Assembly: GCA_903889595.1 (NCBI GenBank)
Contig: CAISYI010000201.1
Location: 1 to 38,491, forward strand
Direction of reading: 5' to 3'
DNA: 38,491 nt
DNA from: an uncultured beta proteobacterium
Lineage (GTDB): Bacteria > Pseudomonadota > Gammaproteobacteria > Burkholderiales > Burkholderiaceae
In this document: piece by piece, positions 1 to 38,491 of the stretch
Layout of the letters: each line of letters begins with the position of its first letter
Position numbering within the stretch: the first letter of the stretch is position 1
The notes under the pieces: generated by a model
What the model was told of the DNA's origin: nothing
What the model saw: only the letters and a program-made list of their open reading frames with translations
Database searches by the model: none
Position numbers and translations under genes: made by a program

Positions 1-959
1 AGACGTTTTAATACAGCATCATCTCCCATCCAATTAGTTATAGCTGTTGCGAACCATGCTGCTCTTTGCGGTAAATAATCATACATGCCTGGAACGCCCA
101 CTTCACGTGCAAAATTTTCTCGATGATGACCAATTCCGGTATATTCCACACCCTGACCATTTTCATTTCGAACATAATGTTTCGGGTGCTTTACTGCATG
201 CCTTAACAATGCACCATGAGCTGCTCCTCTTCCTGAACCTATCACAAATGCCATCGTATCAGACATAGATAGTGGTCCACGAGCGATTTCATCTATTTGA
301 TCTCCAACATGAACATCTTCAAAATGGCGGGTATTAATTCCTCTAATTCGGTCTACTTCTGTAATTACCATTCTTTCAATTTTTTGTATTTCACTTTCAG
401 TGTAAGTGTGTGTTTTAACGTCTTTATATTTATTTGCATCTCGCGAGGCTTTTCTTTCATGCCGGGCGGTCATTCCTAAAGCCTTACATAAAACTTCATC
501 ACGCTGATTTGTATAAGTTGACTCCAAGTACTGCATAGCCATTTTTCCAGAAAATTTCGAAGGTTTTTCTTGAATATCTATTACTCGGTTCCACACATTA
601 ATGCGATCGGTAGGTCTTACGTTTCTAAAAAACTCACAATCAATCATTACCCCAAAACCATGAACACCTGGCAATCCCCAGTAAGATCGGCCAGGCCAAT
701 GATGGGTCCATGGGAAACAAGGATGGGCAATAATTCCTCCATAACGAGTCCATCTTCCATATTCTGGATCTCTAAATAAAGGATTAAGATCTCCGATACC
801 ATTTGAAAAAATTGTGATTGAATCAAGGCTAGCATCCCTTAAATATTGCTCAGGCCTCAGCTTACTTCCAATCAAAGCCCTTGCGGCAGCCATTGACTCT
901 TCATTAATTTTCCCCTGAGGAGCATCACTTGTAATTTCTTTCTCAGTTTGTATTGTCAT
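1..959 (-). CDS. MaoC-type two-hotdog acyl-CoA hydratase/dehydratase, 3' end outside window
   Basis: The frame stays open from an ATG at 959-957 to the window edge, giving 319 residues that lack the C-terminus. An AGGAGA ribosome site precedes the ATG. The protein looks like the 'FAS1-like dehydratase N-terminal domain' branch of the MaoC family (about 370-380 aa when complete). The first hotdog fold covers roughly residues 20-170 and includes GDLNPLFRDPEY (57-68) and GGIIAHPCFPW (74-84). A second domain starts near residue 210 (FEDVHVGD, then SMSDTMAFVIGSGR). Family members hydrate or dehydrate enoyl-CoA or acyl-CoA thioesters in the cytoplasm. It lies 15 nt downstream of the SucD-like gene on the same strand, so the likely order of reactions is CoA activation of a carboxylic acid followed by hydration. 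The substrate cannot be read from the sequence. Confidence 0.85.
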   Translation of the reverse strand, partial: MTIQTEKEITSDAPQGKINEESMAAARALIGSKLRPEQYLRDASLDSITIFSNGIGDLNPLFRDPEYGRWTRYGGIIAHPCFPWTHHWPGRSYWGLPGVHGFGVMIDCEFFRNVRPTDRINVWNRVIDIQEKPSKFSGKMAMQYLESTYTNQRDEVLCKALGMTARHERKASRDANKYKDVKTHTYTESEIQKIERMVITEVDRIRGINTRHFEDVHVGDQIDEIARGPLSMSDTMAFVIGSGRGAAHGALLRHAVKHPKHYVRNENGQGVEYTGIGHHRENFAREVGVPGMYDYLPQRAAWFATAITNWMGDDAVLKR

Positions 960-974
960 TATCTTCTCCTGTAT

Positions 975-1853
975 TTAATTTTTTAAATTTAATGCTTGCT
1001 TTACATATCCAACAATTTCGCTAATCTCTTTTGCAAACAGAACATTTGATCTTGAAAGTAATTCCATTTTTGCTTGATAACTTTCCGCGTTTGAACTGAT
1101 TAAGGCTGCAGCATGGCCCATTTTTTTACCTGGGGGCGCCATACGGCCTACGATATAAGCAACAACTGGCTTTGAATCTTTTGATAAAGCGTAATTTGTA
1201 ATACTCACTTCCTCATTTCCACCGATTTCACCTAAATATAAAATCACATCTGTTTCCGGATCATCATGGAAAAGTTTTATTGCCTCACCTGCTGTTGTTC
1301 CCTTAATTGGATCACCACCAATCCCAATCACTGAGGATTGACCAATACCTGCTTGAGTTAATCTTTTAGAACCCTCATAAGATAGCGATCCACTTCTAGA
1401 GATTACGCCAACACTCCCCTCCTTGAAACAAAATGAGGGCATAAAACCTAATTTAGCTTTGCCGGGTGAAATTATTCCTGGAGAATTGGGTCCTACAAAA
1501 TTGACACCATTACGTATTGCAGATTGTCTAATTGCAATCGTATCCCTCACAGGTATCTCATCGGCAGTCGCAACTATCAATTTACAACCCGACTCAATAG
1601 CTTCAAGTGCAGCACCCATTACGAACTGAGGTGGCACGAATATCATTGCTGTATCAGCGCCCGTTTCACTGCATGCTTTTTTAACGTTGTTAAAAACTGG
1701 GATCTTTCCTACATTCAAACCAGCTCTTCCAGGTGAGACGCCAGACACAATTTGTGTGCCATAAGCACCGCTATCCTCTGCGAAAAATGTGCCCATTGCA
1801 CCTGTTATTCCCATTACAACTACACGATTATTTCTATCTAATAAGATACTCAT
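975..1853 (-). CDS. sucD-like: Succinyl-CoA synthetase-type CoA ligase, alpha subunit
   Basis: At 292 aa the length matches the SucD alpha subunit (about 290 aa). The N-terminal CoA-binding Rossmann domain shows TGAMGTF near residue 18 and the SPGRAG loop near residue 40. VGPNSPGIISPGKAKLG (about 120-136) matches the ligase family. The phosphorylated histidine lies in PGKKMGHAAALIS; the usual text is GHAGA, so one glycine is replaced by alanine. The ATG overlaps the stop of the beta-subunit gene by 4 nt (ATGA), so the two are translationally coupled and presumably form an alpha-beta enzyme. Location beside a MaoC-type hydratase and a LysR regulator, away from TCA-cycle genes, suggests a catabolic CoA ligase (malate, itaconate or sulfinopropionate type) as much as the TCA enzyme. 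The family is certain; the substrate is not. The symbol denotes family only. Confidence 0.9.
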   Translation of the reverse strand: MSILLDRNNRVVVMGITGAMGTFFAEDSGAYGTQIVSGVSPGRAGLNVGKIPVFNNVKKACSETGADTAMIFVPPQFVMGAALEAIESGCKLIVATADEIPVRDTIAIRQSAIRNGVNFVGPNSPGIISPGKAKLGFMPSFCFKEGSVGVISRSGSLSYEGSKRLTQAGIGQSSVIGIGGDPIKGTTAGEAIKLFHDDPETDVILYLGEIGGNEEVSITNYALSKDSKPVVAYIVGRMAPPGKKMGHAAALISSNAESYQAKMELLSRSNVLFAKEISEIVGYVKQALNLKN

Positions 1854-2974
1854 TGTGCACTCCTAGCAATGCTTACCACTTCTTTAACTGCGGACTCAAG
1901 AGATGGATGATTGAAGGCTCCAAAAGAATTAAGGATATCTGGAACTAAGTCAATATTTGTTCCATCAAGTCTAAAAACTATCGGCTTTTTGTAATTACCA
2001 GTTTCTAATAATTGCTGCATTGCGTTAGCAACTCTTTGCATTTGTGTCCCACCACCAAAAATGCTTATTAAAATAACTTTTACATTGTTATCGGCTTCTA
2101 GCAGGTCTAAGGCAGGTTTATAACCTCTTGTGGATGTTGGGCCTGGACTAGCATCTAAAAAACAAGCTGGCTTTCCGCCAAAGCTATCAATCATGTCCAT
2201 TGCTGCCATGGTCATTCCCGCACCTCCTGAAATTAATCCTATATCTCCAGGTAATTTGACATACATATGATTCATTTCAAGAGAGGCTTTTAAAAGTGGG
2301 TCACATTTACTTATTTCACTTTTTATAATATTTGCGATGTTAGTATTCCTGAAACCGGCCCAATCATCACAGACTATTTTTGCGTCTAAGGCCATTAACT
2401 GCTCATCCTCCAAAAGTGCAAGGGGATTAATCTCAATCGTTGTACAGTCATTAGCAAAAGCCGTTGAAGCAAGAATTTGACTAAGAAAAATTATTTTTTC
2501 AACTAAACGATAGTCTTCTTCAATTTTTTCAAGAATAGATCTCAAATGATGGGATCGGAAATTCTCTATCACTCCATACCTGTAAATGATTTTATTTTCA
2601 GAACTCTCGATATCAACTCCACCATCGGGACAATAAATCAAAGCGTAACCATCAGCCTGAGGATCAACAACAATTGATAAGTACAACTCTCTTTTAATTT
2701 TTACCCAAGGTTCAATCAGAAGTGAAGATGGGTATTCATCAATAAATTTTTGTTTGAACAAGTTATCAATTGCTAAAGAAAGTTCCTCTTTGTTATTAGC
2801 ACAAACGATTCCGCCAGATTTTCCACGACCTCCAGAATGAACTTGGGCCTTAACTGCGACTGGATAATCAGATTTCCAATTATGGCCTTGATCCCGCAAA
2901 ACCAAATTCTCCTCTGGTGTATTGATACCAACAGAGCGAAGTATATCTTTAGCTTGATGCTCAAGTAATAACAT
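1850..2974 (-). CDS. sucC-like: Succinyl-CoA synthetase-type CoA ligase, beta subunit (ATP-grasp)
   Basis: A 374-aa protein starting MLLLEHQAKDIL, which aligns with the usual SucC N-terminus (MNLHEYQAK...). The frame runs upstream to a TTG at 2989, but a GGAG lies inside that extension, just before the ATG at 2974-2972, so I take the ATG. ATP-grasp features are visible: VKAQVHSGGRGKSGG near residue 45, the acidic metal-binding TTIEINPLA near residue 190 and LISGGAGMTMAAMDMI near residue 250. The segment that normally reads FLDVGGGAT is FLDASPGPTSTRG here, and the later IFGGIVRCD is IFGGGTQMQR. These changes lie in the C-terminal ligase domain that joins the alpha subunit and may alter acid specificity. 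It is the first gene of the minus-strand operon and lies divergent from the LysR regulator. Confidence 0.9.
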   Translation of the reverse strand: MLLLEHQAKDILRSVGINTPEENLVLRDQGHNWKSDYPVAVKAQVHSGGRGKSGGIVCANNKEELSLAIDNLFKQKFIDEYPSSLLIEPWVKIKRELYLSIVVDPQADGYALIYCPDGGVDIESSENKIIYRYGVIENFRSHHLRSILEKIEEDYRLVEKIIFLSQILASTAFANDCTTIEINPLALLEDEQLMALDAKIVCDDWAGFRNTNIANIIKSEISKCDPLLKASLEMNHMYVKLPGDIGLISGGAGMTMAAMDMIDSFGGKPACFLDASPGPTSTRGYKPALDLLEADNNVKVILISIFGGGTQMQRVANAMQQLLETGNYKKPIVFRLDGTNIDLVPDILNSFGAFNHPSLESAVKEVVSIARSAQ

Positions 2975-3000
2975 TCTTTTCTCCAACAATAAGTAATTAT

Positions 3001-3033
3001 TTGAATATTAGTAAGTTGACAATATAATTGCAA
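3001..3033. promoter_or_regulatory. Overlapping divergent promoters between the CoA-ligase operon and the LysR gene
   Basis: On the plus strand TTGAAT (3001-3006), a 16-nt spacer and a perfect TATAAT (3023-3028) form a promoter for the regulator, leaving a leader of about 75 nt. On the minus strand TTGCAA (3033-3028), a 17-nt spacer and TAATAT (3010-3005) point at the sucC-like gene, with a leader of about 25 nt carrying its GGAG. The two promoters lie face to face over the same 33 bp, so polymerase or regulator binding at one should exclude the other. This is typical of autoregulated LysR loci. The assignment is by eye. Confidence 0.5.
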
Positions 3034-3110
3034 ATACTAATTTTGTTATGTACCATGCTTTTTTGGTATAGTTATATCTCAAATAATTTTTTCTAAATTG
3101 GAAATTTGAA

Positions 3111-4043
3111 ATGACATTACAACAACTTTTCCTATTTCAACAAATTGTTCAAAATGACTTTAATATTTCTAAAGCCGCAGAATTATTAAACATGTCACAA
3201 CCTGGGCTTAGTAGACAAATTCTGACACTTGAAAAAGAGTTAGATACTTCATTATTTGTACGAAATAAAAATCGGCTAACTTCACTTACCAATGTTGGAG
3301 ATGTAGTATTTCAATTATCAAAAGATATTTTGAATAAAATTGAGAGTATCAAGCGTTTAGGAGAGGAAAATAATTTTCCTGATAAAGGTTCACTTACAAT
3401 CGCCACTACTCATACCCAAGCCAAATATGTTCTGCCAAAAATAATTCAACAATTTTCGATCAAATACCCATTTGTTAAGTTAAGAATCTTACAAGGGACA
3501 CCTTCAGATTCATCCAAAATGGTAGCGAATGGATCAGCTGATTTATCGATTGCTACGAAACCAATTGAAAAAATTTCGAATCTATTTTTTCTAAAATGTT
3601 ATGAAATACCCAGGATTATTATGATGCCACTTGGACATCCATTGAATAAAATCAAGAACATTGATCTTCATCACTTAATAAACCACCCACTTATAACCTA
3701 TGATTTTGATTTTATTTCGAGATCAAAAATATTAGACGTTTTTTTTAATGCAAACCTTAATCCAAATATTGTTTTAAATGCAATTGACGCTGACGTAATC
3801 AAAACTTATGTTGAATTGGGTATGGGAATTGCAATATTACCTGCTATCGCGTACGATCAAAAAAATGATAAGAATTTAAGGTCCAGAACTGCAAGCCACT
3901 TATTTGAACCTAATTTAATCTATTTGGGTTTGCGTTCTAATGACTTCGTGTCAAGGCACTCCTTAAACTTCATAGAATTATTTGCTCCAGATATTAATAT
4001 AAATAACATTCAAAAAGAGATTTTTCAAGTTGAATCTATTTAA
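3111..4043 (+). CDS. CysB-family LysR-type transcriptional regulator
   Basis: A 310-aa protein with an N-terminal winged helix-turn-helix (about residues 1-60, including SKAAELLNMSQPGLSRQILTL) and a periplasmic-binding-protein-like effector domain. The effector domain carries IATTHTQAKYVLP (about 98-110), the strongly conserved CysB/Cbl text whose Thr and Gln side chains contact sulfate or N-acetylserine in CysB, plus ITYDFDFISRS and DADVIKTYVELGMGIAILP. This places it in the CysB/Cbl subgroup, not among generic LysR proteins. It is transcribed divergently from the CoA-ligase/hydratase operon and presumably controls it and itself. No sulfate-assimilation gene lies nearby, so it is more likely a pathway-specific paralogue than the housekeeping CysB. 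Its ribosome site is weak. Confidence 0.88.
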   Translation: MTLQQLFLFQQIVQNDFNISKAAELLNMSQPGLSRQILTLEKELDTSLFVRNKNRLTSLTNVGDVVFQLSKDILNKIESIKRLGEENNFPDKGSLTIATTHTQAKYVLPKIIQQFSIKYPFVKLRILQGTPSDSSKMVANGSADLSIATKPIEKISNLFFLKCYEIPRIIMMPLGHPLNKIKNIDLHHLINHPLITYDFDFISRSKILDVFFNANLNPNIVLNAIDADVIKTYVELGMGIAILPAIAYDQKNDKNLRSRTASHLFEPNLIYLGLRSNDFVSRHSLNFIELFAPDININNIQKEIFQVESI

Positions 4044-4278
4044 ATGAAGTACTCCGAATTTCTAAAAGTGATGTAAAGAGTTTGGCTTTAATTTTCTAAA
4101 ATTACTTCGAGAGTCTTTTAATAATTCTTGTTAGAGAGTTTATTCGAGATGAGGTTCTTCCACTATTAATAGTTTTCGACGCACAAAACTATGTAATTAA
4201 ACTTTCTTTGAATCTCAAGGATCCAAGCTTCGTTAAGTTAAAGAAGTAAAAAACTTACATAACTTGTTCAAAACTCAA

Positions 4279-5670
4279 TTATTTACAGATTACAGTTCTG
4301 TCATAAACATTGCACTGTAGCAATTCCTTGCCATTTATATCGAACTCTGTAAATAGCCACTTCTGTCCTTGAGCGTCTTGACGTTCCAATGTTCCAAAAC
4401 CAAAATCTTGATAACTAGAAAACTCTTTAATCTTGAGTAAATTTTTCTGAACATCAGATAATTTAATCTCAACATTATTTATCTCTTCCAAAGATGATCC
4501 ACTATTTCCTGAAACAATTTCAGCTGGTCGATTGATATCATAGGTAATCGCCTCAAAGATATGGTTGTGACCATGAATCGTTAAGTTAATGGGCGACTTG
4601 AATAATTCGTCGCCATTTAGACCAGCAAGAATATTCGTAAATCCAGTTGGATACAATTGATACTCTGATTCACTATCTTTCTTTTTAGTAGGTAGGACGA
4701 TATTAAGTGGATGGTGACTACCAAAAATATTAAACTTTTTGTTGATTGCTAACTTTTCAATTGTCTTAAACTGATTAAGGTATATTGAGAAGCTTTCATC
4801 TTTTTCAGTAATTTTTTTTGTGGCATTCTTTGCAGAGTCAAACACAATGAATTGAGCTTCCTTACCCAAGGAAACAGAAAATGGTTCAGAATAATCTCCA
4901 AATACATCATTAGTATGGTCATTACAGCTTCTTTTTTCATCCCAACTACTGGTATCGATAAATCGGTGCCAACCTTGCCCAGCCCTGGAACAAGCCTCAT
5001 GATTACCTCTGACATAGACCCAAGGTGCTTTTTCTAAAAGTGGCTTTGCTGGTACAAAAAAGTCTGCCTTCCAAGTATCAAATCCATAACCCCATGGTGA
5101 TCCTTTACACCCGGGCAAGGACTCTGGACAAGGACTTTCGCGATAATGAAGATCACCTATATGAATGACTAAATCCGGGTTTTTAGCAGCTGCTTGAGAC
5201 ATTATCTGAGCTAGTGGCCACTTTACCTGATCATTACACTCTTGATAAAAGTTCTCGGCACCTTTTAGTCTACATCCTGTATCAGCCACAACCAGGATTT
5301 TTTTAATTTCACTGGCTGGGCGTTTAAATACCTGTTTATTGACTTTGCCTTCTTTTGCATCTTGTGGCCAAACCATCTCACAAGTCAGGATAGGGAAATC
5401 GGACTCGATAACATCCGATTTTTTTCTTAGTGGTATTTTTGCCCCTAAAACCCTTACTTTCATTTCTTCTGGGTCTTGGGAGTCCCATTGCACAGTAGGA
5501 CATTTAGCCAAATTGGTAACTGCTCTAAGGATATATTGATTATCTCCAACAACTAAATATGGTTGGACATAATCGCTATTTTCTTGCGCTGCAAATCCAG
5601 TATTTAGTAAAAAAATGCTTCCTAATATTATTGCCAGAGAAAAAAGCTTTTTGATTTTAATATTCATCAT
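4279..5670 (-). CDS. Secreted calcineurin-type metallophosphoesterase
   Basis: 463 aa with a signal peptide (residues 1 to about 28, hydrophobic core followed by GFAA), so it is probably periplasmic. All metallophosphoesterase motifs are present: ADTGCR with metal ligand D130, GDLHY (172-176), GNHE (222-225), SHHP (318-321) and HGHNH (366-370). About ten cysteines outside the signal peptide (for example in ESPCPESLPGC) suggest disulfides. Such enzymes cleave phosphomonoesters or phosphodiesters using two metal ions. The gene starts 3 nt after the tonB-like stop without a clear ribosome site, so it is probably translationally coupled and belongs to the receptor/TonB operon. The start is either of two consecutive ATGs. 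The substrate is unknown. Confidence 0.85.
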   Translation of the reverse strand: MMNIKIKKLFSLAIILGSIFLLNTGFAAQENSDYVQPYLVVGDNQYILRAVTNLAKCPTVQWDSQDPEEMKVRVLGAKIPLRKKSDVIESDFPILTCEMVWPQDAKEGKVNKQVFKRPASEIKKILVVADTGCRLKGAENFYQECNDQVKWPLAQIMSQAAAKNPDLVIHIGDLHYRESPCPESLPGCKGSPWGYGFDTWKADFFVPAKPLLEKAPWVYVRGNHEACSRAGQGWHRFIDTSSWDEKRSCNDHTNDVFGDYSEPFSVSLGKEAQFIVFDSAKNATKKITEKDESFSIYLNQFKTIEKLAINKKFNIFGSHHPLNIVLPTKKKDSESEYQLYPTGFTNILAGLNGDELFKSPINLTIHGHNHIFEAITYDINRPAEIVSGNSGSSLEEINNVEIKLSDVQKNLLKIKEFSSYQDFGFGTLERQDAQGQKWLFTEFDINGKELLQCNVYDRTVICK

Positions 5671-5673
5671 TGT

Positions 5674-6330
5674 TTAATCAGTACAGTTTAAGTTAACGAG
5701 CACGCTCATTGGTTTTGTTTGACCTGCAAATTCTGTAGGTGGTTTGGGATATCTAGCATTTTTTACAGCATTCGCAGCAGAGGTATCCAGCATTGGTATG
5801 CCACTGGTATTGGCAACAACTGCATTAGAAGGCACACCGTCTAATAGATTAAATTGAACTCTTGCTTTTCCTTTTAGATTCATATCCTTTGCGGCAGAAG
5901 AACATGAAGTAGCTGCTTGAATCGCAGCGTTCACCTGACCTCTGTAAACTGCCATTGGGTCAGGCGTGCTAACGTTAGGCTGTGCAGGTGGAGCAGTTTC
6001 ATTTCTCGCGGTTACATTAGACGCTACTGTTTCTTTAACTAAATTATCTGCAGGTTGATTCGTAACAGGGACACTTTCTGTTCTAACTTCCTTTGGAGTA
6101 TTTGGCTTTACAACAGGTACCACCTTTGGCTTGGGAGGCTCTGGTGGTTTTAATGATTTTGGCTCTTCATTCATTACTAGGTTAATACTCACGTCTTGCG
6201 GCGGAGTATTTTCCTTAAATATCCCTGTAAACGTTATAAATGCAATTCCTAGCACTAATACTTCAATCAAAAAGGCTTGACCAATAGTACTTAACGAATA
6301 CAAAGGAGTAGTGTTCTTACTTAACTCCAT
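5674..6330 (-). CDS. tonB: TonB energy-transducing protein
   Basis: 218 aa with a single N-terminal membrane anchor (about residues 16-38), a proline/lysine-rich periplasmic spacer (about 56-80, with PPEPPKPK) and a C-terminal TonB domain (about 130-218) containing ARVQFNLLDGVPSNAVV and NARYPKPP. The architecture is that of TonB, which couples the inner-membrane proton gradient to outer-membrane receptors. An AGGTG ribosome site lies just before the ATG. The gene follows exbD by 14 nt and is followed by the phosphoesterase. Given its position next to a receptor gene, it is probably dedicated to that receptor. Confidence 0.88.
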   Translation of the reverse strand: MELSKNTTPLYSLSTIGQAFLIEVLVLGIAFITFTGIFKENTPPQDVSINLVMNEEPKSLKPPEPPKPKVVPVVKPNTPKEVRTESVPVTNQPADNLVKETVASNVTARNETAPPAQPNVSTPDPMAVYRGQVNAAIQAATSCSSAAKDMNLKGKARVQFNLLDGVPSNAVVANTSGIPMLDTSAANAVKNARYPKPPTEFAGQTKPMSVLVNLNCTD

Positions 6331-6344
6331 AAAACACCTACTTT

Positions 6345-6740
6345 TTATTTTGATTTGTTGTGAGCGGCAAGAGCAATCTGAGTTGCTCCGCTAGATTTAA
6401 TGGCATCGATTACGTACATCAAAGTTTGTAAGGAAACGGTATCGGCTCCAACTACTGTGATCATTAAATTGGATGTATCCATTTGCTTTAACAAATTAGT
6501 TAACTCTCCAGCCAACATAGGCTTGCTATCAACCATTAAACTATTGTTTTCTAAAACCTCAACTGTCATTTTAGAATTTTGAATAACAGTTGTCGTCGAA
6601 CTAGTCGGTAGCTTAGTCACATGTCCACTTGTGGGAATCATTTTTAAAGCCATCATGATAAAAAACACAAGTAGGAAGAGCATGATATCGATCATCGGAA
6701 TGATCTCTATCCTTGGTTTTCTTGATTCTAAATATCTCAT
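6345..6740 (-). CDS. exbD: ExbD-type biopolymer transporter
   Basis: 131 aa with a short cytoplasmic N-terminus (RYLESRKPRIEIIPMIDIML), one transmembrane helix (about 13-32) carrying the conserved aspartate D18 that ExbD needs for proton-driven work, and a periplasmic domain. With ExbB it forms the inner-membrane motor for TonB. The ATG overlaps the exbB stop by 4 nt (ATGA), indicating translational coupling. The size is slightly below the E. coli protein (141 aa). Confidence 0.9.
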   Translation of the reverse strand: MRYLESRKPRIEIIPMIDIMLFLLVFFIMMALKMIPTSGHVTKLPTSSTTTVIQNSKMTVEVLENNSLMVDSKPMLAGELTNLLKQMDTSNLMITVVGADTVSLQTLMYVIDAIKSSGATQIALAAHNKSK

Positions 6741-7375
6741 AATGACTTTAAATTTTTAAATTCATCAGCACGGTTAAGAACCATTACCTTAAATGTTTCC
6801 ATTTGATGCAATAAAAATCTAATTTTGTAATTGATATTGTTATAAAAACTTAAGCCGATCATTGCGATTACAAGTCCGAAAGCAGTTGATATCAATGCTT
6901 CAGAAATACCACCAGAAATTTGAACTGCAGAATTTTGGATATCTGTAATAAAAGCCATGGCGTTAAACATACCAACAATTGTCCCGAACAATCCAAGCAA
7001 TGGAGCCAGTGTAATGATCGTATCTAAAATCCAAACACTTTTATCTAGATGAGGTACTTCTAGCATGATTGCCTCTTCTAAATTTCCACCTAGGGCTTCT
7101 CTATTTTGATCTTTGATATTCGTATTAAGAACTATTTTGAGCAATTGAATAATTGGATAATCATCATGACCTTTTTCTAATGCTTGTAATGATTCCAGTT
7201 GAATTCCCTGTTTGGATTGACAAAGATTAATTAATTCATCACCAACCCGCCTCATATCTGATAAGTGTTTGAGGCGTTCAACGATGATGACTATTGCTAC
7301 AAATAGAATAGCCATCATAAAATAAAGTATCCCACCTGAACTATTTGCAAGTGTGAAGAAGTATTGTAAATTCAT
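6737..7375 (-). CDS. exbB: ExbB/TolQ-type proton channel
   Basis: 212 aa with three predicted membrane helices: about 15-33, about 115-140 (TIITLAPLLGLFGTIVGMFNAM) and about 155-180 (ISTAFGLVIAMIGLSFY). The last two carry the typical MotA/TolQ/ExbB text. It forms the pentameric scaffold around ExbD. ExbB is favoured over TolQ because the downstream genes are exbD and tonB and no tolA/tolB/pal is present. It lies downstream of the receptor gene, with a terminator-like hairpin between them. Confidence 0.9.
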   Translation of the reverse strand: MNLQYFFTLANSSGGILYFMMAILFVAIVIIVERLKHLSDMRRVGDELINLCQSKQGIQLESLQALEKGHDDYPIIQLLKIVLNTNIKDQNREALGGNLEEAIMLEVPHLDKSVWILDTIITLAPLLGLFGTIVGMFNAMAFITDIQNSAVQISGGISEALISTAFGLVIAMIGLSFYNNINYKIRFLLHQMETFKVMVLNRADEFKNLKSL

Positions 7376-7428
7376 TTTTTATTTCTTTTACTGATTAAAA
7401 CTACTATTTAGGTTCTAAACTAAGAAGA

Positions 7429-7469
7429 ATACTCACCCAAGATTTTGTCTTAGGTGAGTATCTTTTTTT
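7429..7469. terminator. Hairpin terminator/attenuator between receptor gene and exbB
   Basis: The arms ATACTCACC (7429-7437) and GGTGAGTAT (7453-7461) pair perfectly, and the stem extends inward through AAGA/TCTT. On the plus strand the hairpin is followed by CTTTTTTT. On the minus strand, the direction of the flanking genes, the following sequence is only TCTTCTT. It may therefore terminate part of the receptor transcripts and lower expression of exbBD-tonB. Confidence 0.65.
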
Positions 7470-7491
7470 GACTCTTTACTTTAATTGAAAA

Positions 7492-9747
7492 TTAGAAGCT
7501 TCCAGTTACACCTGCAAATAATGCTCTTCCAGATGTATATTGAACTGTGTCAGTAGAACTTGCACCTAACACTGATGTTGATGATCCGAATTTAACAGCT
7601 GAAATATATCTTTGATCGAAAAGGTTATCGATACCAACTCTTAATCTCATACTCTTTACAAATGTTGGAATTTCTGAGAATGTGTAGTTAGCAGTTAAAC
7701 TTGTCAAAATGATTGGATCTATCTGATAAGCTTCGTTAACTTGCGTAGCTTTTGTATTATCTTGCCACATTGCTCCGATACGCTTCACTGTTCCACCTAA
7801 TGACCAATTATTAGCCCTGTAGAACAAGCCAATTGTTTCCATATCCTGTGGAACGTTAGCAACTGATAAACCTGTTGTGTCATACGTTGCACTGTAGTAC
7901 ATCGCGTTCAAATACAAGTTTAAGTTACGCGCAAGCATTACGTTACCTGAACCTTCAACACCTTTATAAGTCGTGGCTGGTGCTTGGTAGTAACTAGTAA
8001 CTCCGTTAACAACTTGGGAAGCATATGATACGTCTGCAGTAGTTTGGAATATATCAAAATCAACAGAGTAATCCGGCGCTTGGAATACAGTACCGACTTG
8101 ATATGTTTTCGTTTTCATTGGGTCAGGTAATGTTCCTACCAACGAACCAGTTACATCATAAGTACTGGTTGGAGGAATCAAATCGCCAGTTGCATACTGT
8201 GCGTAGACTGACCAATTTTTTTGGATCATATAACGAGCATCTAAGAACGGTAATACATCGGTGTAAGTTCTTGAATTCATCACATTTGCAGCACCACCTA
8301 AATTACCGACAGTGCCACTGTCTGGAAATTGGGTCAAACTATGCGTGAATGTATTGTATTTCACGCCTGGAGTAACTGTTAAATCTTTAGTCGCTTTCCA
8401 CGCGAATTCTGCGTAAGGTTGAATAATCGTTGTCTGGAAATCTTCGTTAAAAATCACACCACCTGAAGCCTGTTGACCTGTAAGGTAATTTACATAAACT
8501 TGGTGTCTTGGTGTGTCTGATCTTTCAGTTTGGATACCTGTTCTTAAAGTACCAATATCAAAATCTTTTGATAAACGTAAAATATTACCCATTGTATGGT
8601 ATGAGTTTAACTTATCAACGCCTGGCTTTGAAGAAGCTAACAAAGATGCTGAAGTTTGATCAGGAGCAGAAATGTTTGCGTAGTTTTGTTGGTTAGCATA
8701 ATAATTAAAATAAGTCTTATTATCAAGCTTCCAACCATCACCTAAATTAGACTTAAAACCTAAATAGTTAAATGATGTTGTAACGTCATATTTGTTGTAA
8801 CCTAAATAATCAGCTCGTGATGGATTATTACTGTTGTAATAACTTACATCATCTTTAAAGTTACCAGGTACTGCGGCTTTTGCACCAGGAATTGTGTATA
8901 CAGCGTATGTTAGTGGTTGTATTGTGCCACCTGAGTTAGACATATAGTGAACCCAAGACGCAAATAAAGTCATTGAAGTGTCTTGAGATATTGCTGACTC
9001 TAACTTGAAACTTGCGCCGTCTCTATATTGTCTGTTGTAAGTTTGCGCTCCATCAGAGTCCATATGATGAATATTGAACAAGATTTTTGTAGCTGGTGCA
9101 TTTTCTAAATAACCAGTTGCAAGTTCCATTCCGTATTCATTGGTATTAAAGCTTCCAAAGTTATAAAAAGCACTTACTCTGCGCTCATTGTCAACCGGAC
9201 GTGATAACAAACCAATCGTTCCACCGAAGTTTGCAGGTCCGATTGAAGCAGCAGTTCCTGGACTTCTGTCAGATGTCATGCCACCGATGAATGGTGCTGG
9301 GAAGAAGGCTTGTGAGTGATGTGTTGGGTCGTTTGTATCGTTGTACGGGATACCGTCAAATGTCATTGTCCAGTTACCATCTTTGAAGCCACGGAACCAA
9401 ATCTTATCATCAGCACCGCCAGGACCGTTTGATGAAATACCGTATGCACCAGGCAACATGCCGTTTGCAATATTTGCAAAGTTTGACATTGGAGTTGTAA
9501 AGTTATCGATATACTCTTGGCTTAATTCTGCTACTGGTCTAGCAACATCTAATGACGTTCTGACTGGTGAAAGTTTTACTGAATCATAGTTTTTAGGATT
9601 TGTTGCCTCACCAACACCGCCAGTTGCATTAACAATACCGACGTCGGTAACTTGTTGTGCGAATGATGAATGTGGTAGTACTAAACCTAACATTGCCATA
9701 CCGGCAAAAATTGGATGTAGTTTGAATTTGGTAGCTTGCTTTTTCAT
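7492..9747 (-). CDS. TonB-dependent outer-membrane receptor
   Basis: 751 aa with a signal peptide (about residues 1-30, ending HSSFAQQ), a plug domain (about 50-190, with IWFRGFKDGNWTMTFDGIPY and PANFGGTIGLLSRP) and a long series of amphipathic strands typical of a 22-stranded barrel. It ends in an aromatic residue (GVTGSF) for BAM insertion. The near-C-terminal LRVGIDNLFDQRYI matches the TonB-dependent receptor signature. The cargo cannot be read directly; candidates are ferric chelates or, given the co-transcribed phosphoesterase, an organic phosphate. The gene heads a minus-strand cluster with exbB, exbD and tonB. Upstream lie phased direct repeats (9808-9862). Confidence 0.92.
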   Translation of the reverse strand: MKKQATKFKLHPIFAGMAMLGLVLPHSSFAQQVTDVGIVNATGGVGEATNPKNYDSVKLSPVRTSLDVARPVAELSQEYIDNFTTPMSNFANIANGMLPGAYGISSNGPGGADDKIWFRGFKDGNWTMTFDGIPYNDTNDPTHHSQAFFPAPFIGGMTSDRSPGTAASIGPANFGGTIGLLSRPVDNERRVSAFYNFGSFNTNEYGMELATGYLENAPATKILFNIHHMDSDGAQTYNRQYRDGASFKLESAISQDTSMTLFASWVHYMSNSGGTIQPLTYAVYTIPGAKAAVPGNFKDDVSYYNSNNPSRADYLGYNKYDVTTSFNYLGFKSNLGDGWKLDNKTYFNYYANQQNYANISAPDQTSASLLASSKPGVDKLNSYHTMGNILRLSKDFDIGTLRTGIQTERSDTPRHQVYVNYLTGQQASGGVIFNEDFQTTIIQPYAEFAWKATKDLTVTPGVKYNTFTHSLTQFPDSGTVGNLGGAANVMNSRTYTDVLPFLDARYMIQKNWSVYAQYATGDLIPPTSTYDVTGSLVGTLPDPMKTKTYQVGTVFQAPDYSVDFDIFQTTADVSYASQVVNGVTSYYQAPATTYKGVEGSGNVMLARNLNLYLNAMYYSATYDTTGLSVANVPQDMETIGLFYRANNWSLGGTVKRIGAMWQDNTKATQVNEAYQIDPIILTSLTANYTFSEIPTFVKSMRLRVGIDNLFDQRYISAVKFGSSTSVLGASSTDTVQYTSGRALFAGVTGSF

Positions 9748-9774
9748 ATCTATCCTTTTTTAAAATATCTTTTA

Positions 9775-9862
9775 ATCATAGATTTCAAACATGTCTTTTT
9801 TGTTACCTTAATATTTCAATTGCATGAATTTAATATTTCAACTTTATTAAACACTTGTTCAA
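9775..9862 (-). promoter_or_regulatory. Receptor-gene promoter region with phased direct repeats
   Basis: Two identical 12-mers, TTAATATTTCAA as read on the plus strand, lie at 9808-9819 and 9830-9841, exactly 22 bp apart. A related GTTCAA sits at 9857-9862, 21 bp further. Read on the minus strand each begins TTGAA, so the sites fall on one helix face. A TATGAT (9780-9775) is a candidate -10 element with no good -35, as at activator-dependent promoters. I found no Fur-like palindrome here. The binding protein is unknown. Confidence 0.45.
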
Positions 9863-9870
9863 CTCTTTTT

Positions 9871-9900
9871 AAAAAATAAGGCACCCGAAGGTGCCTTATT
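9871..9900 (-). terminator. Rho-independent terminator of groESL
   Basis: An 11-bp perfect stem (AATAAGGCACC pairing with GGTGCCTTATT). Read on the minus strand it has a UUCG tetraloop and runs into a T tract formed by the A run at 9871-9876. It begins 24 nt after the groEL stop. Confidence 0.92.
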
Positions 9901-9923
9901 GACTTTACCGATATTTTGGTAAA

Positions 9924-11585
<1,662 letters not shown>

Positions 11586-11600
11586 TCAATTATTTTTTAA

Positions 11601-11891
11601 TTACTTCTGAACAACTGCCATGATGTCTTCTTCACGCATCACGAGTAATTCATCGCCTTCAACTTTAACTGTCTGACCAGCATATTTACCGAACAATACG
11701 CGATCGCCAATTTTCACATCTAATGCAATAATTTTTCCGCTGTCATCACGCTTACCAGGTCCTACTGCAAGGATTTCACCTTGATCTGGTTTTTCAGTTG
11801 CGTTGTCAGGGATAACGATTCCTGATGCTGTTTTTGTTTCTGTATCTAAACGTTTGATGATCACACGATCATGCAATGGACGTAAATTCAT
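11601..11891 (-). CDS. groES: Co-chaperonin GroES
   Basis: 96 aa, typical for GroES, beginning [16 protein letters not shown]. The mobile loop ([17 protein letters not shown], about 17-33) contacts GroEL, and the closing segment is [19 protein letters not shown]. It forms the heptameric lid of the chaperonin. It is the first gene of the groESL operon, and a TAGGAGAA ribosome site precedes its ATG. Confidence 0.98.
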
Positions 11892-11983
11892 GCGTTCTCC
11901 TAAAAATAAATCAAGTTAAAAACCAATAGTTAAATATTCAAGTCACTGAATTCATTAACAAAAAATACACCTAGAATAAATTG

Positions 11984-12010
11984 TTAGCACTCTATAGAGG
12001 TGATTGCTAA
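11984..12010 (-). promoter_or_regulatory. CIRCE operator (HrcA binding site)
   Basis: TTAGCACTC (11984-11992), a 9-nt spacer and GATTGCTAA (12002-12010) match the CIRCE consensus TTAGCACTC-N9-GAGTGCTAA with one mismatch. The symmetry extends outward to TTG/CAA. It begins 2 nt downstream of the -10 box of the groESL promoter, so HrcA bound here would cover the start site. No hrcA gene lies in the window. Confidence 0.93.
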
Positions 12011-12012
12011 CA

Positions 12013-12041
12013 ATTATAGTATTTGTTTTATTTTTTTGCAA
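12013..12041 (-). promoter_or_regulatory. Sigma-70-type promoter of groESL
   Basis: On the minus strand TTGCAA (12041-12036), a 17-nt A-rich spacer and a perfect TATAAT (12018-12013). The expected start site falls inside the CIRCE repeat, giving a leader of roughly 115 nt before groES. I see no obvious heat-shock sigma-32 promoter, but this was checked by eye only. Confidence 0.75.
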
Positions 12042-12186
12042 CTGAGGTACTAGATTGTTTGGATTAATGATGGAATTTGCTCCCAATACTTATTTTGACT
12101 GAATTTGTAGTCGTTTTCATTTTAAAAATAAGATTTTTACAATTAGATTCAGCGGTTTGATAACTTTTAAAGAACTTTCAAATAGT

Positions 12187-12208
12187 GTTTACTACAATTG
12201 TAGTAAAC
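12187..12208 (+). promoter_or_regulatory. 22-nt perfect palindrome, probable operator of the toxin-antitoxin pair
   Basis: The half-site GTTTACTACAA is followed directly by its exact reverse complement. It ends 13 nt before the AAGGAG ribosome site of the antitoxin gene. Ribbon-helix-helix antitoxins usually repress their own operon through such palindromes. No second copy was noticed in the window. Confidence 0.75.
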
Positions 12209-12233
12209 TAATTATGAATTTAAGGAGAGAAAT

Positions 12234-12464
12234 ATGGGAATGCCCGTTAGGATTGATGATTTGCTTTATGAGCAAGCCAAAATCGAATCAAAAATCGAAC
12301 ATCGAACTATTGCAGGTCAAATAGAGTTTTGGGCAATGGTTGGTCGAGCTGCCCTAGATAACCCTGATTTACCAGTTAGTTTTGTAGCCGAGTCTTTATT
12401 AGCCCTCTCTGAACCACAGGACAACTTAACACCATTTGTCCCTAGAAACATCCCTAAGAACTAA
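12234..12464 (+). CDS. ParD-like antitoxin
   Basis: 76 aa. The N-terminus MPVRIDDLLYEQAKIESKIEHR, followed by IAGQIEFWAMVGRAALDNPD, looks like the ParD-like antitoxin family (short beta strand, then helices, ribbon-helix-helix type). The C-terminal part (about 45-76, proline-rich) would wrap the toxin. The start is supported by AAGGAG at 12222-12227; a second ATG two codons later is possible. The stop overlaps the toxin start by 1 nt (TAATG). It should neutralise the downstream toxin and repress the operon via the palindrome at 12187-12208. Confidence 0.82.
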   Translation: MGMPVRIDDLLYEQAKIESKIEHRTIAGQIEFWAMVGRAALDNPDLPVSFVAESLLALSEPQDNLTPFVPRNIPKN

Positions 12465-12742
12465 TGGGGTTCGAAGTTCTACAAACTAAAAGATTTAGTC
12501 GTGCATACAAAAAACTTCACGATAATGTCGCCTCAGACGTTAATATTGCCGTAGAGGAAATTTCAGACAAGCCAAGCATCGGCGAAAAGAAAAAAGGCGA
12601 TTTAGGCGATATGTTCGTGTTCAAATTTCGTAGCCAAAACCAGCTTTATTTATTGGGCTATACCGTTAAAGATACTTTAGAATTGATAACACTAGAGGCC
12701 ATTGGCCCCCATGAGAATTTTTATCGCGATTTGAAAAAATAA
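12464..12742 (+). CDS. RelE/ParE-superfamily toxin
   Basis: 92 aa, basic and compact, starting GFEVLQTKRFSRAYKKLHDNV and continuing through GDLGDMFVFKFR, YLLGYTV and LITLEAIGPHENFYRDLKK. This is the beta-strand and helix order of RelE/ParE-fold toxins, where C-terminal GPHENFYRDL is typical of the RelE/HigB-like branch. Members cut mRNA on the ribosome or poison gyrase; which applies here cannot be decided. Translation is coupled to the antitoxin by the 1-nt overlap. Confidence 0.85.
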   Translation: MGFEVLQTKRFSRAYKKLHDNVASDVNIAVEEISDKPSIGEKKKGDLGDMFVFKFRSQNQLYLLGYTVKDTLELITLEAIGPHENFYRDLKK

Positions 12743-12939
12743 CCTGAAAAACTCACACTAGACTAAAAAAAATGAAACAAGTTTTGATTTCTGAATCAGA
12801 TTAAGATCGTTTAACTTTCGCCCATTAATCATTGTTGGAGTTTATGCAGGCATCTCCATTCCACGACTGTGATGAGCTATTATTTGAAAGTGATCCAAGC
12901 CTTACTCGAAATACCTAATAACCGACGACAATAAGACAA

Positions 12940-13866
12940 TCATCGTTGGGAGCCCGGATTCAGACCAACCAAATAATTCTTTGGATTGACGGGTGTGCCA
13001 GATTTAATAATTTCAAAATGTAAATGGGGACCTGTAGACCTTCCGGTATTTCCAATCAAAGCGATCATTTGACCAGCCTTAATATCTTGCCCCTCTGAGA
13101 CTAAAATCTTACTCGCGTGGGCATACTTACTCACAAATCCGTTAATGTGTTCTATTTTGACAGTTAATCCGTAAGCATTATCCCAACCAGTACTTAAAAT
13201 TCTACCGTCCCCCGCTGCAAAAATTGGCATGCCGATAGGACCTTGAAAATCTAACCCAGTGTGCTCACTGACATAATTATTGAGTGGATCTGTACGAGTA
13301 CCAAACCCACTAGATAAGCTAACAAGTGAAACTGGAATAAGTATGGGTGTCTGAGCTAAGTCATCGTAATATTGCCCCCAAAACTGGTTAGACTTTTCAA
13401 TACGTTTTTGACTAAGACTCATTAGATCAAGAGTTAAATCCATTAAATCCATCAAACTTTTATTGGAATCAAAATTTTTAGGTAAAAATGCTCCACCAAT
13501 ATCTTTCTCTGTTAAATGTTCTTTGAACTTAACATTAGGAGTTACGAGTTTTGATAGTGCTTTATTTTTTTCTTCGAGTTCTAATAATTTATCGTTAATT
13601 TGTTGTTGCTTTAATTGAACTTCGTTCAATTTAGCTCGATAAAAATAATTCAGATTATCGATTTCAAAGCCTGAATGCAAATTACCTAGGGATTTAGCAA
13701 TCTCTGGATTGTATTCTACCGCCCATCGAAACCCAACAAACTGCAATAAAGCACCCAAAACGATAAAGCCCAGAATGAGCCCTAATAAACTAACGAGAAC
13801 ATTTTTAAAAGTAACATTAAAAGTTCTAATTTGACCTACTGGCCCAGATACCCAAATCAATTGCAT
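12940..13866 (-). CDS. Membrane-anchored M23 (LytM-type) metallopeptidase
   Basis: 308 aa. A membrane helix at about residues 25-48 (VLVSLLGLILGFIVLGALLQF) anchors the protein. A coiled-coil-prone region (about 75-105) precedes the C-terminal M23 domain (about 190-300). Zinc ligands are seen in EHTGLDF (H and D) and in the last motif GPHLHFEI, and the other catalytic histidine in KYAHAS. The enzyme should cut peptidoglycan cross-bridge peptides in the periplasm. It follows the bactofilin gene by 10 nt. Bactofilin/M23 pairs are known shape modules (CcmA with Csd1-type peptidases; BacA with LmdC), so local wall remodelling is the likely job. Confidence 0.9.
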   Translation of the reverse strand: MQLIWVSGPVGQIRTFNVTFKNVLVSLLGLILGFIVLGALLQFVGFRWAVEYNPEIAKSLGNLHSGFEIDNLNYFYRAKLNEVQLKQQQINDKLLELEEKNKALSKLVTPNVKFKEHLTEKDIGGAFLPKNFDSNKSLMDLMDLTLDLMSLSQKRIEKSNQFWGQYYDDLAQTPILIPVSLVSLSSGFGTRTDPLNNYVSEHTGLDFQGPIGMPIFAAGDGRILSTGWDNAYGLTVKIEHINGFVSKYAHASKILVSEGQDIKAGQMIALIGNTGRSTGPHLHFEIIKSGTPVNPKNYLVGLNPGSQR

Positions 13867-13876
13867 AATTCAAATA

Positions 13877-14290
13877 TTAAGCTTTTTTGTGAGAAATTAA
13901 CTTAACGGGACTTTCTCCACCAGGTTGATATTCATTTAGATTTCCATGAATTTTCGCACCAACTGCAATACCGATAGATCCATATTGGATATTTCCCTCA
14001 ACGTAAGAATTACTCAAGAGCTCAACTCTTTCGATTGCAAAAATATTTCCAGTTAATTTACCTGAAACAATCACATGTTGAGCATGAATATCTCCGACAA
14101 TTTCGGCAGATTCTGAAATAGCAACGGTCGCATTTTGGTTTTCTTCTTGTACAACGTTGCCAAATAGCTTTCCATCAATCCTTATCCCTTTGGAGATAAC
14201 TATGTCTCCCTTAATTACTAGTGAAGTTCCAATAATTGACTCAAAGTTCTCTTGAGACTGTCCTAAGGTGAATTCTTTTTTAAATTTCAA
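13877..14290 (-). CDS. Bactofilin-family cytoskeletal protein
   Basis: 137 aa made mostly of short hydrophobic/glycine repeats forming a right-handed beta helix (GTSLVIKGDIV, GIRIDGKLFGNV, AEIVGDIHAQHVIVSGKLTGNI, YVEGNIQYGSIGIAVGAKIHGNL), with unstructured ends. This is the bactofilin (polymer-forming cytoskeletal) domain. It starts with TTG at 14290-14288, preceded by AGGGG, and there is no in-frame ATG. Bactofilins polymerise at the inner membrane without nucleotide and position wall enzymes; the partner is most likely the M23 peptidase encoded next. Confidence 0.9.
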   Translation of the reverse strand: MKFKKEFTLGQSQENFESIIGTSLVIKGDIVISKGIRIDGKLFGNVVQEENQNATVAISESAEIVGDIHAQHVIVSGKLTGNIFAIERVELLSNSYVEGNIQYGSIGIAVGAKIHGNLNEYQPGGESPVKLISHKKA

Positions 14291-14451
14291 TTGCTGACCC
14301 CTTTAAATGAATTATCGAAAGTGCTTTATGAAAACCGCTATTTGAATTAAATAAGTCTTATATTAGTTCGGAAAAATGTCAATACAAACATTCGAAATAC
14401 TTTTTTCTCAAACTCAAAAGAGTTTCCCAATAAAAATCAGAGAAATAAATC

Positions 14452-14485
14452 GATAGTTTTGTAAGAATATTCCTACAAAACTATC
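14452..14485. repeat. 34-nt near-perfect palindrome in the bactofilin/EAL intergenic region
   Basis: The arms GATAGTTTTGTA (14452-14463) and TACAAAACTATC (14474-14485) are exact complements. The centre GAATATTC is itself a palindrome, leaving a single mismatched pair. Neither side is followed by a T tract, so a terminator is unlikely. It sits between two divergent transcription units, about 75 nt upstream of the EAL-like gene and 160 nt upstream of the bactofilin gene. It could be an operator, a cruciform or a repeat element; I see no second copy. Confidence 0.8.
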
Positions 14486-14559
14486 AGCCATTACCTATAT
14501 GAATCCGTGAGTTAAAAAACTAGACTTAAATTTCATAGTTATAGCTTAAGGAGTTAAAA

Positions 14560-15372
14560 ATGGCATCAAAAAAGGGAATTTATTCTGTTTTTAAAAATAT
14601 TATCAAAAAAGAAAATGTTTTATTTCAGTCAAAACCTCAAGAAAAATTCTTGGAATCTCAACTTGTAAATTTAATGCCAATCTTTGACACGATGACACAA
14701 GAGTTTTCTGGCGTTTTACATCAAACCCTTGTAGATGCACCAGCAAATCAAATCATTCAACATATTGAAGATGGTTTAAAGAATATTGCTTATTGGCATT
14801 GTCATGGCAGAGCAATAAATACACTTTTACCTATTCATCAAAAAAATCTTAGCAATGAAGTTTTACTTGAGCAACTGATTGCACAAATATCTTCTTCAAG
14901 CCTACCAATTGGCCTCATTAAGATTCCAATAATAGGCCTTCAAGAAACGACGAACGAAAACTTAATACCAAGTTTATTGAAGTTACAGAGGCTAGGTATC
15001 ATTTTTGAGTACTGGGGTTTCAATGGAAGTGAGCAAGAGTTTACTTGGCTTAAAAAAAAGTTATTTTCTGGTGTTCATCTATCAATTAGCCTTCTTAGGG
15101 CCGTATCAATGACGACTCATTCCAAAGAAATTTACCATCAATTAACAACCTTAATTTCTAATCAAAAAATCCACACTTACAGCGGGGGTATCTCATTAGT
15201 GCATGATTTAACTTTCGCAAGAAATATGAAGCTGAATTTCTGCTATGGAACTTTATTAATGCCATCTGTAACTAAACATCAAATTTTAAAAATTAATGAT
15301 AGCCAATTTGCACATTTATCAGTAAATAAAAAACCACATTCCTCAACTAACGGAGAGAGAAAACTATGCTAG
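14560..15372 (+). CDS. Degenerate EAL-domain protein, predicted catalytically inactive
   Basis: 270 aa behind an AAGGAG ribosome site. The length and pattern fit a single EAL (cyclic-di-GMP phosphodiesterase) domain, but the active residues are gone. EAL itself reads QTL (55-57, in GVLHQTLVDAP). The ExxE region reads IKIPIIG. The DDFGTGYSS loop reads EYWGFNGSE (150-158). The EGVE motif reads SGGIS (208-212). The final QGY reads CYG (228-230). The helix/strand text KLQRLGIIFEYWG and FCYGTLLMP still follows the family. It should not hydrolyse cyclic di-GMP; a protein-interaction role as in the inactive EAL protein YdiV is possible. It overlaps the response regulator gene by 7 nt. The family assignment is by pattern, not search. 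Confidence 0.7.
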   Translation: MASKKGIYSVFKNIIKKENVLFQSKPQEKFLESQLVNLMPIFDTMTQEFSGVLHQTLVDAPANQIIQHIEDGLKNIAYWHCHGRAINTLLPIHQKNLSNEVLLEQLIAQISSSSLPIGLIKIPIIGLQETTNENLIPSLLKLQRLGIIFEYWGFNGSEQEFTWLKKKLFSGVHLSISLLRAVSMTTHSKEIYHQLTTLISNQKIHTYSGGISLVHDLTFARNMKLNFCYGTLLMPSVTKHQILKINDSQFAHLSVNKKPHSSTNGERKLC

Positions 15373-15986
15373 TTAAAACAATGCTAGTCGATGATCATCC
15401 TACGATGATTATGGCATTGAAAAGCATTATGAGCAGTCTAATTACGTTTGAAGTTATCGAAACAGCGAGTAATGGCACAAGCTGTTTAATGCTTTGCAAC
15501 TTACTTAATCCAGACTTGGTTATTTTAGACCTGGACATGCCTGATATGGATGGCTTCGATGTTATCCGCCGATTGCGGGCAAAGCACCCCAATATAAGAA
15601 TTTTAATTTTCACAAGTCTAGACGAAAAAACTTACGGGAACAGAGTTCGAGCAATCGGAGCACATGGATATTTAAACAAATCAGTTAGTCCTAAGGTTTT
15701 TATTTCCGCATGTACCTCAGTAGCTCAAGGATTTTGTTTTTATTCTATTACCTCAATGGATATTCATCGCATTGAAATCAATCAACAACTTCAAGCCTTA
15801 TCACAAAGAGAGTTTCAAGTATTAAAGCATTTAGGAAAAGGGTTAGGAAATCATGAAATTTCTGACACACTCAACATCAGTCATAAAACAGTCTCCACAT
15901 ACAAGATGCGGGTATTTGAAAAACTTGGTATAGACAATATGGCTGATCTAATTTGCTATTGCCGGGAAAACAAAGTTTGTGATTAA
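15366..15986 (+). CDS. NarL/FixJ-family response regulator
   Basis: 206 aa. The receiver domain (1 to about 120) has the acidic pair D9-D10, phosphoacceptor D55 in LVILDLDMPDMDG, switch residue T84 (FTS) and a conserved lysine in YLNKSVSP (K104). A LuxR-type helix-turn-helix follows (about 140-200: LSQREFQVLKHLGKG, then ISDTLNISHKTVSTYKMRVFEKLGI). The architecture resembles BvgA/EvgA. The start at 15366 lies inside the end of the EAL-like gene; an in-frame ATG at 15381 is an alternative. The cognate kinase is encoded 14 nt downstream. Confidence 0.93.
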   Translation: MLVKTMLVDDHPTMIMALKSIMSSLITFEVIETASNGTSCLMLCNLLNPDLVILDLDMPDMDGFDVIRRLRAKHPNIRILIFTSLDEKTYGNRVRAIGAHGYLNKSVSPKVFISACTSVAQGFCFYSITSMDIHRIEINQQLQALSQREFQVLKHLGKGLGNHEISDTLNISHKTVSTYKMRVFEKLGIDNMADLICYCRENKVCD

Positions 15987-16000
15987 GAAGGAAAAAATAT

Positions 16001-17767
16001 ATGAACCAATACTTTCAATTTAACTTAGTCAATAAGTCATTAATTTTATTTTTAATACTTTTAATAACTATTTACTTTTTGCATATTCCCGACGACGGAT
16101 ACCTAACTTTACAAAGATCACACACTGCTTCTTGGTTACTAGGTTTTATATTTTGCCTATGTACTTTTTTAATTTTGATCTGCCAAGTTGCTTGGCAATC
16201 CAGGAAGTCCTACTTACACAATATCGATAACATGAATAAATTAGTTAAATCAAAAATAAATGCAATACAAGCAAATGAAGCAAAAACAAATTTTCTCGCA
16301 ACAATTAGCCATGAGATAAGAAATCCTATTCAAGCAATCCTTGGAATCCATGAGTTTTTATTAAATGATGGTTCAATGCGTGGTGAGAATAAAAAATTAT
16401 TAATTAGTGCTCACCATACTGCTAAATCACTCCTAGAAATCCTTAACCAAGTTTTAGATTTAACAAAATTAGAATCAGGCAAGTATCAACCTTCTTATTT
16501 ACCAACGAGCCTGATTGATCTTCTTGAAAATACGATGCAGTCGTATTCTGCATTAGCTAATGATCATAAAACCCAATTGCATTTAATTGTAGATCCCACT
16601 ATAGCTCCTAGCTTACTTATCGACCGCGTAAGAATTAGACAAGTTCTACAAAATTTAATTGGCAATGCTGTGAAATTTACTAAAGAAGGTTCAATTAGTG
16701 TGACATGCCAAGTACTATGCGATAGTCATGCTGAACAGTTAATTGAATTTCATATTGCTGATACTGGTTGTGGCATGAACCATCAAGACTTAGCAAGAAT
16801 CATGGAACCTTATGAGCAAGGGAACTCTCGTCTTGGCTCGTCTATGCCTGGATCGGGTCTTGGATTAAGTATCACGAATAATTTATTACAAATGATGGGT
16901 AGTCATCTAACTCTCATTAGTGAGGAAGACCTAGGAACTAGTGCTTCTTTTAAGGTTTCTTGTAAAAGATCGTCTGCTCAAGCGCATCCCCTGAATAATG
17001 AACATTTGACTCTAACTAAAACCGACAAATTATCATTAGAAATGAATACGATTTTAATTGTTGATGATTACGAGGTTTGCAGAGAAGTATTAGCAAAGCA
17101 ACTTATTCAGTTAGGTTATAAAGTTCGGCAAGCTTCTAATGGTGAAGAAGCCTTAAAGGTTTTATCTGAGTACACAATTGACTTAGTATTAACAGACGAA
17201 TCGATGCCACAGATGCTTGGATCTGAATTAGCATGTTTCATTAACAATCATTACAAAAATATTCCCGTCATTGTCTTAACTGGGCAAATACAATCTCTCA
17301 ATTCCACTATTCCATGCGTATCCCAATTTGTCATAAAACCAGTTGAATTAAAGCACTTAAAGGAAATCATTTCTCATTCCCTAGGTTTGAGTGCGCCAAA
17401 ATCGTGGAACCTAAAATCTCTTTTTGAATTCACGGGATCTGATGTTAATAATCAAATAGATATTTTAGAGTCGTTGATGAAGTGTCAAAATCAGATCATT
17501 TCTGAACTTTCGCAAATTAATGCCGAAAGTAATCCGCATGTAATAAGACAGATAGTTCATAAGATTATTGGCGGAGCAAAAATTATTCAAGCTCTAGACG
17601 TCATAAAAGCCTGTAAGCAAATTGATGACGCAAGCTTTTGTACTTTTGAAAAAGCTAAAACAGCCTTGATTGATGCTTTACAAAACAATAATGAGGACAT
17701 TAATAATTTTTTAAACACCTTACTTTTAAATCACAGTGTCAGTGCAAACAAAGAAAAAATTCACTAG
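16001..17767 (+). CDS. BvgS/EvgS-like hybrid histidine kinase (HisKA-HATPase-REC-HPt)
   Basis: 588 aa. Two membrane helices (about 12-29 and 44-65) enclose only a short outside loop, so there is no large periplasmic sensor. HisKA has phospho-histidine H104 in FLATISHEIRNP. The ATPase domain shows the N box QNLIGNAVKF (217-226), DTGCGM (254-259) and GSGLGLSI. A receiver domain (about 349-455) has phosphoacceptor D399 in LVLTDESMP. A C-terminal HPt domain has H520 in VHKIIGGAK. The expected relay is H104 to D399 to H520 to D55 of the regulator encoded just upstream. An AAGGAA-like ribosome site precedes the ATG. Confidence 0.93.
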   Translation: MNQYFQFNLVNKSLILFLILLITIYFLHIPDDGYLTLQRSHTASWLLGFIFCLCTFLILICQVAWQSRKSYLHNIDNMNKLVKSKINAIQANEAKTNFLATISHEIRNPIQAILGIHEFLLNDGSMRGENKKLLISAHHTAKSLLEILNQVLDLTKLESGKYQPSYLPTSLIDLLENTMQSYSALANDHKTQLHLIVDPTIAPSLLIDRVRIRQVLQNLIGNAVKFTKEGSISVTCQVLCDSHAEQLIEFHIADTGCGMNHQDLARIMEPYEQGNSRLGSSMPGSGLGLSITNNLLQMMGSHLTLISEEDLGTSASFKVSCKRSSAQAHPLNNEHLTLTKTDKLSLEMNTILIVDDYEVCREVLAKQLIQLGYKVRQASNGEEALKVLSEYTIDLVLTDESMPQMLGSELACFINNHYKNIPVIVLTGQIQSLNSTIPCVSQFVIKPVELKHLKEIISHSLGLSAPKSWNLKSLFEFTGSDVNNQIDILESLMKCQNQIISELSQINAESNPHVIRQIVHKIIGGAKIIQALDVIKACKQIDDASFCTFEKAKTALIDALQNNNEDINNFLNTLLLNHSVSANKEKIH

Positions 17768-17821
17768 ACTCCATTGAAAATTAAAACATGTTTAAAATTG
17801 ATACACTATAGGGGAGACAAT

Positions 17822-18568
17822 ATGAATAAAAAAGTCATGCTAATTACTGGCGGAAGTAGAGGAATCGGTGCTGAAATTGCTAAAGGTGCTGCAAAGCAGG
17901 GGTACTTTGTTGTAGTTAACTACACAAGAGGTGCTAAAGAAGCTGAGGGAGTAGTTGAGCAAATTATTAATGAAGGTGGTGCCGCAGCTGCTATTCAAGC
18001 TGACTGCTCGAAAGAAGATGAAATTGTTCGATTATTTAAAGATGTAGACCAGTATGGGAAGCTTGATGCTTTTGTTGCAAATGCTGGAATTATTGGTGGA
18101 CAGAATCCAGTGACTGAAACGACCTTTGCCCAGTTGAGAGAATTATTTGATATCAATGTAATCGGCTTAATGATCTCAACAAGAGAAGCAATTAAAAGAA
18201 TGTCTACAGTACTGGGTGGAGAAGGCGGCAGAATTGTTCTTATGTCATCCGTCGCTGCAAGAACTGGTGGAATTGCCCAAGAAATTCATTATGCAGCTTC
18301 TAAAGCGGCTGTCGACGGCTTTTTAATGGGATTAGCCAAGGAAGTCGGTAATGTTGGAATTCGCGTTAACGCTGTTCGCCCTGGACTGATTGGAACTAGC
18401 ATACATGACTTACATGGTGGTCGAGAAGTGATTGAAAAGTGGGGTGCAGGTGTTCCAATGGCAAGGATTGGGGAACCAACTGAAGTAGCCCAAACAGTTC
18501 TTTGGTTGTGTTCAGACCAATCCAGCTATGTTCATGGTGCCCTGATTGATGTCTCTGGTGGGCGTTAG
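17822..18568 (+). CDS. Short-chain dehydrogenase/reductase
   Basis: 248 aa from the ATG at 17822, which has a GGGGAGA ribosome site; the upstream in-frame TTG at 17774 lacks one. Classical SDR motifs: cofactor loop TGGSRGIG near residues 9-16, NAG in FVANAGIIGG, catalytic Ser in VLMSSVAARTGG, and YAASK with catalytic Tyr and Lys. The acceptor site NAVRPGLIGTS follows. The basic residue after the glycine motif and VNYTRGAKEAE suggest NADP(H). It resembles FabG/YgfF-type oxidoreductases of unknown substrate. Its stop codon directly abuts the stop codon of the convergent FMN dehydrogenase gene. Confidence 0.88.
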   Translation: MNKKVMLITGGSRGIGAEIAKGAAKQGYFVVVNYTRGAKEAEGVVEQIINEGGAAAAIQADCSKEDEIVRLFKDVDQYGKLDAFVANAGIIGGQNPVTETTFAQLRELFDINVIGLMISTREAIKRMSTVLGGEGGRIVLMSSVAARTGGIAQEIHYAASKAAVDGFLMGLAKEVGNVGIRVNAVRPGLIGTSIHDLHGGREVIEKWGAGVPMARIGEPTEVAQTVLWLCSDQSSYVHGALIDVSGGR

Positions 18569-19714
18569 TTAGTAACTGCCATTTAATAAGATTTTTGAAT
18601 CTACTTGCTTGACATATCTTAGTCCACAAAAAGCCATGGTGAGGTCTAATTCATTAGCAATAATTTCTAATGACTTCGTTACTCCGGCCTCACCCATAGC
18701 TCCCAAACCATAAATATAAGACCGACCAATAAGAGTTCCCTTTGCCCCTAAAGCGAGAGCCTTAATAACGTCTTGACCAGAGCGAATACCGCTATCTAGC
18801 CATACTTCAATATCATTTCCAACAGCTTGAATGATAGAAGGTAAGGCCGCAATGGTGGATGGAGCACCATCTAATTGACGACCACCATGATTAGAAACAA
18901 TAATGGCGTCAGCTCCAACATTTTTAGCTAGAACTGCATCTTCTGCATCCATAATACCCTTGAGGATAACTTTTCCACCCCATTGTTTTTTGATGGCTTC
19001 AACCTCTGACCAGTCTAAGGATGGATCAAATTGACCTGCGGTCCAAGCACTCAAAGAGGACATATTATCGACACCTTGAACATGACCTACGATATTACCA
19101 AAATCACGGTTTTTTGTACCTAACATTCCTAAACACCAAGATGGTTTAGTCATTAAATTTAGTAAATTCTTTATGGTTGGTTTTGGTGGTGCAGATAAAC
19201 CATTCTTAATATCTTTGTGGCGCTGTCCTAGTATTTGTAAATCTAAAGTAATCACTAAAGCAGAACAGTTAGCTGCTCGGGCTCTTTCGATTAATGCTGA
19301 AACAAATTTTTTGTCTTTCATTACATACAACTGGAACCAAAATGGCGCTTGGGTTCTCTTATACACTTCTTCGATTGAACAAATACTCATCGTTGATAAA
19401 CAGTAAGGAACTCCAAACTTTTTTGCGGCATTTGCAGCTTGAATCTCTCCATCGGCAAATTGCATCCCAGTCATACCGACAGGCGCTAAAGCTACAGGCA
19501 TTGCAACTTCTTGTCCCAACATTGTTGATTTAATCGAACGATCTGCCATATTAATAGCAACACGTTGACGAAACTTAATCGATTGAAAATCTGATTCATT
19601 TGCTCGATAAGTGCTTTGAGTCCAAGAACCTGAGTCTACGTAATCATAAAACATACGTGGCGCACGTTTTTCATGGAGAACTCTTAAATCTTCAATATTT
19701 GTAATCGGGCTCAA
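18569..19714 (-). CDS. FMN-dependent 2-hydroxyacid dehydrogenase (L-lactate dehydrogenase/glycolate oxidase family)
   Basis: 381 aa, TIM-barrel family. Visible family residues: FYDYVDSGSWT with the active Tyr near residue 25, MPVALAPVGMTGMQ, FQLYVMKD, VITLDLQILGQR, the FMN-binding lysine in VILKGIMDAEDA, the catalytic His/Arg in SNHGGRQLDGAPS, and the phosphate-binding DSGIRSGQDVIKALALGAKGTLIGR. Members oxidise L-lactate, mandelate or glycolate, passing electrons to quinone or oxygen. The length and the SNHGGRQLDGAPS text favour a dehydrogenase like LldD, but the substrate is not fixed by sequence. It is preceded by an AAGGAGA ribosome site. Confidence 0.9.
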   Translation of the reverse strand: MSPITNIEDLRVLHEKRAPRMFYDYVDSGSWTQSTYRANESDFQSIKFRQRVAINMADRSIKSTMLGQEVAMPVALAPVGMTGMQFADGEIQAANAAKKFGVPYCLSTMSICSIEEVYKRTQAPFWFQLYVMKDKKFVSALIERARAANCSALVITLDLQILGQRHKDIKNGLSAPPKPTIKNLLNLMTKPSWCLGMLGTKNRDFGNIVGHVQGVDNMSSLSAWTAGQFDPSLDWSEVEAIKKQWGGKVILKGIMDAEDAVLAKNVGADAIIVSNHGGRQLDGAPSTIAALPSIIQAVGNDIEVWLDSGIRSGQDVIKALALGAKGTLIGRSYIYGLGAMGEAGVTKSLEIIANELDLTMAFCGLRYVKQVDSKILLNGSY

Positions 19715-19748
19715 GGTAAATCTCCTTAAAAGAATAGCCCTATTTTAA

Positions 19749-20039
19749 TCAATACTGTTGATCTATATTAAGAAAATCTTTAAAACCTTTTCCTGGTGAG
19801 AATTTAATGGCATTTGACGACTCAATTTGAATGATTTCTCCAGTCTTTGGATTACGTCCTTTCCTTGCAGATCGTGGTTTTACTGAAAAAGCCCCAAATC
19901 CCGCAATCTGAATACTTTCTCCAGTAACTAAAGCAGTTTCAATATTTTTTAATATAACCTGCAAAACAAGCTCGCCTTTTGATAAAGGAATATCTGCTCC
20001 GATAGCAATCTCTTGGGCTAAGTTCAGTTTATTCACCAC
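19749..20039 (-). CDS. hup: HU/IHF-family DNA-binding protein
   Basis: 96 aa, the normal length. The dimerisation helices are followed by GFGAFSVKPRSARKGRNPKTG, the DNA-wrapping beta arm with the signature RxGRNPxTG, then KFSPGKGFKD. It is closer to HU than to IHF by general look. The start is GTG at 20039 (or the next codon, also GTG), supported by AGGAGA just upstream. It bends and compacts DNA in the nucleoid. Confidence 0.92.
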   Translation of the reverse strand: MVNKLNLAQEIAIGADIPLSKGELVLQVILKNIETALVTGESIQIAGFGAFSVKPRSARKGRNPKTGEIIQIESSNAIKFSPGKGFKDFLNIDQQY

Positions 20040-20157
20040 TTATCTCCTATTTTTTAGTCTTTTTTTAAGCCCTGATTTCAAACATGTGAATATTGGTTTG
20101 AATTTATGCTTAAATGAAATCTAATTCTAACTATGCTCAATTGCAAATTTGTTTCTA

Positions 20158-21750
20158 ATGCGCTATTTTTTTAAGTTTAATTTCATAGAACTGTCTGTTC
20201 AATTAATAATTGGGATGACTATTGTCGTCTCCTCTTATTCTCTTAACGCATTAGCGCAAGAGAATTTTATCCCCCCAGAAGTTCAGAAAGTTTTAGTGGG
20301 TAAAAATTTACCTAACGATTCTTTTGCTTTTTCAGTCATATTACTCAATCCAGATGATAGTGTTAAGAATTTTCATTCTATCGGTTGGAATGCTGACTTA
20401 GCAATGAATCCGGCATCAACCATCAAACTTTTAACCACAATTAGTGCATTGGATCAATTAGGTGCAGAGTATCGTTTCAAAACTAAGCTTTATTTAAAAG
20501 GCAGGATAGATCGAGGAGTCCTAGAGGGTCATCTTTATGTAAAAGGATTTGGCGATCCTAAAATGGTGCCAGAAAGTTTAGTCAAACTGATGGACCAATT
20601 AAAAAGTTTAGGCGTAAACAAAATCAACGCTGACATTAGCTTGGATACGTCCGCCTATAACCCTTCTGTAAAAGATTCTGCCCCCAATGATGGTGAGGAA
20701 TCAAAATCGTATAACGTTTCTCCGAATCCTTTGTTATATTCGTTTCAAACTATTTCTTTTCACTTAAGTTCAACCAAAAAAAATGTAGCTATTTCTTTTA
20801 CCCCGTTGCTAGCCAACTTTAAGATAAATAATCGCCTTAAGATTTTCCAAGGAGATTGTATCGACTGGAAAAAGAATATTAAGCTAACCGTATCTCAAGA
20901 AGATAATGAGCAATGGACTGCAAACTTAGATGGGAAATTACCAAGTAAATGTAATGACGTAGTTTTCAATGTTGTCTCAATTCCCAATGATCAATTTTTC
21001 AAAATGGGTTTTATTTCTGCCTGGGAGTCGGTGGGTGGGCAATGGTTAAAAAAACCAAACTTCCAAAATAATAAAGTCCCAAACGATACGCCGCTTATCT
21101 TAGAGTATGCCGGTACCTCATTAACTGAGGCCGTCATCGATACCAATAAATTCTCAAATAACGTCATGGCACGACACGTCTTTTTAACCCCCGCCTTAGA
21201 AAGTAATAAATTGCAAGTATCAACACTTGACGCAATTTCTCAAACACAAAAATGGCTAAAAGATCATCAATTTAATATGTCAGAATTGATATTAGAAAAT
21301 GGCTCAGGTTTATCCGACATAGAGAGAATATCACCACAACATATGACTGATTTACTCAGATATGCCGCTATTTCGAAACACAACGATATTTTTATTGGCT
21401 CCTTACCGGTTGCTGGAGTTGATGGCACTATGCGCCATCGTTTGGTTAACCAATTTAAAAGTTTAGTTAATCATGTTTGGCATAAGGATGCATTACAAAA
21501 TAAAATACCATTTCCAGATAAGCTTAATCAAAGTGGAGCTTACATCAAAACGGGTTCACTTCGCAATGTAAGATCAATCGCTGGCTTCGTAGTGAGTAAA
21601 ACCGGAAAAATTTACGCAATTGCAAGTATGGTTAATCACTCTAAAGCAAATGAAGGGCTAAATATTGTTAATGACGCTCTCATAGTTTGGCTATCTGAAG
21701 ATGGTCCGCTAAAAGTTTCTAACAATACTAAGACCTCCCAGATCCAGTAG
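20158..21750 (+). CDS. dacB: D-alanyl-D-alanine carboxypeptidase/endopeptidase (PBP4, peptidase S13)
   Basis: 530 aa from the ATG at 20158; a TTG three codons earlier gives a longer frame but no better ribosome site. An N-terminal signal or anchor (about 10-35) ends near LNALAQE. Penicillin-binding motifs: SxxK in NPASTIKLLT (about residue 87), SxN in KFSNNVMARH and KTG in YIKTGSLRN. The large insert between SxxK and SxN is typical of the class C PBP4 family. It trims or cleaves peptidoglycan peptides in the periplasm. Its 3' end overlaps the convergent sua5 gene by 23 nt. Confidence 0.92.
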   Translation: MRYFFKFNFIELSVQLIIGMTIVVSSYSLNALAQENFIPPEVQKVLVGKNLPNDSFAFSVILLNPDDSVKNFHSIGWNADLAMNPASTIKLLTTISALDQLGAEYRFKTKLYLKGRIDRGVLEGHLYVKGFGDPKMVPESLVKLMDQLKSLGVNKINADISLDTSAYNPSVKDSAPNDGEESKSYNVSPNPLLYSFQTISFHLSSTKKNVAISFTPLLANFKINNRLKIFQGDCIDWKKNIKLTVSQEDNEQWTANLDGKLPSKCNDVVFNVVSIPNDQFFKMGFISAWESVGGQWLKKPNFQNNKVPNDTPLILEYAGTSLTEAVIDTNKFSNNVMARHVFLTPALESNKLQVSTLDAISQTQKWLKDHQFNMSELILENGSGLSDIERISPQHMTDLLRYAAISKHNDIFIGSLPVAGVDGTMRHRLVNQFKSLVNHVWHKDALQNKIPFPDKLNQSGAYIKTGSLRNVRSIAGFVVSKTGKIYAIASMVNHSKANEGLNIVNDALIVWLSEDGPLKVSNNTKTSQIQ

Positions 21751-22768
21751 CTGCGCGCTGTAATCGATCTCTAATTGCATCCCATTGACTATCTTGAGGT
21801 AAAGCTCGGAGATAAATTGTTTTATAAGATTTTTTATCAAGCTCTCTTAACAGAGCATAGATTATTTTAGCTAGGCTTTTGGCATCAGTCGGTAAAGGAT
21901 GAACGGGAATGTTTTGTAGGCTTGTTAAATCTTCATCCATCACACTCAAGTAAATACTGTTTTCGCTTGGTTGAAAAACCAACTGCGCTAAGGGACTCTC
22001 AATGATTTTTAAGGGCGTCATTGGAGCGTAGTGAGCGAGGTGACTACCAGAGTGCGCCACTTTATTATCAGCTACTTTTCCAACGATAAGGCCCGTTTTA
22101 TCTTCAATCTCTTTTACAGAAATCATTCCAGGACGCAAAATCCTAAGGCCATGGGTATCAATATTTGTTAAATCAATAATGGTCGACTCAATACCAATTT
22201 CACATTCTCCAGCGTCAACAATGAGCAAATCAAACTCATTTGAAAATGAACTTCTAATCGGGCTGAATTCTTCATAAACATGCTCTGCATTGGTTGGAGA
22301 TATTTTACCGAAACGGTTTGCTGATGGCGCTGCTATTCCAGTACCTAATTGCTTCAATATTTCTAATGCCGTTTTTTGATTGGGACATCTTAATCCAACC
22401 GTCTCATTTCCACCAGTAACTTCGTCGATAACGCCTTTAGCCTTTTGAAGAATCATGGTTAAAGGGCCAGGCCAAAAAGCTTGGGCTAAACGTAAAGCCT
22501 CACTGGGGATATCCCTTGCCCATGGTTCAAGCTGAGTCATCCAATAAAAATCTGTATTTTCTTTTGCTGCCGGGATATGCACAATCAAAGGGTGGTTTGA
22601 GGGTCTTCCTTTTAACTGAAATATTTTTGTAACCGCCTCAGGATGATCTGCTCTTGCACCTAGACCATACACTGTTTCTGTTGGAAACCCAATCAATCCA
22701 TCCTGAATAAGATGAGCTACACTTTTTGAAATATCTATTGATGAATTACCAATTATTTCAATATTCAT
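21728..22768 (-). CDS. sua5: L-threonylcarbamoyladenylate synthase (Sua5 type)
   Basis: 346 aa, the two-domain Sua5 form: an N-terminal YrdC domain (about 1-215) and a C-terminal Sua5 domain (about 230-346). Key text: GFPTETVYGLGARAD, FQLKGRPSNHPLIVHI (substrate/ATP-binding K and R), SANRFGKISPT and ESTIIDL. It makes threonylcarbamoyl-AMP for the t6A37 modification of ANN-decoding tRNAs. It is the last gene of the pgk-to-sua5 operon; the ATG overlaps the purK stop by 4 nt. Confidence 0.94.
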   Translation of the reverse strand: MNIEIIGNSSIDISKSVAHLIQDGLIGFPTETVYGLGARADHPEAVTKIFQLKGRPSNHPLIVHIPAAKENTDFYWMTQLEPWARDIPSEALRLAQAFWPGPLTMILQKAKGVIDEVTGGNETVGLRCPNQKTALEILKQLGTGIAAPSANRFGKISPTNAEHVYEEFSPIRSSFSNEFDLLIVDAGECEIGIESTIIDLTNIDTHGLRILRPGMISVKEIEDKTGLIVGKVADNKVAHSGSHLAHYAPMTPLKIIESPLAQLVFQPSENSIYLSVMDEDLTSLQNIPVHPLPTDAKSLAKIIYALLRELDKKSYKTIYLRALPQDSQWDAIRDRLQRAATGSGRS

Positions 22769-23937
22769 TCTTTAGGAATACCTAAAATTTCCATTGCAAG
22801 AGTTGCATCTGACATGGCAGATTCAATATTTTCAGCAAGAAAATTAATATGACCCATTTTTCTGGCTAATTTTGGTTCAGTCTTGCCGTATAAATGTAGT
22901 TTGGCACTGGGTATCGAGAGCACTTTATCCCACTCGGGTTGAATCAGTTGATTATTATCATCAAACCAAATATCGCCTAGTAAATTTAACATCACAACTG
23001 GTTGTATTAAATCTGTTTTTCCAAGTGGTAGCCTTGCTAAGGTCCTAACTTGTTGTTCAAATTGACTAGTAAAACAGGAGTCTAAAGTATGATGACCAGA
23101 GTTATGAGGTCTTGGTGCAATCTCGTTCACAATCAAGGTACCGTCCCCTAAAACAAAATACTCAACGCATAAAACACCTACATAGTCTAATTCGCGAATA
23201 ATTGTTTTGGTTGCCTCCAAAATTTCTTTTTCCTGAGACTCACTGAGTGACGGAGCAGGTACGATACTCAAATGAAGAATGCCGTTTCGGTGCTTATTTT
23301 GAGCCACCGGAAAAATTGCAACCTCATTATCAAAGGATCTAGCTACAATGGCAGAAACCTCAAAAGCCAGATCTAATTTTTTTTCTAAAATGCACTCCAC
23401 TTGACCTAAATCAAACCATGCATTTTCTAAATCATTAGGTTCTTTAATGGTCTTTTGACCCTTACCGTCATATCCTAATCGGGTAGTTTTTAAAATAGCG
23501 GGGAACATATCGCCTGCAATATTTTTACAATCCTGAGTACTTGTAATGATGCAATAGGGCGCTGTTTGAATTCCGGTTTTTTTGGAACAGTTACTCAAAA
23601 ATTCTTTTTCAGCTGTTCGATTTTGAGCAATCGATACTGGTCGACTAACTGGTGCAACATAAACATTTTGTTCAATTAACCAATCTAAAACTTTTGCTGG
23701 TACATTCTCAAACTCTGTACTAGCAGCAACGCAGGTTTTTGCAAACTCTGCCAAAGCAACTTTGTCTAAATAATCTGCTCGAATAAAATTTTGGGCAATT
23801 TTTCCTGCCGGACTATCTTCATCTGGATCAAGAACACAAACCGAATAGCCTAAATCTTGCGCAGCCTGCGAGAAATAACGGCCTAACTGACCGCCACCTA
23901 AAATACCAAGCCAACTAGAAGGGAAAAAAGGATTCAT
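22765..23937 (-). CDS. purK: 5-(carboxyamino)imidazole ribonucleotide synthase
   Basis: 390 aa, ATP-grasp family. It begins SSWLGILGGGQLGRYFSQAA, the PurK N-terminal dinucleotide-fold signature. ATP-grasp text follows: ILKTTRLGYDGKGQKTI, then VLCVEYFVLGDGTLIVNEIAPRPHNSGH with the metal-binding glutamate and asparagine. It carboxylates AIR with ATP and bicarbonate to give N5-CAIR, the PurE substrate. It lies 19 nt after purE. Confidence 0.97.
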   Translation of the reverse strand: MNPFFPSSWLGILGGGQLGRYFSQAAQDLGYSVCVLDPDEDSPAGKIAQNFIRADYLDKVALAEFAKTCVAASTEFENVPAKVLDWLIEQNVYVAPVSRPVSIAQNRTAEKEFLSNCSKKTGIQTAPYCIITSTQDCKNIAGDMFPAILKTTRLGYDGKGQKTIKEPNDLENAWFDLGQVECILEKKLDLAFEVSAIVARSFDNEVAIFPVAQNKHRNGILHLSIVPAPSLSESQEKEILEATKTIIRELDYVGVLCVEYFVLGDGTLIVNEIAPRPHNSGHHTLDSCFTSQFEQQVRTLARLPLGKTDLIQPVVMLNLLGDIWFDDNNQLIQPEWDKVLSIPSAKLHLYGKTEPKLARKMGHINFLAENIESAMSDATLAMEILGIPKE

Positions 23938-23956
23938 TAAAAAAATACAACGAATA

Positions 23957-24466
23957 TTAATTTAATTGCATTGAACGTGCTTTATCAGACTGTGTCGCTC
24001 TGAAGTCAACAAGTTGATTTGCAAGTTCAGGATTGCTGAGCGCTAACATGGCTACCACATGTAGAGCTGCGTTCGCTGCTCCAGCTTCGCCTATTGCAAA
24101 AGTAGCCACAGGGATTCCCTTAGGCATTTGAACAATGGAATATAGAGAATCTAGGCCTCTTAAATATTTGCTGGGGACAGGCACACCATAAACTGGAATA
24201 ATTGTTTTGGCTGCTAACATTCCCGGTAAATGAGCTGCTCCACCGGCTCCAGCAATAATTGCAACCAGCCCTCTTTCTTTTGCTTCTTCTGCATAAGTAA
24301 ACATCTCATCCGGCAAACGGTGAGCAGATAGAACTTTACATTCGTGAGGAATATTGAACTCTTGAAGAATTTTTGCGGCCTCTGACATGACTTCCCAGTC
24401 AGAATTTGAACCCATGACTATCCCAACTATAACGGGGGGTATGTCTTTTGTCGTCGTATCTGTCAT
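23957..24466 (-). CDS. purE: N5-carboxyaminoimidazole ribonucleotide mutase
   Basis: 169 aa, class I PurE. Characteristic text: VGIVMGSNSDWEVM (phosphate loop), VLSAHRLPDEMF with the catalytic histidine, IAGAGGAAHLPGM and VPVPSKYLRGLDSL. It forms an octamer that rearranges N5-CAIR to CAIR in purine synthesis. A 67-nt gap separates it from purC upstream; purK follows. Confidence 0.97.
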   Translation of the reverse strand: MTDTTTKDIPPVIVGIVMGSNSDWEVMSEAAKILQEFNIPHECKVLSAHRLPDEMFTYAEEAKERGLVAIIAGAGGAAHLPGMLAAKTIIPVYGVPVPSKYLRGLDSLYSIVQMPKGIPVATFAIGEAGAANAALHVVAMLALSNPELANQLVDFRATQSDKARSMQLN

Positions 24467-24533
24467 GGGACTCGATCCTCAGTAAGCTGAATAGAAGCAT
24501 ACTATTCTAACTGAATACTTAATTCACTCGCTA

Positions 24534-25427
24534 TTAATGCGTCAACACATCCAATGCTTCTTGATATTTTTGAGCAGTTTTTTCAATTACCTCTTGTGGC
24601 AATTTTGGTGCAGGTGCTTTTTTGTCCCAATGACTACCGTTAATGAGGACCTGTTCAAGCCAATCTCTCACAAACTGTTTGTCATATGACGGTGGGTTTT
24701 CGCCAACGACATAGGAGTTTGCTGGCCAAAATCTTGAAGAATCTGCCGTCAAAATTTCATCCATTAGAACTAACTGACCGGCCTCATCTAAACCGAACTC
24801 AAATTTAGTGTCAGCAATAATAATTCCCTTCGTAGTAGCGTATTTAGAAGCCTCTACGTATAAGCGAATACTTACTTCTTTTATTTTAGCCGCTATCTCC
24901 GACCCTATTTTTTCCACTACTTGATCATAGGAAATATTCTCATCATGATCTCCCACATCCGCTTTTGCTGCTGGAGTGAAGATTGGCTCAGGTAACTTTT
25001 CAGAATTTTTTAGTCCAGCTGGTAAAGGGACTCCGCAGACTGAACCTGATGCTTGATAATCTTTCCAACCACTACCTGATAGATATCCTCTTACAACAGC
25101 CTCTACCATAATCGGTTTTAATCTTTTGGTCACGATGGCTCGCCCTGTAACCTGACTCACCTCGTTTGGATTTACTACTGACTCAGGATTAATCCCAGTT
25201 AAGTGATTGGGAATAATCCAAGCGAGCTTCTCAAACCAAAAATTCGCCATTTGATTAAGGACTATTCCTTTTCCAGGAATGGGGTCCTGCATCACAACAT
25301 CAAATGCTGACAGGCGATCTGTGGTGACCATTAGCAATTGATCATTACCAATAGCGTAAATGTCCCGGACCTTTCCTTTGGAAATCAGTGGCAGGGATTG
25401 AATCGAAGTCTCAAATAATGCGATCAT
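24534..25427 (-). CDS. purC: Phosphoribosylaminoimidazole-succinocarboxamide synthase
   Basis: 297 aa, the longer SAICAR synthetase form common in Betaproteobacteria and yeast. Motifs: [66 protein letters not shown] and [16 protein letters not shown]. It joins aspartate to CAIR. The start overlaps the fba stop by 1 nt (TAATG). Confidence 0.97.
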
Positions 25428-26491
25428 TAACGTACAACCTGAGTAAGTTCTCCAGAGTTATATCTTTGAACCATTTTATCTAACGAAATCGGCTTAATTT
25501 TGCCAGCTTGACCCTCGCAACCAAAGGCAATATATCTGGCCAAGCAAATTTGTTTTGCGGCTTCTCTAGCTGGTTTTAGATAATCACGTGGATCAAACTT
25601 ACCTGGATTTTCAAATAGATAACGTCGAATTGCACCAGTCATAGCTAAACGAATATCTGTATCAATATTGATTTTGCGAACACCATTACGGATTCCTTCT
25701 TGAATCTCTTCGACGGGTACTCCGTACGTTTCTTTCATATCTCCACCAAATTCACGAATTTCGGCTAATAACTCTTGTGGAACACTAGAAGAACCATGCA
25801 TGACTAAATGCGTATTAGGAATACGTGCATGAATTTCGCGAATACGCGCAATTGCTAGAGTATCCCCAGTTGGCTTCTTACTAAACTTATATGCTCCATG
25901 ACTTGTTCCAATAGCGATTGCTAATGCATCACATTGCGTTTGACTCACAAAATCAGCAGCTTGCTCAACGTCTGTTAAGAGTTGTTCGCGAGTCATTGTT
26001 CCCTCAGCGCCATGACCATCTTCCTTATCACCCATCATCGTCTCGAGTGATCCTAGTACGCCTAATTCGGCTTCTACAGTAACGCCAATAGAGTGAGAAA
26101 ACTTTACAACTTCCTTTGAAACTTCCAAGTTATATTCATAGGGGGCGACAGATTTACCATCTGCCATCAAAGATCCGTCCATCATGACACTAGTAAAGCC
26201 ACTTTTAATGGCTGCCATACATACAGCTGGACTTTGTCCATGATCTTGATGCATTACTAAGGGAATATGAGGATAGGCCTCAACCGCAGCTTCTATTAAA
26301 TGCCTGAGGAATGATTCCCCAGCATATTTTCTAGCGCCCGCAGACGCTTGCATGATTACAGGCGCTCCAATTTGATCAGCAGCCGACATAATTGCTTGAA
26401 CTTGTTCCAGATTATTTACGTTAAAAGCTGGAAGTCCATAACCATACTCTGCGGCATGATCTAAAAGTTGTCTCATTGATACTAAAGGCAT
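25427..26491 (-). CDS. fba: Class II fructose-bisphosphate aldolase
   Basis: 354 aa, class IIB. Zinc ligands appear in [10 protein letters not shown] (His), GTSHGAYK (His) and LVMHGSSS (His), with the catalytic aspartate in HQDHG. The glycine-rich [23 protein letters not shown] closes the active site. It interconverts fructose-1,6-bisphosphate with the triose phosphates. It follows pyk by 16 nt and overlaps purC by 1 nt. Confidence 0.97.
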
Positions 26492-26507
26492 AAATTCTCC
26501 AAATAAA

Positions 26508-27947
26508 TTATTTCACTTTGATAATTTTAAGTGTATTTGTTCCACCAGGTTGTCCCATCGGTTCACCGATTGTCAAGGTAACCATATCACCAGACTTTAC
26601 AACGCCTTTTGAACTCAAAAGGTGTTCAACTTGATGAAGTGCAACATCCCGATTACTACTTATTTCTAGGCGAAGTGGAATCACATTCCGATACATGCAC
26701 AGAGCTCTTTGAGTTTTGACATCTTGAGTCAAGGCAAAAATTGGAATATCAATCTTATGACGGCTCATCCATAAAACGGTTGATCCTGACTCAGTTAAAG
26801 CAGCTATGGCTTTTACTTTTAAATGAAAAGAGGTAAAAAGAGCTCCCAAAGCAATTGATTGATCAATTCGAGTAAATGTTTGATCTAAAAAATCTGCGTC
26901 TAAACTAACCTGTTGTGACTTTTCGGCTTCCAAACAAATGGCAGACATTTGTTCTACAGTTTTCACAGGATATTGTCCAGCCGCCGTTTCTGCTGACAAC
27001 ATTACCGCATCAGTACCGTCCAAAACAGCATTGGCAACATCACTCACTTCAGCCCTTGTAGGAATCGGACTATTAATCATAGACTCCATCATTTGGGTTG
27101 CCGTAATTACAAATTTATCTTGTTTGTTTGCAAGAGAAATCATACGCTTTTGTAAAGCTGGTACCGCAGCATTACCTACCTCGACAGCTAAATCACCCCT
27201 AGCAACCATGATTCCATCCGAGGCGTCAATGATTCCCTCTAAAACCCCTGGCAAAATTGCTTCAGCTCGTTCAATCTTCGCAATTAGGCGAATTTCTTTA
27301 TTCAGAGGCTTTGCAACTTCATGAGCAAGAGATCTTGCATATTGCATGTCAGCTGCATTTTTGGGAAAACTAATAGCGATGTAATCTACGTCCATCTCAA
27401 TTGCTGTCACTAAATCTTGCTTATCTTTTTCAGTGAGTGCTGGGGCAGTCAAGCCACCACCGGCTCGATTAATTCCCTTATTATTAGAAAGCTCACCGCC
27501 CATTTCTACCAATGTATGAATACAGACGCCGACAACTTTTTGGACTTTTAAAACGATTAAACCGTCATTTAAAAGGAGTGAGTCACCTTCATGAACATCT
27601 TTTGGTAAATCTTTGTAATCAAGACCTACACGTTGTTCATCACCCATCTTACAATCAGCATCAAGGATAAACTCACGACCTTGCTCAAGTTGAATTTTTC
27701 CATTTAAGAATTTTCCAACACGAATTTTAGGCCCTTGTAAATCCGCCATGATGGCAATTTCGCGATCAATTTCTTTAGAAAGCGAACGAATTAAATTTGC
27801 GCGTTGACGATGATCTTCTGCCACACCATGAGAAAAATTAAGTCGTACAACATCGACTCCAGCTAAAAGCATTTGCTTCAAAATCGCTCTATCGCTTGAA
27901 GCTGGTCCTAGAGTTGCAACAATTTTTGTAGCTCGGTTTAGTATCAA
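26508..27947 (-). CDS. pyk: Pyruvate kinase
   Basis: 479 aa, normal for bacterial pyruvate kinase. Motifs: [29 protein letters not shown], the catalytic lysine and metal-binding acids in [12 protein letters not shown] and [13 protein letters not shown], and [26 protein letters not shown]. It converts phosphoenolpyruvate and ADP to pyruvate and ATP. The start overlaps the pgk stop by 4 nt (ATGA). Confidence 0.97.
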
Positions 27948-29158
27948 ACTGAAACCCTTTCTTGTAAAATTTTAATTGCTGGTAAGGTTTTTCCTTCTAA
28001 AAACTCTAAAAATGCCCCTCCACCAGTAGAAATATAATCAACTTGCTTTTCGATACCATATTTGGCAATGGCCGCTAAAGTGTCACCACCACCTGCAATT
28101 GAAAATCCTGGGCTATGAGCAACAGCAGCAGCGAGCATTTTGGTGCCACCACCAAATTGGTCGATTTCGAAAACACCTACAGGCCCATTCCAAACAATTG
28201 TTCCTGCATGGGCAATTATTGAAGATAATTCTGCTGCAAATTTAGGTCCAATATCTAAAATCATGTCATCACTTGCTACATCCGTTGCGGCAACAATATT
28301 GGCACGCGCCATTGGCGAAAGCTCATTCGCCACTACGACATCTTGAGGAATCGGTACCATGGCACCCCTTTCTTCCATCATTTGCATAATAGCTTTAGCC
28401 TCACTGACTAAATCTGCTTCAGCTAATGATTTACCAATATTAATTCCGGCTGCAAGCATAAATGTATTCGCAATGCCTCCTCCCACGATCAACTGATCAA
28501 CCTTAGTTGCTAGAGATTTTAATATAGTAAGTTTAGAAGATACCTTTGATCCTGCAACAATTGCTACTAAGGGCCTTTTGGGCTCATTTAACGCTTTAGC
28601 TAAAGCGTCTACCTCAGCTTCCATTAACGGACCAGCACAACTTAATGGAGCGAATTTAGCCATGCCGTGGGTTGTGGCTTCTGCACGATGTGCTGTTCCA
28701 AATGCGTCATTCACATAAACATCACAGAGTAAGGCCATTTTCTTTGCCAAGTTTTCATCGTCTTTTTTCTCGCCAACGTTCCCGCGGCAATTTTCAAGAA
28801 GCACGACTTCACCAGGATTAACTTCAAAATTCCCATCCACCCAGTCCGTTATTAAGGCAACCTTGCGGCCTAGTAACTCTGCAAGACGATCGGCAACCGG
28901 TCCAAGTGAATCTTCTAGTTTTAGCGCACCTTCAGTAGGACGCCCAAGATGTGAGGTCACCATTACAGCAGCCCCTTCATTAAGACAAGTTTGAATTGCA
29001 GGGATGGAAGCTTTAATACGAGTATCTTCTGTAATTTTTCCAGTTAAGTCTTGCGGCACATTTAAATCTGCTCGAATAAAAACCCTTTTACCTTTAATTT
29101 GATGTTTTGATACTAAATCGGATAGTCGATTGAACTTTGGAAAGGTTGAATTTGGCAT
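27944..29158 (-). CDS. pgk: Phosphoglycerate kinase
   Basis: 404 aa. Motifs: [15 protein letters not shown] (substrate binding), [58 protein letters not shown] and [13 protein letters not shown] (nucleotide binding). It catalyses ATP formation from 1,3-bisphosphoglycerate. It is the first gene of a seven-gene minus-strand operon (pgk-pyk-fba-purC-purE-purK-sua5). A TAGGAGAAGAA-type sequence lies in its leader. The N-terminus is about 20 residues longer than usual ([19 protein letters not shown]); a shorter start is possible but no ATG is available. Confidence 0.97.
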
Positions 29159-29196
29159 ATTTTTTATTAGGAGAAGAATCAGAATAATATAACTTT

Positions 29197-29225
29197 AATC
29201 TAGTTGTCATCTTACAACTTTTCAA
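29197..29225 (-). promoter_or_regulatory. Candidate promoter of the pgk operon with an inverted repeat in the spacer
   Basis: On the minus strand TTGAAA (29225-29220), a 17-nt spacer and TAGATT (29202-29197). The spacer is almost filled by AGTTGT and its complement ACAACT, separated by 6 nt (29202-29219 on the plus strand). The inverted repeat could be an operator. The -10 match is only moderate. Confidence 0.4.
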
Positions 29226-29260
29226 TGAAACCTATATCAGAATTAGTGTTTTAATGAAAT

Positions 29261-29290
29261 TTGGCAATCAAATTAGCACTGTTTTACAAT
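29261..29290 (+). promoter_or_regulatory. Candidate promoter of ilvE
   Basis: TTGGCA (29261-29266), an 18-nt spacer and TACAAT (29285-29290), each one base from consensus. The predicted leader is about 27 nt. It is divergent from the pgk promoter. Confidence 0.5.
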
Positions 29291-29323
29291 AGAAGAATAT
29301 ATAACAATATCTAGGTAAATATT

Positions 29324-30244
29324 ATGTCAATGTCTGATCGTGATGGGTTTATTTGGTTTGATGGAAAACTTGTTCCTTGGCGCGAGGCAAATATTCACGT
29401 TTTAACTCATAGCCTCCACTATGGAATGGCAGTTTTCGAAGGTGTAAGATGTTACGAGACTGACGCTGGGCCAGCTGTTTTTCGTTTAGATCAGCATACT
29501 AAACGCCTATTTAATTCCGCAAAAATCTTTCAAATGCAGTTACCCTACACGCAAGAAGAAATTATTGCTGCTCAATTAGAAGTTATTAGGGCGAATGAAT
29601 TAAGTTCTTGCTATATAAGGCCGCTTGCTTGGATTGGCTCAGAAAAGCTTGGCATCTCTCCAAAAGGAAACACTATCAATATGTCTATTTCCGCATGGAA
29701 ATGGGGCGCATATTTAGGGGAAGATGGTCTTAATCAGGGTATTCGAGTAAAAACATCTTCTTTTAGTAGACATCATGTGAATGTCTCCTTGGTTAGAGCA
29801 AAGGCTTCAGGTTATTACATTAATTCAATATTAGCTAACCAAGAAGTAACTGCCCACGGATATGATGAAGCCTTGCTACTGGATACTGATGGATATGTTT
29901 CAGAAGGATCTGGGGAAAATGTTTTTATTGTGAGTGATGGAGTGTTAATTACGCCCGATTTGGCCAGTTGCCTTGCCGGAATTACACGCGACGCCATTAT
30001 TAAAATTGCCACTGATTTGGGTATTACAATTAAAGAAAAGCGCATAACGAGGGATGAAATGTACTGTGCAGATGAGGCTTTCTTTACTGGAACAGCCGCT
30101 GAAGTAACGCCAATTAGAGAACTAGATGACCGCATCATTGGTAACGGAGGACGTGGTCCAATGACAGAAAAAATTCAATCTTTATTTTTTGACATCGTTA
30201 AAGGTAAAAATGACCAATATCGTTCTTGGTTAACGATGGTTTAA
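29324..30244 (+). CDS. ilvE: Branched-chain amino acid aminotransferase
   Basis: 306 aa, fold-type IV PLP enzyme. It begins MSMSDRDGFIWFDGKLVPWREANIHVLTHSLHYG, typical of proteobacterial IlvE. The PLP lysine lies in VRAKASGYYINSILA (about residue 160). Phosphate-binding text is YVSEGSGENVFIV and the loop LAGITRDAIIKIATDLG; EAFFTGTAAEVTPI follows. It performs the last step of valine, leucine and isoleucine synthesis. It heads a run of short-spaced plus-strand genes (zinc-finger gene, waaF, NTF2-like, unknown). Confidence 0.96.
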   Translation: MSMSDRDGFIWFDGKLVPWREANIHVLTHSLHYGMAVFEGVRCYETDAGPAVFRLDQHTKRLFNSAKIFQMQLPYTQEEIIAAQLEVIRANELSSCYIRPLAWIGSEKLGISPKGNTINMSISAWKWGAYLGEDGLNQGIRVKTSSFSRHHVNVSLVRAKASGYYINSILANQEVTAHGYDEALLLDTDGYVSEGSGENVFIVSDGVLITPDLASCLAGITRDAIIKIATDLGITIKEKRITRDEMYCADEAFFTGTAAEVTPIRELDDRIIGNGGRGPMTEKIQSLFFDIVKGKNDQYRSWLTMV

Positions 30245-30253
30245 ATCATTAAG

Positions 30254-30442
30254 ATGATCAAAAATACTACTCCTATTGAAGTCGGTACCAGTGACCTACC
30301 TTTGCACTGCCCAATGAACCAAACGCCTGTATGGAATTTGCATCCGAAAGTGTTTTTGGATATTGGCCATACTGGAGAAGCGAAGTGTCCTTACTGTGGA
30401 ACTTCATATCGCTTGAAAGCTGGCGTTAAAGTAGGTCATTAA
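30254..30442 (+). CDS. CHCC-type zinc-finger protein
   Basis: 62 aa. LPLHCPMN, a histidine in LHPKVFLDI, then AKCPYCGTSYRLKAG give the Cys-His-Cys-Cys zinc site of the zf-CHCC family, related to the NDUFS6 subunit of mitochondrial complex I. The bacterial proteins are small and of unclear role. It is 9 nt after ilvE and 1 nt before the waaF start, an arrangement common in Betaproteobacteria to my knowledge. Confidence 0.9.
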   Translation: MIKNTTPIEVGTSDLPLHCPMNQTPVWNLHPKVFLDIGHTGEAKCPYCGTSYRLKAGVKVGH

Positions 30443-30443
30443 A

Positions 30444-31499
30444 TTGTCAAAACATCGCGTTTTGATCATCGCCCCGAATTGGATTGGTGATGCTGTAATG
30501 TCTTTGCCCTTAATTAAAAAGATCAAAGAATCTGATTGTCAAATCGATGTTTTGGCAACTCCATGGGTAACCCCTGTATATGAAGCTTGTGAAGATGTAA
30601 ATCAAGTAATCAGCGGAAACTTCCTGCATGGCAAACTGCAAATAGCTCTGCGTTGGAAAATAAGCCAGCTCCTAAAAAAATCTGGCTATAACTCTTGTTA
30701 CATACTGCCTAATAGTTGGAAATCTTTAATTATTCCTTTATTAGCTGGTATTTCAAAAAAAGTTGCTTACGAGGGTGAGTCTCGAAAATTTTTTCTTAGC
30801 CAAGCCTTACCTAATCCTGATAAAACTAGCCGCCCTTCTATGGTTGGTCATTACTTATCTCTTGCATTAGACAAATCATCGGATGATACCGACATCCTGT
30901 CTGATCAATTTATTCCGCATCTAACTATCAAGTCTGATGTTTTGAAAGCATCTAGCCAGGTTTTAGCTAATTACTTACCCAAATGCTCACATTTTTTTAT
31001 TTTTGCACCAGGTGCCGAATTTGGTCCTGCGAAACAATGGCCATCAAGTCACTTTGGAAATGAAGCTAATCTTCTCCTAGACCAATATAAAGATTTTGGT
31101 ATTTTAATTTTGGGAAGTAAGAAAGATTCAAGTATTGCTGACAAAATTCTATATTGCGTAAAACCTCAACATTTATCTCGCATCCAAAACCTTTGTGGGA
31201 AAATTCCCTTGATTGAAGCCATGGGCTTATTAAGTATGGCAAAGGGTTTAATTTCCAATGATTCAGGAATGATGCATATTGGCGCAGCCTTACAAATACC
31301 TCAAGTTGCAATCTTTGGCTCCAGCGACCCGTCACATACCCCCCCTCTTTCAAAAAAAGCCGCTATTATGTATTTAGGGCTTGACTGTAGTCCTTGTCAC
31401 CAAAGAAAATGTCCTCTTGGACATACAAACTGTTTAGTTCAAATTTCACCTGATTCCGTTTTTAAACAATTTAATATTGCTTTAGCCACTGAAGGATAA
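30444..31499 (+). CDS. waaF: ADP-heptose:LPS heptosyltransferase II
   Basis: 351 aa, glycosyltransferase family 9. It opens HRVLIIAPNWIGDAVMSLPL, as WaaF does, so the TTG at 30444 is the natural start; it lies 1 nt after the zinc-finger stop with AGTAGG upstream. The nucleotide-sugar site is in FAPGAEFGPAKQWP and LISNDSGMMHIGAAL, followed by IFGSSDPSHTPP. A four-cysteine cluster (CSPCHQRKCPLGHTNC) near the C-terminus is typical of this enzyme. It adds the second heptose to the inner core of lipopolysaccharide at the cytoplasmic face of the membrane. Confidence 0.94.
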   Translation: MSKHRVLIIAPNWIGDAVMSLPLIKKIKESDCQIDVLATPWVTPVYEACEDVNQVISGNFLHGKLQIALRWKISQLLKKSGYNSCYILPNSWKSLIIPLLAGISKKVAYEGESRKFFLSQALPNPDKTSRPSMVGHYLSLALDKSSDDTDILSDQFIPHLTIKSDVLKASSQVLANYLPKCSHFFIFAPGAEFGPAKQWPSSHFGNEANLLLDQYKDFGILILGSKKDSSIADKILYCVKPQHLSRIQNLCGKIPLIEAMGLLSMAKGLISNDSGMMHIGAALQIPQVAIFGSSDPSHTPPLSKKAAIMYLGLDCSPCHQRKCPLGHTNCLVQISPDSVFKQFNIALATEG

Positions 31500-31502
31500 G
31501 AT

Positions 31503-31940
31503 ATGTTTCGCCAAACTCGCTTGTTTCATGATGTGGATGAAGTCTTAGAGAATTGGTACCTTGCACTTCGCGATGGTGATTTAGAAACTGCGTTATCTCT
31601 GTGGTTCGACGAAGATACAATCACTTGCATACTCCCGGACGGAGTTCGACTTACCGGGCACCGTGAATTACGTGAAGGCTTTAAAGACTTAATGGGTAGA
31701 TCATTAAATCTTGATACCATCACAGCCACGAGCCACTCCTATCTTGGGACCACATTTGTAGATAGTACTGAAGCCGTTCGTTTTAATGATACTTCTGTGG
31801 AGCCTAAATTTTTTATCCACATGACCATTATCTTAGTGCAAGGCGCTATGGGGTGGAGAATTGCTCACATGCACACAAGTATCGTCGACAGCCAATTAAT
31901 TTCATCACCAGTCTTGTCTGGCGACCATGGATTTCATTAA
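31503..31940 (+). CDS. NTF2-like (SnoaL/DUF4440-type) protein
   Basis: 145 aa. The text VLENWYLALRDGDLETALSLW, TGHRELREGFKDLM, and a C-terminal GWRIAHMHTSIV fit the cone-shaped NTF2-like fold seen in ketosteroid-isomerase-like and DUF4440 proteins. The catalytic residues of known enzymes are not evident, and the function is unknown. It starts 3 nt after waaF and is followed after 2 nt by the next gene, so it is part of the ilvE-waaF operon. Confidence 0.8.
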   Translation: MFRQTRLFHDVDEVLENWYLALRDGDLETALSLWFDEDTITCILPDGVRLTGHRELREGFKDLMGRSLNLDTITATSHSYLGTTFVDSTEAVRFNDTSVEPKFFIHMTIILVQGAMGWRIAHMHTSIVDSQLISSPVLSGDHGFH

Positions 31941-31942
31941 TA

Positions 31943-32563
31943 GTGGATCAGTCTACTATTTCCGCAATTGCTAAATGGCCAGATGTTCCCTTTTGCTATG
32001 GTTGGCTTTTTTTAGATCGCCGAGGGTCTTTTCGGCTTCGGAATGAATACTCCCAAAAGCATCAATTACCTGGAGAAATCATCAAACATAAAGGGTTGTG
32101 CGATACGATTCGAAAGAATATTTGTATTGATACTCACAAGCAATATTTTTTTCAAAATGGACCCCAAAGAGTCTACCTTAGCTTAGCATACTGCCCATAT
32201 GTAGTTCGCTTGATACCAGATCCAAAATACTCATGGATTTTACAAAATCATCTCTCTCAAGAAATTAATCCCACAAGGTGTTACTTAGATGAGAAAGGGA
32301 ATATTCTTCTTGAATTTGTGGCTAACATCATGCAATGCTCTAATACTCCACAGTTGTTCTTTCAAGAAACTCAAATTAGAACTATTGCTTTATTGCATGA
32401 TCATGACCTTAATATTTTTTCAGAGTTAAGCCAAATGAACATTGCAAATTGTGGGGTTATTGGGACTTTTAATTGGAGGAATTCAGATATTCCCATTGAG
32501 CCAATTGTTCGCAGCGATGTACCCAAAGAATTTAATTTTCTAGAAGTACCAAGTGCACCTTAG
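31943..32563 (+). CDS. Conserved uncharacterised betaproteobacterial protein
   Basis: 206 aa if translation begins at the GTG 31943-31945, two bases after the stop of the NTF2-like gene. The open frame extends 30 codons further upstream but there overlaps that gene, and the extension reads like a shadow. Visible text: FCYGWLFLDRRGSFRLRNE, FFQNGPQRVYLSLAYCPYVVRL, and RCYLDEKGNILLEF. I have a general memory of such DUF2946/DUF2944-like proteins after waaF in Burkholderiales but cannot name the family with certainty. There is no signal peptide or membrane helix. The 3' end overlaps the convergent protease gene by 4 nt. No function is proposed. Confidence 0.75.
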   Translation: MDQSTISAIAKWPDVPFCYGWLFLDRRGSFRLRNEYSQKHQLPGEIIKHKGLCDTIRKNICIDTHKQYFFQNGPQRVYLSLAYCPYVVRLIPDPKYSWILQNHLSQEINPTRCYLDEKGNILLEFVANIMQCSNTPQLFFQETQIRTIALLHDHDLNIFSELSQMNIANCGVIGTFNWRNSDIPIEPIVRSDVPKEFNFLEVPSAP

Positions 32564-34191
32564 GGACGTCTTTCTAATCGTCCGTTTTCGATAAGATCCT
32601 CTCGATAAAGAACCTCTATTTGTCTTTTTCTAGCTTCTAATTCTGAGGATTGATAAAAATTATTATTACTCATTTCACTAGCTATTTTTAATTGCTGAAT
32701 AGCTGCTGGCAGAGCGCCTTCAGCAACGTATTTTTCTGCAACTGTCGCATGATAAAGAACTAACTTATTTTCCTGTTCATAAATTTTAGCTAAGTAATTC
32801 CACCATAAAGAATCTGTTTTATCTAATTTCGTCTTATTTTCCAACCAATTCATTGCTTCTTTCTTTTTACCTGCCGAGAGAAGTGATTCAATGTAAATGA
32901 CATTTAAAGATCTATAGTTCGATTGGGTCTTTAACAAAGTTTGAGTAGTCAAAGAAACTTGATTAAAGTTACCATTCAACATAGCAATTTGAAGATCTGT
33001 AATTTCAAAAAAAATAGTCGATTTTTTTAATTGAGGATTACTTCTCTCAATACCTATTGCAATTTCGCGGCTTTTTTTCAACAGTAATGAAGCCTCTTGA
33101 CTCTTTTTTTCGGCAATCGCTAAGATAGATAGCCCGTAATAGCCCTGCATATTCTTAATCAAAGACTTCGAGTTGGTTTGTTCTTGAAAGTATTGTTTTG
33201 TGTCCAAAATCTCAGAGGGTCCTCCCTGTTGTTCAATTTTTGCTAAAGTTTGAACAAGATAAAACTCAAGTGAAATATTCGATTTGCCAGGCTCCTGGTC
33301 GCGTATGCGGTTTTGCATATCTGCGGCACGCTCTAAAGATAAAGGATGAGTTCGGACATAGGCTGGTATTCCACTATCAGAAATACTTGTTGCTTTTTGC
33401 ATCTTTTGGAAAAAGCCAGGCATACCACTTACGTCAAACCCACTTGCCTGCAAAATTTGAAACCCTATACGATCAGCTTCCCTTTCTGCACCTCTTGAAT
33501 AGGATAGTTGATTTTGAATGGCTAAAGCTTGTCCCCCAACAGCCAATCCTTGCGCAGCGTTAGGGTTACTTTTAAGTGCTAGGGCTGCGAGGAGCATTGC
33601 GGCCAACATTAGTGTGGAGCTTTCCCTACCAAAGCCCATGCCTCGTGCAATATGCTTTTGAGTCACGTGACCAATTTCATGGCCAAGAACTGAGGCTAAC
33701 TCAGACTCATTTTCAGCTAGGCTTAACAAGCCTGTGTGAATACCAATGTATCCACCAGGTAGGGCAAATGCGTTAATAGTCTTATCCTTCACAACGAAGA
33801 ATTCGAAGCTTGGAGCAAATGGACTTGACGCATCAGCGCCAGAGATTTTTTGACTTCTTGCACTACTGACTAGACTTTGTCCTAACTGATTTAAGTAGTC
33901 ATATAGCAACCAATTATTTGAATAATCTGGGTCTTTTCGAATTTCTCTAATTATTTTTTCACCGAGTTTTTTTTCATCTATATCAGATAAGTTACCAGAA
34001 GAATTATCACCAAGGTCAGGGAGAAGAATCGGAAGAGTCCCACCTAATTCAGGCTCTACTATCTTTGAATCTACCGTGTTATTGGGAGTTTGAATAGTTA
34101 CTTGATTTTGACTATAGGCAACAATAGGGTAAAGTAGTTGAATAAACAATACACTGTTAATTACTAAGTAAATTACACAATTTTTAATCAT
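32560..34191 (-). CDS. bepA: Periplasmic M48 metalloprotease with TPR repeats (BepA-like)
   Basis: 543 aa. Signal peptide (about 1-27, ending VAYSQNQ). The M48 domain (about 80-300) contains AFALPGGYIGIHTGLL, zinc site HEIGHVTQKH and the third ligand in RGAEREADRIGFQIL. The C-terminal half (about 320-540) is helical with TPR-like repeats. E. coli BepA (487 aa) assists LptD assembly and degrades stalled outer-membrane proteins through BAM; a similar role is inferred. A hydrophobic stretch near residues 200-220 (STLMLAAMLLAALAL) is usual for the family. It is transcribed divergently from moaC with only 31 nt between starts. Confidence 0.9.
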   Translation of the reverse strand: MIKNCVIYLVINSVLFIQLLYPIVAYSQNQVTIQTPNNTVDSKIVEPELGGTLPILLPDLGDNSSGNLSDIDEKKLGEKIIREIRKDPDYSNNWLLYDYLNQLGQSLVSSARSQKISGADASSPFAPSFEFFVVKDKTINAFALPGGYIGIHTGLLSLAENESELASVLGHEIGHVTQKHIARGMGFGRESSTLMLAAMLLAALALKSNPNAAQGLAVGGQALAIQNQLSYSRGAEREADRIGFQILQASGFDVSGMPGFFQKMQKATSISDSGIPAYVRTHPLSLERAADMQNRIRDQEPGKSNISLEFYLVQTLAKIEQQGGPSEILDTKQYFQEQTNSKSLIKNMQGYYGLSILAIAEKKSQEASLLLKKSREIAIGIERSNPQLKKSTIFFEITDLQIAMLNGNFNQVSLTTQTLLKTQSNYRSLNVIYIESLLSAGKKKEAMNWLENKTKLDKTDSLWWNYLAKIYEQENKLVLYHATVAEKYVAEGALPAAIQQLKIASEMSNNNFYQSSELEARKRQIEVLYREDLIENGRLERRP

Positions 34192-34222
34192 CTTAATTTT
34201 TATACAAAGATCCTAATCAATA

Positions 34223-34696
34223 ATGCTTACTCATTTTAATCAAACTGGTGACGCCCATATGGTGGATGTTGGCACCAAAACTCCAAGTACTCGGATAGCG
34301 ACAGCCACAGGTCAAATCACAATGCTGCAAAACACCTTAGATTTGATTATTGCAGGAAATCATAAAAAGGGGGATGTTCTTGGGATTGCCAGAATTGCCG
34401 GCATCATGGCTGCCAAGCAAACAAGTACATTGATTCCCTTATGTCATCCGCTTAATTTAACTAATGTTACTGTTGATTTTGAAATTTTACTTGAACAACG
34501 ATCTGTTCGTTGTAATGCTCGGGCTCAAACGATAGGACAAACAGGGGTAGAAATGGAAGCACTTACAGCGGTCCAGATTTCGCTTCTTACAATCTACGAT
34601 ATGTGTAAAGCTGTTGACCGTGGGATGGTAATGGGAGATGTGAAGTTGTTAGAAAAAAGTGGTGGAAAGTCTGGGGATTGGAAAGTCGTTAAATAA
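34223..34696 (+). CDS. moaC: Cyclic pyranopterin monophosphate synthase
   Basis: 157 aa. MoaC motifs: [11 protein letters not shown] at the N-terminus, [17 protein letters not shown] (active histidine), [23 protein letters not shown] and a terminal [10 protein letters not shown]. It converts the 3',8-cyclo-GTP product of MoaA into cyclic pyranopterin monophosphate for molybdenum cofactor. No other moa gene is present in the window. Confidence 0.96.
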
Positions 34697-34783
34697 TAAC
34701 TATTTACAGACGCTTTTAGCTCTTACCTTCAAAAAAAATGTATTTTTATCCTATGATCGCTTAATTTACTTTAATAAAATTTA

Positions 34784-36259
34784 ATGCTACTTCCCATCTT
34801 ACTTTTTAACTTAGCAGTATCACTTTTTTTAACTACGCTTTTAGTGAGCATACTGCACACTCGAAAGAAGAATCCCTATATAAAAGAAATCAGCAATTTC
34901 CTTCTGCTTTCATTAGTTTTCAACTTTTTATTAATTATTATTCGTGTTGGATCTTTTTTATTTGAATCAACGCAAGTTGTTGTTCTACCCTTTACTAGTA
35001 ATTTATTTATTATTAATGCAATACTTTATTTTGGATCTAGAGCTAGTCTTGCGATTTTCTTTAAAAATGTTCACAATAAATTTACACCCCTTGAAACTAA
35101 AAAATTTATTCGAAACATTTTAAGCTTACTGTTTCTTTTCTTCATCATCTCTTTGTTTTTTAGTGATTTAACTTACTTAGTAGTTTTCGCTATCTTCATT
35201 CACTTTACAGGTTGCTATTGGGTTTTCCAAGAGATCTATTTATTAAAGAAGTCTAATAAAAACTCTTTCCTTAACTGGGCTTTTATAGCAATTATTTTAG
35301 AAACAATAGTACTTCTTTTTGTACTTATATTTTTAATCTATTCTTTATTTAATCCCGAATTTAGTCAGATAATTTTAACTCTTAATGCTGTTCCTTTTTA
35401 TGTTCTTAAAGGCTCCTTATTAACAGCTGACTTAATTATCTTTGTTTTTATTAATGCGTTTTTATTAGAGGAAGTTTACGAGCTCTCAAATCGTACTAAT
35501 AGCGAAAATATTTTAATCAAAAATTTACTTATTCAACAAACTTCACTAACTGAGGCGATTCAAAAATCAAATAAATTTATTGTTTCAGGAGCCTTATCGG
35601 CCTCAATCGCGCACGAACTGAGTCATCCCTTAGCTAGTATTCAAACCAATGCTGAGATTTTAAAAATGCAGTTAAGCTCACAGAATTTATTTTCTGGTGA
35701 TATTGAATTTACGGTTACAAAAATTTTACGTGATAACCAAAGAGCTGGCGCGACTTTGAAGGCTTTAAAAAATTTATTTTCTAACAAACAGGAACTTGTT
35801 CAATTAAATTTGAATGACATTATTAAATTATGTTTAGACTTAGTAAGCTCACTGATTAAGAAAGAAAGTATTCATCTAAATTTACATTTTGATTACTCAA
35901 TACCTCTCATAACAGCAAATGCACAGGAACTTCAACAAGCTCTCTTAAATTTATTAAATAACTCGATTCAAGCAATTCAAAAATCAAATAATATGGATGG
36001 TGAAATTACTATCAGTACGAAAGTTCAGGGAACTTTCATTGTTTTTTCCATATTAGATAACGCAGGCGGATTGCCAAGTGAAATTGTTGGGACAGTTTTC
36101 GAACCATTTCGAACCACTAAAAAAGAAGGAATGGGGTTTGGTTTATGGTTATCAAAGTTCATCATTGAGAAAAATTTAGGTAGTCTAGAATTACTCAATA
36201 CCCCTGGTGTCGGTGCTAATTTTATAATTAAATTTCCTATTTTTGAATCTACCCCCTAA
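34784..36259 (+). CDS. Multi-pass membrane sensor histidine kinase
   Basis: 491 aa. The first ~235 residues contain about six or seven hydrophobic helices and no recognisable sensory domain; a short linker (235-265) follows. HisKA carries the phospho-histidine in IAHELSHPLASIQTNAEIL. The ATPase domain shows the N box LLNLLNNSIQAIQ, DNAGGLP, VFEPFRTTKKEGMGFGLWLS. This arrangement resembles FixL/NtrB-like kinases partnered with FixJ-type regulators, and the cognate regulator is encoded 65 nt downstream. It is very A+T rich, including the membrane part. The ribosome site is weak. Confidence 0.9.
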   Translation: MLLPILLFNLAVSLFLTTLLVSILHTRKKNPYIKEISNFLLLSLVFNFLLIIIRVGSFLFESTQVVVLPFTSNLFIINAILYFGSRASLAIFFKNVHNKFTPLETKKFIRNILSLLFLFFIISLFFSDLTYLVVFAIFIHFTGCYWVFQEIYLLKKSNKNSFLNWAFIAIILETIVLLFVLIFLIYSLFNPEFSQIILTLNAVPFYVLKGSLLTADLIIFVFINAFLLEEVYELSNRTNSENILIKNLLIQQTSLTEAIQKSNKFIVSGALSASIAHELSHPLASIQTNAEILKMQLSSQNLFSGDIEFTVTKILRDNQRAGATLKALKNLFSNKQELVQLNLNDIIKLCLDLVSSLIKKESIHLNLHFDYSIPLITANAQELQQALLNLLNNSIQAIQKSNNMDGEITISTKVQGTFIVFSILDNAGGLPSEIVGTVFEPFRTTKKEGMGFGLWLSKFIIEKNLGSLELLNTPGVGANFIIKFPIFESTP

Positions 36260-36324
36260 CAGGGGATAACAATAAGTATCATAAATTGAAATAATAGTTG
36301 TTTAAATGTAATTGGAAATAAGTA

Positions 36325-36960
36325 ATGAGTCCAGATCTTAATCAAAGATCCTTTTTAAGCGAATTTAGTCATGTTGTATTATTAGAAGACGATGATTTTT
36401 TACGCGTTGATCTTAAGTCTTTACTTGAGTTAGCTGGTTATGTTGTTCACTCTTATAGTAATCCTTTGGATTTTTTAAGCTCACCTTTTAACTTTGCTCC
36501 CGCTGTGATTGTTTCTGATATGAGAATGCCTGGTTTATCAGGTGTTAATTTACAATCAGCACTTTTAGAAATTAATCGCATAATTCCTTTTATATTTATC
36601 AGTGGCGAGAGTACTGACTATCAAATTATTCAAAGTATGAAGCAAGGTGCTATTGATTTTTTAATTAAACCTTTTAATAGTGATCAATTATTTTCTGCAA
36701 TTAATAAGGGTATTGAACTAGATAAGGCATATATTCGAGAATTATTGTTTCAAAATGACCAAGCTTTTATTCTAAAAAAACTGTCTCCTCGTGAAAGTCA
36801 AGTGTATGAGTTGTTAAAAAAGGGATATAGCAACTCCGAACTTGCGCAAACTTTAGGTATTTCCCTAGAGACAACAAAACAATACAAGCAAGAGGTTATG
36901 CGTAAACTTGAATTCAAATCCTTGTCTGAACTTATCAAGTTTTCTTCTCAATCAAAATAA
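36325..36960 (+). CDS. FixJ-family response regulator
   Basis: 211 aa. The receiver domain (about 15-130) has acidic residues in VVLLEDDDFL, phosphoacceptor D65 in VIVSDMRMPGLSG, and the conserved lysine K115 in FLIKPF. A short linker (about 130-150) precedes a LuxR-type helix-turn-helix (LSPRESQVYELLKKGYSNSELAQTLGIS then TTKQYKQEVMRKLEFKSLSEL). It presumably works with the membrane kinase just upstream. Its targets are unknown; the neighbours are a SOUL protein and a pilin gene on the other strand. Confidence 0.93.
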   Translation: MSPDLNQRSFLSEFSHVVLLEDDDFLRVDLKSLLELAGYVVHSYSNPLDFLSSPFNFAPAVIVSDMRMPGLSGVNLQSALLEINRIIPFIFISGESTDYQIIQSMKQGAIDFLIKPFNSDQLFSAINKGIELDKAYIRELLFQNDQAFILKKLSPRESQVYELLKKGYSNSELAQTLGISLETTKQYKQEVMRKLEFKSLSELIKFSSQSK

Positions 36961-37046
36961 AACTTTTTCAAGTGTTCCCATGGTTTTAGCTTGGTTTAAA
37001 CCATGTTTAGGTATAAAACTTATTTAACTAAATAGTCATCAAAGTA

Positions 37047-37601
37047 CTATCTACTAACTTCAATCATAATTTCTCTCTTTTCAAAAAAAGTAAAATCCCA
37101 AAAAGATTTATATTTTGCGATTTTTGGTGCTTCATTAATCACCAGTTTTTCTTTCGCTATCCAAGATTTTAATAATAATGTACGTTCAATTAATGTTTCA
37201 TTACTCAAAAGGCCTGTGACTTTAATTGTCGCAAAATATCTTTCTTTGAATTGGTAAATTTTAATCTCAGGTTTATCTTTTTTTAATTCTTGTAATTTAT
37301 AACAATCATTTTGTAAGAAGAATTCAAATTTCCATTTTTTCCCTCTATCTAAACGCTGCATAACAACATAGGGAAGTACTGCCTGATCAGATTTAGCTCT
37401 TTTTAAATTATTTTCATTGAGATAGAATTTAATTTTATTTAATGCGCTTGATAAAGCATCTTCTCTATTTCCAGATTCAATAATTTCTACCATTGTGGAA
37501 GGTGTATATTTTCTAAGTTCGAACACATCGAATGCTTTAATCAATTTATAACTTGTTTCGTTTAAAATTTGATTTTTAATAAAGTGTGTAGTATTCTGCA
37601 T
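37047..37601 (-). CDS. SOUL/HBP-family haem-binding-like protein
   Basis: 184 aa. The SOUL pattern is seen in YKLIKAFDVFELRKYTPSTMVE at the N-terminus, ALNKIKFYLNENN in the middle, VVMQRLD, then KIYQFKERYFATIKVTGLLS and KYKSFWDFTFFEKREIMIEV at the end. Family proteins bind tetrapyrroles or act as small structural proteins; the bacterial members have no fixed role. There is no signal peptide, so it is cytoplasmic. It is convergent with the FixJ-like regulator gene and lies downstream of the pilin gene on the same strand, separated by 157 nt. Confidence 0.72.
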   Translation of the reverse strand: MQNTTHFIKNQILNETSYKLIKAFDVFELRKYTPSTMVEIIESGNREDALSSALNKIKFYLNENNLKRAKSDQAVLPYVVMQRLDRGKKWKFEFFLQNDCYKLQELKKDKPEIKIYQFKERYFATIKVTGLLSNETLIERTLLLKSWIAKEKLVINEAPKIAKYKSFWDFTFFEKREIMIEVSR

Positions 37602-37701
37602 ACCTTATTAAATCAATTATTTTTATAATCATCAATTCCCCCCACAAAGGGATATCTTTTAATTGATTTACTTGATTTAAATATCCGCTGTTTAAATTTT
37701 A

Positions 37702-37735
37702 GTAGAGCTTGTGCCTCCTCTATCCTAAGCTCTAC
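37702..37735 (-). terminator. Possible terminator downstream of the pilin gene
   Basis: GTAGAGCTT (37702-37710) and AAGCTCTAC (37727-37735) pair perfectly around a 16-nt loop. On the minus strand the stem is followed by TAAAATTTAAA, so the U tract is weak. It lies about 25 nt after the pilin stop. Confidence 0.4.
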
Positions 37736-37758
37736 CAGCTTTCATCATTTGAATATTT

Positions 37759-38256
37759 TTATCGACATTCAGATGGTAATAATTTGCTTGATAAAGTTGA
37801 ACCATTTCCTTTGCATGACCAGGCTCCTCCCCAGGTTTCTAGAGGTTTCTTATTTCCTAGATCCATTGCTGCACTCTCTGATTTCGGGTTATTTGATGGG
37901 TAAAGTATTAAAAGATTTTTATCGACTGGTGCAACAGCATCAGAAAACTCAATCAAAATTGCCCCTGTATCTTCTATCGTCATTTCTTTAACGCTATTAG
38001 TCGGTTTAAATTTAAATGAATTTTTCGTTGCATCAACCATAGAACTTGGTCCATTGGCAGCGTATGTCTCAGAAACAACAATCTTCGCTGCGGAAGCTAA
38101 ACTTAGGCCCTCTGCGACTCTTCCTCTAGCAATATACTCCTGATACTGAGGAACTGCGATTGAAGCTAAGATTGCTATGATAGCAACCACCACCATTAAT
38201 TCGATTAAGGTAAATCCTGATTCTAATTTGAACTGTTTTTTTACTATTTGCTTCAT
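37759..38256 (-). CDS. pilA: Type IV major pilin (PilA-like)
   Basis: 165 aa. A short basic leader ([13 protein letters not shown]) ends in Gly14, the prepilin peptidase site, followed by [16 protein letters not shown] with the essential Glu at mature position 5 and a long hydrophobic helix. [19 protein letters not shown] continues the alpha-1 spine. Two cysteines near the end (WSC and SEC, about 18 residues apart) form the D-region disulfide of type IVa pilins. An AAGGAGA ribosome site lies before the ATG. It should assemble into the fibre used for twitching, attachment or DNA uptake. No other pilus gene lies in the window. Confidence 0.95.
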
Positions 38257-38360
38257 ATTTTCTCCTTGGTTTAAAGAGAAAGTTTGCCAAATTAGTTGTT
38301 CTCACATGGGGCTTTTCTTGTAAGAATAATCTTTTAATTTCTAAGATCAATCCTACATGT

Positions 38361-38389
38361 AAAAAAGGGAGAAAAGCTCTCCCTTTTTT
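38361..38389 (-). terminator. Rho-independent terminator (bidirectional)
   Basis: AAAAAAGGGAG (38361-38371) pairs with CTCCCTTTTTT (38379-38389) around a short loop. On the minus strand it follows the partial gene ending at 38412 by 22 nt and separates it from the pilin gene, so pilin has its own promoter between here and 38256. Confidence 0.88.
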
Positions 38390-38411
38390 GTAATTCTTTT
38401 TAAGGTTTTTT

Positions 38412-38491
38412 TTATTTGGTTTTGTGTTTATTTTTTAATGTATAACCAATAATTAAAACTAACGCAATACCAACAGCCGGCATTACCCAAT
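38412..38491 (-). CDS. C-terminal end of a membrane protein, 5' part outside window
   Basis: On the minus strand a frame open to the window edge encodes 25 residues (WVMPAVGIALVLIIGY, then TLKNKHKTK) and ends in TAA at 38414-38412. A hydrophobic helix followed by a basic tail is typical of the last membrane helix of an inner-membrane protein. The terminator at 38361-38389 right behind it supports a real gene end. Too little is present to name it. Confidence 0.6.
   Translation of the reverse strand, partial: WVMPAVGIALVLIIGYTLKNKHKTK

Follow-up and report, generated by a model that had tools for sequence, protein, structure and literature searches.

The gene at positions 14560-15372 (forward strand) of the window, the 38,491-nucleotide stretch of DNA analysed here, which belongs to Polynucleobacter (a genus of freshwater bacteria), encodes a protein of 270 amino acids that has, by prediction, the EAL fold and is devoid of its catalytic residues. 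We propose, with a probability of about one half, that this protein descends from an EAL phosphodiesterase and now modulates a co-translated phosphorelay by protein contact, in the manner of BvgR, RocR and YdiV, independently of c-di-GMP and with a partner that is so far predicted. The gene for a BvgA/EvgA/NarL-type response regulator (REC and GerE, 206 amino acids; 15366-15986, forward strand) overlaps the end of the EAL-like gene by 7 nt, and a gene for a hybrid histidine kinase (HisKA/HATPase_c/REC/HPt, 588 amino acids; 16001-17767, forward strand) follows; both were assigned from the ORF list and Pfam. An earlier note, made from the letters of this DNA, had described this three-gene layout and an inactive EAL protein locked into a BvgS/BvgA-type relay; the ORF coordinates confirm the former, and the domains together with the gene order support the latter.

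Pfam assigns EAL to residues 69-235 of the window protein with an E-value of 7.7e-5 (22.6 bits, under the 31.3-bit cut-off), and to 13 of 30 family members at E <= 0.001, a level that no other Pfam domain reaches in any of them. A PDB search with the window sequence alone gave no convincing match (best E 0.26), while with the 30-row family profile RocR was the best sequence match (E 4.5e-5). The structure search by which the earlier note proposed to check the fold returned EAL-fold matches: the AlphaFold2 model of the window protein (30-row alignment; pLDDT 80, pTM 0.74) matches EAL domains with a Foldseek E-value of 7.8e-13 and a best VIA Z of 23.7 (rmsd 2.8, 205 residues aligned), and the fold predicted is the EAL TIM barrel. 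YdiV was absent from the best 50 fold matches listed, which carries no weight against a likeness to YdiV.

In a comparison with 20 EAL domains of the genus whose motifs are intact, none of the 30 orthologues has the expected residue in eight of the nine catalytic columns that start at the Asn; the sole surviving column, the second Asp of the DD pair, is found in 8 of the 30 and is absent from the window protein. Over its first part (Q, EAL, R) this alignment is out of register, and the positions there were judged by eye: neither the window protein nor the main clade has a Glu at the position of the EAL motif. The set of residues typical of EAL c-di-GMP phosphodiesterases (the EAL Glu, Asn, Glu, DD, Lys, the EGVE Glu and the QG Gln) is not present; in the window protein every catalytic signature is replaced, just as had been read from the sequence, and none of the 30 aligned orthologues has its motifs intact, a finding that would have counted against the earlier note. 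Statements of invariance cover these 30 copies; the alignment omits, out of the 35 loci fetched, the six (L035, L040, L054, L055, L059 and L065) in which the EAL-like copy is broken, cut or has a displaced start. Only about 30 residues stand ahead of the EAL fold. An N-terminal helix of about 20 residues is conserved, with low confidence in the model; it might bind a membrane, but its hydrophobic moment is not the protein's highest in the six rows tested and nearly so in one only.

The gene order is kept in relatives, the loss of which the earlier note would have held against its own proposal. The EAL-like and regulator genes are neighbours in 35 of 35 fetched loci, the kinase gene comes next in 34 of these, and all three genes were matched in 18 of 20 further loci. 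In 30 of the 35 relatives the EAL-like and regulator genes overlap by 1, 4 or 16 nt, and in 28 of 35 a Shine-Dalgarno-like sequence lies at most 22 nt from the regulator start; in the window, the Shine-Dalgarno-like sequence for the regulator is the GGAG within the final codons of the EAL-like gene (15352-15355, forward strand). Among 151 genomes of the genus, by raw genome counts that ignore shared ancestry, 136 have both EAL-like and regulator genes, 12 have neither, two have an EAL remnant alone and one has the regulator alone, at a contig edge.

Searches of genomes from other genera turned up no orthologue of the EAL-like protein. A search of 399 genomes of the order (E <= 1e-6) matched seven members of the genus and 13 other genomes; the latter matches, with E-values between 2.9e-14 and 7.3e-7, lie in ORFs of 369-1119 amino acids and were taken as generic EAL domains. 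For the most similar regulators outside the genus, six loci of four genomes were read, and no EAL-like ORF adjoins the regulator in them; one has a kinase-like ORF nearby. No paper linking Polynucleobacter with an EAL domain was found in the open-access literature.

The regulator carries Response_reg and GerE, and the phospho-acceptor Asp motif is present in 36 of 36 regulators. An inverted repeat, TGTAAGAA-TA-TTCCTACA (14460-14477, unstranded; 83-100 nt upstream of the EAL-like start codon), is the predicted operator of the regulator and consists of BvgA-like half-sites. Of 36 loci, 28 have the relaxed pattern GTARG-N6-CYTAC upstream of the EAL-like gene, against a rate of 0.0008 when the upstream regions are shuffled, and the exact GTAGGNNNNTTCCTAC occurs in 14 of 16 genomes in a single place each, always ahead of the EAL-like gene; when the operator pattern is tightened, two other genomes give hits with the reversed control too. 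A related site lies, at a near-constant place, ahead of an HTH_17 regulator gene adjoining sucA, the only other conserved predicted target. In the main clade the outer bases of the HTH_17 site are gone, and its palindrome score of 8 does not exceed that of shuffles, so that its support comes only from its fixed place and sequence. One deep clade (six loci) has no operator ahead of the EAL-like gene, though in the four of its genomes that were sampled HTH_17 is preceded by a perfect or near-perfect one. A displaced start as the cause of the missing operator in G035 was rejected, the operator and the start region both being gone there.

We propose that the kinase would phosphorylate the BvgA/EvgA-type regulator in a His-Asp-His relay, and that the regulator would bind inverted TTCCTAC half-sites ahead of its own operon and of the HTH_17 gene by sucA. 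The EAL-like protein, made just before the regulator through overlapping and presumably coupled translation, would bind the regulator, or the REC or HPt of the kinase, and act without c-di-GMP. Its effect would most likely be damping, which, within a shared operon, would amount to a built-in negative feedback. A YdiV-like contact between the EAL-like protein and the regulator, as the earlier note suggested, would fit this scheme. Against the scheme stand the absence of orthologues in the searches made beyond the genus, the deep clade with no operator ahead of the EAL-like gene and the weak palindrome at the main-clade HTH_17 site.

The main partner may instead be another protein, such as the HTH_17 regulator or some other transcription factor, the EAL-like protein sharing with the operon nothing but its expression. 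Precedents exist: BvgR is reported to antagonise RisA and not BvgA (PMC12805831), and YdiV acts on FlhD4C2 and Fur (PMC3510510, PMC7515728); HTH_17 offers one other conserved predicted target here. However, the near-perfect co-loss with the regulator gene and the overlapping frames point to the relay itself, and we hold an outside partner to be rather unlikely.

A non-catalytic receptor that passes the c-di-GMP level to the relay, as FimX or LapD would, was also considered, reading c-di-GMP without cutting it having been one of the roles first suggested for this protein. The fold resembles the EAL domains of FimX and LapD solved with c-di-GMP, and the window genome has four GGDEF matches and five strong EAL matches besides the EAL-like protein. 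Against this, the nine columns in which only the second Asp persists are ligand as well as catalytic positions, and the gene persists where the signal is apparently not made: a GGDEF domain is undetected in 47 of the 151 genomes, and 43 of these 47 (31 of 32 among the high-quality ones) keep the EAL-like gene, with dN/dS of 0.08-0.22 in 37 GGDEF-less pairs, that is, under purifying selection where tested. It is therefore unlikely, judging from the sequences, that the EAL-like protein requires c-di-GMP; since the gene is kept in species apparently unable to make the signal, the protein probably works through protein contact. Reading of c-di-GMP as the conserved role finds no support in these genomes, and a receptor is quite improbable.

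Pfam recognises HisKA, HATPase_c, Response_reg and a weak HPt (E 0.023) in the window kinase, in which two membrane segments, identified by eye, are separated by a short loop with no periplasmic sensor domain; it has the HK, REC and HPt parts of the BvgS family and lacks the VFT. BvgS combines two VFTs with a PAS, which about 30% of its homologues lack; no PAS was found in eight kinases scanned here. The statement that the kinase has almost no periplasmic domain thus holds for the window and fails for the system, the very short loop being confined to the clade of the window: among 34 relatives fetched, 24 encode kinases of about 700-830 amino acids with an extra N-terminal part resembling the BvgS/EvgS periplasmic domain, and in the main clade the top fold matches of this domain include BvgS and EvgS, with HK, REC and HPt motifs present. 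The short loop had inspired the idea that the EAL-like protein provides sensory input to a kinase whose periplasmic domain was lost. Yet the EAL-like gene is present beside the long, Venus-flytrap-like kinases too, which speaks against a role as substitute for a missing sensor. The EAL-like gene is moreover broken with the regulator intact in six genomes (G001, G017, G023, G035, G129 and G169), as would be expected of a modulator more than of an input that the relay cannot do without; in G001, G023 and G035 the kinase ORF is intact as well, and in G169 the kinase match is full-length. The sensory role is thus very improbable.

As to the broken copies, readthrough of in-frame stops was rejected: stops were listed inside many copies, but the seven copies inspected, and also those of G068, G096 and G122, end naturally; the only true internal stop among the EAL-like copies inspected is that of G001. 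The frameshifts, the stop or the lost start in several genomes might suggest a decaying enzyme gene kept merely as the source of the regulator's ribosome-binding site, an explanation that deserves hardly any credence against retention of the gene, remnants included, in 138 of 151 genomes, conservation of the core and the N-terminal helix among intact copies, and dN/dS near 0.1 (0.06-0.17 in the 13 pairs, of 15, whose dS was usable, a set that excludes L035, L040, L048, L055, L059 and L065).

The Roc1 system of Pseudomonas (RocR/RocA1/RocS1) similarly has an EAL protein, a NarL-type regulator and an unorthodox kinase at one locus, although its gene order differs, rocR-rocS1 being an operon divergent from rocA1 (PMC12051241). 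RocR has a receiver domain and an active EAL, whereas the EAL-like protein has neither: in contrast to RocR/VieA-like proteins, nothing except EAL is matched in it, and only a short stretch stands where an N-terminal receiver would be. RocR3 has changes in its EAL residues, and its overproduction still reduces the expression that RocA1 and RocA3 control (PMC12051241). YdiV and BluF of E. coli are EAL-type proteins that contact a transcription factor or repressor, as we propose for the EAL-like protein. To our knowledge neither is encoded with a phosphorelay, and we know of no EAL protein in the EvgAS system of E. coli. EvgSA drives a second transcription factor, YdeO, of the AraC/XylS type (PMC4222967), and the HTH_17 gene may be a matching second tier.

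A close parallel is BvgR/BvgAS of Bordetella, where an EAL protein without catalytic residues also accompanies a BvgA-type regulator and a BvgS-type kinase, a likeness judged from published function and motif loss. Of 13 key residues BvgR has lost 12 (PMC11537037). It was found in 1995, its mechanism is still called poorly understood in PMC12805831, and c-di-GMP binding is among the current models; the same paper reports that the bvgR promoter is bound by BvgA~P, and the palindrome suggests the same here. A comparable protein kept where GGDEF is not detected separates the contact and c-di-GMP ideas for BvgR and, if our proposal is true, would be a natural model for the nucleotide-free action of BvgR-like proteins, with small-genome environmental bacteria as a test ground and the predicted operator and the HTH_17/sucA target as ready read-outs. 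Unlike bvgR, the EAL-like gene heads an overlapping three-gene array and persists in genomes with no detected GGDEF; the chances are about even that Polynucleobacter thereby presents a clear example of an enzyme fold that has survived the loss of its second messenger, as a near-universal, c-di-GMP-independent and co-translated subunit of a BvgAS/EvgAS-type relay.

The EAL-like gene (14560-15372), the gene for a BvgA/EvgA/NarL-type response regulator (15366-15986) and that for a hybrid histidine kinase (16001-17767) are all confirmed as ORFs on the forward strand of the window, where the earlier note had placed them. Its 7-nt overlap between the EAL-like and regulator genes also stands, and a GGAG (15352-15355) lies within the EAL-like gene ahead of the regulator start. 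Across 35 loci the two genes overlap by 1 nt in 23, by 4 nt in five and by 16 nt in two, and are separated by 5-21 nt in five; an SD-like sequence is found at most 22 nt upstream of the regulator start in 28 of the 35. We infer that translation of the two genes is coupled.

The reverse strand upstream of the array carries bactofilin, M23 peptidase and groES/groEL genes; a short-chain dehydrogenase gene lies downstream of the kinase. In the window (17774-19714) and its near relatives (genomes G015, G025 and G003) this gene and a second one, which we take to be lactate-oxidase-like, stand between the kinase and a PBP4-like gene; most other fetched loci have nothing, or just an HU-like ORF, between those two. 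An TTAGCACTC-N9-GAGTGCTGA element, resembling a CIRCE heat-shock operator for groESL, was seen in the alignment between groES and the EAL-like gene (locus L036:3565-3900 and relatives). The window also holds a 92-aa ORF (12464-12742) that we take to resemble a RelE/ParE-type toxin.

Pfam EAL matches residues 69-235 of the window protein with an E-value of 7.7e-5, under the model cut-off, and 13/30 orthologues at E ≤ 0.001. An AlphaFold2 model built with the 30 orthologues (pLDDT 80, pTM 0.74) bears out the proposed EAL fold: the 50 Foldseek matches listed were, by description, all EAL-bearing structures, and the best VIA match had Z 23.7 and rmsd 2.8 over 205 residues. The loss of the catalytic signature likewise holds. 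By comparison with 20 intact EAL domains from the genus, none of the 30 orthologues retains the Asn, either Glu of ExxE, the first Asp of DD, the Lys, either Glu of EGxE or the Gln of QG; the second Asp of DD is present in eight, and absent from the window protein. The alignment is misregistered ahead of the Asn, and the two positions there were judged by eye: the Q position is E or M (HEPIF, LMPIF), and no Glu occupies the EAL-motif position in the window or the main clade. Structural positions are kept, for example two Gly (30/30) and one Phe (29/30). The N-terminal residues 1-24, with an invariant Y8 and mostly low AlphaFold confidence, are more conserved than the core (means 0.87 and 0.75; successive core parts 0.64, 0.61, 0.40 and 0.64). 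Weak matches limited to the C-terminal part of the EAL model were also seen repeatedly in ORFs of 443-449 and 536-544 aa (G105, G014, G132, G134, G071, G007), which may constitute another degenerate EAL family.

Among the first 61 genomes the EAL-like gene occurred in 36/37 members of Polynucleobacter, the genus of the window, and in 0/24 others. A profile search of 151 genus genomes found it in 138 (113/117 of high quality) and the regulator in 137 (111/117); both are present in 136 and neither in 12, raw counts that carry no correction for shared ancestry or assembly gaps. Four of these 12 (G093, G119, G156, G159) have completeness of 90% or more and contamination of 5% or less. G108 and G126 lack the regulator and retain only pieces of the EAL-like gene; in G116 the regulator lies 51 nt from the contig start, so that the EAL-like gene would fall off the contig. 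The regulator follows the EAL-like gene in 35/35 fetched loci; the kinase is next in 34 (deleted in G017, split in G013) and a PBP4-like gene lies downstream in 34, the remaining locus ending at a contig edge. In 20 further loci, picked for an odd-looking EAL-like copy or nearness to the window clade, 18 matched all three genes, with a fragmented kinase in G129 and G173. Beyond the genus, a search of 399 genomes from the order yielded only apparently generic EAL domains. When 84,980 species genomes were scanned, 96 stretches were confirmed; the best 80 are records of Polynucleobacter or MAGs that bear broader titles, plus one titled as another phylum and taken as mislabelled. A public MAG titled Thermoflexus hugenholtzii (L117, CALPOM020000058.1) has a Polynucleobacter-type locus, and its record name is probably wrong.

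The relay residues are largely retained: the regulator Asp motif is found in 36/36, and simple patterns, which overlook genuine variants and score the split G013 gene as two, found the His box in 34, REC in 33 and HPt in 35 of 36 kinase ORFs. Kinase length varies among 34 fetched loci, being about 700-830 aa in 24, 581-586 aa in three relatives of the window, about 530 aa in six of a third clade, and split in one. The extra part of the long kinases is N-terminal, carries a motif like EEQxWIDAHPVVRFSIHE and is shorter in G001 and G011. No Pfam domain was recognised in it (SBP_bac_3, E 0.23, in one of six); a model of this part built from 17 of these kinases (pLDDT 75, pTM 0.61) matched the periplasmic domain of BvgS best in Foldseek (E 1.8e-12), and EvgS came fifth (E 1.1e-11), with low TM-scores (0.25-0.49). 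The EAL-like gene accompanies kinases that have this extra domain and kinases that lack it, which argues against the suggestion that its product stands in for a missing periplasmic sensor. It is broken beside intact regulator and kinase ORFs in G001, G023 and G035, next to a kinase match of full length in G169, and beside an intact regulator in G017 and G129; for some copies sequencing error is possible.

A role in reading cyclic di-GMP, also suggested previously, is not favoured either. Judging makers by PF00990 matches alone, GGDEF was found in 104/151 genus genomes, with none at E ≤ 0.001 in 47, and 43 of these 47 keep the EAL-like gene (31/32 of those of high quality), eight single-contig genomes among them. 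The ORF is uninterrupted (266-315 aa) in 27/27 of these copies that were fully read; G074 has no internal stop, G001 has one, and in G028 the gene is cut by the contig end. Among the 27 copies, dN/dS was 0.08-0.22 in 37 pairs with dS 0.05-1.2, purifying selection that would have acted without GGDEF if, as assumed, their common ancestors lacked it too; simple Nei-Gojobori estimates gave 0.06-0.17 in 13 of 15 other pairs with usable dS. Some GGDEF-less genomes have another EAL-type match (G020, G070; weak and partial in G105, G132 and G134).

An inverted repeat (14460-14477), 83-100 nt before the EAL-like start and similarly placed in relatives, is the predicted operator. Its relaxed pattern, GTARG-N6-CYTAC, occurs in 27/36 upstream regions (150 nt long in the window, 350 nt in the relatives) versus a rate of 0.0008 in shuffled regions; a 28th case is G011, where it stands 86 nt ahead of the probable true start. 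It is absent from eight: six of one deep clade, L059, where the region is cut by a contig end, and G035, where both the site and the EAL-like start region are lost. Exact GTAGGNNNNTTCCTAC occurs in 14/16 genomes, in a single place each, which in every case precedes the EAL-like gene; G000 and G003 carry variant sites instead, and the reversed control of the exact form matched once (G015). The stricter TGTARG-N6-CYTACA has six places in 3/12 genomes (control: three places in two others, G002 and G016). In G000 and G067 one place is before the EAL-like operon and the other before a second gene common to both genomes, HTH_17 (PF12728); the second place in G010 is elsewhere.

HTH_17 (G000:C177:1234-2030 in L236; also L238 and L254-L280) was found in 27/28 genus genomes searched, encodes 228-231 aa in the window clade and is divergent from a sucA-like gene, matched in 27/27 loci (one short). 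The BvgA heptad reads TTTCCTA, and the EvgA box is TTCCTACA. Upstream of HTH_17 the palindrome or a relative lies mostly at 76-104 nt, and the most conserved block is TAAGAA-N-TTTCCTAC, with TTCCTAC in 25/27 by manual count of the alignment. The full palindrome (at least 10 of 12) is present in 8/27; main-clade sites have lost the outer bases and score as palindromes at shuffle level. The deep clade without an operator before the EAL-like gene has one before HTH_17 in 4/4 genomes sampled. BvgA is reported to bind an inverted heptad (PMC7250471). The regulator is predicted to bind the operon and HTH_17 sites, and HTH_17 is likely a second tier of the circuit.

We propose that the phosphorelay probably drives its own operon and the HTH_17 regulator, that the dead EAL protein would be made in step with the regulator and that, as its simplest role, it may be a contact modulator giving negative feedback. 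A search of mainly open-access literature, with few subscription journals, found nothing on Polynucleobacter with 'EAL domain'. Inactive EAL regulators and EAL-RR-BvgS-type loci are already known; what is new is the overlapping three-gene form, the near-universal presence of the EAL-like gene in the genus, its persistence without detectable GGDEF proteins, and a predicted operator that has one further conserved target. The nearest precedents are BvgR (PMC11537037, PMC12805831) and RocR/RocR3 (PMC12051241), each described as negative for part of the output.
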